Assembly: GCF_021496665.1 (NCBI RefSeq)
Contig: NZ_CP071246.1
Location: forward strand, 310,001 to 374,000
DNA: 64,000 nt
Reading direction: 5' to 3'
Source of the DNA: Corynebacterium sp. CNCTC7651
GTDB taxonomy: Bacteria > Actinomycetota > Actinomycetes > Mycobacteriales > Mycobacteriaceae
Shown here: piece after piece, positions 1 through 64,000 of the stretch
How the letters are laid out: each line of letters begins with the position of its first letter
Position numbering within the stretch: position 1 is the first letter of the stretch
Made by a program: the position numbers and the translations under genes
The notes under the pieces: generated by a model
The model's input: only the letters and a program-made list of their open reading frames with translations
Told to the model about the DNA's origin: nothing
The model's database searches: none

Positions 1-1702
<1,702 letters not shown>

Positions 1703-1735
1703 GAGCTGGGTGCTTGTCGACGTAAGGAAGGATCC

Positions 1736-2893
1736 ATGCGCGAATACGTTGAAATTGGCATTGGGCGCGAGGCCCGCAAGGCCTACGACTTGAGCGACAT
1801 TGCTGTGGTGCCGAAGCGCCGCACCCGCTCGTCGAAGCTGGTGGACACCACGTGGCACTTCGATGCCTACAGCTTTGACCTGCCGCTGCTGTCCCACCCG
1901 ACGGATGCGCTGGCCAGCCCCGAGTTTGTCATTGAAATGGGCAAGCTGGGCGGCCTCGGCGTGATCGATGCGGAGGGGCTGTGGGGCCGCCAGGCAGATT
2001 TGGAAGGTGCGATTGCGCAGGTTGTGGAGGCAGCGGAGTCGCCGATGTTCCCGCGGGACGACGAAGATTTCAAGGCCTACCGGGACTCGTTCGCCAACGC
2101 CACCAGCGCCCTGCAGAAGCTGCACGCGGACGAGCTGGACCGCGATCTGCTCACCGAGCGCATTCAGCAGGTGCGTGATTCCGGCGTCACTGTCGCGGTC
2201 CGCGTGAGTGCGCAGAACGCCCGTGAGCTTGCCCCCGTGGTCATTGCCGCTGGCGCGGAGATCTTGTTCATTCAGGGCTCCATTGTGTCGGCGGAACACG
2301 TCCAGGAGGGCGGGGAGCCGCTGAACTTGAAGGAATTCGTCGGCACGCTTGACGTGCCCGTGATTGCCGGCGGCGTCTTTGACTACGCCACGGCGACCCA
2401 CCTCATGCGCGCGGGTGTTGCGGGTGTGATTGTGGGCTCCGGGGCGACCGGTAGCCACGCTTTGGGTGTGCCGTTGGCGACTGCTATCGCCGACGTGGCG
2501 GCGGCGCGTCGCGCCTACCTGGACGAGACTGAGGGACGCTACGTTCACGTGGTCGCGGATGCAGAGGTATACACCGCAAGCGAAATCGCGGTGGCGCTGG
2601 CGTGTGGCGCAGACGCTGTCATGGTGGGCAGGCCGCTTGCTCGCGCTCACGAAGCACCGGCGAGCGGCACGTACTGGGAACCGCAGGCGGCGCACCCGCG
2701 CTTTCCCCGTGGCACCGTTTCATCGAACCCCTATGATTCCCGCCAACCTTTGCATGTGGTGCTCGAGGGTCCGTCCAGCGAGCCGGATGGCGGGCTGAAC
2801 CTGGTCGGTGGCCTGCGCAGGATCATGGCCAAGTGCGGCTACACGGACCTGAAGCAGTTCCAGAAGGCGGACTTGGTGGTCACCAACTTCTAG
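1736..2893 (+). CDS. guaB3: GuaB3-family IMP dehydrogenase-related protein
   Basis: This 385-aa TIM-barrel protein belongs to the actinobacterial GuaB3 family that accompanies guaB. It shares the phosphate-binding glycine loops (GVAGVIVGSGA near residue 230, GADAVMVGRPLA near 295). It lacks the CBS pair and has no GSICTT cysteine loop, so ordinary IMPDH catalysis is not supported by the sequence. A Shine-Dalgarno (AAGGAAGG) precedes the ATG. It follows guaB by 33 nt, so the two are probably cotranscribed, and an intrinsic terminator follows the stop codon. The biochemical role of the family is unsettled. Confidence 0.9.
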   Translation: MREYVEIGIGREARKAYDLSDIAVVPKRRTRSSKLVDTTWHFDAYSFDLPLLSHPTDALASPEFVIEMGKLGGLGVIDAEGLWGRQADLEGAIAQVVEAAESPMFPRDDEDFKAYRDSFANATSALQKLHADELDRDLLTERIQQVRDSGVTVAVRVSAQNARELAPVVIAAGAEILFIQGSIVSAEHVQEGGEPLNLKEFVGTLDVPVIAGGVFDYATATHLMRAGVAGVIVGSGATGSHALGVPLATAIADVAAARRAYLDETEGRYVHVVADAEVYTASEIAVALACGADAVMVGRPLARAHEAPASGTYWEPQAAHPRFPRGTVSSNPYDSRQPLHVVLEGPSSEPDGGLNLVGGLRRIMAKCGYTDLKQFQKADLVVTNF

Positions 2894-2914
2894 TCCATCA
2901 ACTTTTCGCGGGTG

Positions 2915-2940
2915 AGGCGGCGCTCTTTCGCGCCGCCTTT
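2915..2940 (+). terminator. Intrinsic terminator after guaB-guaB3
   Basis: A 9-bp perfect stem (AGGCGGCGC / GCGCCGCCT) with a 6-nt loop is followed by a short T-run. It starts 22 nt after the guaB3 stop codon and should separate guaB-guaB3 from guaA. Confidence 0.7.
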
Positions 2941-3041
2941 CGTGCTTCCAGCATGCAGAGGACGGCGCCGAGCGGTGGAGCGCTGGTTGGCGCAGGGGCG
3001 GCGGTGTTGGCGGTCACGGTGGGTATTGTCCACCACTGGGC

Positions 3042-3047
3042 TACTAT
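3042..3047 (+). promoter_or_regulatory. -10 element of leaderless guaA
   Basis: TACTAT ends 7 nt before the GTG start of guaA. That places the transcription start at the start codon, and there is no Shine-Dalgarno. No clear -35 element is visible. Confidence 0.55.
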
Positions 3048-3054
3048 TTAACGC

Positions 3055-4608
3055 GTGACTACCCCCCAAATCCGTCCTGTTCTGGTCGTCGATTTCGGCG
3101 CGCAGTACGCGCAGCTGATCGCGCGCCGCGTGCGCGAGGCGAACGTCTACTCCGAGGTCGTGCCCTCCACCATCACCGCGGCCGAGCTGAAGGAGAAAGA
3201 TCCGGTGGCCCTTGTGCTCTCCGGTGGTCCGTCGTCCGTATATGAGGCGGGCGCTCCGCAGCTCGACCCGGAGATTTTCTCCCTGGGCTTGCCGATTTTC
3301 GGCATTTGCTACGGCTTCCAGGTGATGACGCAGTCGCTCGGCGGCACCGTTGCCAAGACTGGTGCCCGCGAGTACGGCCGCACCCAGATGCACGTGGAAG
3401 GCGGCGTGTTGCACGCTGGGATTGACCACGATCACCCGGTCTGGATGTCCCACGGGGACTCGGTAACTGAGGCGCCAGCAGGATTCACCGTGACCGCGTC
3501 GACCCCTGGCGCGCCGGTCGCTGCTTTTGAGAACCTGGAGCGCCGCTTCGCCGGTGTGCAGTACCACCCGGAGGTGATGCACTCCCCGCACGGCCAGCAG
3601 GTACTCACCCGTTTCCTCACTGAGGTGGCGGGCCTGGAGCAGAACTGGACCGCGTCCAACATCGCGGACCAGCTGGTGGAGCAGGTGCGCGAGCAGGTGG
3701 GCGATGGCCACGCGATCTGCGGCCTGTCCGGCGGTGTGGACTCTGCTGTAGCGGCTGCGCTGGTGCAGCGCGCGATCGGCGACCGCCTCACCTGCGTCTT
3801 CGTGGACCACGGTTTGCTGCGGAAGGGCGAGCGCGAGCAGGTGGAGAAGGACTTTGTGGCCGCCACCGGCGCGAAGTTGGTGACGGTGGATGAGCGCAAG
3901 GCGTTCCTGGACAAGCTCGCCGGCGTGACCGAGCCGGAGGCGAAGCGCAAGGCCATCGGCGCGGAGTTCATCCGCTCCTTCGAGCGCGCCGTGGCTTCCG
4001 TGCTGGAGGGCGAAGATGTCGGCTTCCTGGTGCAGGGCACCCTGTACCCGGACGTGGTGGAATCCGGCGGCGGCACCGGCACCGCGAACATCAAGAGCCA
4101 CCACAACGTGGGCGGCTTGCCGGACGACGTGGAGTTTGAGCTCGTCGAGCCGCTGCGCCTCCTGTTCAAGGACGAGGTCCGCGCCGTTGGCCGCGAGCTT
4201 GGCCTGCCGGAGGTCATTGTCAACCGCCAGCCTTTCCCGGGCCCGGGCTTGGGTATCCGCATCATCGGCGAGGTGACGGAAGAGCGCCTAGAGACGCTGC
4301 GCGACGCCGACGCCATCGCGCGCGAGGAGTTCACCCGCGCTGGCCTGGACGAGCAGATCTGGCAGTGCCCGGTGGTCCTGCTTGCCGACGTTCGCTCGGT
4401 CGGTGTCCAAGGCGACGGCCGCACCTACGGCCACCCGATCGTGCTGCGCCCGGTTGCGTCCGAGGACGCGATGACCGCGGACTGGGTGCGCGTTCCGTAC
4501 GAGGTGCTGGAGACCATCTCCACCCGCATCACCAACGAGGTGGCGGAGGTCAACCGCGTGGTGCTCGACGTGACGTCGAAGCCGCCGGGAACTATCGAGT
4601 GGGAGTAA
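3055..4608 (+). CDS. guaA: GMP synthase (glutamine-hydrolysing)
   Basis: This enzyme aminates XMP to GMP using ATP and glutamine. The 517-aa protein has the fused architecture. The N-terminal class I amidotransferase domain carries nucleophile Cys85 in GICYGFQ and the His171/Glu173 pair in HPEV. The ATP-pyrophosphatase domain follows with its PP-loop SGGVDSA at about residue 225, then the dimerisation domain ending KPPGTIEWE. The GTG at 3055 begins [18 protein letters not shown]. It has a -10 hexamer 7 nt upstream and no Shine-Dalgarno, so the mRNA is probably leaderless. Confidence 0.97.
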
Positions 4609-4615
4609 ACAGCCG

Positions 4616-5680
4616 TTAGTACGTCGCGGTGATGGAGCCGACGCGCTGGTGCGCGTTGATGCGCAGAAGCTTGCCGTCACCGTCGGCGTTCTGGACGCTG
4701 TTGGGGCAGGCGACGTCGCCCATGTCGGTCACGCACCGCACCTCCACCGGGATGTTCTCCGGCAGCTTGATGTCGATGGTGCCGATGGTGCTGTTGATAT
4801 CCAGGGTGGCCTCTTCATCGAGTGGGGAGAGTTCCCGCAGATCCACGGTCACGGCGCCGCCGAAGGTTTGTACAGGGTTGAGTGCGTCGGCGTCGTAGAC
4901 GGTGATGGCCTTGGTGCCGAGGGTGCGCGCACCTTGATCGGCGACCGCGAGCAGCGTCAGGGTGGCGGCACTGAGGGCGAGTGCGACCGGGATCCAGAAC
5001 CACAACGGGCGGTTCTTCGAGCGCACCGGCTCCGGCTCAGGCAGCGGCTGGCCCGGATCCGGCAGGTGCCACAGCTCAGGCGCGGCACCCAGCGGGTCCC
5101 ACGCCGGCGGGGTAGTCGCGCCAGCGCCCGGGTGCGGATACCCCTCCGGCACGGTGAGGTGGGAGGTATCCACCGGGTTGGCCGTCTCCTCTTGCGGCCG
5201 GGCCAGCAAGCCGGCCGGCGGCTCCGGCATACGGTTGTGCAGGCCGTACCAGCAGCCGAATGCGATAGCTATGCCGACGATCTGGTAACCGGGGTTGGCG
5301 TCGCCGACCATGTTGGCAAACCAGTTCAACAGGGCAAAGCCGATGATGAACGCCAGCACGTAGCCGGTGGACTTCTCCTTTAGGGCGGCCTCGCTGAGTT
5401 CGGACTTCGGCTTGCGGGCGGAATCCCACGGGGTGGTGGTCATGCCGAAGCGCGGCATGGTGATCCAGCACAGGGTGTAAAGGAAAATGCCGCAGCCCAT
5501 GACAAGCGTGAGCGCGACAAACACTAGGCGCACCAGCACCGGGTCGATGCGGTAGCGGGCGCCGATGCCCTCGCACACGCCCGCGACCACAGCCTTGCCG
5601 CCCTGATCTTTCGGGATGCGGGGCGGGCGGGTGGCCCACATCTGGCGGACGGTGTCGCCGAAGGTGTTGTTCGTTTCCAT
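4616..5680 (-). CDS. PspC-domain membrane protein, LiaF-like
   Basis: This 354-aa protein has an N-terminal PspC domain at residues 20-75 (GGKAVVAGVCEGIGARYRID), several hydrophobic segments at about 50-150, a proline-rich linker, and one membrane helix near residue 225. The C-terminal part is beta-rich (NSTIGTIDIKLPENIPVEVR) and resembles the toastrack fold of LiaF/VraT-type cell-envelope stress proteins. The start METNNTF (5680) is preferred over an upstream in-frame ATG at 5749, whose proline/isoleucine-rich extension looks non-genic. The gene is divergent from a kinase that also carries a PspC domain, so a Lia-like envelope-stress module is likely. Confidence 0.82.
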   Translation of the reverse strand: METNNTFGDTVRQMWATRPPRIPKDQGGKAVVAGVCEGIGARYRIDPVLVRLVFVALTLVMGCGIFLYTLCWITMPRFGMTTTPWDSARKPKSELSEAALKEKSTGYVLAFIIGFALLNWFANMVGDANPGYQIVGIAIAFGCWYGLHNRMPEPPAGLLARPQEETANPVDTSHLTVPEGYPHPGAGATTPPAWDPLGAAPELWHLPDPGQPLPEPEPVRSKNRPLWFWIPVALALSAATLTLLAVADQGARTLGTKAITVYDADALNPVQTFGGAVTVDLRELSPLDEEATLDINSTIGTIDIKLPENIPVEVRCVTDMGDVACPNSVQNADGDGKLLRINAHQRVGSITATY

Positions 5681-5813
5681 GGCTCCATTGTCCGGCGATT
5701 GGGTGGGAATGGGTATGGGGATCGGCCCTGAACTTTCGTCGATAAGCATTGGCCCCGAGATCAGGGTTGTCCCCGATGCGGTTGGTGCCGGGCGCGTGCG
5801 ACGATGGACAACT

Positions 5814-7004
5814 ATGAGTTCCCCTGCGCCCTACGCCGCGGCGCGCCCCGAGCCGCTGTACCCGCGCCTGCGCCGCAGCCGTTCGCTGCGCGTTGTCGCC
5901 GGCGTGGCATCGGGCCTGGCGCAGCACCTCCAGATCCCGGTGCTGTGGGTCCGCGTGTTCTTCGTCATCGCCAGCTTCGCCGGCGGTTTGGGGCCCCTGC
6001 TCTATGCGGGGCTGTGGATGCTCACGCCGCTGGAGGAGAAGCAGGCGGAGAAATCGAACGTCGAAAAGCGAAGTGCCCTCAACATTGTGCTGGTAGCGGT
6101 GGGGTTTGTGGGGGCGCTGGTGGCGCTGCAGGTGACCAGCGGCGTGGGCGGCACGGTGGTGTTTGTCCTGGGTCTGCTGATTGTGGGTGCGGTGATTGCG
6201 CTGCAGGCGTATGACCGCGGTACCGGGTCGGTGGCGAACTATGCCGCGCTGGCGGTGGGTGTGTTGCTTGTGATGGGTGGCGTGCTCGCCATTGCACTGA
6301 TGGGGGAGAACGCCGGGATTACGGGCGTGGTGGTGAGCGTGCTGGTCACGGTATTCGGCGTGGCGGTGCTGGTGGTGCCGTTGATTGCCAAGCTGGCGTC
6401 CTCGCTGGTGGCGGAGCGGGAGGCGAAGGCTGTGGCGGATCAGCGCACGGAGATTGCGTCGCGCCTGCATGATTCGGTGCTGCAGACGCTCGCGCTGATT
6501 CAGAAGCAGGCGGACAACCCGGAGGAGGTTGCGCGCCTCGCGCGCGGGCAGGAGCGCGAGCTTCGGGCTTGGCTTTTCGACGCTTCTGAGAAACCAACGG
6601 GCGACAGCGCCACCACCGTATTTGCCGCGGTGCAGAAGGCCGCCGGCGAGGTGGAGGACATGTTCGGCGTGGTCATTGGCCCGGTGACGGTGGGCGAAGA
6701 CGTGGCGTTCGATGCCTCGACCGAGCCGCTGGTGCTGGCCGCGCGCGAGGCGATGGTCAACGCCGCGAAACACGCTGGCGTGGAGCGCATCGACGTGTAC
6801 GCGGAGCACCTCGCCGGCGAACTCACGGTATTTGTGCGCGACCGTGGTGCGGGCTTTGACGTGGACGCGGTGCCGGAGGACCGCCATGGCGTGCGAGACT
6901 CCATTTTCGGCCGCATGGAGCGCGCCGGCGGCACTGCGCGAATCACCTCCGCGCCGGGCGAGGGCACCGAGGTGGAACTGACCGTGCCCGCCCCGCCGCG
7001 CTAG
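5814..7004 (+). CDS. PspC-domain sensor histidine kinase
   Basis: This 396-aa membrane kinase starts with a PspC domain (RRSRSLRVVAGVASGLAQHL) and is followed by about five hydrophobic segments. A HisKA_3-type dimerisation helix carries the phosphoacceptor His219 in RLHDSVLQTLALIQ. The ATPase domain has an N-box (EAMVNAAKHA, about 312-322), DRGAGFDV and GEGTEVEL. The ATG at 5814 is chosen; longer in-frame starts overlap the divergent gene. The response regulator starts 10 nt downstream. The pair resembles LiaSR/DesKR-type envelope sensors; the signal is unknown. Confidence 0.88.
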   Translation: MSSPAPYAAARPEPLYPRLRRSRSLRVVAGVASGLAQHLQIPVLWVRVFFVIASFAGGLGPLLYAGLWMLTPLEEKQAEKSNVEKRSALNIVLVAVGFVGALVALQVTSGVGGTVVFVLGLLIVGAVIALQAYDRGTGSVANYAALAVGVLLVMGGVLAIALMGENAGITGVVVSVLVTVFGVAVLVVPLIAKLASSLVAEREAKAVADQRTEIASRLHDSVLQTLALIQKQADNPEEVARLARGQERELRAWLFDASEKPTGDSATTVFAAVQKAAGEVEDMFGVVIGPVTVGEDVAFDASTEPLVLAAREAMVNAAKHAGVERIDVYAEHLAGELTVFVRDRGAGFDVDAVPEDRHGVRDSIFGRMERAGGTARITSAPGEGTEVELTVPAPPR

Positions 7005-7014
7005 CCTGGTGGGC

Positions 7015-7668
7015 ATGACCCGCGTCTTTCTCGTCGACGATCACTCCGTCTTCCGCGCCGGCGTGCGCGCCGAGCTGGGCAGCGCGGAGGGCATCGAGAT
7101 CGTGGGCGAGGCAGGCAGCGTCGCCGAGGCGGTGCAGGGCATCGGAGCCACGCTTCCCGACGTTGTGTTGCTTGACGTCCACATGCCGGACGGCGGCGGG
7201 TTGGCTGTGCTGCGCCAAGCTCCGGGGCCGCAGTACCTGGCGCTCAGCGTGTCCGACGCCGCCGAGGACGTGATCGCCCTCATCCGCGCAGGTGCCCGCG
7301 GGTACGTGACCAAGTCCATCGACGGCCCCGAACTCGCCGAGGCTGTGCAGCGCGTCCACGGCGGGGACGCCTATTTCTCACCCCGCCTGGCCGGGTTCGT
7401 GCTCGACGCCTTCGCCGCCGGCGGGGTGGTGGAGGACCCGGAGGGCGAGCCGGAGAAGGTGGAGGACCCGGTTGTGGACGCGCTCACGCGCCGCGAGCTT
7501 GAGGTGCTGCGCCTGCTTGCCCGCGGCTACACCTACAAGGAGATTGGCCAGCAGCTGTTCATCTCGGTGAAGACGGTGGAGACGCACGCGTCCAACATTT
7601 TGCGCAAAACGCAGACGTCGAATAGGCACCAGCTCACGCGCTGGGCCGCGGACCGGGATCTGGATTAG
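7015..7668 (+). CDS. NarL/FixJ-family response regulator
   Basis: This 217-aa two-domain regulator has an N-terminal receiver (MTRVFLVDDHSVF) with phosphoacceptor Asp54 in VVLLDVHMPD. Its C-terminal LuxR-type helix-turn-helix (LTRRELEVLRLLARGYTYKE) is followed by VKTVETHASNIL. The start at ATG 7015 is preferred to the GTG at 7009 because it matches the canonical N-terminus. It is the cognate partner of the kinase 10 nt upstream and probably controls the divergent PspC gene. Confidence 0.92.
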   Translation: MTRVFLVDDHSVFRAGVRAELGSAEGIEIVGEAGSVAEAVQGIGATLPDVVLLDVHMPDGGGLAVLRQAPGPQYLALSVSDAAEDVIALIRAGARGYVTKSIDGPELAEAVQRVHGGDAYFSPRLAGFVLDAFAAGGVVEDPEGEPEKVEDPVVDALTRRELEVLRLLARGYTYKEIGQQLFISVKTVETHASNILRKTQTSNRHQLTRWAADRDLD

Positions 7669-7717
7669 GGGCTTGCTGCAAGGCTGGAAACGGAGCTCGA
7701 ATCAGAGCCCGGATCAG

Positions 7718-7809
7718 AGCTCGAAAGCTACTAGAAACAAGCTAGAAACAGTTTCTAAGCTTCTGACCTGCGGTAATCATTCTACTAGAAAGCCTTTCTA
7801 GTAGAATCT
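7718..7809 (+). repeat. Left copy of a ~92-bp direct repeat flanking the AlbA gene
   Basis: The first 32 bp (from AGCTCGAAAGCTACTAG) are identical to 9205-9236. The remaining 60 bp align to 9237-9295 with scattered changes, including the palindrome core ACTAGAAAGCCTTTCTAGT. The right copy contains the last codons and stop of the enclosed gene; the left copy contains its promoter. Confidence 0.85.
7779..7807 (+). promoter_or_regulatory. 29-bp perfect palindrome covering the -10 of the AlbA gene
   Basis: Two 14-bp arms (ATTCTACTAGAAAG and its complement) surround one central C at 7793. The right arm contains TAGAAT (7802-7807), a -10 hexamer 7 nt before the ATG at 7815, so the gene would be leaderless. 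A protein bound here would block RNA polymerase, and autoregulation by the downstream helix-turn-helix protein is the simplest inference. Confidence 0.75.
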
Positions 7810-7814
7810 AAGTC

Positions 7815-9221
7815 ATGAAGGATGCTCCCAACTACCGCGCGGATCCGCAGCTGCTACTCACGCTTCCGGAGGATCAGTGGTTCGAGCGCAAGTCATTCCG
7901 CATTCAGCCGAAAGACTTGGCGAAAACCGTAGTGGGTATGGCAAACGCCGAGGGCGGCGTGATTGTAGTTGGCATCACGAACCGAACCTTCGATGGTCGG
8001 CCGACGGCGGACCAGGATAATCGTCTGCGCCAGACAGCTCTTGACCACACGGACCCAACCGTTCGGGTGGATATTGAGGTTTTCAAGGTGGACGAGGAGC
8101 GACAGGTCTACCTCTTTCATGTCTTGCCCAGTGAATGGGTGCACTACATGAAGTCTGGTGAGTGCTATCTGCGGGTGGGTGATGAGACACGGCAGCTTAG
8201 TGCAGACGACATCTTGGAACTGCGGTATACGAAGGGTGAGCAGCAATTTGATGCCACTGTTCCGCCCCGTGCCCAGATGGCGGATCTCGATATGGAGTTG
8301 GTCGAGGCTTATGCGGCTGCGATTGGCTCATCATCACCGATGGATGCTTTAAAGGCACGGAACTTGGTAAGTCGCGACGGCGTTCCGCGAACTGCTGCAA
8401 TTCTGCTTTTTGGGCACAATCCGCAGGAATTCTTCCCCAATGCACATATTCGGGTGCTTCGCTTCGGGGAGGATGAGCGACTTCCTGGGCACCTCCAGCA
8501 GCTCACAGCGGATGAGCGATTTGATGGGCCGCTGCCACAGCAAATTTTTCAGGCGCAGGAGGCCATCAGGGAAATGTTGCCCAAGGTGCGCCGTCTAACC
8601 AGTAAAGGCCTTTTTGAGGATGAGGATCTCATTCCTCATGATGTGTGGCTGGAGGGTTTGGTCAATGCGGTCATCCACCGCTCGTACAGCGTCGCAGGCG
8701 ACCACATCCGCTTTGAGATCTATCCGGGGCGTATTGAAATTTCGAGTCCTGGTCGTTTCCCTGGCTTGGTAGACCCCACGCAGCCGGAATCGATTGCCCG
8801 ATTTGCCCGCAATCCCCTTATCGCCAGAGTGACTGCAGAGCTCCGGATCGGTCAAGAACTCGGAGAGGGAATTCGACGCATGTTCGCTGGCATGCGCCGA
8901 GTTGGCTTCGCTGATCCCGAATATCGGCAGACAAGTGGCAGCGTGATCCTCACCCTGAAAGCGGTGCAGCGTCTTGACCCCAAGGTGCTGGAAAAACTGC
9001 CACCGCGCGCGTCCGATGCGCTGTCTGCCCTCTCGGCAAGTGGTAGACCAATGTCCACAGGTGAAGTGGCCGAGGTGCTTGGGCTTTCTAATCCTCCTGT
9101 GAGGCGCGCGCTGCAAGGGCTGCGCGATGCCGGACTTGTTCACTGGCGGGGTAACGGCCCGCGCGATCCCCGGGCAGTCTGGTACTTGGAGGGCCCGCTG
9201 CGGCAGCTCGAAAGCTACTAG
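7815..9221 (+). CDS. AlbA_2/Schlafen-like ATP-binding transcriptional regulator
   Basis: This 468-aa protein starts with an AlbA_2 (Schlafen-like) nucleic-acid-binding domain at about 18-130 (FERKSFRI... ANAEGGVIVVGI). A GHKL-like ATPase region follows at about 270-370 (GLVNAVIHRSYS, ELGEGIRRMF). A winged helix lies at about 400-455 (MSTGEVAEVLGLSNPPVRRA). Such proteins are often annotated as RecG-like or as divergent AAA-4 regulators and occur in defence and stress islands. The gene is enclosed by a direct repeat whose right copy contains its stop codon, and a 29-bp palindrome overlaps its -10 element. Its base composition is less GC-rich than its neighbours, which suggests transfer. The target is unknown. 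Confidence 0.8.
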   Translation: MKDAPNYRADPQLLLTLPEDQWFERKSFRIQPKDLAKTVVGMANAEGGVIVVGITNRTFDGRPTADQDNRLRQTALDHTDPTVRVDIEVFKVDEERQVYLFHVLPSEWVHYMKSGECYLRVGDETRQLSADDILELRYTKGEQQFDATVPPRAQMADLDMELVEAYAAAIGSSSPMDALKARNLVSRDGVPRTAAILLFGHNPQEFFPNAHIRVLRFGEDERLPGHLQQLTADERFDGPLPQQIFQAQEAIREMLPKVRRLTSKGLFEDEDLIPHDVWLEGLVNAVIHRSYSVAGDHIRFEIYPGRIEISSPGRFPGLVDPTQPESIARFARNPLIARVTAELRIGQELGEGIRRMFAGMRRVGFADPEYRQTSGSVILTLKAVQRLDPKVLEKLPPRASDALSALSASGRPMSTGEVAEVLGLSNPPVRRALQGLRDAGLVHWRGNGPRDPRAVWYLEGPLRQLESY

Positions 9222-9295
9222 AAACAAGCTAGAAACTACTTTCAAGCCCCTGGCCTGCAGAAATCATCCTACTAGAAAGCCTTTCTAGTAAATCT
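9205..9295 (+). repeat. Right copy of the direct repeat flanking the AlbA gene
   Basis: This copy matches 7718-7809. It holds the last codons and TAG of the AlbA gene and a shortened palindrome (TACTAGAAAG C CTTTCTAGTA, 9270-9290). The -10 hexamer TAGAAT of the left copy is not preserved. Confidence 0.85.
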
Positions 9296-9298
9296 GGT

Positions 9299-9718
9299 TT
9301 ATCTGGCGTACGCAAGGCGGCGGGACCCGTCGACGTGCGGGAACAGCACCCACGCCGCCGCCAGCACACCCACGAACGTCAGCACCACGCCCCACACTGG
9401 CCAGTGCGCCAGCGGCGCAAGCATGAGCAGCAGCCACCAGCCCATGAGCGGGAGCAGCATGCTTATCGACGGCACTTTGAACTCCGCCTCAACACCCTTC
9501 CTGCGCGCATAGTTCCGCATCTCCGCGCGGTAAGGATGGGCGAGCGAGAGCGCGATGGTGAAGGCGACCGCGAGGAGCGCGATAGGCACCTTCGCGGTCA
9601 GCGGCACCTGCGAAACCATGATGGCCACCGACAGTGCCGCGCCGAGTGATCCGCCGAGCCGCACCGCCAGCGGGGTGGGGACTGGAGTGGGGCGATTGCG
9701 GATATCGGAGGGGAACAT
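9299..9718 (-). CDS. Small integral membrane protein
   Basis: This 139-aa protein has four predicted hydrophobic segments at about 22-37, 43-60, 85-103 and 107-124, and a charged loop (HPYRAEMRNYARRKGVEAEF) in the middle. I recognise no family motif. It lies between two accessory cassettes and ends just beside the right direct repeat. GC content is like the core genome. Confidence 0.6.
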   Translation of the reverse strand: MFPSDIRNRPTPVPTPLAVRLGGSLGAALSVAIMVSQVPLTAKVPIALLAVAFTIALSLAHPYRAEMRNYARRKGVEAEFKVPSISMLLPLMGWWLLLMLAPLAHWPVWGVVLTFVGVLAAAWVLFPHVDGSRRLAYAR

Positions 9719-9783
9719 GGCCTGGGACGTTACCAGGCTGGCCCCCTACTGACCGGCCCAAATCGTCTTAACCGCTGAGCTGG

Positions 9784-10248
9784 TTAGAACCTCCAGTTCT
9801 CTGCGCGAAGGAGATCGAAGAAATTGATGCACTCCACTCCATGCTCATCAGCGGCATTCGGGATGCTGAGGTTGTGGTCCTGAGTTCCGGCGCCCTTCCG
9901 CTTCTCATTGCTCACAATCACCGAGGATTCAACCTTCGCGTGGGCGATCACAAACGGGTCTGCGGCGTTCTTTTGCGCAATGACCCAGCCTGGGTGAGCC
10001 GTGTTGATTTGCCGCACCGTCTCAAATTCTTCAGAGACGTGGTCATGCACGAATCCGTCAAGTGACGTGGTCCACGCGAGAAGATCATCAGAGCCGCGCT
10101 TGACTTCCTCAGCAACCATGGTGCGGACGCAACATCTCCCTGCGACAACTAGCTCCTCAATCCTCATCCACAGGGATTCGAAGTGTTCACGAGGGTATAA
10201 CCGGGCGAGACCAATCAATATGTTCGTATCCAGTGTGTACGAGGTCAT
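9784..10248 (-). CDS. DUF4411 PIN-like putative toxin
   Basis: This 154-aa protein begins YTLDTNILIGLARLYP, the PIN-type first acidic motif, and continues with KNAADPFVIAHAKV and VSNEKRKGAG, features of the DUF4411 PIN-like family. Such proteins are predicted metal-dependent ribonucleases. It starts 2 nt after the stop codon of an XRE/IrrE-peptidase gene, an arrangement repeatedly seen as a putative toxin-antitoxin pair. The toxin role is inferred from family and context. Confidence 0.78.
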   Translation of the reverse strand: MTSYTLDTNILIGLARLYPREHFESLWMRIEELVVAGRCCVRTMVAEEVKRGSDDLLAWTTSLDGFVHDHVSEEFETVRQINTAHPGWVIAQKNAADPFVIAHAKVESSVIVSNEKRKGAGTQDHNLSIPNAADEHGVECINFFDLLRAENWRF

Positions 10249-10250
10249 AT

Positions 10251-11369
10251 TTACTCGCTCTGCTCATAGTGGCGGATCATCTGGTCAACAACTGGCACCC
10301 GTGCATCTAGGAAGTAGCTTGCGTCCAGGACACTTATCCGCTCCTCTTCAAGAGCGCGGGCGATGGTTCCTACATACGTAGCGCCGAGGTCTCGATAGCG
10401 GACCCTCCAATATGCCGGCCCAGAGTCTTGGCTGCGGAGCTTCTCACGGTCCGCTTTCCAGGCTGCGTCGCTTGCACTCTTCTCCTTCTGAACCTCGCGC
10501 TCGCTCAGGTAGCCAAGATTCTTCAATCTTATTGCGGCAGCTACGCGGCTTACCTTGAATTTCGTCGCTATCTCGCCGATAACATCGTTGGAAGGCTCGG
10601 ACAGATGATTCCGCACCGCCTCCTCCGGCATAAGGAAATGAGCAGAGAAGGAATTGGCCAAGGCTTCTTCAATAGACTGTTCTTCGAGTAGGCACAATCC
10701 GCTGGACCTGTTGATGAGGTGGGCCACTTCGTGGAACAGGGTGAAACTCTTTCCGGCAGAGCTGTCTTTACCGTTCAGTAAGATTATTGGCAGAACGTCG
10801 TAGTAAACAGAGAGCCCTCGAAACTGACCTCGCTCCACGTCGGAGGTCTGGAAAACGATGACACCGTTGGACTCGATCAGCTGACGCCAGAAGCGAAACC
10901 CTGCATCTTTAGCAGGTCCAGCTGGGGTGAATTCAGGATCGAGCCCCAAGAGCTGGCGCATCTCTTCGGCGGCCTGCGCAACGTTGTCGCGTCTAAAAGG
11001 CCCCGGTAGTCGCAAACGACTACCCTCCGTATCTCCATACTCCAGCATGATCTCGCGGTACCGCTCAGCGCGGCGCAAGGCTTTTGTCATGGGGGCGTCG
11101 AGCCCGTCGTGCTCGGGAGACTGCCGGAAGTCAACGGTTTCGGGGATGTCCGGCGCCTCTGGCGGGGGCATGAAGAAGAACGCCGGGGTGCGGTCCAGCT
11201 TCTTCGCAACTTTGATCAGTTGCTTCATTGTCGGAGCGAGACTGCCTTCCTCAAAAGCGATGACTTGCTCAGGCTTCACTTGGATTGCAGCGGCCAGCTG
11301 TTCAACGCTTAGCCCCGATACCTCGCGTGCCCAAGTGAGTGTTGCCGCCTCGATCGGTGCGCGATCCAT
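10251..11369 (-). CDS. XRE regulator fused to ImmA/IrrE metallopeptidase (putative antitoxin)
   Basis: This 372-aa protein has an N-terminal Cro/C1-type helix-turn-helix at residues 18-60 (LSVEQLAAAIQVKPEQVIAF). A zinc peptidase domain follows with His212, Glu213 and His216 in HEVAH, and a downstream helix EALANSFSAHFLMP that supplies the third ligand. A Shine-Dalgarno (GGAGAGGAGG) precedes the start. A 15-bp palindrome lies about 20 bp upstream and probably serves as its own operator. Together with the DUF4411 gene it forms a two-gene stress or defence module. Confidence 0.85.
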   Translation of the reverse strand: MDRAPIEAATLTWAREVSGLSVEQLAAAIQVKPEQVIAFEEGSLAPTMKQLIKVAKKLDRTPAFFFMPPPEAPDIPETVDFRQSPEHDGLDAPMTKALRRAERYREIMLEYGDTEGSRLRLPGPFRRDNVAQAAEEMRQLLGLDPEFTPAGPAKDAGFRFWRQLIESNGVIVFQTSDVERGQFRGLSVYYDVLPIILLNGKDSSAGKSFTLFHEVAHLINRSSGLCLLEEQSIEEALANSFSAHFLMPEEAVRNHLSEPSNDVIGEIATKFKVSRVAAAIRLKNLGYLSEREVQKEKSASDAAWKADREKLRSQDSGPAYWRVRYRDLGATYVGTIARALEEERISVLDASYFLDARVPVVDQMIRHYEQSE

Positions 11370-11390
11370 GCCAGCCTCCTCTCCGCTGAA

Positions 11391-11405
11391 ACTAAAACTT
11401 TTAGT
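11391..11405. promoter_or_regulatory. Palindromic operator of the XRE/IrrE-DUF4411 operon
   Basis: ACTAAAACTTTTAGT is a perfect palindrome around one central base, 21 bp upstream of the XRE start codon. Such a site is expected for autorepression by the helix-turn-helix domain. Confidence 0.6.
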
Positions 11406-11629
11406 GCTTAAAGCCTACTCAAGCGCCCAAACCTCGGTCTGCAACTTTCGAACACGGCGCGCGGTGCTGTGGACGCCGTTGGTGGCTCAGTGAGTACAAA
11501 CGAGTGGTTCCTAGTCCCTCTGCTCGTCATCGATCACGCAGTGGATCTGATTATGTCTGGCGATATCGTCAACTACATCTACGATCCGGCTCAACAAGAC
11601 CTTGTGGAGGTTGGGCAGTAGGACCGGTT
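11406..11629. other. Intergenic region with a possible 43-codon ORF
   Basis: No recognised gene. A GTG-initiated ORF at 11490-11621 on the plus strand would encode 43 residues (starts VSTNEWFLVPLLVIDHAVD). It has no clear Shine-Dalgarno, and I see no family. It may be a remnant. Confidence 0.25.
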
Positions 11630-11645
11630 TAGAAAGCCTGTTCGA
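11630..11645. promoter_or_regulatory. LexA (SOS) box upstream of imuA'
   Basis: TAGAAAGCCTGTTCGA fits the actinobacterial LexA consensus TCGAAC-N4-GTTCGA at most positions, with a perfect right half-site. It lies 45 bp before the GTG start of imuA'. A CATACT hexamer at 11678-11683 is a plausible -10 for a leaderless transcript. Confidence 0.65.
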
Positions 11646-11690
11646 CCTTTATGCTTGCTCGCCTCCGGCGTGCGGGGCATACTCATTGCC

Positions 11691-12461
11691 GTGAGTGGAA
11701 CATCTATTCGAGCACTCGCGGCGCTCCCGGAGGAGGTCGCGGGGGCGCATGAAGCAGCAGGCCAGCCTGCTGTACAGCATCGTGCAGACCAGATTGCGCA
11801 GCTGCGCGCCCAAATGGCCGCGCTGGGCGGAGAGGTCGCGCACCGCCCGGTGGAGGATGCCGGCACGCTCGCAATAGGTGGCCCGCTTTCGCTCATCCTG
11901 CCGAATGGCGGGCTACCCCGCCAAGCGGTGACCCACGTCAGCGACACCCCGGCGCTGGTGGTGGAGCTGATCGCGCAGACAGTGGAAGCGGGCGGGCGCG
12001 TAGGCGTGGTCGGCTGGCCCGAGCTGTCCTACGCAGCCATAGACGCAGAAGGGTTGGAGCGCGTGATCGCGGTGCCGGAGCCGGGGATCGAGGACCTCGC
12101 GGTCGCGGGTGTGTTAGCAGAGGGGCTGGACCTGGTGGTGCTGCGCGCCCGCGTGCCGCTGGAGCTCACGCCCGTGCGCGCCCGTCCGCTCTTGGCCCGC
12201 CTGCGCAAAGGCAACGCGGCGCTGGCCTGTGTGAACGTGGCGGTGCCGTCGCCGGCGCTGGCGGTGAGCGGCACCATCACCGCCTTCCACGGCATCGGCC
12301 GGGGCACGGGACGCATCACCGGCATCGACATGCGGGTGCGTGCGGAGCGCAAAGGTATGCGCCCGGCCTCCGCCACGGTCACGTTGGGCCACGGGGTGGA
12401 ACAAACGGGCGTGGAAGAAGGGAACGTCGAAAAGCATCCTAAGCTCAGGGCAGTGCCGTGA
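11691..12461 (+). CDS. imuA': ImuA'-like SOS mutagenesis protein
   Basis: This 256-aa RecA-like protein lies directly upstream of an ImuB-type Y-family polymerase, the position of actinobacterial imuA'. It has RecA-fold strands (GGRVGVVGWPELSYAAIDAEG, LDLVVLRARVPLEL) but no intact Walker A, as is normal for this family. It should help assemble or load the ImuB-DnaE2 translesion mutasome. The GTG at 11691 is preferred to an upstream ATG at 11655 because a -10 hexamer sits 7 nt before it. The last base pairs overlap imuB (GTGA), so the two are coupled. Confidence 0.75.
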   Translation: MSGTSIRALAALPEEVAGAHEAAGQPAVQHRADQIAQLRAQMAALGGEVAHRPVEDAGTLAIGGPLSLILPNGGLPRQAVTHVSDTPALVVELIAQTVEAGGRVGVVGWPELSYAAIDAEGLERVIAVPEPGIEDLAVAGVLAEGLDLVVLRARVPLELTPVRARPLLARLRKGNAALACVNVAVPSPALAVSGTITAFHGIGRGTGRITGIDMRVRAERKGMRPASATVTLGHGVEQTGVEEGNVEKHPKLRAVP

Positions 12462-14008
12462 GAGTCGCGGCCCTGTGGTTCCCGGACTGGCCGGTGCAGG
12501 CGGCGAAGCTGGAGCTGGACGATGAGGTGCAAGAACCGCTGGTGATCGCCGCGCAGCACCGGGTAGTGGTGTGCTCGCAGGCGGCGCGCGCGGCGGGGAT
12601 CAGGCGCGGGATGCGGGTGCGGCACGCGCAGGCTGCGGCGCCGGAGCTGACGGTGATTGACGCGAACCCGGACCGGGACGGGCGGATGTTCGCGTCGCTG
12701 GCCAGCAGTTTGGATGATGTCGCCGCCTCGGTGGAGGTGCTGCGCCCCGGCCTGGTGGTGGCGGACCTGGCTGCGGCGGGCGCGTTCCACGGCGGGGAGG
12801 ACGTGGCGCTGGAGATGCTGGTGGATGCGGCGGCGCGGCGCGGCATTGACACCCTGGCGGGCGCGGCGGATGAGATTGCCACCGCCGTCATCGCGGCGCG
12901 CAGCGGGCAGGTGGTCGCACCGGGTGGGTCGGCGGCGTACCTGGCCACCCAGCCGCTGACCGTGCTCATCGCGGAGACGGCGCTGGGGGCGGATGCGGAG
13001 ACGGTGAAGACGCTTGGGCAGCTGGGCATTACCACGCTCGGCGAGCTGGCGGCCATCCCGCCCGCGGCCATGACTACGCGGTTCGGCGCGCACGGGGCGC
13101 ACGTGCACCGCATCGCCGCGGCCGCGCCGGACAGGCGGGTGGCCCCGGAGCTGCCGGTGGCGGACCTGGCGGTGGCAATCACGCCGGAGGATCCGATCGA
13201 GCGCGTGGACGCCGCCGCCTTCGCCGCCCGCGCGCTGGCCGCCAGCCTGCACGAGCGGCTGAAAGAGGCGGGGCGCAACTGCCTGCGGCTGAAGGTCGTC
13301 GCCGAGCTGGAGGCCGGCCAGCGCGTGGAGCGCGTGTGGCGCACACGGGAGGCGCTGACGGAATCCGCCACCGCGGACCGTGTGCGCTGGCAGCTGGACG
13401 GCTGGCTCACCTCCGGCGGCGCGGGCGCGATCACCTCGCTGATTTTGGAGCCGCTGGAGCTTACGGAACCGGATGCGGTGGGAGAGCTGTGGGCCGACGG
13501 CGCCTCCACGGACGGCGCGCGGCGGGTAGTGGAGCGCGTGCAGTCCCAGCTGGGCATCGACGCGGTGCTCCAGCCGCGCATGGTGGGCGGGCGCGGGGTG
13601 GCGGAGCGCATCCAGCTCGTGCCCTTCGGCGAAGCCGCCGCGCCCGTGGAGGCAAAGAGCTGGCCGGGGGCCATCCCCGCACCACTGCCCGCACGGCTGG
13701 GCGGAGGCATCGACCACCCCGCGTCGCGCGTCATGCTTATCGACGCTTCCGGAAAACCCGTCATCGTCACCGCCGAGGTGTTATTAGCTGGGGAGCCGTA
13801 CGCCCTGGCGTGGGGTGACAAGAAATACCTGGTCACCGGGTGGGCCGGGCCGTGGCCGGTGGACGAAGGCTGGTGGGCGAGCGAGGCGAACCGGAACCGT
13901 TTGGCGCGCATGCAAGTAGTGGGCCGCTTGGGTGGGCCGGAGGGGGAAATCACCGGCTGGCTCTTGGTGTGGTCGCGCCGCAGCTGGCGCGTGGAGGCAG
14001 TGTATTAG
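12458..14008 (+). CDS. imuB: ImuB, catalytically inactive Y-family polymerase
   Basis: This 516-aa protein has the Y-family fold (SQAARAAGIRRGMRVRHAQ in the fingers region, helix-hairpin-helix LGQLGITTLGELAAIP). It lacks the catalytic acidic motif at the N-terminus, reading VAALWFPDWPVQ where Pol IV has a DMDAFYA-like motif. ImuB proteins act as an adaptor between the beta clamp and DnaE2. Start GTG overlaps the imuA' stop by 4 nt. DnaE2, its expected partner, lies 5 kb downstream. Confidence 0.88.
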   Translation: MRVAALWFPDWPVQAAKLELDDEVQEPLVIAAQHRVVVCSQAARAAGIRRGMRVRHAQAAAPELTVIDANPDRDGRMFASLASSLDDVAASVEVLRPGLVVADLAAAGAFHGGEDVALEMLVDAAARRGIDTLAGAADEIATAVIAARSGQVVAPGGSAAYLATQPLTVLIAETALGADAETVKTLGQLGITTLGELAAIPPAAMTTRFGAHGAHVHRIAAAAPDRRVAPELPVADLAVAITPEDPIERVDAAAFAARALAASLHERLKEAGRNCLRLKVVAELEAGQRVERVWRTREALTESATADRVRWQLDGWLTSGGAGAITSLILEPLELTEPDAVGELWADGASTDGARRVVERVQSQLGIDAVLQPRMVGGRGVAERIQLVPFGEAAAPVEAKSWPGAIPAPLPARLGGGIDHPASRVMLIDASGKPVIVTAEVLLAGEPYALAWGDKKYLVTGWAGPWPVDEGWWASEANRNRLARMQVVGRLGGPEGEITGWLLVWSRRSWRVEAVY

Positions 14009-14015
14009 CGTGCTG

Positions 14016-14633
14016 CTACTTCTGCACGATGTCAATGACAAGGCGCTTCGGGTCCTCGAGCACCTGCACCGAATATGGCGCCTCGGAGCGCAGGCCCACA
14101 ACAATCTGGCTGCGGCCGTCAAACGTGCCGGCCGGAACAGCCTCCACCACGTTGCCGGTGGCGCCGCTGCGGTCCACCGTGACCGGGCCTTCGAGGTTGA
14201 GCTCCGCGGGCGGGACGGTGCCGTCCACGTTGATGTTCAGAAACGCGTTGCCGCTCACTGCTAGCGCGCGACCAGTGGTGCCCACCATGGGGGCGGAGGT
14301 GTAGGCCACGTACCAGCCCGGATCCCCGTCGCCCTCGAGGTCCACCACCACGCGGTCGAAGCCCTGGTGGTTGCCCACGCGCACACCGGCCACGGCCAGC
14401 AGCGCCGGTTCGGACGGCCGTTGCGTTTTCGGCGAAGGGTCCGCCGTGCCCAGTGGCTGCAGCACAGTCGTTGATGCACCCGGCAGCGCAGCCAAGAGAG
14501 GTGCCGCACTGTTTTGCCCACCCGCGCCGGGGCCCGCAACCGAGCAGCCGACGGTCACCAAAGCCGCCGCGGCAAGCACAGCGACCGCCCAGCGCGGGGC
14601 GCGCCGGCTACCGGGTGCGTGTGGTGTACTCAT
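14016..14633 (-). CDS. Lipoprotein with AMIN-like beta domain
   Basis: This 205-aa exported protein has a basic N-terminus, a hydrophobic stretch (AVAVLAAAALVTVGC) ending at Cys30 in an imperfect lipobox, and a proline/serine linker. The C-terminal beta-rich domain (GFDRVVVDLEGDGDPGWYVAY ... QVLEDPKRLVIDI) resembles the AMIN-like domain of actinobacterial cell-surface lipoproteins. The start is set at 14633 (MSTPHAPG), since the longer in-frame start at 14702 would spoil the signal peptide. It converges on imuB with 7 nt between the stop codons. Confidence 0.72.
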   Translation of the reverse strand: MSTPHAPGSRRAPRWAVAVLAAAALVTVGCSVAGPGAGGQNSAAPLLAALPGASTTVLQPLGTADPSPKTQRPSEPALLAVAGVRVGNHQGFDRVVVDLEGDGDPGWYVAYTSAPMVGTTGRALAVSGNAFLNINVDGTVPPAELNLEGPVTVDRSGATGNVVEAVPAGTFDGRSQIVVGLRSEAPYSVQVLEDPKRLVIDIVQK

Positions 14634-14746
14634 CCAATTCAACGTATCCACGGGCCCGGGGTGGGCAAAACCGTGAGCGGGCAAAACCGGAATGGTTACC
14701 AAACCGTTAGCCCACGTATGCGGGATGGTGACTCAGCCGCGGTCGG

Positions 14747-14752
14747 TACTAT
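14747..14752 (+). promoter_or_regulatory. -10 element of a leaderless gene
   Basis: TACTAT ends 7 nt before the ATG at 14760. The spacing predicts a leaderless transcript. Confidence 0.5.
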
Positions 14753-14759
14753 GTAAGGC

Positions 14760-15656
14760 ATGACTAACAACCTGCGCTGCTCAGATGTTGACGTAGAGCC
14801 CCTGCCCGGCACTGCCAAGACCGGCGGCACGTACGTGCTCTTCGAGTGGCCGGGACCGTGGGGCCGCGATGTGCTAGACGGGGACACGCTGGGCGCGGAG
14901 CTCAGCGCCAAGCTCAGCGAGCTGATGAAGCGCTACGGCGCGACGCTGCTCCTGGTCCGCCACCCCACGCGCGAGGGCCGCCAGATCAAGGACCACCACG
15001 TCTACCTCGTCTTCGCTGAGGAAGGTGTCACTGAGGTGCTCCACGTCGATGGGCCAGAAGAGCTGTTGGGCTTGGATTTGTCGGGACCGGGCAAGAATGG
15101 AGCGTCGGTACGCACTCGCCCCCTGCTGCTCGTGTGCACGCACGGCAAGCGCGACATGTGCTGCGCCGTGAAGGGCCGCCCGCTGGTGACGGAGCTGGTG
15201 GGGCGCTCCCCGGAGCGGCGGGACCTGGTGTGGGAGACGTCCCACATTAAGGGGCACCGCTTCGCGGCGACGCTGATGCTCATGCCGTGGGCGTTCAGCT
15301 TCGGGCGGATGACGGCGCAGGCGGCGGAAGCGCTGCTCGATCACGCGCTGGAAAAGAAGTTCTTCGTGCCCGGCAACCGCGGCCGCGGCACCCTCCCGCC
15401 GCAGGCGCAGGCGGCGGAGATCGCCGTTGCCGCTCACCTTTCGCACGAGGGGGTGCAGGTGGGCATTGACCAGCTGCGCGTCGGGGAGGTTTCCGGGGAC
15501 ACGCATGAGGCGCAGGTGCGTGTCGACGATACCGGGGCCGCCCGCGCGTTCACCGTCCACCTGGTGAAGCACGAGGTGGACGGGGTAGTTTCCTCTTGCG
15601 GGGATGCGCCGTCTACCGGCGCGGCGTGGGTTGTGCACAGCGTGGAGGAGCTGTAG
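14760..15656 (+). CDS. Sucrase/ferredoxin-like family protein
   Basis: This 298-aa protein belongs to the sucrase/ferredoxin-like (Suc_Fer) family. It carries the thioredoxin-like ferredoxin segment CTHGKRDMCCAVKG (about residues 122-135) and the following SHIKGHRFAATLMLMP motif, whose cysteines and histidines are typical iron-sulfur ligands. The function in Corynebacterium is not established. It has a leaderless promoter. Its TAG stop codon abuts the converging HAD gene. Confidence 0.82.
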   Translation: MTNNLRCSDVDVEPLPGTAKTGGTYVLFEWPGPWGRDVLDGDTLGAELSAKLSELMKRYGATLLLVRHPTREGRQIKDHHVYLVFAEEGVTEVLHVDGPEELLGLDLSGPGKNGASVRTRPLLLVCTHGKRDMCCAVKGRPLVTELVGRSPERRDLVWETSHIKGHRFAATLMLMPWAFSFGRMTAQAAEALLDHALEKKFFVPGNRGRGTLPPQAQAAEIAVAAHLSHEGVQVGIDQLRVGEVSGDTHEAQVRVDDTGAARAFTVHLVKHEVDGVVSSCGDAPSTGAAWVVHSVEEL

Positions 15657-16466
15657 CTACAGGTAGGAAGTGAGCACCTCGGCGACGGAGGTGAGCACGG
15701 TGCCGGTCGCCGCCTGCACATCGGCCGGGGAGTGGGTGAAGCTGTGGGCGTGGTCAGCGATGGCGTGCATCGAGAGGTCGTTCCACGAGTCGCCGAACGT
15801 GTACAGCTCCACGTCCGCGCGGTCCAGCCCGAGGTGATCGAGCAGTTCTAGCACGCCGGTGCCCTTGGTGCGGCCCGGGGCCATGACGTCCACATAGGTC
15901 TGGTTCTGGGCGACGGTCACGCCGCCGAGCGCCTCGGCCCAAACGACAACGTCCGCGCGCAAGGTATCATCCTCCGGCACCCAGAGGGGGACCACGGCGA
16001 AGGTGTGGTCCGGGACATCCGCCTTGGTCATCGGTGTGAAGTGCGCGGTGAGGTTAGAGGTGTCGCCGGTGTTGTTGGCAAAGACGCCGTCAATAGCGCC
16101 GATGGTGGTGCCGAAGACGGCCATGCCGGGTTGCTCTGAGAATGCGTCGATTGCCGCGCGGAGCACGTCCGGGTCGATGGGGTAGGCGAAGATGAGCTCC
16201 GCGCCGTCGCCGGTTGCGGCGGAGGCGCCGTTGGAGAGCACCTGGTAATCGAAGCGGAGGGTGGAGCCTTGCATGCCGTGGGCGAGCGCTGCGCGGGAGC
16301 GGCCCGTGGCGGCTACCGCGAGGTGACCGGCGGCGCGCCACGCCTCGATGGCCTCGAGATCAGCTGCGCGAAACCCTCCGTGACTGGCCTCCAAATGACT
16401 CATGTCGGGCCCCAAATGGGGCCCGACATGGAGGGTTCCGTCGAAATCGAACGCTGCGACCTTCAT
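15657..16466 (-). CDS. HAD-superfamily Cof-type hydrolase
   Basis: This 269-aa phosphatase has motif I FDFDGTL with nucleophile Asp near residue 8, a Cof-type (IIB) cap, the lysine region near GRTKGTGVLELLDHLG, and motif IV GDSWNDLSM. Substrates in this family are usually small phosphosugars or nucleotides. The start MKVAAFDFDG (16466) is preferred to an ATG three codons upstream. Confidence 0.85.
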   Translation of the reverse strand: MKVAAFDFDGTLHVGPHLGPDMSHLEASHGGFRAADLEAIEAWRAAGHLAVAATGRSRAALAHGMQGSTLRFDYQVLSNGASAATGDGAELIFAYPIDPDVLRAAIDAFSEQPGMAVFGTTIGAIDGVFANNTGDTSNLTAHFTPMTKADVPDHTFAVVPLWVPEDDTLRADVVVWAEALGGVTVAQNQTYVDVMAPGRTKGTGVLELLDHLGLDRADVELYTFGDSWNDLSMHAIADHAHSFTHSPADVQAATGTVLTSVAEVLTSYL

Positions 16467-16505
16467 AGCGTTCAAGCCTAGCGTCGCAGGCTCGGGGGCT
16501 GAGTG

Positions 16506-17198
16506 CTAGCGGCGCATGACCTTCTTGGACAGCCAGTTACCCAGGAACTGGGCGAGCTGGACAATGACCACGATGACGATCACGGCGGCCCAGGTGACCT
16601 GAGGCTCGAACTGGCGGTAGCCGTAGACGATGGCGAAGTCACCCAAACCGCCGCCGCCGATGTAGCCGGCCATGGCGGACATGTCGATCACGGCGATGAA
16701 GATGAAGGTGTAGCCCAGGATCAGCGGTCCGAGCGCCTCCGGGAGGATCACGGACTGGATGATCTTCCACGGACCAGCACCCATGGAACGAGCCGCTTCG
16801 ATCACGCCGGGATCAATGGCCACCAAGTTCTGCTCCACAATGCGGGCGACGGTGAACGTGGCGGAGAAGCACATCACAAACGTGGCGGCCTCACGGCCAA
16901 TCGTCGTGCCCACCACCGACAACGTGATGGGGTAGAGCATGGCGATCATGATGATGAACGGGATCGGGCGGAAGAAGTTCACCGCGATGTTGATCAGCCA
17001 GTAGATCGGGCTGGACTGCAAGATCCCGCCGGGGCGGGTGGTGTAGAGCAGGATGCCCAGGAGCAGGCCGAAGAAGCCGCCCACCACCATGGTGATGGCG
17101 ACCATCCACATCGTGTCGCCGATAGCCTCGATGAACGTGGGGCCAAGGCGATCCCAGTTCGGTTCGGCGAGGATGAGCTCGTGCACGTTGGTTGTCAT
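16506..17198 (-). CDS. metI: Methionine ABC transporter permease
   Basis: This 230-aa membrane protein has about five transmembrane segments and the cytoplasmic EAA loop (IEAARSMGAGPWKIIQSVILPEAL) that docks on the ATPase. It is the permease of the D/L-methionine importer. Its start overlaps the metN stop by 4 nt, so the two are translationally coupled. It is the last gene of metQNI. Confidence 0.93.
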   Translation of the reverse strand: MTTNVHELILAEPNWDRLGPTFIEAIGDTMWMVAITMVVGGFFGLLLGILLYTTRPGGILQSSPIYWLINIAVNFFRPIPFIIMIAMLYPITLSVVGTTIGREAATFVMCFSATFTVARIVEQNLVAIDPGVIEAARSMGAGPWKIIQSVILPEALGPLILGYTFIFIAVIDMSAMAGYIGGGGLGDFAIVYGYRQFEPQVTWAAVIVIVVIVQLAQFLGNWLSKKVMRR

Positions 17199-18226
17199 CG
17201 GACGATCTCCTCAATATCGGTGGTGCGCTGCAGCGATGTCAGAAACTCGTTGATCGCGGTGTCGTCGCCCGTTAGTCGCACCGTCATTTTGCCGAAGCTG
17301 TGCTCCTGCAATGTGGTGATGCCGGCGTGCACCGGCTGGACGGTGACGCCCTGCTTGCGGGCGGCCTCTGCGGCGGCGAAGAACCCGGAGTTCTGCTTCA
17401 GGTTCACGGTGAAGAGGCGCCCCGGAGCGGCGGCGAGCAGCTCGCGCGCCTCCACCTCGTTCGGGGTGTTGCGCAGGCTGGTGGACACAAAGCGCTTGGC
17501 CACGTGGGTCTGCGGGTTGGAAAACACCTCGTAGACGGAGCCGTACTCCACCACGCGGCCGTTTTCCATCACAGCGACCTTGTCCGCAATTGAGCGGATC
17601 ACGTCCATCTCGTGGGTGATCACCACGATCGTGATGCCCAGCTCCTGGTTCACGCGGCGCAACAGCGCCAGCACCTCTTCGGTGGTCTCCGGGTCGAGGG
17701 CCGAGGTGGCCTCATCCGCCAGCAGCAGCGACGGGTTGGTGGCCAGCGCACGGGCAATGCCCACGCGCTGCTTCTGGCCGCCGGAGAGCTGCTCCGGGTA
17801 GTTCTTGCCGCGGTCCGAAAGGCCCACGAACTCCAAAAGCTCCGCCACGCGGCGCTTGCGCTCCGCCTTGTCCACGCCTGCAAGCTGCAGCGGGTACTCG
17901 ATGTTGCCTTCCGCGTTGCGGGAGGTCAGCAGGTTGAACTGCTGGAAGATCATGCCGATGTTGCGGCGGATGCCGCGGAGGTTTTTCTCGGACATGCCGA
18001 CGATATCGGTGCCGTCGAGAAGCAAATGCCCCGAAGTGGGCATGTCGAGGCCGTTGATCAGGCGGACGAGCGTGGACTTGCCGGCACCCGAATACCCGAT
18101 CACGCCGAGGATCTCGCCCGGCTCGACGGTCAGCGTGACGTCGTCGACGGCCACAACTTCCCGTCCGCCGGTGCGGAACACCTTGCTTACGTTCTGGAAC
18201 TCAATCCGGGTGCCGGTTTTAGCCAT
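17195..18226 (-). CDS. metN: Methionine ABC transporter ATP-binding protein
   Basis: This 343-aa ATPase has Walker A GYSGAGKST, signature LSGGQKQR, Walker B LLLADEATSALD and H-loop VITHEMDVI. The C-terminal NIL (ACT-like) domain at about 260-340 binds methionine and mediates trans-inhibition in this family. It lies between metQ (4-nt gap) and metI (4-nt overlap). Confidence 0.95.
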   Translation of the reverse strand: MAKTGTRIEFQNVSKVFRTGGREVVAVDDVTLTVEPGEILGVIGYSGAGKSTLVRLINGLDMPTSGHLLLDGTDIVGMSEKNLRGIRRNIGMIFQQFNLLTSRNAEGNIEYPLQLAGVDKAERKRRVAELLEFVGLSDRGKNYPEQLSGGQKQRVGIARALATNPSLLLADEATSALDPETTEEVLALLRRVNQELGITIVVITHEMDVIRSIADKVAVMENGRVVEYGSVYEVFSNPQTHVAKRFVSTSLRNTPNEVEARELLAAAPGRLFTVNLKQNSGFFAAAEAARKQGVTVQPVHAGITTLQEHSFGKMTVRLTGDDTAINEFLTSLQRTTDIEEIVR

Positions 18227-18230
18227 CTAG

Positions 18231-19130
18231 TTACTTCTCGTTCTGCTCGAGGCGGGCGAGGATGTCGTTCAGCTCGTTCGCCGGACGCTCAACCTCAACT
18301 GCGGTGCCGCGGGAGTCCTTCTGCACAGCCTCGGAGACAGCGGCGTCGTGCCACAGCTCAGCCAGCTTCACGTAGGTCGGGTTGTCAACATCCTCAGCGC
18401 GGGAAGCGAAGACGTTGATGTACGGCTCGCCCTGTGCGGAAGCCGGGTCATCCTGGAAGATGGCCTCGGACGGCTCGATGCCGGCGCGGTCCAGCCAGGA
18501 GTTGTTGATGATGGCCGGGCGGCCCTCCTTGTACGCGGACGGGGTCTGGGATGCGTCCACCGGCACCACGGAAACCTTGGAAGCGGCGGTGTCGATGTCT
18601 GCCGGGGCCGGTGCGAGCTCGTCTGCGCCGTCCTTCAGGGTGATCAGGCCAGCCTGGACCAGCACGTTGATGGCGCGGCCCTGGTTGGAGTCATCGTTCG
18701 GGATGGCGATCTCGGAGCCCTCAATGCCGTCGAGGGAGGTGTGGTCCTTCCAGAACAGCGCCAGCGGGTAGATCTCGGTGGAGCCGACAACCTTGAGGTC
18801 ATTGCCGGAGTTGGCGTTGTACTTGGCCAGGTAGAGGATGTGCTGGAACTTGTTCAGGTCCAGCTCGCCCTGTGCCAGTGCCTCGTTGACCGGCGGGTAG
18901 TCGGAGAACTGGACGATGTCCAGGGTGATGCCTTCCTTCTCCGCCAGGTCGGCGAAGACGGACCACGCCTGCTGGTCTGCGTCGGTGGTGCCGATGCGGA
19001 CGGTGACGTTCTCGCCTGCGGCGGTGGTGTCGGAGGTGGAGGCGTTGTTGGACTCGTTGGAGCAAGCGGTCAGGCCGGTGAAGGCCAGGGTCGCTGCAGC
19101 TGCGGCAGCGAGGAAACGGGAAGCGCGCAT
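18231..19130 (-). CDS. metQ: Methionine-binding lipoprotein
   Basis: This 299-aa NlpA-family substrate-binding lipoprotein has signal peptide residues 1-22 and lipobox LTAC with Cys23. The mature part has the typical two-lobe sequence (VRIGTTDADQQAWSVFADLA, FQHILYLAKYN, AIPNDDSNQGRAINVL). It delivers methionine to MetNI at the cell membrane. First gene of the operon, with a promoter and McbR-like site upstream. Confidence 0.94.
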   Translation of the reverse strand: MRASRFLAAAAAATLAFTGLTACSNESNNASTSDTTAAGENVTVRIGTTDADQQAWSVFADLAEKEGITLDIVQFSDYPPVNEALAQGELDLNKFQHILYLAKYNANSGNDLKVVGSTEIYPLALFWKDHTSLDGIEGSEIAIPNDDSNQGRAINVLVQAGLITLKDGADELAPAPADIDTAASKVSVVPVDASQTPSAYKEGRPAIINNSWLDRAGIEPSEAIFQDDPASAQGEPYINVFASRAEDVDNPTYVKLAELWHDAAVSEAVQKDSRGTAVEVERPANELNDILARLEQNEK

Positions 19131-19167
19131 GGCTCATCCTTTTCTATTCGGGAAAACTACGGGCACG

Positions 19168-19197
19168 AATCTAGCACCGGGTGAACCGCTTAGTCTA
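19168..19197 (-). promoter_or_regulatory. metQNI promoter with McbR-like operator
   Basis: On the minus strand, -35 TAGACT (19197-19192) and -10 TAGATT (19173-19168) are 18 bp apart. The -35 lies inside TAGAC-N6-GTTCA (19197-19182), close to the McbR consensus TAGAC-N6-GTCTA. Exactly the same half-sites occur before metX at 30813-30828, which supports a shared methionine repressor. Confidence 0.55.
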
Positions 19198-19236
19198 TTC
19201 GGCGCTTTTTGTTGGCTCTGCGCGGTGGCCAGCGCG

Positions 19237-19266
19237 TTGGCACACGTTTTCGAATGTTGGTAGCGT
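19237..19266 (+). promoter_or_regulatory. dnaE2 promoter
   Basis: -35 TTGGCA (19237-19242), an 18-bp spacer, and -10 TAGCGT (19261-19266), which ends 7 nt before the ATG at 19274. A TCGAA half-site at 19250-19254 lies in the spacer, but a full LexA box is not present. Confidence 0.6.
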
Positions 19267-19273
19267 TTTGCCC

Positions 19274-22200
19274 ATGAGGTTTAACGGGGGCGAGCCGCTG
19301 TCCTGGTCCCGGCTGGAGCGCATCCTCTCCGGCCGGCCCGGGCCCACGCCAATCCCCGCGGACCACACCGGCACGCCCGCAGGCCTCACGTACGCGCCGC
19401 AGGGGCCGGGGCCTTGCGTGATGGCGGAGGGTTCTACGGCACCCACGGTTCATACGGTGCCCATGGCGCCAACTGTGCCGTTTGCGGAGCTGCACGCGGT
19501 GTCTTCCTACAGCTTCCTCGGCGGTGCCAGTGAACCAGAGGAGCTGGTGGAACGGGCAAAAGTGCTGGGCTTAAGTGCGTTGGGGCTGTTGGATAGGGAC
19601 GGGTTCTACGGTGCGGTGAAGTTCGCGGAAGCTGCGGCGGGGGCGGGCATTGCCACGGTGTTTGGGGCGGAACTGACGTTGGGGGAGCGGGTACTGCCCG
19701 TTATCGCGCGCGGGCCGGAGGGCTATAAACGCCTCTCCCACCTGATCACCCAGGCCCGCATGGACACCCGGGAAAAAGATAAGGTGGCCTACCCGCCGCT
19801 GGAACTCATTGGGGCCGCGCTGGACGGCACTTGCGTGGTGCTTGCCGGGTGGGCGTGGGCGAATGAAATCGATCACCTGGTCGAAGTGTTTGGTCCTATG
19901 AATGTAGTTCGGGAATACGAGGTGGCCATGCTGCCGGAGGACGCGGACCGGCACGCCACATTAGACAGCTTCGTCCATATCCCGGCGGTGGTGACGGCTG
20001 CTCCGGCGGCCGCCACGCGGGATGCCGCCCGCCTCGCCGCGGCCAAGCGGGCGCTGGGGCGCAGACAATCCCTGTCGGACGCGCACGGCAACCTCCACCC
20101 GATGGGCGCGAACTGGCTGCGCAGTGCGGATCAGCTGCGCGCCATGTACCCGGGGTGCGAGGACAAGCTGGCCTACGCTGCGGAATTGGCTGCGGAGTGC
20201 GCGTTCACCTTCAACCTGGTCGCCCCGGAGCTGCCGCTGTTTCCCACGCCGGAGGGCCACAACGAGATGACGTTTCTGCGGGCGCTCACCATATCCAGTG
20301 CGCAGGTGCGGTATGCGTCGCGGCCGCAAGAGATCCGCAGAAAAGCAATGGCCCAGATTGAGTATGAGCTGACGGTGATTGAGGAGCTGAACTTTCCCGG
20401 CTACTTCCTTATCGTGCATGACCTGGTGGATTTCTGCCGCCGGGAGGACATTCTGTGCCAGGGGCGCGGCAGCGCGGCGAACTCCGCGGTGTGTTTTGCG
20501 CTGGGCATCACCAGTGTGGAGCCGATCGCGGCGGGTCTATTGTTCGAGCGCTTCCTGTCGCCGGACCGTGACGGGCCGCCGGATATCGACATAGATATTG
20601 AATCCGGCCGCCGCGAGGAAGTGATCCAATACGTCTACGCGCGCTACGGGCGCGATAATGCGGCGCAGGTGGCCAACGTGATCACCTACCGCCGCAAGGG
20701 CGCGATCCGGGACGCGGCGCGGGCGCTGGGCTATGCGCAAGGCGCGGCGGATTCGTGGTCGAAGGACGTTGCGGAGCCCCCGCCCGCGGTGGCGGCGCTG
20801 GCGGCGGAGCTCAAAGGCCAACCGCGCCACCTGGGCATCCACTCCGGCGGGATGGTGATCTGCGATCGCCCGATCGCGGACGTGGTGCCCACCGAGTGGG
20901 CGCGGATGGAAAACCGCTCCGTGGTGCAGTGGGATAAAGATGACTGCGCCTCCGCGGGGTTGGTGAAGTTCGACCTGCTCGGCCTGGGCATGCTCGAGGC
21001 GCTGCACCACATGATTGATCTGGTGCGCGACACCACGGGCCGCGAGGTACGGCTGTGGGAGCTGCAGCTGGATGATGCCGCGGTGTACGACATGCTCTGC
21101 CGCGCCGATTCTGTGGGCGTGTTCCAAGTGGAGTCCCGCGCGCAGATGGGCACCCTGCCGCGGCTGAAACCGCGCTGCTTCTTCGACTTGGTGGTGGAGG
21201 TGGCGCTGATCCGTCCGGGCCCCATCCAGGGCGGCAGCGTGCACCCGTATCTGCGCCGCCGTGATGGTGCGGACCCGGTGCAGTACGACCATCCTGTGTT
21301 GGAGAAATCCCTGGGCAAGACGTTGGGCGTGCCGCTGTTCCAGGAGCAGCTCATGCAGATCTGCGTGGACGCCGCCGGCTTCTCCGGGCGCGAGGCGGAC
21401 GCGGTGCGCCGCGCCATGGGTTCGAAGCGCTCGCCCGCGAAGATGGCGGCGCTCAGGCAACGGTTTTTCGACGGCTGCTGGCAGACCAACCGCATCAGCG
21501 AAGAGGTGGCGGAGCGGCTGTGGCAGAAGATCGTGGCCTTCGCCGCCTACGGGTTCCCGGAATCGCACTCCCAGTCCTTCGCGTCGCTGGTGTACTTCTC
21601 CGCCTGGTTCAAGCGCTACTACCCGGCGCAGTTCTGCGTGGGGTTGCTGCGCGCCCAGCCGATGGGCTTCTACTCCCCGCAGTCCCTGATCCAGGACGCC
21701 CGCCGCCACGGTGTCACGGTGCTGCCGGTGTGCGTGAACGAGTCCGGCCGGGAGGCGCGCTGCGTGCGCGGTGCTGGCGGTGCCGTCGCGGGCGCGGCAG
21801 CCGAGGGCGGGGCCGGGGACGGGGCCGAGGAAGTAGCCATCCGCGTCGGCCTCAACCTGATCAAGGGCCTCGGCGACGCGGCCGCGGACCGCATTGAAGA
21901 GGCCCAGCCATTCACCGGCGTCCCGGATCTTGCGCGCCGGGCGGACCTTACGGTGGAGCACGTGGAGGCGCTCGCGCGGGCGGGTGCGTTGGACTGCTTT
22001 GGCGTGGACCGTCGTCAAGCAATGTGGCAGGCGGGCATCGCAGCCACGGAGCGCGAGGGCATGTTGCCCGGGCTGTCCGCGATTTCCGCGCCGAGCCTGC
22101 CCGGCATGAACGCTTTCGAGCTCATGGCCGCGGACGTGGCGGCCACCGGCGTGACGCACGACAAGATGCCGGTGGAGATGGTGCGCGGAGCCCTGGATGC

Positions 22201-22525
22201 GGCAGGCGTGGTGCGCGCCGGTCAGCTCCTCACCGTCCCCGACGGCACCCGCATCCGCTGCGCAGGCGTGGTCACCCACCGCCAGGCGCCGAAAACGGCC
22301 GGGGGCGTGACGTTTCTGGGGATGGAGGATGAGACTGGCTTGATCAACGTGGTCATCCCGGTGGGGCTGTGGAACCGCCAGAAGGTGCTCGCCCGCACCG
22401 CGAAGGCGCTGATTGTGCGCGGCATCATCCAAAACGCCTCCGGGGCGGCGAGCTTGGTCGCGGACAAGCTGGAGCCGCTGGAGATGGGGGAGTGGCTTAC
22501 GCGCGGTTCGCGGGACTTCCGCTAG
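19274..22525 (+). CDS. dnaE2: Error-prone DNA polymerase III alpha subunit DnaE2
   Basis: This 1083-aa C-family polymerase has an N-terminal PHP domain (FAELHAVSSYSFLGGASEPEE), the catalytic palm acidic motif PDIDIDI (about residue 440), the beta-clamp region, and a C-terminal OB fold (GVVTHRQAPKTAGGVTFLGM). It performs SOS-induced translesion synthesis with ImuB and ImuA', which are both in this window. Start ATG 19274 gives a leaderless gene with good -10 and -35 elements; the in-frame ATG at 19181 lies inside the metQ promoter region. A degraded copy of its OB-fold coding region is found at 37.1 kb. Confidence 0.93.
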   Translation: MRFNGGEPLSWSRLERILSGRPGPTPIPADHTGTPAGLTYAPQGPGPCVMAEGSTAPTVHTVPMAPTVPFAELHAVSSYSFLGGASEPEELVERAKVLGLSALGLLDRDGFYGAVKFAEAAAGAGIATVFGAELTLGERVLPVIARGPEGYKRLSHLITQARMDTREKDKVAYPPLELIGAALDGTCVVLAGWAWANEIDHLVEVFGPMNVVREYEVAMLPEDADRHATLDSFVHIPAVVTAAPAAATRDAARLAAAKRALGRRQSLSDAHGNLHPMGANWLRSADQLRAMYPGCEDKLAYAAELAAECAFTFNLVAPELPLFPTPEGHNEMTFLRALTISSAQVRYASRPQEIRRKAMAQIEYELTVIEELNFPGYFLIVHDLVDFCRREDILCQGRGSAANSAVCFALGITSVEPIAAGLLFERFLSPDRDGPPDIDIDIESGRREEVIQYVYARYGRDNAAQVANVITYRRKGAIRDAARALGYAQGAADSWSKDVAEPPPAVAALAAELKGQPRHLGIHSGGMVICDRPIADVVPTEWARMENRSVVQWDKDDCASAGLVKFDLLGLGMLEALHHMIDLVRDTTGREVRLWELQLDDAAVYDMLCRADSVGVFQVESRAQMGTLPRLKPRCFFDLVVEVALIRPGPIQGGSVHPYLRRRDGADPVQYDHPVLEKSLGKTLGVPLFQEQLMQICVDAAGFSGREADAVRRAMGSKRSPAKMAALRQRFFDGCWQTNRISEEVAERLWQKIVAFAAYGFPESHSQSFASLVYFSAWFKRYYPAQFCVGLLRAQPMGFYSPQSLIQDARRHGVTVLPVCVNESGREARCVRGAGGAVAGAAAEGGAGDGAEEVAIRVGLNLIKGLGDAAADRIEEAQPFTGVPDLARRADLTVEHVEALARAGALDCFGVDRRQAMWQAGIAATEREGMLPGLSAISAPSLPGMNAFELMAADVAATGVTHDKMPVEMVRGALDAAGVVRAGQLLTVPDGTRIRCAGVVTHRQAPKTAGGVTFLGMEDETGLINVVIPVGLWNRQKVLARTAKALIVRGIIQNASGAASLVADKLEPLEMGEWLTRGSRDFR

Positions 22526-22535
22526 CTTGGGGCAC

Positions 22536-23045
22536 ATGCTTGACGACGCTCCTTTGGCTCACCCCACACCCCTACCAACCAGCGTCGACACCATGCACCG
22601 CGTCTCGCCCAAACTCATGGTGCCGCGGTTTATCTCCGCGCTGATCTGGGCCGCGATTGTGCTTGGGGGCATAGGGTACGCTTACTCGCGCTGGGGGTGG
22701 ACGTGGCTCTTGTGGGCGCTGGGGGCAGCCACGGTGCTCATCGTGTGGAACTTGGTGCTCATCCCGTTCCGGGTGCGCAACCTAGGGTATCTGGAAACGG
22801 ATGATGAGCTGCTGTTGAGCAAGGGCAAGATGTGGCACACCATGACGGCTATCCCGTACGGCCGCATCCAGTTCGTAGACGTGGAATCGGGCCCCATCGC
22901 CCGCGCGCTGGGCCTGAAGAAGCTGGAGATCCACACCGCCTCCACCACCTCCAACTCGGATCTGCCGGGACTGCCCGCGGCGGAGGCGGATGCGCTGCGT
23001 GACCGTCTGGCGGCCAAGGCGCGCGAGAGGATGAGCGGCCTGTGA
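22536..23045 (+). CDS. PH-domain (YdbS-like) membrane protein
   Basis: This 169-aa protein has two close hydrophobic helices at about residues 30-75 and a bacterial PH-like (bPH2) domain (YLETDDELLLSKGKMWHTMT, IPYGRIQFVDVESGPIARALG). The start MLDDAPL is taken because upstream in-frame residues overlap dnaE2. It overlaps the next gene by 4 nt. YdbS/YdbT pairs have been linked to antimicrobial tolerance in Bacillus; here the role is unknown. Confidence 0.82.
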   Translation: MLDDAPLAHPTPLPTSVDTMHRVSPKLMVPRFISALIWAAIVLGGIGYAYSRWGWTWLLWALGAATVLIVWNLVLIPFRVRNLGYLETDDELLLSKGKMWHTMTAIPYGRIQFVDVESGPIARALGLKKLEIHTASTTSNSDLPGLPAAEADALRDRLAAKARERMSGL

Positions 23046-24388
23046 CCGCGCAACCCGAGTACCGCCGCGTCCACCGGATCAGCCCGCTGCTGCGCGTGTG
23101 GGGTGCAGCGCTGACGCTCGTGGCTCTGGCGGTGTTCAACTTTGCCGGTCCGCTCTACGCCTGGTTCTTGGACGAGCAGGTGGGCTGGATGCAGGTGCTG
23201 TGGGCAGTGGGCGGCATCGTTCTTGCAGTGCTAGTCATCTTCGGCGCCTCGCAGCTCTGGTGGTCCCGCACCGGATTCCGCGTCGGGCCAGAGGAGCTGG
23301 AGTTCAAGCGCGGCGTGCTGACAAACCAGGTGCGCACTGCGCGCTATGACCGCATTCAAGCCGTGGACGTGGTGGAACCGCTCGCCGCGCGCATCTTTGG
23401 CCTAGCCGCCGTGCGTGTAGAGGTGGCTGGCGGCATCAATGCCGCAATCGAGATCGCGTACCTCTCCCGCGAGGAGGCGGAGGCGCTGCGCGAGGAGATC
23501 CTGGGCCGCATCGCAGCGAAGGCGCCGGAAGGTGGGCTCGCGCAAGAGCTGCAAGAGCGTGAAACGCCAGAGCACGACTACCTGGTCCCGCCGATCCCCA
23601 TGAGCCGCTCCCTGGCCGCCGCAGCGCTGCAGTTTTCCACGCTGTTCACCGTCGTATCCGCAACAGCCCCGCTGTGGACGGACGTGTCCCTCGCCGCTGT
23701 GGTGCCCGTGCTTGTCGGCTTCATCCCCATCATCTGGCGCACCATCGACCAATCCTGGCGATTCAACGCCACGCGTGCCGACGGCGTTTTTCAACTCACC
23801 TACGGCCTGGCAAACCGGCGCAGGCAAGCGGTGCCCGAACACCGGATCCACGCGTTGCAGCTGAAGCAGCCGCTGTTGTGGCGGCCGTTCGGGTGGTGGA
23901 CCGTCTCCGTGACCACCGCCGGCTACGCCTCTGAGCGCAGTAACGCCACGGGCACTTCGAAGCTCTTGCCGGTGGGCACGTGGGAGCAGGCGGTAGCGGT
24001 GGTGGATGCCGTCGGGCCGCTCACCGCAGCCCAGCTCACGGACCTCGCCGCGGCGGACTACGTCACACCGCGCCGGGCGCGCTGGGTCTCGCCAATTGAT
24101 TGGCGCCAGCAAACCGCGACGGTGCGCGGAGGGGTGGCCGTGACCACGTTCGGGCGGCTCACCCGCCGCTTCCACATGGTCACCGTGCCGCACATCCAGG
24201 AACTCACCATGAAGCAGGGGCCGCTGCAGCGCGCGCTCAAGATTGCGGACGTGCGCTTCGACCTGGTCCCGGGCCCGGTGAAAATGACGGCGCGGGATGT
24301 GGATGAGGGCGCGGCACGGGTGCTCGTCGACACGCTGCGTGCCCGAGAGCTGCCGCCGCTGAGCGCGGACCCTGCCCCGGTACCGTAA
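23042..24388 (+). CDS. PH-domain (YdbT-like) membrane protein
   Basis: This 448-aa protein has two tandem-type bPH2 domains with membrane segments at about 20-65 and 180-230. The repeated motif RYDRIQAVDVVEPLAARIFGL and HRIHALQLKQPLLWRPFG marks the PH folds. GTG start overlaps the previous stop codon. It forms a two-gene operon with the YdbS-like gene. Confidence 0.82.
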   Translation: MTAQPEYRRVHRISPLLRVWGAALTLVALAVFNFAGPLYAWFLDEQVGWMQVLWAVGGIVLAVLVIFGASQLWWSRTGFRVGPEELEFKRGVLTNQVRTARYDRIQAVDVVEPLAARIFGLAAVRVEVAGGINAAIEIAYLSREEAEALREEILGRIAAKAPEGGLAQELQERETPEHDYLVPPIPMSRSLAAAALQFSTLFTVVSATAPLWTDVSLAAVVPVLVGFIPIIWRTIDQSWRFNATRADGVFQLTYGLANRRRQAVPEHRIHALQLKQPLLWRPFGWWTVSVTTAGYASERSNATGTSKLLPVGTWEQAVAVVDAVGPLTAAQLTDLAAADYVTPRRARWVSPIDWRQQTATVRGGVAVTTFGRLTRRFHMVTVPHIQELTMKQGPLQRALKIADVRFDLVPGPVKMTARDVDEGAARVLVDTLRARELPPLSADPAPVP

Positions 24389-24392
24389 GAGC

Positions 24393-25043
24393 ATGGCACA
24401 GGTTCTCAGCACCAACATCGCCGTCCCGCAAGCCGATCCCGGCGGGCTCAAGCGCCAAAGCGGGATCCACAAAGTTTCCGCCGAGTTGATCGAAGTGACC
24501 ATCCCGGGGCCGGATTACGGCGACGGCTCGGGTGTGGTGGGCGACCACATCGGGGATACGAAACATCACGGCGGGCAGCAGAAAGCGGTGTACGCGTTTG
24601 CGCGCGAACGGCTCGACGCTTGGGAGGATGAGCTCGGCCGCGACCTGCATAACGGCGTATTCGGGGAGAACCTGACCACCGCCGGCATCGACTGGACGCA
24701 GGCGCTGCTGAATCAGCGCTTTCAGGTCGGCGAGGTGGAGCTGGAAGTGTCCGTTCCTCGCACGCCCTGTCGCACCTTTGCCAAATGGATGGGGGAGCGC
24801 GCCTGGGTGCGCCGTTTCACTGAGTCGGGCGATTGCGGTGCGTACTTCCGCGTGAACGTGGAGGGTGTGATTCGCCCCGGCGACACCATCGTGGCACTGG
24901 ACGAGCCGGCGCACGGCTTTACCATGGGCGAAGCGTTCGCGGCATGGATGGGCGATGATGCGTTGGCTCGCCGGATGTGGGAACTGGACATCCTCCCACC
25001 GCTGTACCAAGAGCGCTACGAGAAGCGGTTTGGTGGAAGCTAG
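24393..25043 (+). CDS. MOSC-domain protein (YiiM-like)
   Basis: This 216-aa protein carries a MOSC domain with HHGGQQKAVYAFARE, NGVFGENLTTAG and the conserved cysteine in VPRTPCRTFAKWMG. MOSC proteins bind molybdenum cofactor or deliver sulfur; YiiM in E. coli reduces N-hydroxylated compounds. It starts 4 nt after the PH-domain gene. Its TAG stop lies inside a 32-bp sequence repeated at the 3' end of trmL. Confidence 0.85.
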   Translation: MAQVLSTNIAVPQADPGGLKRQSGIHKVSAELIEVTIPGPDYGDGSGVVGDHIGDTKHHGGQQKAVYAFARERLDAWEDELGRDLHNGVFGENLTTAGIDWTQALLNQRFQVGEVELEVSVPRTPCRTFAKWMGERAWVRRFTESGDCGAYFRVNVEGVIRPGDTIVALDEPAHGFTMGEAFAAWMGDDALARRMWELDILPPLYQERYEKRFGGS

Positions 25044-25071
25044 ACCCCGCCGGTGAAGCCGAGCTGGCGCC
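25040..25071 (+). repeat. Detached copy of the trmL 3' end (left of vapBC)
   Basis: This 32-bp stretch matches the last codons of trmL (25765-25796) at 31 of 32 positions and in the same orientation. Weaker similarity continues for about 15-20 bp. It also holds the MOSC stop codon. The vapBC module lies exactly between the two copies. Confidence 0.85.
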
Positions 25072-25106
25072 GCATCCGCAGACTGCAGTAAATGGGGATT
25101 CAATGG

Positions 25107-25112
25107 TAACCT
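25107..25112 (+). promoter_or_regulatory. -10 element of leaderless vapB
   Basis: TAACCT ends 6 nt before the vapB ATG. The surrounding GGTAACC is palindromic and could be part of an operator. Confidence 0.5.
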
Positions 25113-25118
25113 GTTCCC

Positions 25119-25358
25119 ATGCAAGCGAAGATTGATGCGGGTGGGAGGTTGCTGCTCCCTAAAGCTCTGCGGGATGCGCTCGGGCTTACCCCCGGCTCCG
25201 TAGTGGACATCAGTGCCTACGGCGGGGGCCTCACAGTCATTCCAGGAGGCAGGACTGCGCGTGTGGAGAGGAACGAAGACGGGTTCCTCGTCGCGTACGG
25301 TTCAACGGAAGTGACTGACGCCGATGTCTTCGCGCTCATTGACGCGGGAAGAAAGTAG
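25119..25358 (+). CDS. vapB: VapB-type AbrB/MazE-fold antitoxin
   Basis: This 79-aa protein has an N-terminal swapped-hairpin AbrB DNA-binding fold (MQAKIDAGGRLLLPKALRDA, GLTPGSVVDISAYGGGLTVI) and an acidic C-terminal tail that should bind the toxin. The gene is leaderless and lies 5 nt upstream of a PIN-domain gene. It is predicted to neutralise VapC and repress its own promoter. Confidence 0.85.
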   Translation: MQAKIDAGGRLLLPKALRDALGLTPGSVVDISAYGGGLTVIPGGRTARVERNEDGFLVAYGSTEVTDADVFALIDAGRK

Positions 25359-25363
25359 CGTCA

Positions 25364-25768
25364 GTGATCGCGCTGGACACCAGCCTGGCCGTTCCGCTTC
25401 TGTTGGGCACGCATAATGCCCACGAATCGGTGAAGAGGTGGGCGAAGGGACGGGAGCTGACGCTGTGCGCGCACTCCTTGGTTGAGACGTACTCGGTGCT
25501 GACGAGGTTGCCGGGAGATAACCGTTTGGCGGGCAGTGACGCGGTCCAGGTCATCGATGACAATTTTCCCAAGCCGTTGATGTTGCCAGACACGGTCGGC
25601 GAAGATATCCATCGGAGGCTAGCTAAGGCTGGAGTCCTTGGCGGGGCTACTTACGACGGTATCGTCGCGCTGACGGCGCTAGAAAACGGTGTGCCCCTCG
25701 CAAGCAGGGATCGGCGTGCCGTGAATAACTATCTGTCTCTGGGGGTCGAGGTACAACTGGTTAACTAG
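25364..25768 (+). CDS. vapC: VapC-type PIN-domain toxin
   Basis: This 134-aa PIN ribonuclease has its acidic residues in MIALDTSLAVPLL (Asp5), LVETYSVLTRLPG (Glu) and GATYDGIVALTALENG plus SRDRRAV. The GTG start is 5 nt after vapB. The stop codon overlaps the trmL stop on the opposite strand through CTAG. The pair sits between two copies of the trmL 3' end, so it was probably inserted as a unit. Confidence 0.85.
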   Translation: MIALDTSLAVPLLLGTHNAHESVKRWAKGRELTLCAHSLVETYSVLTRLPGDNRLAGSDAVQVIDDNFPKPLMLPDTVGEDIHRRLAKAGVLGGATYDGIVALTALENGVPLASRDRRAVNNYLSLGVEVQLVN

Positions 25769-25796
25769 ACCCCGCCGGTGAAGCTGAGCTGGCGCC
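25765..25796 (+). repeat. trmL 3' end, right copy of the vapBC-flanking repeat
   Basis: This is the intact copy inside trmL, encoding the C-terminus (RQLSFTGGV). It matches 25040-25071 with one mismatch. Confidence 0.85.
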
Positions 25797-26232
25797 ACGC
25801 CTCGAACACTGCCACGGAGGCGGAGTTGGTGAGGTTCATGGATCGGCGGCCCTCCACCATCGGGATGCGTAGCCGCTGCGTCACACGCGGGTGGTGCGAG
25901 TGCTCAGGCGGCAGGCCGGTCGGCTCGGTGCCAAAGAGGAGCGCATCGCCCCACTGGTATTCCACCTCGTGGTAATAACTCGTCGCCTGGGTGGTGAAAG
26001 CGAAGACGCGGCATTCCCCAATCGTCGAAAAGCAAGTGTCCAAGTCCGGGTGAATCTTCAGGTCCGCGAGGTCGTGGTAGTCCAGCCCGGCGCGCTTCAG
26101 GTGCTTGTCATCGAAGTTGAAGCCGAGCGGCTCAACCAAGTGCAGCACCGCCCCCGTGTTCGCGGCGAGGCGGATGGCGTTGCCGGTGTTGCCGGGGATG
26201 ACGGGGTTATCGAAGATGATGTGCAGCGGCAT
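25765..26232 (-). CDS. trmL: tRNA (cytidine/uridine-2'-O-)-methyltransferase TrmL
   Basis: This 155-aa SPOUT enzyme methylates the wobble ribose of tRNA-Leu in the family. It has the start motif HIIFDNPVIPGNTGNAIRLAA, FGTEPTGLP in the knot, and the C-terminal knot IPMVEGRRSMNLTNSASVAVFE. The length is normal. Its 3' end is duplicated beyond the vapBC module. It lies 3 nt after the M20 gene, probably cotranscribed. Confidence 0.92.
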   Translation of the reverse strand: MPLHIIFDNPVIPGNTGNAIRLAANTGAVLHLVEPLGFNFDDKHLKRAGLDYHDLADLKIHPDLDTCFSTIGECRVFAFTTQATSYYHEVEYQWGDALLFGTEPTGLPPEHSHHPRVTQRLRIPMVEGRRSMNLTNSASVAVFEAWRQLSFTGGV

Positions 26233-26235
26233 AGG

Positions 26236-27591
26236 TTATTGCGCGCCCCCGTCCTGCTCTTCCTGCGGCTTGCCAACTAGCTCGTCGTGCAGGTGATCCA
26301 CCGCCACCTGCGCGTGGAGGCGTACGCCGTACGCGAGCGCCTCGTCGTTGACGTAGAACCGCGGACTGTGGTTGGGCACGAAACCTCGGTCATCTCCGCC
26401 GGCTGGCTCGATGCCGCCGTCTGCCGTAAACGCGATGTTCTGCCCGCCGAGCAGCGCGTACACGCCGCCGAAGCGCGAGGAGAACTCGGAGAAATCGTCG
26501 TAGCCCATGGAAGACGGGACCTCGATGACAGGTGCCTCGCCCGCGATGCGCTCGTACACCGGCAGGATCGAGTCGATCCACTCTGGGCCGTTCACCACGG
26601 GCGGGACCTCATCGAAGAACTCGACGGTGCCGGTACAGCCGTGCGCGGCCGCGAGGTGCTCCACGTAGCGCTCGAGGCGCTGGTTCACGTCCGCCATCAC
26701 TTCGGTGCGCAGGGCGCGCACCGTGCCCCAGATCTCCACCTGCTCGCCGACGATGTTGAAGCGGCCCTGGTCCACGATGTGGCCGAGGGAGATGGAGAAC
26801 CGCTCCTCCACGTCAATTTGGCGGTAGATCTGGCCGGTGTTGCTCAAAATGTCCCCGACCGCCGGCATCGGGTCGATGCCCTGCCACGGGGTTGAACCAT
26901 GTACCTGTTTGCCGGAGACAGTTATTTTCAACGTCTCGGAGGCAGCGTTCTGGATGCCGCGGGCGTACGCGATCGCCCCGACGGGCAGGGGAGAGATGTG
27001 GATACCGAATGCCATCGTGGGGCGCGGCTCAAAGAACCCCTTGGTCTCCATCTCCTCGACCATGAGGGACGCGCCGCCTTCCTCACCGGCGGGAGCGCCT
27101 TCCTCCGCGGGCTGGAAGGCGAGGAGCACGTCGCCTGGGAGCTGGTCGCGCTGGTCGTGCAGAATCTTGGCCGCGCCAAGCAGCATCGCGGCGTGCGTGT
27201 CGTGGCCGCAGGCGTGCGAGACAGGGAAGGGACCGCCTGGGTAGTCCTTATCCACCACCTCGGAGGCAAAATCCTCGCCGGACTGTTCCTTCACCGGCAG
27301 GGCGTCAATGTCCGCGCGCAGCAGCATGGTGCGGCGATCGGCCTCGCCTGCGTCACCTGCGTCACCGCCGTGGATGCGCGCGACAACGCCGTGGCCTGCC
27401 ACGCCCTCGGTGATGTCGGTAATACCGAACTCCCGCAGCCGCTCGACGATGAATGCTGCCGTCTGCTCCTCGCGGTTCGATAACTCCGGGTGTTTGTGCA
27501 GGTGGTGGCGCCAGCCGATGACATCGTCGCGAATGTCCCGTGCGGCGGCGTCGATTCCCTCGTGCAGCGTGTCAAGGTTCACGTTCGTCAT
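26236..27591 (-). CDS. M20-family amidohydrolase/peptidase
   Basis: This 451-aa enzyme belongs to the M20D amidohydrolase family (IAA-amino acid hydrolase, N-acyl amino acid hydrolase type). It has metal ligands in SHACGHDTHAAMLLGAA and the catalytic QPAEEG, a dimerisation lid (KQVHGSTPWQGIDP) and C-terminal HSPRFYVND. The substrate cannot be told from sequence. The start at 27591 (MTNVNLD) is chosen because TAGGAT ends 7 nt upstream, giving a leaderless gene; an ATG three codons upstream (27600) is the alternative. Divergent from folD. Confidence 0.87.
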   Translation of the reverse strand: MTNVNLDTLHEGIDAAARDIRDDVIGWRHHLHKHPELSNREEQTAAFIVERLREFGITDITEGVAGHGVVARIHGGDAGDAGEADRRTMLLRADIDALPVKEQSGEDFASEVVDKDYPGGPFPVSHACGHDTHAAMLLGAAKILHDQRDQLPGDVLLAFQPAEEGAPAGEEGGASLMVEEMETKGFFEPRPTMAFGIHISPLPVGAIAYARGIQNAASETLKITVSGKQVHGSTPWQGIDPMPAVGDILSNTGQIYRQIDVEERFSISLGHIVDQGRFNIVGEQVEIWGTVRALRTEVMADVNQRLERYVEHLAAAHGCTGTVEFFDEVPPVVNGPEWIDSILPVYERIAGEAPVIEVPSSMGYDDFSEFSSRFGGVYALLGGQNIAFTADGGIEPAGGDDRGFVPNHSPRFYVNDEALAYGVRLHAQVAVDHLHDELVGKPQEEQDGGAQ

Positions 27592-27598
27592 GGCTTCC

Positions 27599-27637
27599 AT
27601 CCTATTGCGGTGCCCGCCGCGCACTGAGGCATAGAAT
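27599..27637. promoter_or_regulatory. Divergent leaderless promoters for the M20 gene and folD
   Basis: TAGGAT on the minus strand (27604-27599) lies 7 nt before the M20 ATG. TAGAAT on the plus strand (27632-27637) lies 6 nt before the folD GTG. Confidence 0.5.
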
Positions 27638-27643
27638 CGTGGC

Positions 27644-28522
27644 GTGACTGCGATCAAACTGGACGGAAAACTCTACCGCGAGGAGATTTTCGCGGACTTG
27701 AAGGAGCGCGTGGCGGCGCTGAAGGCCAAGGGAATCACCCCCGGCCTGGCTACCGTGCTGGTTGGTGAGGACCCCGCGAGCCAGAACTACGTGCGCATGA
27801 AGCACAAGGACTGCGAGGAGCTCGGCATCGCTTCCATTCAGAAGGAGCTGCCCGGTGACACCACGCAGGAGGAGCTCGAGGCGCTTATCGACGAGCTGAA
27901 TAACGACGATGCCGTTACCGGATACATTGTCCAGCTCCCGCTGCCGAAGCACTTGAACGAGAACCGCGTGCTGGAGCTCATCGACCCAGCCAAGGATGCC
28001 GACGGCCTGCACCCGGTGAACCTGGGCAAGCTCGTGCTCAACGAGCCGGCGCCGCTGCCGTGCACCCCGAACGGCACGATCAAGCTGCTGGAGCGCTTCG
28101 GCGTTGATTTGAACGGTGCGATCGTCTGCGTTGTCGGCCGCGGCGTGACCGTCGGTCGCCCGATCTCGCTCATGCTGACCACGCGCGGCGTGAACGCCAC
28201 CGCAGTGCTGTGCCACACCGGCACCAAGGACCTCGCAGCGGAGACCCGCCGTGCGGACGTGGTCATCGCCGCCGCCGGCAAGCCGCACATGATCACCGCA
28301 GACATGATCAAGGAGGGGGCCGCGCTTGTCGACGTCGGAGTATCCCGCGTGGACGGCAAGACGGTGGGCGACCTGCACCCGGACGTGTGGGAGAAGGCTG
28401 GCTGGGTCTCCCCGAACCCGGGCGGCGTCGGCCCGATGACGCGTACGTTCCTGGTCCGCAACATTGTGGAGTCTGCAGAACGCCGCGCCGCGCAGGCAGC
28501 GGACGCGGAGCAGGCTGAGTAG
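27644..28522 (+). CDS. folD: Methylenetetrahydrofolate dehydrogenase/cyclohydrolase
   Basis: This 292-aa bifunctional enzyme interconverts methylene-, methenyl- and formyl-tetrahydrofolate in C1 metabolism. Motifs are [20 protein letters not shown] with the catalytic lysine, [19 protein letters not shown], the NADP loop [13 protein letters not shown] (the usual GRS is GRG here) and [13 protein letters not shown] start, leaderless. The product C-terminus ends in an alanine/glutamate-rich tail. Confidence 0.95.
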
Positions 28523-28523
28523 C

Positions 28524-28868
28524 TTGTCCGCAACGCGCGAGTTGCCGCAGGGGTTGTCATTGGACAACCCCCATGACTTGCGTAACCGTCCCTCCCCGCT
28601 GCCGCGGTGGGTGCAGTACGCGATGATCGTGGTGTTCGCCGCCGGGTTCATCGCGGCCTCCTTGTTTTCTGCGACGGAGCACTGGCGCCGCGCCACCTTC
28701 ACACTTGGGGCGACCATGGTGTGGGTGGCGCTCATGCGCCTGACCTGCGATTCGAAGGTGATCGGCCTGCTTGCGGTGCGCTCCCGGCGCTTCGACGTGC
28801 TCTTTTGCACCGCCGTAGGCGCAGGCATGATGTGGCTCGCGTACTCCGTGGACTCGCTGGGGTCCTAG
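28524..28868 (+). CDS. DUF3017-family membrane protein
   Basis: This roughly 114-aa protein has three hydrophobic segments (WVQYAMIVVFAAGFIAASLF, ATFTLGATMVWVALMRL, VLFCTAVGAGMMWLAYSV) and matches the small actinobacterial DUF3017 membrane family that often follows folD. I place the start at TTG 28524, one base after the folD stop; an ATG at 28464 inside folD is possible. Function unknown. Confidence 0.7.
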   Translation: MSATRELPQGLSLDNPHDLRNRPSPLPRWVQYAMIVVFAAGFIAASLFSATEHWRRATFTLGATMVWVALMRLTCDSKVIGLLAVRSRRFDVLFCTAVGAGMMWLAYSVDSLGS

Positions 28869-28968
28869 CACCGGTTGCTCGCAGCCACCCCGGCACAGCT
28901 TTTGATGGCAAAACATCAACACCTGTGGCAGGGACGCGCGCACCGCTAAGAGTGGTAATGGTGGAACG

Positions 28969-29628
28969 ATGAGCGAACCCGTCCTCGTCCTCGCCGACAT
29001 CCACCTCGGCCGCAAGCAGCACGGCGACAAAAAGACCGGCCCCGGCATCGAATGGGCGCTTGACGCACTCGAGCGGGGTGCCGCCTCCGGTGCCCAGCAC
29101 ATGGTGATGTTGGGAGACATCATCGACCGCAAGCGCTTCACCGACGCCACCTACGGCGAGGTCACCTGCTTCTTCGAGCGGGGGCTTTCGCTTTTCGACG
29201 ACTCCTTGTTCATCTCCGGCAACCACGACGTGCACCACGATCTCTCCGGCGTGATTCCAGGCGGCGTGGTGGTCGCAGGGATCCAACCGCAGACCGTGAG
29301 GGCAGGCGAGTGGGCGCTGCACACCGCCGCAGTTGAAATCGATCGAGATCCGCGACGCTTGGTTCCGGAATTTCCGGCAGCCGTCGAGGGGGCACCGAAT
29401 CTTGGCCTGCTGCATACCTCGGTGACAGGGGAATATTCCAACCACGACTGCCTGCCTTGCACGCTGGAGGAGCTGGAGCAGTGCGAATACGGTGCCTGGC
29501 TTCTCGGTCACGTGCACCAGCAGGTCACGCTTGCTAGCGATCCTTTTATTGGCTGGGTCGGCATGGGCAAGGCCTACATTGCCTCGGCGAGCGGAACGCG
29601 GGTGAAGGTTACGCCCCTCGATCGCTAG
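28969..29628 (+). CDS. Calcineurin-like metallophosphoesterase
   Basis: This 219-aa protein has the full set of metal-binding motifs: LADIHLG (D-x-H), MLGDIIDR (GD), SGNHDVHHD (GNHD), LLHTSV and LLGHVHQQ (GHxH). It resembles the SbcD/YfcE group; substrate unknown. It ends 4 nt inside the converging metX gene. The upstream region (28869-28968) holds only a weak hairpin (28902-28919). Confidence 0.85.
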   Translation: MSEPVLVLADIHLGRKQHGDKKTGPGIEWALDALERGAASGAQHMVMLGDIIDRKRFTDATYGEVTCFFERGLSLFDDSLFISGNHDVHHDLSGVIPGGVVVAGIQPQTVRAGEWALHTAAVEIDRDPRRLVPEFPAAVEGAPNLGLLHTSVTGEYSNHDCLPCTLEELEQCEYGAWLLGHVHQQVTLASDPFIGWVGMGKAYIASASGTRVKVTPLDR

Positions 29629-30782
29629 ATCGCGTAAACGCCGCGGACCGCGTCGACCTCGCGTCCGGACGGGGTCTGCTCCGTCAGCGTGATGAAGTTG
29701 CGCAGTATGCGGTCCATCTGCCGCGCCTCCACCAAGAACGCGTCGTGGCCGACGGGGGAGGAGAGCTTGGCCATCGCCAGCAGGTTGCCCAGGTTGCGGG
29801 AAAGGTGTTCCTGCTGGTGGTAGGGGTAGAGGATGTCCGTATCCACGCCCACCACCATGGTGGGCACGTTGATGGAGTGCAGCGCCTTGTTCAAGCCCCC
29901 GCGGCCGCGCCCCACGTCGTGGCGGTTCAGCGCCTCGGTGAGGGCGACGTAGCAGGCGGCGTCGAAACGCTCGGTGAGCTTCCTGCCCTGGTGCTCGAGG
30001 TAGCTCTGGACGGCGAAGCGCTGGTCGTCTGCGCGGAACGCCCCGAGCGGGTTCTCGCCGGGTTGGGAGGATGTGCCGAAGCGTTCGTCGATCTCCAGCT
30101 CGCCGCGGTAGGTGAGGTGGGCGATGCGGCGCGCTGCGGCTAGACCCGCATCGGGGGAAACACCGGCCGCGAAGTAGTCGCCGCCGTGCCAGTCCGGGTC
30201 GCGCGTAATGGCGCCGATCTGGGCGGACTGGATGCCGATCTGCCACGCGCTCGCACGGGCGGAGACGGCGATGACCAGCGCGAAGCCCACACGGTCCGGG
30301 TAGAGCAGGGTCCACTCAAGCGTGCGGGCCCCACCCATGGATCCGCCCAGCACCGCGTGCACGCGGCCGATACCGATTGCGTCGAGCGCCATGGCTTCGG
30401 CCGCCACCATGTCCCGGATGGAGATGGCGGGGAAGCGCGACCCCCATTTTCCTCCGTCCGGGTGTTCGCTGGCCGGGCCGGTTGAGCCGTAGCAGGAGCC
30501 GATGGCGTTGGTGCACACCACGCACCAGCGGTCCGTGTCCAGCGCCTTGCCGGGGCCTACGACCTCGCACCACCATTCGTCCGCGCTGGCATCGCCCGTC
30601 AGCGCGTGCTCCACCAAGAGCACGTTGTTCTCACCGTCCGGCTTGCCGCGCAGCTCCCCCCAGCGGCGGTACGCAATCTCCACGCCGGTGATGGTGGCGC
30701 CAGCCTCGGTCCGCACATCGCCGATGGAAACGACTACCGGGCCTTCCCCATCGGGAATGGTATGCAGTGCAGGTGTAGTCAT
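29625..30782 (-). CDS. metX: Homoserine O-acetyltransferase
   Basis: This 385-aa alpha/beta-hydrolase acetylates homoserine, the first committed step of methionine synthesis. It has the nucleophile Ser148 in the elbow GGSMGGARTLEW, the entry motif ALTGDASADEWW and a C-terminal VGHDAFLVEARQMD with the Asp/His of the triad. The start MTTPALH (30782) is chosen because TACGAT ends 7 nt upstream; a start six codons earlier is possible. An McbR-like operator lies just upstream, matching that of metQNI. Confidence 0.94.
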   Translation of the reverse strand: MTTPALHTIPDGEGPVVVSIGDVRTEAGATITGVEIAYRRWGELRGKPDGENNVLLVEHALTGDASADEWWCEVVGPGKALDTDRWCVVCTNAIGSCYGSTGPASEHPDGGKWGSRFPAISIRDMVAAEAMALDAIGIGRVHAVLGGSMGGARTLEWTLLYPDRVGFALVIAVSARASAWQIGIQSAQIGAITRDPDWHGGDYFAAGVSPDAGLAAARRIAHLTYRGELEIDERFGTSSQPGENPLGAFRADDQRFAVQSYLEHQGRKLTERFDAACYVALTEALNRHDVGRGRGGLNKALHSINVPTMVVGVDTDILYPYHQQEHLSRNLGNLLAMAKLSSPVGHDAFLVEARQMDRILRNFITLTEQTPSGREVDAVRGVYAI

Positions 30783-30789
30783 GGGGCTA

Positions 30790-30828
30790 ATCGTAGGCAA
30801 TTTGCCAGATAGTGAACAAAGCTGTCTA
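30790..30828 (-). promoter_or_regulatory. metX leaderless promoter with McbR-like operator
   Basis: The -10 element TACGAT (30795-30790) ends 7 nt before the metX ATG. TAGAC-N6-GTTCA (30828-30813, minus strand) covers the -35 region. It has the same half-sites as the site before metQ. Confidence 0.6.
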
Positions 30829-30852
30829 TATTATATTCCTAGTCCAGAACCA

Positions 30853-30879
30853 GAAAACGGCCACCGAAATGGTGGCCGT
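30853..30879 (-). terminator. Intrinsic terminator of the 58-aa gene
   Basis: On the minus strand, a 9-bp stem (ACGGCCACC / GGTGGCCGT, 5-nt loop) is followed by TTTTC. It lies about 23 bp after the stop codon of the small gene at 30902-31078 and upstream of the metX promoter, so it can only serve a transcript coming from the right. Confidence 0.7.
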
Positions 30880-30901
30880 CCCTGTGCATTGATCTAGCGC
30901 G

Positions 30902-31078
30902 CTAGGCGCCGCCGTAACGTTCGTTCAGAATCAAAGGAGCAAGCTCAACGGGCTCAATGCTTTCACCCCAGGCGGGGACGTTCCCACTTGGAGACCGTCC
31001 GTTTTGTCTGCCGTTTTGCAGCAAGCGGTCTATCTTGCGGGTTGGGGGCTGAAGAATAGTGCAAATGCCCCAGCTCAC
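30902..31078 (-). CDS. Unrecognised 58-aa protein with its own terminator
   Basis: A GTG-initiated frame of 59 codons encodes MSWGICTILQ... and ends in EPVELAPLILNERYGGA. A Shine-Dalgarno GGAGG lies 10 nt before the GTG, and an intrinsic terminator follows the stop codon. These two flanking signals make it more credible than a chance frame. The protein has no membrane segment; the middle is rich in Arg, Asn, Gly and Gln (KIDRLLQNGRQNGRSPSGN). I recognise no family. It is divergent from ppc and upstream of metX. Confidence 0.55.
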   Translation of the reverse strand: MSWGICTILQPPTRKIDRLLQNGRQNGRSPSGNVPAWGESIEPVELAPLILNERYGGA

Positions 31079-31183
31079 GATAGTGTGACCTCCGATTCCG
31101 AGACAGGGGAGTGGAACTTGGCTACTTTGACTAGCACGTCACACCCATGACGTCTTGTCGCGCCGTACTTGAAGGAAGCCTCC

Positions 31184-33838
31184 GTGTCTGTCCAGCCCGC
31201 CGATCACGTCCGTGAAGACATCCGACTCCTTGGCCGGGTGCTCGGCCGTGTGATCGCCAAGCAGGAAGGGCAGGAGATCTTCGACTTGGTCGAATCCACC
31301 CGCCGCGCCGCCTTCGACATCTCCCACGGGGATGCCGCCCCGGAAGATCTGCTCGCAGTCTTCCACGACATGGACATCACCAAAATGAACCTCGTTGCAC
31401 GCGCTTTCAGCCACTTCGCGCTGCTGACCAACTTGGTTGAGGACTTAGATGACGAGAAAGTTGCCGCACCGGTCTCGTTGCGCACCAGCTTCGCCCACCT
31501 CAAAGACAGTGGTGTGGACGCTGACAAGGTCGCCGAACTCATCAGCGGGGCGCAGGTCTCCCCGGTGCTCACCGCACACCCGACTGAGACCCGTCGCCGC
31601 ACCGTCTTCGACACCCAGACCCACATCAAACGCCTGCTGAGTGAACTCCATGCCGGTGCCGACCCGGCAGCCATCGAACGCGAGATGGAGCTGCGCATGA
31701 CCCTGATGTGGCAGACCGCGCTTATCCGCATCGCGCGCCCGCGCCTCGAGGACGAAATTGATGTCGGCCTGCGCTACTACAAGCTCTCTCTGCTTGAGCA
31801 GATCCCGGCCCTCAACCGCGCGATCCGCTACGAGCTGCGCGACACCTTCGAACGCGACCTCGAGCTCACCCCCGTCGTGCGCCCCGGCTCCTGGATCGGC
31901 GGCGACCATGACGGCAACCCGTACGTGAATGCAGACACTCTCACGTATGCCACCCGCCAAGCCGCCGATGCCGTGCTCGGCTACTACGTCGACGAGCTGG
32001 GCGAGTTGGAGCGCGAGCTGTCCCTCTCAGACCGCTACTCCACCTCATCGGAGGAGCTTTCCAAGCTTGCCGAGTCCGCGAACAACACCGCCGAGTCCCG
32101 CGTCGACGAGCCCTACCGCCGCGCCATTTACGGCATCCGCCACCGCGTCGCCGCGACCCGCGAAGTACTCGCCGGCGAGCCGAGAACCGGCGAACATCTG
32201 CCGTATGCGGACCCGGGTGAGCTGCTTGCAGACTTGGACGTGATCGATGCCTCCCTGCGTGCGCACGGCGGCGCCATTATTGCAGACGACCGGCTGGGCC
32301 GCCTGCGCTCTGCGGTGACCACCTTCGGTTTCCACCTGTACACGCTAGACCTGCGCCAAAACTCCGAATCCTTTGAAAAGGTCGTGGCTGAAGTACTGAG
32401 CGTTGCCGGCGTGTGCGAGGACTACGCGTCGCTTATGGAGGAAGACCGCGTGGAGGTGCTCGTCGAGGAGCTGCGCACCCCGCGCCCGCTGCTGCGCGCC
32501 GAGGCCCAGCTTAGTGATGACACACGCAAGGAAATGGGCATCCTCGCCGCCGCTGCCCGCGCCGTGCAAGACCTCGGCCAGGGCGCGATCGCGCAGTGCA
32601 TTATCGCCATGACCGGGGCCGTCTCCGACATCCTCGAACCCATGGTCCTGCTTAAGGAAGTTGGTCTGAATGGTGTCAACGTCGTCCCGTTGTTTGAAAC
32701 CATCGAAGACCTTGCGCACGGCGCCCGCATCCTCGAAGACCTTTGGTCGCTCCCGTTCTACCGCGAACACCTCCGCGCCCGCGGCGATGTCCAGGAGGTC
32801 ATGCTCGGTTACTCCGACTCCAACAAGGACGGCGGCTATTTGCAAGCGAACTGGGCTCTTTACGACGCCGAACTCGCCCTCGTCGAACTCTGCAACCGCC
32901 ACGGCATCCACCTTCGACTCGCGCACGGCCGCGGCGGGGCAGTCGGCCGCGGCGGCGGGCCCACGTACGACGCCATCCTCGCCCAACCCAAGGGCGCTGT
33001 CGCCGGCTCCATCCGAATCACCGAACAAGGCGAGATCATCTCCGCCAAGTACGGCTCGCCCGAGACCGCGCGCCGCCACCTCGAGGCTTTGGTTGCCGGC
33101 ACTCTTGAGGCCTCCCTCCTGGATACCGAACCTATCGAAGACCCGACCCGCGCTTACGACATCATGCGTACGCTTGCCGCCTACTCCGGCGAAAAGTACA
33201 AAGAACTCATCGGCGACCCTGGCTTTATTGGCTATTTCACCCAGTCCACCCCGTTGCACGAGATCGGCGAGCTCAACCTCGGCTCCCGCCCGGCGTCGCG
33301 CAAACAGACCACGGCGATCTCCGACCTTCGCGCCATCCCTTGGGTGCTGTCCTGGGCGCAGTCGCGCACCAACGTGCCGGGCTGGTTCGGCGTCGGCACC
33401 GCGGTCGAGCGCTGGGCGGGCGAGAGTGAAGAGCGCTGGGAGGACCTGCGCGAGCTCTACCGCGACTGGCCTTTTTTCCGCTCCGTGCTGTCCAACATGG
33501 CCCAAGTCATGGCCAAGGCGGAGATGTCGCTAGCCCGCCTCTATGCCGACCTAGTGGAGGACCGCGAGGTAGCCGAACGCATTTACACGCTCATCGCCGA
33601 TGAATTCCAGCGCACCAAGGTGGTTTACTTCCGCATCACCGGGCATACGGACCTTGTAGCCGAAAACCAGCGCCAGGCCCGATCCCTGAAACGTCGCTAC
33701 CCCTACCTCCTGCCGCTCAACGCTATCCAGCTCGAGCTGCTTCGCCGCTACCGCGCCGGCGACGAGACCTTCCTCGTCTCCAAGACGATTCAGGTCACCA
33801 TGAACGGGCTCGCCACCGCCCTGCGCAACGCGGGGTAG
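31184..33838 (+). CDS. ppc: Phosphoenolpyruvate carboxylase
   Basis: This 884-aa anaplerotic enzyme carboxylates PEP to oxaloacetate. Signature motifs are VLTAHPTETRRRT (catalytic His), GSWIGGDHDGNPYV, GYSDSNKDGGYLQANW, the RNA-like loop LRLAHGRGGAVGRGGGP and the C-terminal MNGLATALRNAG. The GTG at 31184 is preferred to the TTG at 31169, since GAAGGA lies 8 nt upstream. The last 80 bp and about 150 bp of downstream sequence are repeated at 37.2-37.45 kb, on the far side of an ABC-transporter cassette. Confidence 0.96.
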   Translation: MSVQPADHVREDIRLLGRVLGRVIAKQEGQEIFDLVESTRRAAFDISHGDAAPEDLLAVFHDMDITKMNLVARAFSHFALLTNLVEDLDDEKVAAPVSLRTSFAHLKDSGVDADKVAELISGAQVSPVLTAHPTETRRRTVFDTQTHIKRLLSELHAGADPAAIEREMELRMTLMWQTALIRIARPRLEDEIDVGLRYYKLSLLEQIPALNRAIRYELRDTFERDLELTPVVRPGSWIGGDHDGNPYVNADTLTYATRQAADAVLGYYVDELGELERELSLSDRYSTSSEELSKLAESANNTAESRVDEPYRRAIYGIRHRVAATREVLAGEPRTGEHLPYADPGELLADLDVIDASLRAHGGAIIADDRLGRLRSAVTTFGFHLYTLDLRQNSESFEKVVAEVLSVAGVCEDYASLMEEDRVEVLVEELRTPRPLLRAEAQLSDDTRKEMGILAAAARAVQDLGQGAIAQCIIAMTGAVSDILEPMVLLKEVGLNGVNVVPLFETIEDLAHGARILEDLWSLPFYREHLRARGDVQEVMLGYSDSNKDGGYLQANWALYDAELALVELCNRHGIHLRLAHGRGGAVGRGGGPTYDAILAQPKGAVAGSIRITEQGEIISAKYGSPETARRHLEALVAGTLEASLLDTEPIEDPTRAYDIMRTLAAYSGEKYKELIGDPGFIGYFTQSTPLHEIGELNLGSRPASRKQTTAISDLRAIPWVLSWAQSRTNVPGWFGVGTAVERWAGESEERWEDLRELYRDWPFFRSVLSNMAQVMAKAEMSLARLYADLVEDREVAERIYTLIADEFQRTKVVYFRITGHTDLVAENQRQARSLKRRYPYLLPLNAIQLELLRRYRAGDETFLVSKTIQVTMNGLATALRNAG

Positions 33839-33985
33839 GTTTCTGCGGCTGGGGCGCGGGGTGGATCCCCTGCAACCCGCTTCAGAAGCAAGAAAGAGGC
33901 AAGAAAAAGTTTCTCCAGGTAGGAGAATCTTTCGAGCGGTTTTAGGGCTGTTCTGGCGCCCTTTTCCGGTTACGGAGCAATAAAG
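33757..33985 (+). repeat. ppc 3' end plus downstream flank, first copy
   Basis: From the codons for DETFLVSKTIQVTMNG through the stop codon, and on to GGTTACGGAGCAA, this segment aligns to 37216-37450 with substitutions and small gaps. It bounds the ABC-transporter insert on the left. Confidence 0.8.
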
Positions 33986-34384
33986 ATTTTGAGCCTACGG
34001 GCCCAGGGATGAACGTGTGACTGATCTGCTTTGGGTGCTCCTGTTCGGTTTTGGGAAGTTGTCCGTATTGGCGGCCTCTTTTGGCCGCGAGGTTCTTTCA
34101 GGAAGGGGCGAAACGTAGATGACAATCAGTCACACCGGTCGATGATGGAGGGATGTACCGATGAGCAATCGTGAAGGCGGTATCCCGCGCTAAAGGACGC
34201 GACCATGCGTGAGCAGCTGTCGCTCCACCGTGCCTGGGAAGCCCAAACTGGCAACGATTGAAATCGGTTAGTGCCGTAAGTCACATAGGTAGGTTTTCCT
34301 ACTTGTGTAACATAAATCTGAGTGTGATAATTACCACACGGCGAAAGCCCCTTCGCCGCTGAATGCCTACCGATGGGGGGAACC
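33986..34384. other. Intergenic region before the ABC exporter
   Basis: No credible gene. It contains a hairpin GCGGCC-N6-GGCCGC (34071-34088) without a T-tract, an imperfect inverted repeat around 34284-34307 (TAGGTAGG ... CCTACTTG) that may be an operator, and a stem CGGCGAA / TTCGCCG near 34338-34357. A 96-codon minus-strand frame here is judged spurious. Lower GC than the core genes. Confidence 0.4.
34303..34331 (+). promoter_or_regulatory. Promoter of the ABC exporter operon
   Basis: -35 TTGTGT (34303-34308), 17-bp spacer, -10 GATAAT (34326-34331). The -35 overlaps the right arm of an imperfect inverted repeat, a possible operator. Confidence 0.55.
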
Positions 34385-34438
34385 ATGAACTGGGCAATGA
34401 GTCCTTCTACCGCCATTGCTAGAGCATGTCTCTTCTGA
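34385..34438 (+). CDS. Possible 17-aa leader peptide overlapping the permease start
   Basis: ATG 34385 follows GGGGGGAACC, a usable Shine-Dalgarno, and encodes MNWAMSPSTAIARACLF, ending 10 nt inside the permease gene. The permease ATG has no good ribosome binding site of its own, so reading of this short frame may deliver ribosomes to it. Confidence 0.3.
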   Translation: MNWAMSPSTAIARACLF

Positions 34439-36414
34439 AATCAGGCCTATTAGCCGTGGGGATAGTCGCCACGGCCATTCTGGCGACTACCGTGGCTTTC
34501 CTCGGCGCGAGGCTTTACTCAGCGATCGATGGTCACCTGGGTGAGTACGGGGTACAGGTGGAATCAGATCGCACCGCTTCGGAGCGTGCGAGTTTCTATT
34601 CCGAGCTGGCCGAGTTTGCGCGAAGCAATGACTTCGATATCGCGATTAACTACTCGTCGCTCGCTGCCTCTGGTGGTGAGCAGCGAGTCTACTCATCCTC
34701 GCTTCCGCCTAACGGCGGTCGGATGGAACGGCCGCGCTTTGAACGCGGGGAAGTTGACATATTTTATCCGCTGGAAGACTTTCCATACTCTGATCCAAGG
34801 CAACCTCTCCATCTCAAAGGGTCTGCGACGGACGAGCAACACTTGCTGCGGTGGTTAGCCGAACAGGGGCTCGACGCGGTGCCTCTTACCAGTTACTTCT
34901 CCGAAATCTTTGCATCTTCGACAATTCCCATTCTGCTGATCCTATCTGTGCTCCTGTGTCTGGTACTAGGCGCGGGCCATGTCATTGCCCGCTCGCGGGA
35001 GGTCGGTGTTCATCGACTGCTTGGGCTCAGCGTCGCAGAAACGACCCGTATTGAAATTCAGCGCCAAAGCGTTGCCCTTACGATCGCCTACCTCGGAAGC
35101 CCACTGATTGTTGCTGGCCTTCTTTATGCCTACAACGGGTGGGCGGAGAGCTGGGTATTTTGGAGAATGTATTTCACGATCAGCGTGATTCTGTCTGTGT
35201 GTTTGCTCGTTGGCTACCTAGGTGGGCAGTTTCTGGTTCGCAGGACATCGATACCGCAATCCATCAAGGGCAAGATCCACGCGCGGCCAATTCTCTATTC
35301 CCTGACTGCCGTCCGCGGAGTGACCCTGGTTGCTGCGCTCAGTGTGGTTGCAACCTTGGTTGGGTTTTCTGCGGAACTCGAGGCGCGTCACCGCTTGCAG
35401 GGGCTGTGGGATGCTCACCGTGGGCCGCAAGAGTTGGCGTTGAACGTCAACACGGCTTTCGAAGACTGGTCAGATACAGAGACCGCAGCGCCATTCCGGG
35501 TTGCCGACGAGGCGGGAGACGTGCTCCTCGTTGATCCTTATTGGATTACATGGCCCGTGGAATTAGAGGCACCAGTCCTATTAGCGAACCAGGAATTCGC
35601 GAGACAGGCGGGAGTGTCGATGTTGGATGGTGCTGCAGTGACGGTCTGCTCGCCGGGAGAAACGTCGGTGCACTCGAGAAACGTGATCGAGGATTCGCTC
35701 GAATTCGAGGCCGGCTATGCCAATGAACCAGCGCCCGACATAGAGTGGCGGGACGGTTGCAGCTTAGGCTCGGTATTCACCTATGACGTTAACTACCGTC
35801 CGCAAGTCGATAACCCGATTCTCGTCATACTCCCGCGTGGCCTCGCTCCGTTGGGCGACCACAACTTGATGTCAAAGGTATCCCAGCAAGTCCTTCTAAC
35901 TGTCTCCCCTGACGTACCTTCGCAAATGTTGAAGGGCGCTACTGGGAACACACTTGCTTTCTTTAGACCGCGTGAAGACTCATGGCAGGCGAGCATTCGC
36001 ACCGCCGAGCAGAATGTGGCTCTGTGGGGGCTGAATGGTTTTGCATCAGTCCTGCTTGTGACGGTCTTGGTCGGAGCCACGGTCCTTACTTTTCGCGTCA
36101 CCTACCGGCGCAAAATCCACGTTGCCTATGTTTGTGGGCGAAGCCCTTGGTGGGTTGCAAAAGAAGCAGTAGCTATCGAAGTTGCATTCTTCCTAGCCAC
36201 GATTGGTTGGCTGCTTTATAAGGTTCGCGATCATTGGATTCAAGCCGAGAGCCGCGTGCCGTCAACCTGGAGTATCGGGTTTGAACATCAATGGTCGCCA
36301 TCCACCATCGTCGCAGTAGTAGGTTTCGGCGCAGTATGGTTCATGGTTTCTGTGGGGTTGATGCTCAAAGCTGCTTCGCGGTGGGATGCAAGAGGAGGTA
36401 CGGAACCGCAATGA
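34426..36414 (+). CDS. FtsX-like ABC permease, bacteriocin-associated type
   Basis: This 662-aa membrane protein has an N-terminal helix (10-30), a large extracytoplasmic domain, a helix bundle at about 170-290, a second extracytoplasmic domain, and further helices at about 535-560, 580-600 and 625-645. The layout resembles the DUF1430/bacteriocin-associated and FtsX/MacB-like permeases. The next gene, overlapping by 4 nt, encodes the ATPase. Peptide export or resistance to antimicrobial peptides is a reasonable inference. The cassette has lower GC than its surroundings and is flanked by two copies of the ppc 3' region. Confidence 0.75.
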   Translation: MSLLKSGLLAVGIVATAILATTVAFLGARLYSAIDGHLGEYGVQVESDRTASERASFYSELAEFARSNDFDIAINYSSLAASGGEQRVYSSSLPPNGGRMERPRFERGEVDIFYPLEDFPYSDPRQPLHLKGSATDEQHLLRWLAEQGLDAVPLTSYFSEIFASSTIPILLILSVLLCLVLGAGHVIARSREVGVHRLLGLSVAETTRIEIQRQSVALTIAYLGSPLIVAGLLYAYNGWAESWVFWRMYFTISVILSVCLLVGYLGGQFLVRRTSIPQSIKGKIHARPILYSLTAVRGVTLVAALSVVATLVGFSAELEARHRLQGLWDAHRGPQELALNVNTAFEDWSDTETAAPFRVADEAGDVLLVDPYWITWPVELEAPVLLANQEFARQAGVSMLDGAAVTVCSPGETSVHSRNVIEDSLEFEAGYANEPAPDIEWRDGCSLGSVFTYDVNYRPQVDNPILVILPRGLAPLGDHNLMSKVSQQVLLTVSPDVPSQMLKGATGNTLAFFRPREDSWQASIRTAEQNVALWGLNGFASVLLVTVLVGATVLTFRVTYRRKIHVAYVCGRSPWWVAKEAVAIEVAFFLATIGWLLYKVRDHWIQAESRVPSTWSIGFEHQWSPSTIVAVVGFGAVWFMVSVGLMLKAASRWDARGGTEPQ

Positions 36415-37025
36415 CAATTCAGGTAAACGAAGTATCCTGCGCATTTGGCGAGCGGACGGTTTTGCAAGCTTTCACAGCCACGTTTAGGGCAGGTCGAATC
36501 ACGGCGCTCACAGGGCCCTCCGGCAGCGGCAAGACAACCTTGCTCAATATGTTAGGTGGGCTGACCACGCCGGATTCGGGGACGATCGAGTTCGAGGGGC
36601 TCGACATCGCATCTATGAATTCGCGCGCACGTCGCAAATTTCGGCGATCAAACGTCGGATATCTGTTTCAGGACTACGGTTTGGTCTCCGATCTCTCTGT
36701 GATGGAGAACATCAAGATCGCTGTCCCCCGCGTCTCCCGCGAAACAATGGAGGCGGCGCTGAATGAAGTCGGACTTGGCGGATCCGAGAAGCGAACGGTG
36801 AGCGAACTTTCTGGTGGTGAACAACAACGCATCGCTTTGGCACGAGTCATTCTCGCGCAGCCGAAAATAGTGTTAGCAGATGAGCCAACCGGAGCCCTCG
36901 ATAAAGCAAATGCGCAACTCGTTCTTAAGCATCTACGCCATTTTGCTCAGAAAGGCGCAGTAGTCGTCGTAGCCACCCATTCTGCGTTTATCTCCAATAA
37001 TTCAGATGAGGTAGTGGAGCTCTGA
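36411..37025 (+). CDS. ABC transporter ATP-binding protein (MacB/LolD type)
   Basis: This 204-aa ATPase has Walker A GPSGSGKTTLL, Q-loop YLFQDYGLV, signature LSGGEQQRIALAR, Walker B IVLADEPTGALD and H-loop VVVATHSAF. It is typical of partners of FtsX-like permeases. The ATG overlaps the permease stop (ATGA). Longer in-frame starts lie inside the permease and are rejected. Confidence 0.9.
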   Translation: MTIQVNEVSCAFGERTVLQAFTATFRAGRITALTGPSGSGKTTLLNMLGGLTTPDSGTIEFEGLDIASMNSRARRKFRRSNVGYLFQDYGLVSDLSVMENIKIAVPRVSRETMEAALNEVGLGGSEKRTVSELSGGEQQRIALARVILAQPKIVLADEPTGALDKANAQLVLKHLRHFAQKGAVVVVATHSAFISNNSDEVVEL

Positions 37026-37075
37026 TGTAGCGGAAAAATATAGCTGGGATCGAGCGTCACCCCTGTACTTGTCGG

Positions 37076-37190
37076 ATGCGCAGTCGTTTGGTGACGCGTA
37101 GGCAGCACCCAGCGACTACGGGAGGGGTGGCGTTTGGGGATGGAAGGCGAAACTGGGCTGATCAACGTGGCTGTCTCGGTCGGGCACAGC
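37076..37190 (+). pseudogene. Degraded dnaE2-like OB-fold fragment
   Basis: Reading from 37077 gives MRSRLVTRRQHPATTGGVAF, which lines up with VVTHRQAPKTAGGVTF of DnaE2 (22.27-22.31 kb). After a frameshift, GMEGETGLINVAVSVG lines up with GMEDETGLINVVIPVG. About 37 residues are covered. The fragment is joined directly to a copy of the ppc 3' end. Confidence 0.7.
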
Positions 37191-37215
37191 GCTTCCCAGC
37201 CGGCTAACGCCGGTG

Positions 37216-37450
37216 GCGAGACCTTCCTCGTACCCGAGACGATCCAGGTCACCATGAACGGGCTCGCCATCGCCCTGCGCAACGCCGGGGAGGTTGTCGG
37301 CTTCGACGCCTCGGAGCCGGAGAGGTGGATCCAACCTAAAACGCGCCCGAGAAGCAAGAAACAGGCAAGAAAACGATTCCGCAGGTAAGGGAGTTTTTTG
37401 AAGAGTTTAAGGGCTGTTTTGGCATCTTTTTCTGGTTACGGAGCAAGAAA
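37216..37450 (+). repeat. ppc 3' end plus flank, detached second copy
   Basis: The residues GETFLVPETIQVTMNGLAIA are still readable, but the stop codon has changed (TAG to GAG) and the homology continues into the non-coding flank (AGAAGCAAGAAACAGGCAAG ... GGTTACGGAGCAAG). Same orientation as ppc. It bounds the ABC cassette on the right. Confidence 0.8.
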
Positions 37451-37528
37451 AAATCGCTCTTCTGATCTGATCTAGGTGGTCTAGTTCGTCGGGTAAGCGT
37501 TTGCGGTAAGTGGGGCGGAGGTACCGGG

Positions 37529-37552
37529 CTGGGCACAGCGCTGCCCAGCCTG
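37529..37552. other. Hairpin repeated in the 37-kb scar
   Basis: GGCTGGGCA and TGCCCAGCC form a 9-bp stem around a 6-nt loop. A related sequence (CGGGCACAGCGCTTCCCAGC) lies at 37180-37202 next to the dnaE2-like fragment. The meaning is unclear; it could be a terminator for transcription from the left or a small repeat. Confidence 0.35.
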
Positions 37553-37556
37553 ACCA

Positions 37557-37598
37557 AACAAAAACGGCCGGTGTCGGGGCGCGAAACCCCGACACCGG
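37557..37598 (-). terminator. Intrinsic terminator of icd
   Basis: A perfect 12-bp stem (CCGGTGTCGGGG / CCCCGACACCGG) with a 7-nt loop is followed on the minus strand by CCGTTTTTG. It lies 20 bp beyond the icd stop codon. Confidence 0.85.
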
Positions 37599-37617
37599 TC
37601 GATTTCAGATCAGCGAG

Positions 37618-39807
37618 CTACTTCTCCAGTGCGTCGATGATCTTGTTGAAGGTTGCGGACGGGCGCATGACCGCGGAGGTCTTCTCCTCGTCCGGCCAGT
37701 AGTAGCCGCCCAGGTCAACAGCGCCGCCCTGTGCGTCGATCAGCTCCTGGTTGATCGCGTCGGCGTTAGCGCGCAGTGCCTCAGCCACCGGAGCGAACTT
37801 CTCAGCCAGCTCCGCATCCTCGGTCTGCTTCGCCAGCTCCTCTGCCCAGTAGGTGGCCAGCCAGAAGTGGGAACCGCGGTCATCGATCTCGCCGACCTTG
37901 CGGGACGGGGACTTGCCCTCGTTCAGCAGGGTCTCAGTCGCGCGGTCCAGGGTGTCGCCCAGCACGCCGGCGCGCTGGTTGCCGTTCTGGTTCAGCTCGT
38001 GGCGGAAGGACTCCGCCAGCGCCAGGTACTCGCCCAGGGAATCCCAGCGGAGGTGGTTCTCCTCCTGCACCTGCTGGACGTGCTTCGGGGCGGAGCCGCC
38101 GGCACCGGTCTCGAACAGTCCGCCGCCAGCCATCAGCGGCACCACGGAGAGCATCTTCGCGGAGGTGCCCAGCTCCAGGATCGGGAACAGGTCCGTGTTG
38201 TAGTCACGCAGCACGTTACCGGTCACGGAGATGGTGTCCTCGCCGCGGCGGATGCGCTCCACGGAGGTGCGGGTGGCCTCAACCGGGGAAGCGATGGAGA
38301 TGTCCAGGCCCTCGGTATCGTGGTCCGCCAGGTACTTGTTCACCAGCTCGATCAGGTTGCGGTCGTGCGCGCGCTCCTCATCCAGCCAGAAGATGGTCTT
38401 CATGCCGGACAGGCGTGCACGGTTCACGGCCAGCTTGACCCAGTCCTGGATCGGGGCATCCTTGGTCTGGCATGCACGCCAGATGTCGCCCTCCTCCACG
38501 TGGTGCTCAATCAGTACGTCGCCTGCGGAGTTGACCACCTGGACGGTGCCGTCGGCCGGGATCTTGAAAGTCTTGTCGTGGGAGCCGTACTCCTCAGCCT
38601 TCTTCGCCATCAGGCCCACGTTCGGCACAGTGCCCATGGTGGTCGGGTCGTACGCGCCGTTCGCGCGGCAGTCGTCGATCACGGTCTGGTACACGCCCGC
38701 GTAGGAGGAATCCGGGATGACAGCCAGGGTGTCCTGCTCCTGGTCATCTGCGTTCCACATGTGGCCGGAGGTGCGGATCATAGCCGGCATGGAAGCGTCA
38801 ATGATCACGTCGGACGGCACGTGCAGGTTGGTGATGCCCTTGTGGGAGTTCACCATCGCCAGGTCCGGGCCATCTGCCAGCGCCTGGTCGAACGCAGCGC
38901 GGATCTCCTCGCCGTTACCCAGCTCGGACAGGCCCTCGAAGATGGCGCCCAGGCCGTTCTCGCCGTTCAGGCCGGCGTCCAGCAGCTCCTGGCCGTACTT
39001 GTCATACACATCCTTGAAGTAGGCGCGCACAACGTGGCCGAAGATGATCGGGTCAGAGACCTTCATCATGGTGGCCTTCAGGTGCGCGGAGAAGAGCACA
39101 CCCTCCTCCTTGGCGCGCTTCACGGCGTCCAGGAGGAAAGAGTCCAGCGCCCTCGCGGACATGAAGGTGCCGTCCACAACCTCGCCCTCAAGCACCTTGA
39201 GGCCGTCCTTCAGCACCTCCTCGGTTCCGTCAGCCTTCACCAGCTTGATGGTCAGCGTGTCCTCGGACGGCATGATGACGGACTTCTCGTTGTGGCGGAA
39301 GTCATTCGCGTCCATGGTGGCCACGTTGGTCTTTGACTCCGGGGACCATGCGCCCATGGAGTGCGGGTGCTTCTTGGTGTAGTTCTTCACAGCCTCCGGC
39401 GCGCGGCGGTCAGAGTTGCCCTCACGCAGCACCGGGTTCACGGCGGAGCCCTTCACCGCGTCGTACTTCTCCTGCGCATCCTCGTAATCCGGGATGTCGA
39501 AGCCAGCCGCCTGCAGCTCGGCGATAGCCTTCTTCAGCTGCACCAGGGAAGCGGAGATGTTCGGCAGCTTGATGATGTTGGCTTCCGGCGTCTTCGCCAG
39601 CTCACCGAGCTGCGCCAGTGCGTCATCCATCCGCTGCTCATCGGTCAGGCGATCCGGGAACTGCGCCAGGATGCGACCAGCCAGGGAAATATCGGCGGTT
39701 TCCACGTCGATGCCGGCCTGGGAAGCGAATGCCTCCACGATCGGCTTCAGGGAGTACGTCGCCAGCAGCGGCGCCTCGTCGGTGCGGGTCCAGATGATCG
39801 TAGACAT
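37618..39807 (-). CDS. icd: Monomeric NADP-dependent isocitrate dehydrogenase
   Basis: This 729-aa enzyme is the monomeric type (IDH-II) characteristic of Corynebacterium. It converts isocitrate to 2-oxoglutarate in the TCA cycle. The sequence is typical throughout ([34 protein letters not shown] [36 protein letters not shown]). The start [11 protein letters not shown] (39807) is supported by AAGGAG 8 nt upstream, against an in-frame ATG at 39861. A strong terminator follows. Confidence 0.96.
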
Positions 39808-39884
39808 AGTGCTCCTTATAAGTAAGGTGTCAGACTTCAACCTCCCAGCGTACCGCCTCACGCATGCCGGTATGGTGCAAACCC

Positions 39885-40799
39885 ATGAGCCTTACCATCG
39901 CTAGCGTCAACGTCAACGGCATCCGCGCCGCCACCAAGATCCGCAGCGAGGACAACCTCGGCATGCTCGCGTGGCTCGCCGGGACCACGGCGGACGTGGT
40001 GCTGATGCAGGAGGTCCGCGCCACCGAGGCCGAGGCCACCGCCGCACTCGCCCCCGCGCTCGAGGCCGGCTGGCACCTCGCCGTCGCCCCCGCCACCGCG
40101 CCCGGGGCCAAGGGCCGCGCCGGGGTGGGCATTCTTTCGCGCACCCCGCTTGCCGACGTCCGCGTGGGCATCCCCACCTTCGAAGACGCCGGCCGTTTCA
40201 TCAGGGCCACACTTCACGACGGTACCGTTGTCGCCTCCCTTTACCTCCCCAGCGGGTCGGCCGGTACGGCGAAACAGGACGAGAAGTACCGCTTCCTGGA
40301 CGAGTTCGAGCCGCTGCTCGCCCAGTGGGCCGAGGAGGAGCCCGACATGGTGATCGGCGGCGACTGGAACATCTGCCACCGCCGCGAAGACTTGAAGAAT
40401 TGGAAGACGAACCACAAAAAATCCGGCTTCCTGCCGCACGAGCGCGCGTTCATGGATGCCGTGTTCGGTTGCTTCCCGGACGAGGAGGCGCAGGATGCAG
40501 AGCTTAAGAACCTGCCGGGTTGGGCTGGTGCGGTCGAGTACGTCTCAAAGAAGCGTCGAGAAGCATGCGCGGACCCTGGATGGTTCGATGTGGCGCGGCG
40601 CTTGAACCCGGAGGACGCGGGGTACACGTGGTGGACGTTCCGCGGGCAGGCGTTCAACAACAACGCGGGCTGGCGCATCGACGTGCAGGCGGCTACGGCC
40701 AACATGCTTGAGCGGGCGCAGCGCGCGTGGGTGGACCGCGTGGCGACTGTGGAAGAGCGCTGGTCAGATCACTCTCCGCTGGTGGTGGAGTACCGGTAG
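39885..40799 (+). CDS. xth: Exodeoxyribonuclease III
   Basis: This 304-aa AP endonuclease/exonuclease of the EEP fold starts [16 protein letters not shown], with QEVRATE (metal Glu), [12 protein letters not shown] (Asp/Asn), [21 protein letters not shown], and the C-terminal [11 protein letters not shown] catalytic His. It acts in base-excision repair. A -10-like TATGGT ends 8 nt before the ATG, so it is probably leaderless. Two truncated copies of its 3' part lie at 55.5 and 56.6 kb, beyond the CRISPR-Cas locus and beyond a toxin-antitoxin module. Confidence 0.94.
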
Positions 40800-40830
40800 C
40801 TCGGAACCTTTTCGGGGGAGGGGGTAGCGC

Positions 40831-40865
40831 TAAAAAGGGGCTGGCCTTGAAAGACTGGCCAGCCC
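40831..40865 (-). terminator. Terminator of the minus-strand mini-CRISPR RNA
   Basis: On the minus strand, GGGCTGGCC and GGCCAGCCC pair over 9 bp around a 10-nt loop and are followed by CTTTTT. It immediately follows the second degenerate repeat. On the plus strand there is no T-tract after the stem, so it does not serve xth. Confidence 0.8.
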
Positions 40866-40940
40866 TGGAACCCCGCTAGCGCGGGGAGGATGAGGATCCC
40901 AGAATGATAGCGGGCTCATCCCCGCGGGCGCGGGGAGCCA
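40864..40940 (-). ncRNA. creR-like: Mini-CRISPR (CreR-like Cas-regulating RNA candidate)
   Basis: Read on the minus strand: degenerate repeat 1 (40940-40913) matches the array repeat at 24 of 28 positions, keeps the hairpin stem, and has an intact 8-nt handle (ATGAGCC plus C). Next comes a 21-nt spacer (40912-40892). Degenerate repeat 2 (40891-40864) keeps the 18-nt hairpin core CTCCCCGCGCTAGCGGGG but has lost both flanks. A terminator follows at once. The guide (GCTATCATTCTGGGA after the handle) matches the plus strand at 41029-41043 before cas3 except at guide positions 6 and 12. This is the architecture of CreR RNAs, which direct the effector to the cas promoter. Expression and start point are not visible; TAAAGT on the minus strand near 40960-40965 is a weak -10 candidate. 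Confidence 0.75.
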
Positions 40941-41025
40941 GCCTGGGATCTCCGGATTGACTTTACAAATCAACCGGTGCCACTGGGTATTCAGGATTTT
41001 TCGGTATCTCTGGCGATAATTCATG

Positions 41026-41043
41026 AACGCTATTATTCTTGGA
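41026..41043 (+). promoter_or_regulatory. Candidate Cascade target in the cas promoter region
   Basis: AAC (41026-41028) would be the PAM and GCTATTATTCTTGGA (41029-41043) the seed-proximal protospacer for the mini-CRISPR guide. The match covers guide positions 1-5, 7-11 and 13-15 and stops after 15. TATTAT (41031-41036), the best -10-like hexamer here, lies inside it; GATAAT at 41015-41020 is another. The cas3 Shine-Dalgarno is at 41059-41070. Confidence 0.7.
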
Positions 41044-41079
41044 GAGTATCGATGAATTGGAGGGAAGGAGTGGTTCAGC

Positions 41080-43890
41080 GTGAACATCCCTGAGCTTCCG
41101 GCCTCTACCCTTGAGTTTGCGTCAGATGCCGAAGGGTGGGTTGCGGCGCGCTCGGCGCAAGCGAGGGCGCTGTGGGCGAAGTCTGGAGATGACTCCGGTC
41201 ATCTTTCTTTACCTCAGCACCTCGTCGACACGGCTTGTGTTGCCGCTGGTGTGTTCGATGTCTGGATTTCCGGCGCTATGGTTCGGTTCCTCTCAGATAG
41301 GCTCCACCTCACTTCTGACGAAGTCAGGTTGTTGTACATCTTCCTGGCAGGGGTTCACGACGTTGGAAAGGCGATCCCTCAATTCCAGCGCCAAATCGAT
41401 CGAGGAGAATATGCGCACATTGTTTCCGGAGTGCGCGACGCAGGTCTTTCGCTCGATGCCGCTAACCGCGAGCAGCAAGAGCAGAAGATTCCGCATGGTG
41501 TCGCCTCGGGGGTGATCCTCTCTGAGTGGCTCGTGGGGCGCGGCATGGCCCGCTCCGTGGCCAGGAGGCTCGCTGCAATCGTGGACGCGCACCACGGAAT
41601 AGCGTCCCAAGAAGAGGCCAGTAGCGCAGCGGCGCACGCAGCAACTATGTATCCGCCGGAGTGGGGCAAGGTTCAAGAAGAGCTTGTCGACGCTATGGCT
41701 CAACTAACTGGGTTTGAATCTGTAGTGAGCCGCATCCGCAGGGTGCGAACCGCGCCCGCGCAAGTCCTCTCCGGGCTTGTTGTGATGGCTGACTGGATCG
41801 CCTCCAACGCGGATGCATTTCCAATGGGCAGTGGCGGATCGCAGGTCGACCGTGCTGTTCGCGGTCTTGCAGCGATCGAACTTACTGGGCCGTTGCGCAC
41901 CAGGGCGGTCGAAGGGGGTGTTGATCAGGTATTTGCAGAATTCTTCGGGTGGGGAAGTGAACGCACGCCGCGCTCTGTGCAACGGGCGGTTGTCGATGCG
42001 GTACGCGAAGTTGATGGCCCTTGCCTGGTGATTGTCGAGGCGGAAACCGGAGTCGGTAAGACAGAAGCGGCTCTTGCTGGTGCGGGACTCATGGTCGCGA
42101 AAAGCGAGGCGCAAGGTGTGTATTTCGCGGCCCCCACAATGGCTACAGCGAATGGGCTGCTGGAGCGCACCCTCGACTGGGCCTCACGGGCTGGGGAGAG
42201 TGGAAGCGTTGCTTCCATGTACCTTGCCCACTCGAAGAACTCCCTGGTTGAGCCGTATCAGTCTCTGCGATTTCAAGGCATTGGGGAGGACCTTGAACAC
42301 GGCAGTGTTGTGGCGAAGGAATGGATGAGCGGGAGGCGAAAAGGCCTGCTTTCCAACATCGTTGTTGGCACCGTCGACCAAGTGCTGATGCTTGCGCTGA
42401 CACAGCGGTACTCGATGCTGCGGCATGCAGCGCTAGCAGGCAAAGTGGTGATTTTCGATGAGGTGCACGCGTACGACGCGTACACCTCGGAGTACCTGCT
42501 GACCACCCTCGAATGGCTGCACTATTACGGCGCAAGCACCATTGTGATGAGCGCAACGCTGCCACCAGACCGCCGCAACGCCATGATCTCTGCCTACACG
42601 GATGCGAGACCAAACGAGGACCCTGGAGTTGCATACCCGCTTGTCACGGTTGCAACTGATGAGCACGTTCGGTTCCATACCCCGGAACCGTCCCCGACCA
42701 CGCTGACAGCCACGATCGAGGTGATCGCGGACGATACTGACACGCTGCGTGCCAGCCTGGAGAACAACTTGGCGGATGGCGGCTGCGCGCTCGTCCTTTG
42801 CAACACGATTGCCCGCGCCCAAGACGCGTATCGGGTCCTCAGCGATGCTTTCCCCGAAGAGGTCACCTTGCATCACGCCGGATTCATGTCCTGGGAGCGA
42901 GTCGAGAGAGAAGATGAGCTGCGCGCTGAGCTAGGTCCAGATGCCCGCAGGGGCGCAGGTCGCCCGCTGCGCAAAGTGGTCGTCGCGACACAGGTCGCTG
43001 AACAGAGCCTCGACATCGACGTGGACGTGCTGTACTCGGACATTGCGCCAATGGACCTTGTTATCCAACGTGCGGGGCGTCTGCACCGCCATCTGCGTCC
43101 TGTCACCGATCGCCCGGGCCAAGTCAGTTCGCCGCGGATCTACATCCGAGGGTTCGTGCAGCGGGAACCTTGCCCGATATTTGATTCCGGTACGGCGGCA
43201 ATCTACGACCCCAAAATCCTTCTCCACACCGCAGCTCTGCTGCCCGATGCGTTTCAGCGCCCTGGCGATATCGCCCCGCTGGTCCACGCAACCTACAGAG
43301 GGAGCGTCGACGTGCCGCCTGCGTGGCTTCCGATCTACGAGGAGGCGAAAGAAGCGTCCAGGTTACGGGAGGAAAGTGCAGCTAGACGGTCCCGCGATTT
43401 CCGAATTGCAGCTCCAGAGGACGCAAAGCATCTCCGCGAGCTTTTCACGCTGACTGATCAGGCCCTCCGGACTCTGGATAAAGGGGAGGAGCGCGGCACC
43501 GCACAGGTTCGCGATGCCGAACCAACGGTCGAGGTCATCCCCATTGAGCTCACGGAATTCGGTTATTTCCCTCTTGGGCAACCGAACGGGGAGGTCCTGT
43601 GGGATGCGGACCCAGAGCCTCGGGTTGCGCGCCACCTTGCGGCGAGCACTGTTCGCCTGCCTGTCCGTATGACGCGTGCACTCGCTGACTTCGAGGCAGT
43701 GGTTGGCCAGCTGGAGGAATCCACGCCGAAAACCTGGGACGGAAATTATCTCCTCCGCGGACAGCTGGCGCTCCCTCTCAACGCCGGTTGGGTAGCGCAG
43801 CTGGGCAGGTTCCAGGTGAGGTATTCGTCAGAGCTCGGACTCGAAATTTTGAGCGACAACACCTCTCGTGCTGTCGGAGGCGGCGGATAG
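41080..43890 (+). CDS. cas3: CRISPR-associated helicase/nuclease Cas3 (type I-E)
   Basis: This 936-aa protein joins an N-terminal HD nuclease (His93-Asp94 in HDVGKAIPQFQ; DAHHGIAS) to a superfamily 2 helicase. The helicase has Walker A ETGVGKTEAA (Lys327), DEVH-box at about 460 (FDEVHAYDAYTSEYL), SATLPP and motif VI QRAGRLHRH, plus a C-terminal accessory domain. It is recruited by Cascade to degrade target DNA. Start GTG has Shine-Dalgarno GGAGGGAAGGAG 9 nt upstream. It is the first gene of the cas operon and lies just past the mini-CRISPR and its target site. Confidence 0.95.
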   Translation: MNIPELPASTLEFASDAEGWVAARSAQARALWAKSGDDSGHLSLPQHLVDTACVAAGVFDVWISGAMVRFLSDRLHLTSDEVRLLYIFLAGVHDVGKAIPQFQRQIDRGEYAHIVSGVRDAGLSLDAANREQQEQKIPHGVASGVILSEWLVGRGMARSVARRLAAIVDAHHGIASQEEASSAAAHAATMYPPEWGKVQEELVDAMAQLTGFESVVSRIRRVRTAPAQVLSGLVVMADWIASNADAFPMGSGGSQVDRAVRGLAAIELTGPLRTRAVEGGVDQVFAEFFGWGSERTPRSVQRAVVDAVREVDGPCLVIVEAETGVGKTEAALAGAGLMVAKSEAQGVYFAAPTMATANGLLERTLDWASRAGESGSVASMYLAHSKNSLVEPYQSLRFQGIGEDLEHGSVVAKEWMSGRRKGLLSNIVVGTVDQVLMLALTQRYSMLRHAALAGKVVIFDEVHAYDAYTSEYLLTTLEWLHYYGASTIVMSATLPPDRRNAMISAYTDARPNEDPGVAYPLVTVATDEHVRFHTPEPSPTTLTATIEVIADDTDTLRASLENNLADGGCALVLCNTIARAQDAYRVLSDAFPEEVTLHHAGFMSWERVEREDELRAELGPDARRGAGRPLRKVVVATQVAEQSLDIDVDVLYSDIAPMDLVIQRAGRLHRHLRPVTDRPGQVSSPRIYIRGFVQREPCPIFDSGTAAIYDPKILLHTAALLPDAFQRPGDIAPLVHATYRGSVDVPPAWLPIYEEAKEASRLREESAARRSRDFRIAAPEDAKHLRELFTLTDQALRTLDKGEERGTAQVRDAEPTVEVIPIELTEFGYFPLGQPNGEVLWDADPEPRVARHLAASTVRLPVRMTRALADFEAVVGQLEESTPKTWDGNYLLRGQLALPLNAGWVAQLGRFQVRYSSELGLEILSDNTSRAVGGGG

Positions 43891-43929
43891 TGTCCCAATT
43901 GCTACTCGGAATTAGAAAGGAGATTTGCC

Positions 43930-45594
43930 ATGACATTCAACTTGGTTGACCACGAATGGGTAGCGTGCCACGTCAATGGCGAGAAACGGATTGCGAGCTT
44001 GCGCGAGCTGTTCGACGGATCGACTCACGCGACGGCGGTTATGGGTGATTCGCCGACGCAGGACTACGCGGTACTGCGAGTGCTCCTTGCGGTGTTTTGG
44101 AGGGCTCATCATGCTGAGCTCGCTGAAACTCTGACATCGAAACGCGCCCGCGATGACTTTGAGTGGGAAGAATGGTTCGTGGATACGCGAACCGCGCTGC
44201 TTGCCACTGGGAGGGACGAAGCGGTCCTCAGCTACCTGGATACGCACTACGACAGGTTTGATCTGCTTGACTCGGAACAACCATTCATGCAGGTAGGAGA
44301 TCTAGTTGCATGCAACGGGACGACGCAATCGGTTTCTCGCATAGTTCCAGAGGCGGAGCACGATTACTTCACTATGCGTACCGGCGATGGACGCGAAGCG
44401 CTCGGTCTCGCTGAGGCGGCTCGGTGGCTTATTCACTGTCAGGCCTACGACTATTCCGGCATCAAGACGGGTGCTGTCGGTGACCCTCGCGTCAAGGGCG
44501 GAAAAGGCTACCCGATCGGAACCGGCTGGAGCGGGATGACGGGCGGTACCGTCATCGTGGGCTCTACGTTGCTGGAGACACTCATTCTCAACACCACGGC
44601 CTCTTCGGTGTTGGAGGACAGCTTGCCCGTGTGGGAGCGAGACCAAGACACTGCGGCCCCGCGTCTGGTCTCGCCCAGCGGCGCTGCGGAATTTGCTACC
44701 TGGCAGGCCCGACGGATCCGTCTTTATGAAGAAAACGGTCTGGTAACGAAGGTTCTTGTGAGCAACGGGGATGGAATCCCGGATGCTGGCCTTAACGCTT
44801 TCGGCGACCCGATGACTCCGTACCGATACAGCCCGAACAAGTCAAAAAAGGGGAAGCCGGCCTTCTACCCGCGTCCGCACGATATGCGGCAGACAATGTG
44901 GCGCTCGCTCGACCCCTTGATCGCCGTGGACAAGGATGCCCAGTACGACGGGGCCGAGACTGCGCCGAAGCGTCCCGAGACGCTTACGAACCTCGCGGAG
45001 ATTGCAGCCGAAACCGGCCAGGATGACGTCTTCGATGTCGCACTTGTGTCCATGGAATACGGGGCCCAGTCGTCTTCCGTTGCAGTCACGATGAGTGCAA
45101 GTATTGGCCTTCCGCTCGTGGTATTGCGAGGGGATGCCCTAGGTGCTGAGATGCGCCGCGACGTGCGCAACGCTGCGGCCGCCGCTGCAGCGGCCAGATA
45201 TTCCCTCGGTCGCTTCGCTGGTCAGCTCTTGCAGGCGGCGGGCGGTGAGTATGCCTTTAGCCAAGAGCCCGCAGACAGACTTTTCGCTGAGTTGGAGCCG
45301 CAGTTCGTTGCGTGGCTCCGTGGAGTGACGGCGGAAAACATAGAGGAGAAATCAGTCGACTGGCAACGTACGGTCCGCCAGGTGGTGCTCGAAACAGCTC
45401 ACGAACTGATCGTCGGTGCAGGTCCGAGAGCACTCATCGGACGTCTGGAGGGGGCGGGACAGGACGGGGGAGACGGACGAATCCTCAATGCCGGCACCGC
45501 TGAGCGTCAGCTGCGTCGACGTTTGGATAAGGACCTCCCGTTGAGCGTGCAGAAAGACTCCGTCACCCAAAGCGAGAAAGGAATGAACGAATGA
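43930..45594 (+). CDS. cse1: Cascade large subunit Cse1/Cas8e
   Basis: This 554-aa protein is the PAM-recognising large subunit of the type I-E effector. It opens with FNLVDHEWVACHVNG and contains the family segments GDSPTQDYAVLRVLLAVF, KGGKGYPIGTGWSGMTGGT and a helical C-terminal domain. Shine-Dalgarno AAAGGAG precedes the ATG. The 3' end overlaps cse2 by 4 nt. Confidence 0.93.
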   Translation: MTFNLVDHEWVACHVNGEKRIASLRELFDGSTHATAVMGDSPTQDYAVLRVLLAVFWRAHHAELAETLTSKRARDDFEWEEWFVDTRTALLATGRDEAVLSYLDTHYDRFDLLDSEQPFMQVGDLVACNGTTQSVSRIVPEAEHDYFTMRTGDGREALGLAEAARWLIHCQAYDYSGIKTGAVGDPRVKGGKGYPIGTGWSGMTGGTVIVGSTLLETLILNTTASSVLEDSLPVWERDQDTAAPRLVSPSGAAEFATWQARRIRLYEENGLVTKVLVSNGDGIPDAGLNAFGDPMTPYRYSPNKSKKGKPAFYPRPHDMRQTMWRSLDPLIAVDKDAQYDGAETAPKRPETLTNLAEIAAETGQDDVFDVALVSMEYGAQSSSVAVTMSASIGLPLVVLRGDALGAEMRRDVRNAAAAAAAARYSLGRFAGQLLQAAGGEYAFSQEPADRLFAELEPQFVAWLRGVTAENIEEKSVDWQRTVRQVVLETAHELIVGAGPRALIGRLEGAGQDGGDGRILNAGTAERQLRRRLDKDLPLSVQKDSVTQSEKGMNE

Positions 45595-46247
45595 CACAAC
45601 CATCAGTGCCACCGAGCGGTGCACCGTTGTGCAAGAGCGTTGCTCGAACTGCCGACAAGCTGCAGCGCGACTACCTAGACAACCCGTATGGGCGTGATGC
45701 CGCGGATGCTCGGGCGGCGCTAGCAGAACTCCGTAAGGCATCGGCGTTAGAACCTGCGAAAAACCCCATGGGGTTGCAGAAAATCATCGGCATGCTGAAC
45801 CCGCCGCTCAACGAGGATTTCATGGGCCATGACGATCGTCTATCAGCGTCGGAAGTTGCGCTCTACCGATCGCTCTCGCTCTTTGGGGTGCATATGCAGA
45901 GCGCCAAGAAGCCGATGCATACGAGTGAAGTCTCGTTCGCTCAGGCTTGTGGTCAGCTTATGCCCCGAACTGAATCGAAATCTTTCAAGCACCGTTTCGA
46001 CGCACTTCAGCTGGCGACGGACGATGCTTCTCGCGCAGTCCACTTGCGCTCACTCGTCTCGCTTCTGCGGAACTACGAGCTGGCATTTGATTACGGACGG
46101 TTCTCCGAGGACCTGCGCGCGCTGGCGAACCCGAACCGAAAGCCGGGAGTGCTCCTTCGTTGGGGCCGCGACTTTGCTCGAGGTGCACGCCAGCTTCAAG
46201 ACGCACCGCCCCCAGAAGACGTCGACACCACCACCAACACGAACTAG
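45591..46247 (+). CDS. cse2: Cascade small subunit Cse2/Cas11e
   Basis: This 218-aa helical protein fits Cse2, the small dimer subunit that stabilises the R-loop. It has SVARTADKLQRDYL, YRSLSLFGVHMQS and LRNYELAFDYGRFSEDL segments. ATGA overlap with cse1. Confidence 0.9.
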   Translation: MTQPSVPPSGAPLCKSVARTADKLQRDYLDNPYGRDAADARAALAELRKASALEPAKNPMGLQKIIGMLNPPLNEDFMGHDDRLSASEVALYRSLSLFGVHMQSAKKPMHTSEVSFAQACGQLMPRTESKSFKHRFDALQLATDDASRAVHLRSLVSLLRNYELAFDYGRFSEDLRALANPNRKPGVLLRWGRDFARGARQLQDAPPPEDVDTTTNTN

Positions 46248-46277
46248 CCACCCGCCTTTTTTTGAAAGGAACACACC

Positions 46278-47426
46278 ATGACCCTCACCATCGATATCCA
46301 CGCCCTGCAGACCGTGCCCCCGTCACTGATCAACCGCGATGACACTGGCTCGCCGAAGTCCGCGATCTACGGTGGCACCCCGCGCCAGCGCGTCTCCTCG
46401 CAGGCATGGAAGCGGGCGATTCGCAGCTACTACCGTGAGAACTTTGAAACTGAAGCAATCGGTGCGCGGTCGAAGCGCCTTCCCGAAAAGATCACGAAAC
46501 AGCTCGCTAAGGCAACCGGCTGGGATGAGGTAACCGCACTGCAGCGCGTCCGCGAGCTGTTTGCCGCAGCAAAGATCGGGCTTGTGGAAGAAAAGAAGCC
46601 GAAGAAAAAGGCCGAGGCTGAGTCCCAGAACGAGAACACAGAAACCAAGTACCCCGAAACCGGGTACCTATTCTTCTTCAGTCAGCAGCAGATTGATCGC
46701 GCCGTAGCCACGCTTGCTGCCCTGGAGGAGGGGGAGAAGGTGGATAAGAACACCGCGAAAGAGATTCTTAACTCCGACGCTTCTGTGGATATGGCAATGT
46801 TCGGCCGGATGGTCGCAGATGACGCATCGTTCAACATCGACGCTGCCGTTCAGGTTGCACACGCCATTGGCGTTCACACGAGCGCACCGGAATTCGACTA
46901 CTTCACTGCCGTCGACGACCTTGCGGCCGACGGACATGAAACTGGCGCAGGCATGATTGGCACCACCCAGATGATGTCGTCCACCCTCTACCGATACGCA
47001 ACCGTCAACGTTGAGGGTCTCGCGAAGAACCTCGGATCGACCGAGGCCGCGCATGAAGCAGCGTCCCGCTTCATCGAAGCGTTTGCCTGCTCGATGCCGA
47101 CCGGCAAAATCAACACCTTCGCAAACCAGACGGTGCCGGAGCTGCTCTACGTCACGGTCCGTGATACCCGTCCAATCTCCCTCGTTACCGCGTTTGAGCA
47201 CGCGGTGGAAGCGAAAGACGGGGCTGGCCGCCGCGAGGTTGCCACTCGCCGCCTCGCGGAGGAGGCTACCAACGTGCGCGAGGCATACGGTTTCCAGCCG
47301 CTAGCGTCGTACGTAGTCGGTCTCGGAACGTCCGCCGATGCCTTTAAGGGGATAGCGGATCGCGTCACGCTTCCGGAACTCGCTGAAAAGATCCGTGCTG
47401 ATCTGGCTGCAGCAGAGGCGAAGTAA
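46278..47426 (+). CDS. cas7e: Cascade backbone subunit Cas7e
   Basis: This 382-aa RAMP protein forms the hexameric crRNA-binding backbone. The start motif TLTIDIHALQTVPPSLINRD, GGTPRQRVSSQAWKRAIR and DYFTAVDDL match the Cse4/CasC family. It has Shine-Dalgarno AAAGGAAC. Stop and the next start overlap as TAATG. Confidence 0.94.
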   Translation: MTLTIDIHALQTVPPSLINRDDTGSPKSAIYGGTPRQRVSSQAWKRAIRSYYRENFETEAIGARSKRLPEKITKQLAKATGWDEVTALQRVRELFAAAKIGLVEEKKPKKKAEAESQNENTETKYPETGYLFFFSQQQIDRAVATLAALEEGEKVDKNTAKEILNSDASVDMAMFGRMVADDASFNIDAAVQVAHAIGVHTSAPEFDYFTAVDDLAADGHETGAGMIGTTQMMSSTLYRYATVNVEGLAKNLGSTEAAHEAASRFIEAFACSMPTGKINTFANQTVPELLYVTVRDTRPISLVTAFEHAVEAKDGAGRREVATRRLAEEATNVREAYGFQPLASYVVGLGTSADAFKGIADRVTLPELAEKIRADLAAAEAK

Positions 47427-48139
47427 TGGCTCACTCTCTGTTACTACTCCTCAAGGGGCCAATGCAGTCGTGGGGCGACGAATCGAGGTTCAAAGTCCGC
47501 GCAACCGCTCCCACCCCCTCCAAATCCGGCATTGTCGGCTTACTCGCCGCAGCCGAGGGCAGGCGTCGCAGTGATCCCGTCGAAGACCTGGCGGCGCTGA
47601 CCCTCGCGGTCCGGGTAGACCAATCCGGGAGCCTCCTGCGTGACTATCAAACAGCGCAGGACTGGATCAGAAAGCCCGGCAGTTCTGCATCCCTGGTCAC
47701 GCGGTACTACCTGGCAGATGCCGCGTTTGTCGCCGCTGTGGAATCCGAGCACCGGGAGGTCGTCGAAGGCCTTGAATCCGCGCTTCGGCAGCCCGCCTAC
47801 CCGCTGTTCATGGGCCGTCGGTCGTGTCCCGTGCACCCCGGCTTGGTGCTGGGAATCGTTGATAAGCCTGCAGAAGAGGCGCTCCATGAGCACAAATCGT
47901 GGCATGCTACCACGGCACACAAGTCCCGGTCGCCCCGCCAAGTGCGCCTCCCGATCTACCGGGATGCGCTGCCTGGAGAAAGCGGTGGGGTGGCAAGGCA
48001 GGATGTCCCGCTTTCGTTCGACCCCCGCCACCGCCAGTACGGGTGGCGCAACGTAATCCAGTCGAGCTACGTCGACATGAATAATCCCGACGGCGCAGAA
48101 GCGTCGGATCCCTTCTTTGATGCGGTGGTGTGGGCATGA
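47426..48139 (+). CDS. cas5e: Cascade subunit Cas5e
   Basis: This 237-aa RAMP protein caps the 5' handle of crRNA. Motifs: LLLLLKGPMQSWGDESRF, TAPTPSKSGIVGLLAAAEGR and the GRRSCPVHPGLVLGI loop. One-base overlap with cas7e and 4-nt overlap with cas6e. Confidence 0.93.
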   Translation: MAHSLLLLLKGPMQSWGDESRFKVRATAPTPSKSGIVGLLAAAEGRRRSDPVEDLAALTLAVRVDQSGSLLRDYQTAQDWIRKPGSSASLVTRYYLADAAFVAAVESEHREVVEGLESALRQPAYPLFMGRRSCPVHPGLVLGIVDKPAEEALHEHKSWHATTAHKSRSPRQVRLPIYRDALPGESGGVARQDVPLSFDPRHRQYGWRNVIQSSYVDMNNPDGAEASDPFFDAVVWA

Positions 48140-48822
48140 CAACGATGACCAGGGTTCTCATTAATCCAAAGCGGCGCGGTGGAGCTCGTTTGCTTTCCGA
48201 CGCTCAGTCGATGCACGCCGCAGTTCGCAGCGCGTTTCCCCCGGACATAGACGAGACGGACTCCCGGGTGCTATGGCGAGTGGATCCGCATGAGCATCAC
48301 AGTGTGCTTTACATCGTGGGGCCTGAAGTTCCCACTGTGGACCACATTGTCGATCAGGCAGGGTGGCCGGAACGGCCGGGAGAGACAGCAAACTACGATC
48401 GCCTTCTTGGCAGCTTGATGAAAGGCCAACGGTGGCACTTCGAACTTGTGGCGAACCCTACATATTCCGTCTTTGAAAAGGGAAAGCGCGGGAAGGTGAA
48501 AGCGCATGTGTCTCCGGTGCACCAACTCGATTGGTTGTACAAGAAGGCTCCGGGGTGCGGGTTCGCTCTCGCCCAGCGCGACGCGACTGACGCGCTGGGT
48601 GCTGTCCCCCAGATCACCGAGCGGTGGACTGACGTGTTCCATCGCGATAGGGCTGCTGGTGCACGCAAACAACCCGTGCGCGTGGCCAAGGCACGTTTCT
48701 CTGGGACGCTCCAAGTTTCAGATGCAGCGCTGCTGCGGACGAGTCTCCAGCAAGGGATTGGCCGCGCGAAAGGGTACGGCTGTGGATTGCTGACGCTTGC
48801 ACCGTTGGGCCAGATTCAGTGA
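48136..48822 (+). CDS. cas6e: crRNA endoribonuclease Cas6e
   Basis: This 228-aa protein cuts the repeat hairpin to make crRNA. It has the double ferredoxin-like fold signatures including LINPKRRGGARLLSDAQSMH with a candidate catalytic His, and the glycine-rich C-terminal LLRTSLQQGIGRAKGYGCGL. The start ATG overlaps the cas5e stop; a GTG two codons earlier is possible. The array hairpin and both mini-CRISPR hairpins should be its substrates. Confidence 0.93.
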   Translation: MTTMTRVLINPKRRGGARLLSDAQSMHAAVRSAFPPDIDETDSRVLWRVDPHEHHSVLYIVGPEVPTVDHIVDQAGWPERPGETANYDRLLGSLMKGQRWHFELVANPTYSVFEKGKRGKVKAHVSPVHQLDWLYKKAPGCGFALAQRDATDALGAVPQITERWTDVFHRDRAAGARKQPVRVAKARFSGTLQVSDAALLRTSLQQGIGRAKGYGCGLLTLAPLGQIQ

Positions 48823-49757
48823 GCACCCCCAGTGAAGTTCCCATCACGCGCCTCGCTCTCTCGCGTTTAGAGAACCGGATCTCATTTCTCTACGTCGAGA
48901 GAGCAACAGTGAATCGGGACGGTAATGCACTTACGATTACCGACGACAGAGGCATCGCTCACGTTCCCGCAACCGCCCTGGCAGCGCTTCTCCTCGGGCC
49001 AGGCACACGGGCTACCTATGCGGCGATGGCATTGCTGGGAGATGCTGGGACGAGCGTTGTGTGGGTCGGGGAGCGCGGTGTGCGCTTCTACGCGCAGGGC
49101 CGTCCGCCTGCGAAGTCATCGCGATGCGCGGAAAAGCAGGCGGAGATAGTGACACACCAGAGAAAGCGTCTGGATTGTGCCAAGCGGATGTACTCCCTGC
49201 GTTTTCCCGGTGAGGACCTCGAAGGTCTTTCGATGTCGCAGCTCCGCAGCCGGGAGGGCGCGCGGATGAAGCGCATTTACGCAGCTGAAGCGCAACGAAC
49301 CGGAGTTTATTGGGATCGAAGAAGCTATGACCCGAATGACTTCGAATCTTCGAATCCGATTAATCAAGCACTAACTGCAGCGAGCGCTGCGCTGTACGGG
49401 GTAGCGCATGCTGTTGTTGCGGGCCTCGGATTCGTACCCGCGCTTGGGGTAGTGCACACCGGAACTGATCGTTCGTTTGTGTACGACATTGCAGACCTCT
49501 ACAAGGCTGAGATTGCGATTCCCGCGGCATTTGACGCCGTCGCTGCAAATTGTGGCCAACCCTCAGTTGAAGTCAGGCGGTTAGTTCGCGACTTGGTCGT
49601 GAGCACGCGTCTCATGCCTCGAATGGTGAAAGACATCAAGTACGTAATGGACGTGGACGACGAGGTCTTGCCATCCGATGCCGAACTCTTCCTTTGGAGC
49701 GAGCTCGAGCTGATTGCAGCCGGAGTTAACTGGTCTGAAAAGGAGCTCAAGCAGTGA
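48819..49757 (+). CDS. cas1: CRISPR integrase Cas1 (type I-E)
   Basis: This 312-aa metal-dependent nuclease/integrase has RISFLYVERATVNRDGNALT at the start, the helical domain with NPINQALTAASAALYGVAHA (catalytic Glu/His region), GFVPALGVVHTGTDRSFVYDIADL and the KAEIAIPAAFD segment. GTG start overlaps the cas6e stop. With Cas2 it inserts new spacers at the leader end. Confidence 0.95.
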   Translation: MSTPSEVPITRLALSRLENRISFLYVERATVNRDGNALTITDDRGIAHVPATALAALLLGPGTRATYAAMALLGDAGTSVVWVGERGVRFYAQGRPPAKSSRCAEKQAEIVTHQRKRLDCAKRMYSLRFPGEDLEGLSMSQLRSREGARMKRIYAAEAQRTGVYWDRRSYDPNDFESSNPINQALTAASAALYGVAHAVVAGLGFVPALGVVHTGTDRSFVYDIADLYKAEIAIPAAFDAVAANCGQPSVEVRRLVRDLVVSTRLMPRMVKDIKYVMDVDDEVLPSDAELFLWSELELIAAGVNWSEKELKQ

Positions 49758-50122
49758 TTGTCCTCGTTGTCACTGCTTGCCCAGCCGGATTGCGAGGTGA
49801 TTTAACTAAGTGGCTCCTTGAGGTTACCCCTGGTGTCTTCGTTGGAACCCCGAGCGCGCGAATTCGCGATCTTCTTTGGGATCGCACAGTAGCGCTGTGT
49901 AAAGACGGGCGTGCGCTACTGGTGTACTCCTCCAATTCGGAGCAAGGGATGGAGTTTCGGACCCATCGACACAGCTGGGTGCCCACCGATTTCGACGGGA
50001 TTACGCTGATGATGCGAAAGCACCCGCCCTCGGAAGCGAAACGCAGGAAGGGTTGGAGCAAGGCAAGGCGTCAACGCGCAGCGTACGACGCTCATTGGGG
50101 ACCTCAAGGCGACAAGTTGTGA
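49754..50122 (+). CDS. cas2: Cas2 (type I-E)
   Basis: This 122-aa protein has the I-E Cas2 start MIVLVVTACPAGLRGDLTKWL and the VYSSNSEQGMEFRTHRHSW segment. It is somewhat longer than many because of a basic C-terminal tail (RRKGWSKARRQRAAYDAHWG). GTG start overlaps cas1. Last gene of the cas operon; the array leader follows directly. Confidence 0.93.
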   Translation: MIVLVVTACPAGLRGDLTKWLLEVTPGVFVGTPSARIRDLLWDRTVALCKDGRALLVYSSNSEQGMEFRTHRHSWVPTDFDGITLMMRKHPPSEAKRRKGWSKARRQRAAYDAHWGPQGDKL

Positions 50123-50210
50123 TCGGATTGGGTTCAACCCAACAGTTGCGTCCGGCAAGCAGTTGAATCTCTAGACCGTGTTAGAGTGGCAAACGGGCTG
50201 CTCACTGAGT
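50123..50210 (+). promoter_or_regulatory. CRISPR leader
   Basis: This 88-bp AT-richer region lies between cas2 and the first repeat. A perfect 15-bp palindrome TTGGGTTCAACCCAA lies at 50128-50142. TAGAGT at 50182-50187 is a possible -10 for the array transcript. No E. coli-type IHF site is evident. Confidence 0.65.
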
Positions 50211-53200
50211 GTGCTCCCCGCGCTAGCGGGGATGAGCCCATCGGGCGAAAGCACCAAGGTCAGGAGGTAAAGTGCTCCCCGCGCTAGCGGGGATGAGCCC
50301 GATACGGTGCAGCCCGACAAGGGGCGTGTGTCGTGCTCCCCGCGCTAGCGGGGATGAGCCCCGCAAGGTCTCCACCATCAAACCGTCCGAGGTGTGCTCC
50401 CCGCGCTAGCGGGGATGAGCCGTGGTGTACTCGCGGAGGCGGGCGTGGGAGAATGTGCTCCCCGCGCTAGCGGGGATGAGCCGTCGTAGATCGCCTGCTT
50501 CGAGGTCTGCGCACGGTGCTCCCCGCGCTAGCGGGGATGAGCCCCCACAATGCGCACGTTGCCACCACCAGTGATTGTGCTCCCCGCGCTAGCGGGGATG
50601 AGCCCACGGGGGTGTCCACCATTGTGGTGTCGGTGGAGTGCTCCCCGCGCTAGCGGGGATGAGCCACTAGCCCCCGCATTTCATTCTGACCGCGCTTCGT
50701 GTGCTCCCTGCGCTAGCGGGGATGAGCCGATCGGCGGGCAAGAGGCCACCCTCTACCCGGGCGTGCTCCCCGCGCTAGCGGGGATGAGCCCCCGCCAAGC
50801 CGAAACCGCGCCCGTGCGTGAACGTGCTCCCCGCGCTAGCGGGGATGAGCCCGCCTTACCCTGCTGCGAGCGCTTAAGCTCCTTGTGCTCCCCGCGCTAG
50901 CGGGGATGAGCCCCGTGAGCGTGTCGTGGCCATAGGCAGAAGTAAGTGCTCCCCGCGCTAGCGGGGATGAGCCCACCATCCCCGTCCTCACACACGAAGG
51001 AGAATCGTGCTCCCCGCGCTAGCGGGGATGAGCCCTCGTTCCAGCGGAAGCGGTCGTACTCCAGCGAGTGCTCCCCGCGCTAGCGGGGATGAGCCCTACC
51101 ACCCAACAGCGGGGGGGGGGGGCTTAGTTCAGTGCTCCCCGCGCTAGCGGGGATGAGCCAGGTTGCGTTGGAGGTTGCGGAGAATCTGCGTGGTGCTCCC
51201 CGCGCTAGCGGGGATGAGCCTAGGAGCGCGAGCTCACCCGCCGTCGCGATACGGTGCTCCCCGCGCTAGCGGGGATGAGCCCAGGGCCTCTCCCGAGACG
51301 CGTGCGGAGGCCTCGTGCTCCCCGCGCTAGCGGGGATGAGCCTCGTGCAACGCGGCGGGCCGCGCGTGGCGGTGCGTGCTCCCCGCGCTAGCGGGGATGA
51401 GCCGCTATCTTCCGCTACGGCGGCACCAATGATGGTGTGCTCCCCGCGCTAGCGGGGATGAGCCCTCGTTCCAACGGAAGCGGTCGTACTCGAGCGAGTG
51501 CTCCCCGCGCTAGCGGGGATGAGCCGGTGTTCACCTACACGCCTGTGGAGCAGGTGAAGTGCTCCCCGCGCTAGCGGGGATGAGCCCTTAATACCTGTAA
51601 GGCCGATAAGGCAGCACAGGTGCTCCCCGCGCTAGCGGGGATGAGCCGGGCATGGGTATTGAAACCTCTGGCCTATCAAAGTGCTCCCCACGCTAGCGGG
51701 GATGAGCCCAGCGGTCACAGGGGACCTCCTTGGTTCAGGCCGTGCTCCCCGCGCTAGCGGGGATGAGCCCCCGTCCGGCAGCGTCACCATCCACCTCCAC
51801 ACGTGCTCCCCGCGCTAGCGGGGATGAGCCCGTGACGAACGGGGTGCCGCCGAGCCGCGAGCTGTGCTCCCCGCGCTAGCGGGGATGAGCCCCCGTCCGG
51901 CAGCGTCACCATCCACCTCCACACGTGCTCCCCGCGCTAGCGGGGATGAGCCCGTGACGAACGGGGTGCCGCCGAGCCGCGAGCTGTGCTCCCCGCGCTA
52001 GCGGGGATGAGCCCACGCGCACGGTCACGACGGAGGGGCAGCGGGAGTGCTCCCCGCGCTAGCGGGGATGAGCCCACCCTGCCCATCAGCCGGAAACTTG
52101 CTGCCATGTGCTCCCCGCGCTAGCGGGGATGAGCCCGTCGACAACCCGTGGTCCGCGCTTGCGTTCGTGTGCTCCCCGCGCTAGCGGGGATGAGCCCGCG
52201 CTTGCACAAACACCCGCACCGGGGAGGTCGTGCTCCCCGCGCTAGCGGGGATGAGCCCTTGAGGAACTTCGCTTCACCCATGAGCTCCGCGTGCTCCCCG
52301 CGCTAGCGGGGATGAGCCTGTGCACGTTGCCACCACCAGTGATGCCGTGTTGTGCTCCCCGCGCTAGCGGGGATGAGCCTTGGGGGCGCGACGTGCTGAA
52401 ACCGCCGGAGAAGTGCTCCCCGCGCTAGCGGGGATGAGCCGATCGCTTCACGGTCGCGGTCCTCGTTCTCGGCGTGCTCCCCGCGCTAGCGGGGATGAGC
52501 CCGCAACGGACGCAGGCGGAGACGGCGAAAACGCGTGCTCCCCGCGCTAGCGGGGATGAGCCGGACGCGCCGGGACGCGGGTCTGCGGGGCTGCGGTGCT
52601 CCCCGCGCTAGCGGGGATGAGCCCCCGAACACGTTGGTGAAGCGGTACGAGGACGGGTGCTCCCCGCGCTAGCGGGGATGAGCCCGCGGCAACGTGTTTG
52701 AAGCTGAACGATTCGCGGTGCTCCCCGCGCTAGCGGGGATGAGCCCGGTAAACGGTCGCCGGAGTCGCTGAAGGGCGAGTGCTCCCCGCGCTAGCGGGGA
52801 TGAGCCGGGCAACTTTGAGCAGGGCGAGTACGAGTTCCTGTGCTCCCCGCGCTAGCGGGGATGAGCCCCCGCAGCTGCTGACTCCGACTTCGCAGCCGCC
52901 GTGCTCCCCGCGCTAGCGGGGATGAGCCCGGGTTGTTAGCCATTTGGTGCTACTCCTTGCTGTGCTCCCCGCGCTAGCGGGGATGAGCCCGGGGTGCCGC
53001 CGAGCCTCGAGGAACGGTGTGCGTGCTCCCCGCGCTAGCGGGGATGAGCCGATCGAGGACTAACCCACAATGCAGTACATCGAGTGCTCCCCGCGCTAGC
53101 GGGGATGAGCCCTGCCGCGCCGTGCTGCGCTGCCGCAGATTGAGGTGCTCCCCGCGCTAGCGGGGATGAGCCTCTGTCGCGCCCACTGCTTACGAGCTTC

Positions 53201-55491
53201 AGCGCGTGCTCCCCGCGCTAGCGGGGATGAGCCCAGACCCGTATCCACCAGCTAGAAGCAGAATTGGTGCTCCCCGCGCTAGCGGGGATGAGCCTCCGCT
53301 TGCCTGCGTAGTTGATAGCCATGCCCTGTGCTCCCCGCGCTAGCGGGGATGAGCCCAGATCGACGAGCACGGTCTTGCCCTGCTCCGGAGTGCTCCCCGC
53401 GCTAGCGGGGATGAGCCGGTTATGTCGATATTGAAGGCTTTAACGTCAACGTGCTCCCCGCGCTAGCGGGGATGAGCCCAGGAGCGTCGCCCGGCCACCA
53501 CAGGTCGACCTGTGCTCCCCGCGCTAGCGGGGATGAGCCCACGAACGAGTGGCGGCAGACCAATGCCGATGAGTGCTCCCCGCGCTAGCGGGGATGAGCC
53601 CACGGGGTGGCCGCCCGCCGCGCTACTTCCCCAGTGCTCCCCGCGCTAGCGGGGATGAGCCGGCCGGAGCCTGTCGGGGCCACGACGATTGGTGGTGCTC
53701 CCCGCGCTAGCGGGGATGAGCCGAGGCGGCGGCGGGCAGCGCTGCCTCTGCGAGAGTGCTCCCCGCGCTAGCGGGGATGAGCCCCGCAACGGCCACCACG
53801 TCAGCCTTGCCGGTCAGTGCTCCCCGCGCTAGCGGGGATGAGCCCCAATACGGCACCAACGCCAACTCCATGACGTGGTACTCCCCGCGCTAGCGGGGAT
53901 GAGCCCCGGAGATTGCCCGCGACATGATTGCCGCGAAGGTGCTCCCCGCGCTAGCGGGGATGAGCCCTCCGCGAACTCTCCCACCGTCAAATAACGTTCG
54001 TGCTCCCCGCGCTAGCGGGGATGAGCCCCGTTGCAGGAACACATGCCGGAAGAATTCGAGGTGCTCCCCGCGCTAGCGGGGATGAGCCCCCGCGTTGGAC
54101 CACCCCGCTGATCATGTGGGCGTGCTCCCCGCGCTAGCGGGGATGAGCCCCGGCGCAGAAGGCTATTGAGGAACTGGGCCTGGTGCTCCCCGCGCTAGCG
54201 GGGATGAGCCGGCGCAAGACGTTTAGCCTCCGCCAAGCACAGGGTGCTCCCCGCGCTAGCGGGGATGAGCCCCTCAACCCCATCAATCCGGCCCAAGACA
54301 CTATGTGCTCCCCGCGCTAGCGGGGATGAGCCGTTCCGGCGCGAGAGGAATCGTGCGGCGACTACGTGCTCCCCGCGCTAGCGGGGATGAGCCCCCGAAG
54401 ATGTTCAGCTCATGCAGATCACCGACGTGCTCCCCGCGCTAGCGGGGATGAGCCGGTGACGTGGTGGATCTCCGGGCGGGTGGAGGTGTGCTCCCCGCGC
54501 TAGCGGGGATGAGCCCGCACTGCTGGTCTCGCTCGGCGTGACCGGCTCGTGCTCCCCGCGCTAGCGGGGATGAGCCCGAGAAGTTCGGCTACATGGCGAA
54601 TGCGATCATGTGCTCCCCGCGCTAGCGGGGATGAGCCCCCCATCGACCCCAGCCCCTACTGGGACGGCACGTGCTCCCCGCGCTAGCGGGGATGAGCCAG
54701 CGCATTACCGGGGCCAATGACCTGCCACACGTGCTCCCCGCGCTAGCGGGGATGAACCCTCGTCGACGGTGCGGTTCTTCTCGGATTGGCTGTGCTCCCC
54801 GCGCTAGCGGGGATGAGCCGCTTGATCACGGTGTCTGCGCTGAGCTCATTCTGTGCTCCCCGCGCTAGCGGGGATGAGCCGGCTTCGAGGAGCTTGCGCT
54901 GCTCCCAGGTTTGGTGCTCCCCGCGCTAGCGGGGATGAGCCCCTCCACCACAGGTGCCCCAAAATCCGTCACCCGTGCTCCCCGCGCTAGCGGGGATGAG
55001 CCCGAGTCTTGACGGTACCCACCAATCGCCTCAATGTGCTCCCCGCGCTAGCGGGGATGAGCCCTGGCGACCGTCGCCAAGCACCAGCCCCGAAACGTGC
55101 TCCCCGCGCTAGCGGGGATGAGCCCTCCCGCACCACCCGGTCGGAGTGCACAGACACGTGCTCCCCGCGCTAGCGGGGATGAGCCCCCGAAGACGGTCAC
55201 CCTCTCCGACGGCCGCACCGTGCTCCCCGCGCTAGCGGGGATGAGCCCAAGCCGGGTACGTTCCCGTCTGCCTGGTCGCAGTGCTCCCCGCGCTAGCGGG
55301 GATGAGCCCTCCCGCCAACCGAAACGTCACGGAGGGGTGAAGCGCTCCCCGCGCTAGCGGGGATGAGCCCGAGCACGGTCTTGCCCTGCTCCGGACGGTC
55401 TGGTGCTCCCCGCGCTAGCGGGGATGAGCCGAACGGGCCAAGCGCCACCACGTAGGCGCGGTGGTGCTCCCCGCGCTAGCGGGGATGAGCC
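50211..55491 (+). CRISPR. Type I-E CRISPR array, about 87 repeats
   Basis: 28-bp repeats begin GTGCTCCCCGCG, hold a stem CCCCGC-GCTA-GCGGGG and end ATGAGCC. The period is 61 bp in nearly all units (33-bp spacers), with a few of 62-64; the count from first to last start gives 87 repeats and 86 spacers. Most repeats are identical. Variants occur at 50701 (CCCTGCG), 51681 (CCCCACG), 53878 (GTACTCC), 54731 (GATGAACC) and 55342 (GCGCTCC). The base after the repeat is C in about two thirds of units. A 122-bp two-spacer unit is tandemly duplicated (51742-51863 and 51864-51985). Several spacer pairs overlap in sequence. The repeat resembles that of E. coli I-E and reads in the same direction as the cas genes. 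Confidence 0.98.
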
Positions 55492-55524
55492 CCTCAACCG
55501 AGGCTAATTTTGTACACCCGTATG

Positions 55525-55869
55525 TGTGTCCGCCGTGAGGATCTGAAAAACTGGAAGACGAACCACAAGAAGTCCGGCTTCCTGCCGCACGAGCGCGCGT
55601 TCATGGATGCCGTGTTCGGCTGCTACCCAGACGACGTGGCGCAAGATGCAGAGCTTAAGGATCTACCGGGTTCGGCTGGTGCGGTGGATTACGTTTCCGG
55701 GAAGCGTCGAAAAGCATGCGAAGCCCCGGCCTGTTTCGATGTCGCGCGGCGGCTGAACCCGGAGGACGCGAACTTGCTCGAGCGGGCGCAGCGGGCGTGG
55801 GTGGACAAGGTGCCGTCGGTGGAAGAGCGCTGGTCAGACCACTCGCCGCTGGTGGTGGAGTACCGCTAG
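55525..55869 (+). pseudogene. Truncated xth 3' fragment A
   Basis: This frame aligns with residues 164-304 of xth ([19 protein letters not shown] region) at high identity but starts mid-protein. It has lost about 27 residues ([12 protein letters not shown] through VQAATA) that include the active-site asparagine/aspartate region. The C-terminus [14 protein letters not shown] and stop codon are intact. It sits 34 bp after the last CRISPR repeat, in the same orientation as xth. Confidence 0.9.
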
Positions 55870-56282
55870 CTCTGCCCCGGGGCGAGAGCTGTGAGACCTG
55901 CGCTCTTCGCGGCCTCCTGAAGACGGCGATCGTAGGTGACAATCGCGCTAGCGCCGCCGAGGAGGGCCGCGGTTAAGTGCAGTGCGTCGAGGGACCTCAG
56001 CGTCGCGCCGGGCAATTGCCCCGCTAGGCGAAACGCCGCTTGGGTCAACGTGACCAACTCGATCGACTGGAGAAAGTCTGAGATCTCGCTCTGCGCAATC
56101 TCCGGATGCCGGACGGCAACACGGCGCAGTTCAGTCTCGAGCAACGTCGAGGAAAAGATTTGTGGAGAGCTCTCTAGAATCGCCTGCTCCAAGGCATCCG
56201 ATTCGGCCTCATCCGCGAAGAACTTAAGGGCAGCCGAGGTATCCAGGTACCAGCGGTGGACAGGCTCAAATACGCTCGTCAC
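55866..56282 (-). CDS. VapC-type PIN-domain toxin
   Basis: This 138-aa PIN ribonuclease has YLDTSAALKFFADEAES with the first Asp, TELRR (Glu), LRSLDALHLTAAL and TYDRRLQEAA. The GTG start at 56282 lies inside the antitoxin gene (17-nt overlap), typical of coupled pairs. Longer frames upstream are out-of-frame reading of the antitoxin. Its stop overlaps the stop of xth fragment A via CTAG. Confidence 0.85.
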   Translation of the reverse strand: MTSVFEPVHRWYLDTSAALKFFADEAESDALEQAILESSPQIFSSTLLETELRRVAVRHPEIAQSEISDFLQSIELVTLTQAAFRLAGQLPGATLRSLDALHLTAALLGGASAIVTYDRRLQEAAKSAGLTALAPGQS

Positions 56283-56535
56283 GGTAGCCCTCGAGGAGTT
56301 CATCCGTGGTGGCCGAGAGTTTCCGGCGGTACTGCTTCCCAATCCGGAGCGGGCGGCTCGGCTTCTGCACAGGAAGGATGCAGCGCCTTTCGGCACCATC
56401 TTCCACGCCGACTAGCCGCGCGACTGGGCGCCCCCGGTTCGTAATCACAAACTCTTCGCCCGCCTCAACCGCGCGCAGAATTTTCCCGCTATCGTTTCGC
56501 AATTCCCGCTGAGAGATGTGCTCCGCCATGGTCAT
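56266..56535 (-). CDS. Phd/YefM-family antitoxin
   Basis: This 89-aa protein has the Phd N-terminal domain (HISQRELRNDSGKILRAVEA, GEEFVITNRGRPVARL) and a basic/acidic tail that should bind VapC. TACGCT ends 6 nt before the ATG, so the gene is leaderless. A palindrome covers that -10. Confidence 0.87.
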   Translation of the reverse strand: MTMAEHISQRELRNDSGKILRAVEAGEEFVITNRGRPVARLVGVEDGAERRCILPVQKPSRPLRIGKQYRRKLSATTDELLEGYRDERI

Positions 56536-56549
56536 GCTACGAGCGTAGC
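56536..56549. promoter_or_regulatory. Operator/promoter of the phd-vapC module
   Basis: GCTACGAGCGTAGC is a perfect inverted repeat (6-bp arms, 2-bp centre) touching the antitoxin start codon. On the minus strand it contains the -10 hexamer TACGCT. This fits autorepression by Phd. Confidence 0.6.
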
Positions 56550-56564
56550 GCCGAAACTTTCCCG

Positions 56565-56621
56565 TGTGGCGCGGCGTTTGAACCCGGAGGACGCGGGGTA
56601 CACGTGGTGGAGTACCGCTAG
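56565..56621 (+). pseudogene. Short xth 3' fragment B
   Basis: The sequence reads [15 protein letters not shown] and then jumps to VEYR and the stop codon. The junction is at GTGGTGGA, which occurs at both sites in intact xth, so an internal deletion between short repeats explains it. Same orientation as xth. It separates two toxin-antitoxin modules. Confidence 0.85.
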
Positions 56622-57010
56622 GCGCCGGGGGATAGTATCTGCAACCCGGCTTCGTTAGCTGCCACCAACATGCGCTTGTCGTAGGCAATGAGGGCGTCCG
56701 CCTGCATATCCAGGGCAATCGCGACGTGTAGGGCATCCAGGGATCTGAGATGCCGGCCCGGAAGTAATCCGGCTTGGTTGAAAACAGGTCGGTCGATCTG
56801 AACGACGTGAAACTTCCGCAGCAGGTTGGAGACGAGCTGCTGGGTGAGATTCGTTTCGCGCTGCGCCGCACGTCGCAACTCGGTCACGCCTAGGTCAGAG
56901 ATGTAAAGCTGCGGATTGATGTTTCGTATCGCTGCAACCAATTGCGGAGACTCGGCCTCTCTCAGCAGCAGTTTCAGGGCGCCGGTCGTGTCAAAGTACC
57001 AGGCGGCCAT
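56618..57010 (-). CDS. VapC-type PIN-domain toxin
   Basis: This 130-aa PIN protein has WYFDTTGALKLLLREAES, VTELRRAAQRET, LRSLDALHVAIALDM and AYDKRMLVAANEAGL. It is clearly homologous to the PIN protein encoded at 55866-56282 but diverged. Its stop codon overlaps that of xth fragment B through CTAG, exactly as in the neighbouring module. Confidence 0.85.
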   Translation of the reverse strand: MAAWYFDTTGALKLLLREAESPQLVAAIRNINPQLYISDLGVTELRRAAQRETNLTQQLVSNLLRKFHVVQIDRPVFNQAGLLPGRHLRSLDALHVAIALDMQADALIAYDKRMLVAANEAGLQILSPGA

Positions 57011-57022
57011 AGCTTCCAGCTG

Positions 57023-57241
57023 CTAATCGCTCCGCAGTGCTGCCAGAATTTCTTCGGAACTGCGTTCGCCGTCGACCATGTCGTCGACACTGAAACTGGC
57101 GGGCTCCGTTGGTGGCGTGATCACGAGGCGGCTCGTTCGCACATCGCGCGCTTCCTTACCTGCCCGTGCCCCAGCTCGCCTAGCCACAGTCCGGCTAGCG
57201 CGGTACGTTCCCGACACAGGCTTTACCGACCTGTTGTTCAT
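57023..57241 (-). CDS. Putative antitoxin of the second PIN module
   Basis: This 72-aa basic-then-acidic protein (MNNRSVKPVSGTYRASRTVA ... SVDDMVDGERSSEEILAAL) lies 12 nt upstream of the PIN gene. The C-terminal acidic helix looks like a toxin-binding tail. I do not recognise the N-terminal family. TACCCT ends 6 nt before the ATG at 57241, so the gene is probably leaderless; an ATG at 57313 is less likely. Confidence 0.65.
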   Translation of the reverse strand: MNNRSVKPVSGTYRASRTVARRAGARAGKEARDVRTSRLVITPPTEPASFSVDDMVDGERSSEEILAALRSD

Positions 57242-57299
57242 ATGCACAGGGTATGGCCAAGCCGGCGCGGAGAGAATAGTAACTGCGGGAGCCAATCCC

Positions 57300-57312
57300 T
57301 GAACATTGTTCA
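57300..57312. promoter_or_regulatory. BioQ operator 1 and bioB -35
   Basis: TGAAC-ATT-GTTCA matches the corynebacterial BioQ operator (TGAAC-N3-GTTCA). It overlaps a -35 hexamer TGAACA (57300-57305), which is 17 bp from -10 TACACT (57323-57328). Confidence 0.8.
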
Positions 57313-57347
57313 ACTAAGGCACTACACTGCCACACATTCCCTGTTGT

Positions 57348-57360
57348 TGAACGGCGTTCA
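57348..57360. promoter_or_regulatory. BioQ operator 2 before bioB
   Basis: TGAAC-GGC-GTTCA is a second perfect BioQ-type site, 48 bp downstream of the first and ending at the Shine-Dalgarno AGGAG of bioB. Confidence 0.8.
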
Positions 57361-57369
57361 GGAGTACCC

Positions 57370-58440
57370 ATGACTGCACCAGTTGAAACCAAAGACATCC
57401 TCGACATCGCGCGCGAAAAGTGCCTCGAGCGCGGCGAGGGCCTGACCCAGGACGAAATCCTGCAGGTCCTGCAGATCGAGGATGAGCGCCTCCAGGAGCT
57501 GCTCGACCTCGCCCACCAGGTGCGCATCAAGCACTGCGGCGTTGACGTCTCCCTCGAGGGCATCATCTCGCTGAAGACGGGCGGCTGCCCCGAAGACTGC
57601 AGCTTCTGCTCCCAGTCCGGCCTCTTCGAGTCCCCGGTGCGCGCCGTGACCCTGAACATCGCTGAGCTGGTCGAGGCTGCGAAGCAGTCCGAGAAGATGG
57701 GCGCGAGCGAGTTCTGCATCGTCGCCGCCGTGAAGGGCCCAACGGATGAGCTGCTGGACCAGGTCGCAGAGGCCGTCACCGCGATTACGGAAGAGGTGGA
57801 CATCTCCATCTCCGCGTCGCTGGGCATCCTCACCCGCGAGCAGGCGCACCGCCTCGCCCAGATGGGCGTGATGCGCTACAACCACAACTTCGAAACCGCG
57901 AAGTCTTTCTTCCCCAACGTGGTGACCACCCACACCTGGCAGGAGCGCAAGGACACCCTCGAGCACGTGCTGGCAGAGGGCATGGAGACCTGCTGTGGCG
58001 GCATCATCGGCCTCGGCGAGACTATCGAGCAGCGCGCAGAATTCGCCGCCCAGCTCGCCGAGATCACCCCGCACGAGGTGCCCATGAACTTCCTCGACCC
58101 GCGTCCGGGCACCCCGTTCGCGGACCGTCCGCTGGTCCCGCAGGGCGAAGCGCTGCGCGCAGTTGCCGCGTTCCGCCTGGCCATGCCGTCAACCCAGCTG
58201 CGTTTCGCCGGCGGCACGGAGCTTGCGCTTGGCGACGACGGCACGGAGCAGGGCCTCCTCGGCGGCGCCAACGCCATCATCGGCGGCAACTACCTGACCA
58301 CCTTCGGCCGCCCGATGGAGAAGGACCGCGAGGCGGTGGACCGGGTGATGGATTCCAACCTGAATCTCACCATCACTCCGGTTGGCCAGAAGCAGAATTC
58401 CGGCCACGGCGCGCTGTACGACACCCTCAAGTCCCTCTAA
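57370..58440 (+). CDS. bioB: Biotin synthase
   Basis: This 356-aa radical SAM enzyme inserts sulfur into dethiobiotin. The radical SAM cluster cysteines are Cys73, Cys77 and Cys80 ([12 protein letters not shown]); other family motifs are [28 protein letters not shown] and LDPRPGTPF. It has a Shine-Dalgarno and two BioQ operators upstream. Its stop overlaps the bsaP start (TAATG). Confidence 0.96.
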
Positions 58441-58643
58441 TGCGCGTCCCCGATTCGACGGAGCTGGCCGACGCCATCCTCAGCGGCGAGATCGCCTGGC
58501 CGATCAACCCGGCCCGCCCCTACGACGCGCCGCGGATCTGCCCGATCTGCGAGCGCCGCATGGTGGTGAAGATCAGCCCGATGGCGTGGGAAGCCGCCTG
58601 CTCCCGCCACGGCCTGCTGCGCTCGGAGTGGCTGGAGCGGTAG
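58440..58643 (+). CDS. bsaP: Biotin synthase auxiliary protein
   Basis: This 67-aa protein with Cys34, Cys37 and Cys54 (CPICERRMVVK ... EAACSRHG) matches the small BsaP family found next to actinobacterial bioB. BsaP is thought to support the auxiliary iron-sulfur cluster of BioB. Start overlaps the bioB stop by one base. Confidence 0.85.
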   Translation: MRVPDSTELADAILSGEIAWPINPARPYDAPRICPICERRMVVKISPMAWEAACSRHGLLRSEWLER

Positions 58644-58661
58644 GACCAAGCCTCTTCACAG

Positions 58662-59006
58662 TTAAAGGTCCAACTGGATCCGAAGGGCCCTATCAAGCTC
58701 AGATATTTGCTGCTGGGAGAGTTGTGCGATGCGCCGGCTAAGCCGGTGCACGGAAACCGCTCGGATTTGCTCCGGTTGAGTTTTCGAGTCCAGCCGGAGG
58801 CCCGTTTCGTCAGCCTTAAGTAGCGTTTGGAACGGGTAGACGTTGGTGGTGTTCGAAGTAATCGGCACCACCGTCACCACGCCTCCGTGGATGGCTGCAC
58901 TCTGGTTGGCAAGATCGTTGCTTATTACGACAGCTGGCCGGGTTTTGTTGGCCTCGTGCCCAACGGTCGGCTCGAAGTCCACCAGATAGATTTCACCCCT
59001 TAGCAT
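58662..59006 (-). CDS. mazF: MazF/PemK-family endoribonuclease toxin
   Basis: This 114-aa toxin has the MazF start LRGEIYLVDFEPTVGHEANK, the catalytic RPAVVISND, VVTVVPITSNT and LSQQQISELDRAL. The start at 59006 lies 14 nt inside mazE; an ATG four codons upstream (59018) is possible. It should cleave mRNA when free of MazE. Confidence 0.87.
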   Translation of the reverse strand: MLRGEIYLVDFEPTVGHEANKTRPAVVISNDLANQSAAIHGGVVTVVPITSNTTNVYPFQTLLKADETGLRLDSKTQPEQIRAVSVHRLSRRIAQLSQQQISELDRALRIQLDL

Positions 59007-59235
59007 CTGCGAGTCCATCTCCGGATACGGCATCCCATTGTTCCGCTTCGGCTTTCCACGTGGGATCGCTGAAGCAGGAATCGTAGGCACGAGCTAGGGA
59101 TTCGCGTTGGAGCGCCCGGATTGCTGCTCTCACCCCCTGGGAGCGAGTTTGAAACTTATATTCCGAGACCAGAGCATCGAGCGTTTCCACATCGGAGCGA
59201 GGCAAACTCACACTAATCTTGGCAACGTCAGTCAT
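58993..59235 (-). CDS. mazE: MazE-like ribbon-helix-helix antitoxin
   Basis: This 80-aa protein has an N-terminal ribbon-helix-helix (AKISVSLPRSDVETLDALVS, RSQGVRAAIRAL) and a C-terminal toxin-binding tail with tryptophans (DPTWKAEAEQW). TACGAT ends 7 nt before the ATG at 59235, so it is leaderless. The reading frame continues upstream but without credible protein sequence. Confidence 0.82.
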   Translation of the reverse strand: MTDVAKISVSLPRSDVETLDALVSEYKFQTRSQGVRAAIRALQRESLARAYDSCFSDPTWKAEAEQWDAVSGDGLADAKG

Positions 59236-59291
59236 ACCAAAAATCGTACCCGCTTCCGAAAACTGCGATCTAGGGCTGCACGCGCTCGCTC

Positions 59292-59978
59292 CTACCGCAC
59301 GAACCGGCGCGTACGGGCGAAGACAATCGCACACGCCGCCAGCACGATGCTTCCACCGAGCGTGACGGCAATGATGTAGCTGGTGGTGTGGAACGGGGCG
59401 AACGGATCTTCCGTTACCACACCGACTAAGACACCGACGAAGCTGCCGATGAACAGCGCGCCCATCAGTAGCCACAGCATGCGAGTGTCTTTTGCAAGAC
59501 CGATTGCGAGGCCGACCAGCGAAATCGTGAGAAAGATGACGAAGTGGAACAGCAGGGTCAGCGCGGCCGAGGATGCGTCCTGCGCCGCCCCTTCGACGAG
59601 GTGGGGCTCGCCGTACTCGTCAATCCAGGGCATCGGCTCGCCGTTGGTGATGATGAACGGGTCGTACCACAAGTAATACGGACTGTGCGCTTGGTGGTAC
59701 ACCGCGGATGCGGCCGTTAGCGGCGCGAGCACAACCGCCGCCACCAGCGCCGTCAACACCGCCGAGTTCATCCAGCGGTTGAAGCTGGCGCCGAGCTGAT
59801 TCAACGCTGGCCAATTCGCTGCGCCGGCCGCGAAGAACAGGCACAGGGCGGCGGCGCTCGCCATGGTCCACAGGCCTCCGTCGCCGAACTCGAGGCGGCC
59901 GAGGGGAGTCACCAGGCACAGCAGCACGAACCCGCCCAAGTAGATCGCCGGTTTGAAGGGGCTGAGGAAGAGTTTCAT
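59292..59978 (-). CDS. ABC transporter membrane subunit
   Basis: This 228-aa protein has about six hydrophobic segments and one soluble loop at about 95-130 (HSPYYLWYDPFIITNGEPMP). It has no recognised motif but overlaps the ATPase gene by 4 nt, so it is the likely membrane partner. Last gene of a gntR-ATPase-permease operon of the YtrA type. Confidence 0.7.
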   Translation of the reverse strand: MKLFLSPFKPAIYLGGFVLLCLVTPLGRLEFGDGGLWTMASAAALCLFFAAGAANWPALNQLGASFNRWMNSAVLTALVAAVVLAPLTAASAVYHQAHSPYYLWYDPFIITNGEPMPWIDEYGEPHLVEGAAQDASSAALTLLFHFVIFLTISLVGLAIGLAKDTRMLWLLMGALFIGSFVGVLVGVVTEDPFAPFHTTSYIIAVTLGGSIVLAACAIVFARTRRFVR

Positions 59979-60664
59979 CGTGCGGTCCTTTCGGTGGCCA
60001 GGAGGTCAATCAGTTCGGCGTCGTCCGGGTAAGAAATGGGCAGGTGGCACTCCTCTTCGCGGAGGGGTTCGGCGAACGTGGCGCGCGTTGTTGGGCCGAG
60101 GCTGGACGATTCGGCGACGGGGAAGCGAGCGGCCAGCTCCTCTATCTCGGCGGTGGGGCCAGTGACCGTGGGGAAGCACACCCGCGCGTCATCCAGCGCC
60201 ACCGGGCGCGAGACCTCACGGCCGAACACCTGAATCACGTGCGTGGCCAGGCCCGCGAAGTCCTCCGGCCGGTGCGATGCCATAATCACGGTGCGTTCCG
60301 GGCTTTCCGCCAAATAATCGATAAGGCGTTGACGGACCTGTTTGCGCGTAGCGACGTCGATGCCGTCGAAGGGTTCGTCGAGAAGCAGCAGGGGTGCCCC
60401 GGTGGCAAGCGCGACCGAAACGGTGAGCAGCCGCCGCTGGCCCACGGAGAGGTTCTTGATGCGAGCGTCGTGGAAGTCCACCGCTCCGAGCGGCCTGACG
60501 GCGCGCGCGGCGCGCAGGTGATCGCGCACGGTGGAGCCCGCGAACTTTGCATCCGCACCCGCGGGGACGAACGCGGCGTGCGGGCCCATCAGCGAATGGA
60601 GGTAGTGGGTTTTGCCTGCGGCATTAGGCCCGACCAGGGCGTAAAAACCGGGTTCCAAGTTCAT
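59975..60664 (-). CDS. ABC transporter ATP-binding protein
   Basis: This 229-aa ATPase has Walker A VGPNAAGKTHYL, a short signature LSVGQRRLLTVSVAL in place of canonical LSGGQ, Walker B LLLLDEPFDGID and H-loop IMASHRPED. It overlaps both neighbours by 4 nt. The export cargo is unknown. Confidence 0.88.
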   Translation of the reverse strand: MNLEPGFYALVGPNAAGKTHYLHSLMGPHAAFVPAGADAKFAGSTVRDHLRAARAVRPLGAVDFHDARIKNLSVGQRRLLTVSVALATGAPLLLLDEPFDGIDVATRKQVRQRLIDYLAESPERTVIMASHRPEDFAGLATHVIQVFGREVSRPVALDDARVCFPTVTGPTAEIEELAARFPVAESSSLGPTTRATFAEPLREEECHLPISYPDDAELIDLLATERTAR

Positions 60665-61014
60665 CGGTTGCGCTCCTTGGCAATCATGTCGGCCAGTTCT
60701 TCCGTAGTGAATCCGAGCTGGTCGGCGGCGTGGACAAAGGGTTCGACGAAATCCCGGGCAAACGCTTCACGACGAGTGCTTAACACCTGCTCCCGCGCCG
60801 AATCCAGCACGAACATGCCGAGGCCGCGACGCTTTTCCAACAGGCCCTCGTTGAACAGCTCGGTGAGCGCTTTGGCCGAGGTGGTGGGGTTCACAGAGTG
60901 GTAGGCGGAGAGCTCGTTGGTGGACGGCACGCGGTCGCCCGGAGCGAGCGTGCCGGCCCCGATCATGTCGCGGAGCTCGTCCGCGATCGCTTGGTATATG
61001 GGTTTACCACTCAT
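60661..61014 (-). CDS. GntR-family (YtrA-type) regulator
   Basis: This 117-aa protein has an N-terminal winged helix (IYQAIADELRDMIGAGTLAP, GDRVPSTNELSAYHSVNPTT) and a short helical tail, as in the YtrA subfamily. It precedes the ABC genes and probably represses them. The start at 61014 is preferred; an ATG four codons upstream is possible. Confidence 0.85.
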   Translation of the reverse strand: MSGKPIYQAIADELRDMIGAGTLAPGDRVPSTNELSAYHSVNPTTSAKALTELFNEGLLEKRRGLGMFVLDSAREQVLSTRREAFARDFVEPFVHAADQLGFTTEELADMIAKERNR

Positions 61015-61029
61015 GTGGGTAACCATATA
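60995..61029. promoter_or_regulatory. Inverted-repeat operator of the gntR-ABC operon
   Basis: TATATGGGTTTACC and GGTAACCATATA form an imperfect inverted repeat across the gntR start. On the minus strand TATGGT ends 7 nt before the ATG at 61014, so GntR binding would cover promoter and start codon. Confidence 0.55.
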
Positions 61030-61034
61030 ACTAG

Positions 61035-61061
61035 AAAAGCGCTGCCGTCAAGGGCAGCGCT
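61035..61061 (-). terminator. Intrinsic terminator after the CAP gene
   Basis: AGCGCTGCC / GGCAGCGCT form a 9-bp stem with a 6-nt loop, followed on the minus strand by TTTC. It lies 18 bp after the CAP stop codon. A short A-run on the other side allows weak action in the opposite direction. Confidence 0.65.
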
Positions 61062-61078
61062 GAAAAATCCGGGGTGGG

Positions 61079-61594
61079 CTAGTACCGGGCGAAGTTCTGG
61101 GTGGCGTAGCGCTTGCCATTCGGCGCGTCAGCAACGCCCACGCCGATGTGGGTGATCGTCGGATCAAGCATGTTCTTGCGGTGGCCCGGGGACGTCGCCC
61201 ACTGGTTCACCAGCACGTCCGCGTTCGCGTCGGACCAGTTCTGCAGCACGTTCTCCGACGCATAGCGCCACCCGGCCGGGTAGTACGAGGTGAAGCTCGG
61301 GCGGTGGTAGAGGCGCCCCTCGCGCGCAAGCCGCTCCGACCAATCCTGGGCGAGGTTGTTCAGCTCCGGCATCGGCTCAAGCGCGTGCAGGCCGTTGCGC
61401 TCGCGGAAGCGGTTCGTGGCGTCGATGAGCTCCTGCTGCGACACGCTCACCGAGCCCTCCGCGCGCGACACCACGTGCACCGGAGAGCTGCTGCCCGGCG
61501 TCAGCGGAACACCAACAAGCGCGCTCAGCGCCGTCAAGAACGCGATGATCGCGCCAATCAGTTGCTGCGGGTTCATGTTGGGCAAGGGTGGCAT
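61079..61594 (-). CDS. Secreted CAP-domain protein
   Basis: This 171-aa protein has an N-terminal hydrophobic helix (IGAIIAFLTALSALVGVPL) acting as signal or anchor. A bacterial CAP/SCP domain follows (LIDATNRFRERNGLHALEPM, ENVLQNWSDANADVLVNQW, SPGHRKNMLDPTITHIGVG). The family's role in bacteria is unclear. Shine-Dalgarno GGAGC precedes the ATG. Confidence 0.85.
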   Translation of the reverse strand: MPPLPNMNPQQLIGAIIAFLTALSALVGVPLTPGSSSPVHVVSRAEGSVSVSQQELIDATNRFRERNGLHALEPMPELNNLAQDWSERLAREGRLYHRPSFTSYYPAGWRYASENVLQNWSDANADVLVNQWATSPGHRKNMLDPTITHIGVGVADAPNGKRYATQNFARY

Positions 61595-61671
61595 AGGTGC
61601 TCCGTTCGGGGCTGGAAAAAGCTTAACGACGTTACATGCAATCTAAATCACAAAACCAGCGCGCGGGCGGT

Positions 61672-63389
<1,718 letters not shown>

Positions 63390-63444
63390 GCACTTCCTCT
63401 ACGATGAGGGGCTGGACCACATCGGAATGAGGAAGGGACGGTCG

Positions 63445-64000
63445 ATGGCAACCTCGACATCGCCGCGCAAGGCCTACACTGACCAGCAGGGCATCGAGCG
63501 CGCCACCAAGCAGCAGCAGCCAGACTTGGAAGACAAGCTAGAGAGAAAGGCCCCGGCTGCGGCGCACCTGATGCGGATGCAGGAGCGCTTTGCGGAGCAG
63601 GGCGGCAACCAGTTCGCCGCCGGCATCACCTACTTCTCCGTGCTGGCGATCTTCCCGCTGGCGATGCTGCTGTTCGCGGCCGCCGGTTTCTTCCTGAACG
63701 CTCGACCGGAACTGATGCAGCAGATCCAGGACCAGATCACCCAGAACCTGGAGGGTGACCTGGGCGATTTAGTTAACAGCATCCTCGAGGCTGCGATTGA
63801 CCAGCGCGGCGCCGTCGCGGGTGTAGGTTTGCTGACCACCCTGTGGTCCGGCCTGAACTGGATGAACCACCTGCGGGCGGGTGTCACCACCATGTGGGGC
63901 CTGGACGCGAACGAGGGCGGCAACTTCGTGGTGAAGAAGCTGCGTGACCTGCTTGGGCTGATCGGCCTGATTGCGCTGCTCCTTCTGGCGTTCGGCGTGA
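63445..64000 (+). CDS. YihY/BrkB-family membrane protein (3' end outside the window)
   Basis: An ATG at 63445 with GGAAGG upstream opens a frame that runs past the window end. The N-terminus is charged (MATSTSPRKAYTDQQGIERA), followed by QFAAGITYFSVLAIFPLAML and WSGLNWMNHLRAGVTTMWGL, typical of YihY/BrkB membrane proteins. Only the first 185 codons are visible. Confidence 0.85.
   Translation, partial: MATSTSPRKAYTDQQGIERATKQQQPDLEDKLERKAPAAAHLMRMQERFAEQGGNQFAAGITYFSVLAIFPLAMLLFAAAGFFLNARPELMQQIQDQITQNLEGDLGDLVNSILEAAIDQRGAVAGVGLLTTLWSGLNWMNHLRAGVTTMWGLDANEGGNFVVKKLRDLLGLIGLIALLLLAFGV

What the first reader, a model, noticed from the sequence alone, without database searches (positions are those of the whole stretch)
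40831..41050. CreR-like mini-CRISPR RNA predicted to make Cascade repress its own operon
Seen in sequence: on the minus strand between xth and cas3 there are two degenerate copies of the array repeat, one with an intact handle and both with the Cas6e hairpin, separated by a 21-nt spacer and followed by an intrinsic terminator. The guide just after the handle, GCTATCATTCTGGGA, matches plus-strand GCTATTATTCTTGGA at 41029-41043, 37 bp before the cas3 start. The only mismatches in 15 positions are 6 and 12, the positions that Cascade leaves unpaired, and the seed (1-5, 7, 8) is perfect. Pairing ends after 15 positions, which should allow binding but not Cas3 cleavage. Known: CreR-type RNAs with degenerate repeats direct type I effectors to cas promoters. 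Inference: this is such an autorepressor in a corynebacterial I-E system, read divergently from the operon it controls.
Basis: partly seen in the sequence, partly recalled or inferred. Interest (0 to 1): 0.92.

Follow-up and report, generated by a model that had tools for sequence, protein, structure and literature searches.

The report
Self-silencing guide RNA of CRISPR system
A tiny two-repeat CRISPR beside the Cas genes of a Corynebacterium carries a guide that matches the Cas genes' own control region, and dozens of related species carry matching guide-and-target pairs that changed together, so the immune system very probably uses it to turn its own production down.

Summary
The finding is real and its interpretation holds. 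Minus strand 40832-40940 holds two degenerate repeats of the type I-E array, a short guide and a terminator. The guide matches plus strand 41029-41043, upstream of cas3, next to AAC (the array's spacers also imply the C). Of 91 Corynebacterium cas3 upstream regions, 66 hold such an element by a target-blind rule. In 61 of 66 the guide matches a site next to AA-N near cas3 (L167 is weak); in the other five it matches the gap behind cas3. Targets change with guides: of 45 changed seed positions in paired loci, 34 changed on both sides and stayed paired. Matching is nearly complete at positions 1-5 and 7-11, near chance at 6 and 12, and low after 16, as expected of Cascade binding with a short R-loop. 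This is a CreR (cas-regulating RNA), a kind already in print for type I-E. Not found in print here: the genus-wide covariation, a guide segment of normal length or about 12 nt shorter (22 and 44 of 66, none between), and retargeting to the cas3-cse1 gap. Expression and repression are not shown.

The parts
40832..40865 (-). intrinsic terminator of the mini-CRISPR transcript (9-bp stem 40838-40846/40857-40865, T-run 40832-40836)
   Evidence: sequence; fold -20.2 kcal/mol, z -4.4; 37 of 41 positions of 40831-40871 kept in relative L119; a TTTTT run within 90 nt behind the element is seen in 13 of 66 elements only
40871..40886 (-). second degenerate repeat: hairpin CCCCGCGCTAGCGGGG identical to the array hairpin, followed by TTCCAGG instead of a handle
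40887..40911 (-). guide segment GCTATCATTCTGGGATC... up to the second hairpin (25 nt; 37 nt in array units)
40912..40919 (-). 5' handle ATGAGCCC
40920..40940 (-). first degenerate repeat, 5' part and hairpin CCCCGCGCCCGCGGGG
41026..41028 (+). AAC motif adjoining the target (PAM)
   Evidence: AA-N in 61 of the 62 best sites with score 8 or more; array spacers start with C in 58 of 86
41029..41043 (+). target of the guide upstream of cas3; mismatches only at positions 6 and 12
   Evidence: PAM plus target 17 of 18 identical in L119
41080..43890 (+). cas3, first gene of the operon
   Evidence: TIGR01587 and TIGR01596 above cut-off
43930..50122 (+). cse1, cse2, cas7, cas5, cas6e, cas1, cas2
   Evidence: type I-E NCBIfam models above cut-off
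50211..55491 (+). main CRISPR array, 87 repeats of 28 nt

Best explanation
The element encodes a CreR: a crRNA-like RNA read from the minus strand, cut by Cas6e at its two hairpins to about 49 nt (8-nt handle, 25 nt, 16-nt hairpin; an array crRNA would be 61 nt) and loaded into the cell's own Cascade. Cascade-CreR recognises AAC plus about 13-15 positions just upstream of cas3, forms a short R-loop there, blocks transcription of the cas operon and does not license Cas3. Immune crRNAs compete for Cascade, so cas expression would rise when they are abundant or when Cascade is inhibited. Shown: anatomy, match, motif, covariation, the Cascade-type mismatch pattern. Inferred: transcription, processing, repression, absence of cleavage, competition.
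For: 66 of 91 cas3 upstream regions hold the element by a blind rule; L172, an array end, was dropped. Own guides score 9 or 10 of 10 in 58 of 66, swapped guides in 112 of 4108 (binomial 8e-82, which ignores that the loci are related; 39 guides are non-redundant). AA-N adjoins 61 of the 62 own sites with score 8 or more, against 65 of 1124 swapped-guide sites. The five elements without a cas3-upstream target match an AA-N site in the gap behind cas3 with 9 or 10 of 10 positions. Paired loci: of 45 changed seed positions 34 co-changed and stayed paired, 4 changed in the guide only, 4 in the target only, 3 in both but not paired in both. Matches per position in 60 pairs: 1-5 58-60, 6 20, 7-10 57-60, 11 53, 12 14, 13 53, 14 43, 15 34, 16 30, 17 15, 18 9. 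The E. coli seed tolerates a mismatch at position 6 (PMC4288178, passage). In Haloarcula I-B an 11-bp seed match represses, and spacers of 24 bp or less repress without interference or primed adaptation (PMC10989794, passages; the same passages note very weak priming with 24 bp against a virus). CreRs act in I-B, I-E and V-A (PMC13131331, passage).
Against: No transcript or expression data. No sigma-70-like promoter was found by consensus in 40750-41120 on either strand, and best promoter-like sites in 60 loci were scattered, so where the target lies on the promoter is not settled. 25 of 91 cas3 loci lack the element by the rule (one, L165, has it with a variant handle), so a I-E locus can do without it. 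L167's pair is weak (8 of 10). Swapped guides also reached 10 of 10 in 8 of 4108 trials. A terminator like that of the window is not general (TTTTT within 90 nt in 13 of 66). The flanks are also fairly conserved in the closest relative (74 of 85 and 29 of 36 bp).
Confidence: 0.93

Rival explanations
1. A decayed remnant of an old CRISPR array whose match to the cas3 upstream region is chance or an old self-targeting accident.
For: Repeats are degenerate and there are only two.
Against: Guide-target matches in 66 of 66 elements (one weak) with an AA-N motif and co-changes; 69 of 69 bp of element identical in relative L119, against 74 of 85 and 29 of 36 bp around.
Confidence: 0.02
2. A CreTA module: the guide represses a small toxin gene lying between target and cas3, making Cascade addictive.
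For: CreA elements have the same anatomy (PMC8501985 and PMC9458426, abstracts in the listing).
Against: In the window only 36 bp lie between target and cas3 start; five species have the target in the gap behind cas3, which does not suit one toxin gene.
Confidence: 0.03
3. The RNA acts by antisense pairing with cas mRNA instead of DNA targeting by Cascade.
For: In 6 elements near cas3 and 3 of the 5 in the gap behind cas3 the guide is antisense to the cas transcript.
Against: In 52 elements, this one included, the guide has the same sense as the cas3 mRNA and cannot pair with it; the AA-N motif and the free positions 6 and 12 are Cascade features.
Confidence: 0.01
4. Cascade-CreR binding activates or fine-tunes rather than represses the cas promoter, for example by displacing a silencer.
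For: The distance of the target to the start of the cas3 match varies from 16 to 324 bp, and the promoter is not mapped.
Against: CreRs described so far repress.
Confidence: 0.04

Closest known systems
CreR, cas-regulating RNA (Liu et al. 2023, Cell Host Microbe, doi 10.1016/j.chom.2023.08.005; paper not held; known here through two reviews)
   Same: crRNA-like RNA with partial complementarity to the promoter of its own cas operon; type I-E is among the types named
   Different: In this set 44 of 66 elements have a guide segment 11-13 nt shorter than the window's array unit, and five target the gap behind cas3. Whether the paper covers Corynebacterium or guide length could not be checked.
CreA of CreTA modules (PMC8501985, abstract; PMC10989794, passages)
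   Same: two degenerate repeats flanking a guide with about 11-bp seed match
   Different: target is a cas control region, not a toxin gene
tracr-L of type II-A CRISPR-Cas9 (recalled, no call)
   Same: natural guide RNA with short match that makes the effector repress its own operon
   Different: other effector and RNA; not a mini-CRISPR

Membership tests
CreR | mini-CRISPR: repeat-derived sequences outside the array, with handle and Cas6 hairpin | tested here: met
CreR | partial complementarity of the guide to the promoter region of the cognate cas operon, next to a PAM | tested here: met
   the promoter itself is not mapped
CreR | match kept in relatives by compensating change (expected, not taken from a paper) | tested here: met
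CreR | not coupled to a toxin gene | tested here: met
   36 bp between target and cas3 in the window; other loci not checked for small genes
CreR | RNA is transcribed, processed and bound by the effector | not testable with these tools
   terminator present; no RNA data
CreR | removal raises cas expression | not testable with these tools
   needs bench work
CreTA | toxin RNA gene behind the target | tested here: not met
   in the window the target lies 36 bp before cas3; in five relatives it lies in the gap behind cas3
ordinary CRISPR array | guide of about 32-33 nt between intact repeats | tested here: not met
   second repeat has no handle; 25 nt instead of 37 nt to the next hairpin

The most novel reading that the evidence does not exclude
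Corynebacterium CreRs are length-quantised: the segment from guide start to second hairpin is either canonical (36-38 nt) or shorter by about two 6-nt Cascade segments (24-26 nt), with none of 66 in between. The short form would build a smaller Cascade, with two fewer Cas7 subunits, dedicated to repression and unable to license Cas3; and control has been moved between the cas3 promoter and a promoter of the Cascade genes.
Probability: 0.45. Interest if true: 0.78.

Novelty: new member of a known kind. Interest (0 to 1): 0.62.

Why it matters
It turns one example into a natural experiment: 60 guide-target pairs (39 with non-redundant guides) show which positions evolution keeps when Cascade is used as a repressor (1-5, 7-11, partly 13-16) and which are free (6, 12), with little pairing beyond 16. 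It predicts that cas expression in many species of the genus is set by competition between one guide RNA and the immune crRNAs, and it offers natural short guides as models for gene repression with native I-E systems.

Tried and rejected
Chance match: rejected by swapped guides. Bias from leaving positions 6 and 12 out of the score: rerun with positions 1-12 weighted alike; 63 of 66 sites stayed the same, 60 with AA-N. Antisense pairing: rejected by guide sense in 52 elements. A known RNA family: Rfam gave two matches, both below gathering score. Promoter mapping by consensus: nothing in the window, scattered in relatives. Motif from protospacers: a phage search with the array hit 12 Corynebacterium phage records at one place each, which in the two that I read is a mini-array, and one Saccharomonospora record that I did not examine. 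Handle complement upstream of repeat 1: 3 of 66. The first candidate picking took wrong handles in L143 and L169; replaced by the rule. Wider search for missing elements: seven stretches of 16-18 kb were scanned, four element-less loci (L215-L218) and three that have an element (L219-L221, found again). In the four I judged no candidate convincing. The other element-less loci were not searched wider than 600 bp. A term search in PMC9458426 for spacer length, I-E or Corynebacterium found nothing.

Full report
What is there. The window lies in a 2.45-Mb single-contig genome. The genus is inferred: its cas3 is 91% identical to that of Corynebacterium stercoris, and a genome with a contig of the same length and the same cas3 identity is listed as same genus. 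A complete type I-E operon runs from cas3 (41080) to cas2 (50122), each protein with a type I-E or Cas3 model above cut-off, followed by an array of 87 repeats of 28 nt. Between xth and cas3, on the minus strand, are two degenerate repeats. The first keeps the hairpin and the ATGAGCC handle, the second only the hairpin. A terminator follows at 40832-40865. The guide GCTATCATTCTGGGA matches plus strand 41029-41043 except at positions 6 and 12, next to AAC.

Is the AAC a PAM? In type I-E arrays the base after the conserved repeat part comes from the PAM (recalled for E. coli). It is C in 58 of 86 spacers here. Over 22 stretches (window and 21 loci, one without countable units) it is C in 706 and G in 338 of 1199; the script left L210 out of its sum and I added that row by hand. 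The next base is nearly even. So the array supports the C; the AA rests on the targets themselves. No protospacer in known phages confirmed it.

Is it conserved? cas3 was found in 93 of 242 Corynebacterium genomes. I fetched 91 upstream regions, leaving out two genomes whose match lacked the cas3 N-terminus. A rule that uses only a handle (ATG[AT]NCC) and a GC-rich hairpin 21-39 nt after the guide start, not in an array, found elements in 67 regions; one (L172) is an array end and was dropped, leaving 66. The rule gave 1.65 hits per kb near cas3 and 0.31 per kb further upstream.

Do the guides have targets? Scoring positions 1-5 and 7-11, from 450 bp upstream to 60 bp into cas3, own guides scored 10 in 43, 9 in 15, 8 in 4 and 7 in 4 of 66. 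Guides of other species placed in the same regions reached 9 or 10 in 112 of 4108 trials. The motif was not used in scoring: of the 62 own sites with score 8 or more it is AAC in 50, AAT in 7, AAG in 3, AAA in 1 and TTT in 1. Swapped-guide sites with score 8 or more have AA in 65 of 1124. The remaining five elements (L184, L189, L190, L194, and L195, the TTT case) have their best AA-N site in the gap of 72-104 bp behind cas3, with 10 of 10 positions in four and 9 of 10 in one. The gene behind the gap has the length and place of cse1 but was not tested by a model, and weaker sites of 9 exist elsewhere in some of these stretches. So each of the 66 has a site in a cas control region; L167's is weak.

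Do they co-vary? I paired the 60 loci by similarity of the first 300 bp of cas3: 24 pairs, 12 loci left unpaired. Four pairs had unrelated guides and were set aside. In the other 20, 45 seed positions differed: 34 on both sides and paired in both, 4 in the guide only, 4 in the target only, 3 on both sides but not paired in both. Five of the 20 pairs are distant (matches under 150 bp) and give 18 of the 34; the 15 close pairs give 16 co-changes, 3 guide-only and 4 target-only. Example: L144 and L148 are 99.7% alike over these 300 bp yet differ at guide positions 2 and 5, and their targets differ the same way. Between the window and L119, 69 of 69 bp of hairpin, guide and repeat 1 are identical, 74 of 85 bp between element and PAM, 17 of 18 bp of PAM and target, and 29 of 36 bp between target and cas3.

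How does it read DNA? Equal weighting of positions 1-12, later positions breaking ties only, gave the same site in 63 of 66 and 60 pairs with AA-N. Match counts fall to near chance at 6 (20 of 60) and 12 (14 of 60), are high again at 13 (53), decline through 16 (30) and are low from 17 on (15, 9, 12 of 60), though 12 of 22 at position 21 and 11 of 22 at position 30 in the long guides. This is what Cascade should leave: every sixth base is not read (position 6 in PMC4288178, passage; 12 and 18 recalled). A match of this length should bind and repress but not cleave: in Haloarcula I-B an 11-bp seed or a spacer of 24 bp or less represses without interference (PMC10989794, passages). In I-F1, truncated R-loops do not trigger Cas2/3, but that abstract calls I-E less restricted (PMC7296934, abstract), so absence of cleavage is inferred for I-E.

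Guide length. The distance from guide start to second hairpin is 24-26 nt in 44 and 36-38 nt in 22 of 66, none between, though the rule allowed 21-39. The window's array has 37 (61-nt period). Both classes occur in both cas3 lineages; of the 15 elements of the distant lineage two are long. The difference of 12 nt equals two Cas7 segments (6 nt each, recalled); crRNA decides the size of the Cas7-type backbone in I-F (PMC6828817, abstract). That the short form makes a smaller Cascade is inference.

Two layouts. In 14 of 66 an array-type repeat follows within 260 nt downstream of the mini-CRISPR on the same strand, so the element sits at the leader side of an array. In the window the array lies behind cas2 and the mini-CRISPR has its own terminator. 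The RNA fold with 15 nt more leader pairs GAUCCCAG of the leader with CUGGGAUC of the guide tail and lets both repeat hairpins form; without it the hairpins pair with each other.

Wider. In other genera of the order 41 genomes had a cas3 match; I fetched 20. Fourteen of these gave candidates in a looser search that required a target with A two bases before it; I judged five convincing by handle, hairpin and motif (L232, L236, L240, L245, L247, all AAC), three of them behind cas3. This is less blind and a lead only.

What is known. CreRs mediate autorepression in I-B, I-E and V-A through partial promoter complementarity (PMC13131331, passage, citing Liu et al. 2023). A review section describes the competition model (PMC12737573, section 3.2). 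The original paper is not held. My searches listed no paper that treats CreR in Corynebacterium; they cover open-licence papers only.

Verdict. By every sequence test made a CreR; expression and repression are unproved.

Noticed in passing
L251 about 2001-2180 (phage Stiles MK977710.1) and the same place in L252 (phage StAB MK937613.1): These Samwavirus phages of Corynebacterium xerosis carry an unannotated mini-array: three I-E-type repeat hairpins, two spacers of about full length and a terminator-like hairpin. Records of SamW, Troy, Lederberg, Dina and Bran match near the same coordinate (not read). Target unknown: no hit in the two phages or, by exact patterns, in 242 Corynebacterium genomes; in fetched loci only sites with 9 of 10 positions and AA.
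   Followed up: partly
L184, L189, L190, L194, L195 (wide stretches L210-L214): Five species of the more distant cas3 lineage aim the guide at the gap behind cas3 instead of the region upstream of it, so control seems moved to the Cascade genes.
   Followed up: partly
L210, L211, L213, L214 arrays against the 15 elements of the distant lineage: In the distant lineage array spacers begin mostly with G (123 of 229 in four loci), yet its 15 CreR targets have AAC (11) or AAT (4) and none AAG. Perhaps a weaker motif is kept to avoid cleavage.
   Followed up: no
window 40379-40802 and 55530-55872: A second partial copy of xth (85-88% identical) lies behind the array, so the CRISPR locus sits between xth and an xth fragment, a possible mark of how it came in.
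   Followed up: no
window 40943-40950: The leader carries GAUCCCAG, complementary to the guide tail; in the predicted fold it keeps the two repeat hairpins from pairing with each other. Identical in L119.
   Followed up: partly
L232, L236, L240, L245, L247: Guide-target pairs with AAC in other genera of the order, 5 of 20 loci fetched, chosen by eye.
   Followed up: partly
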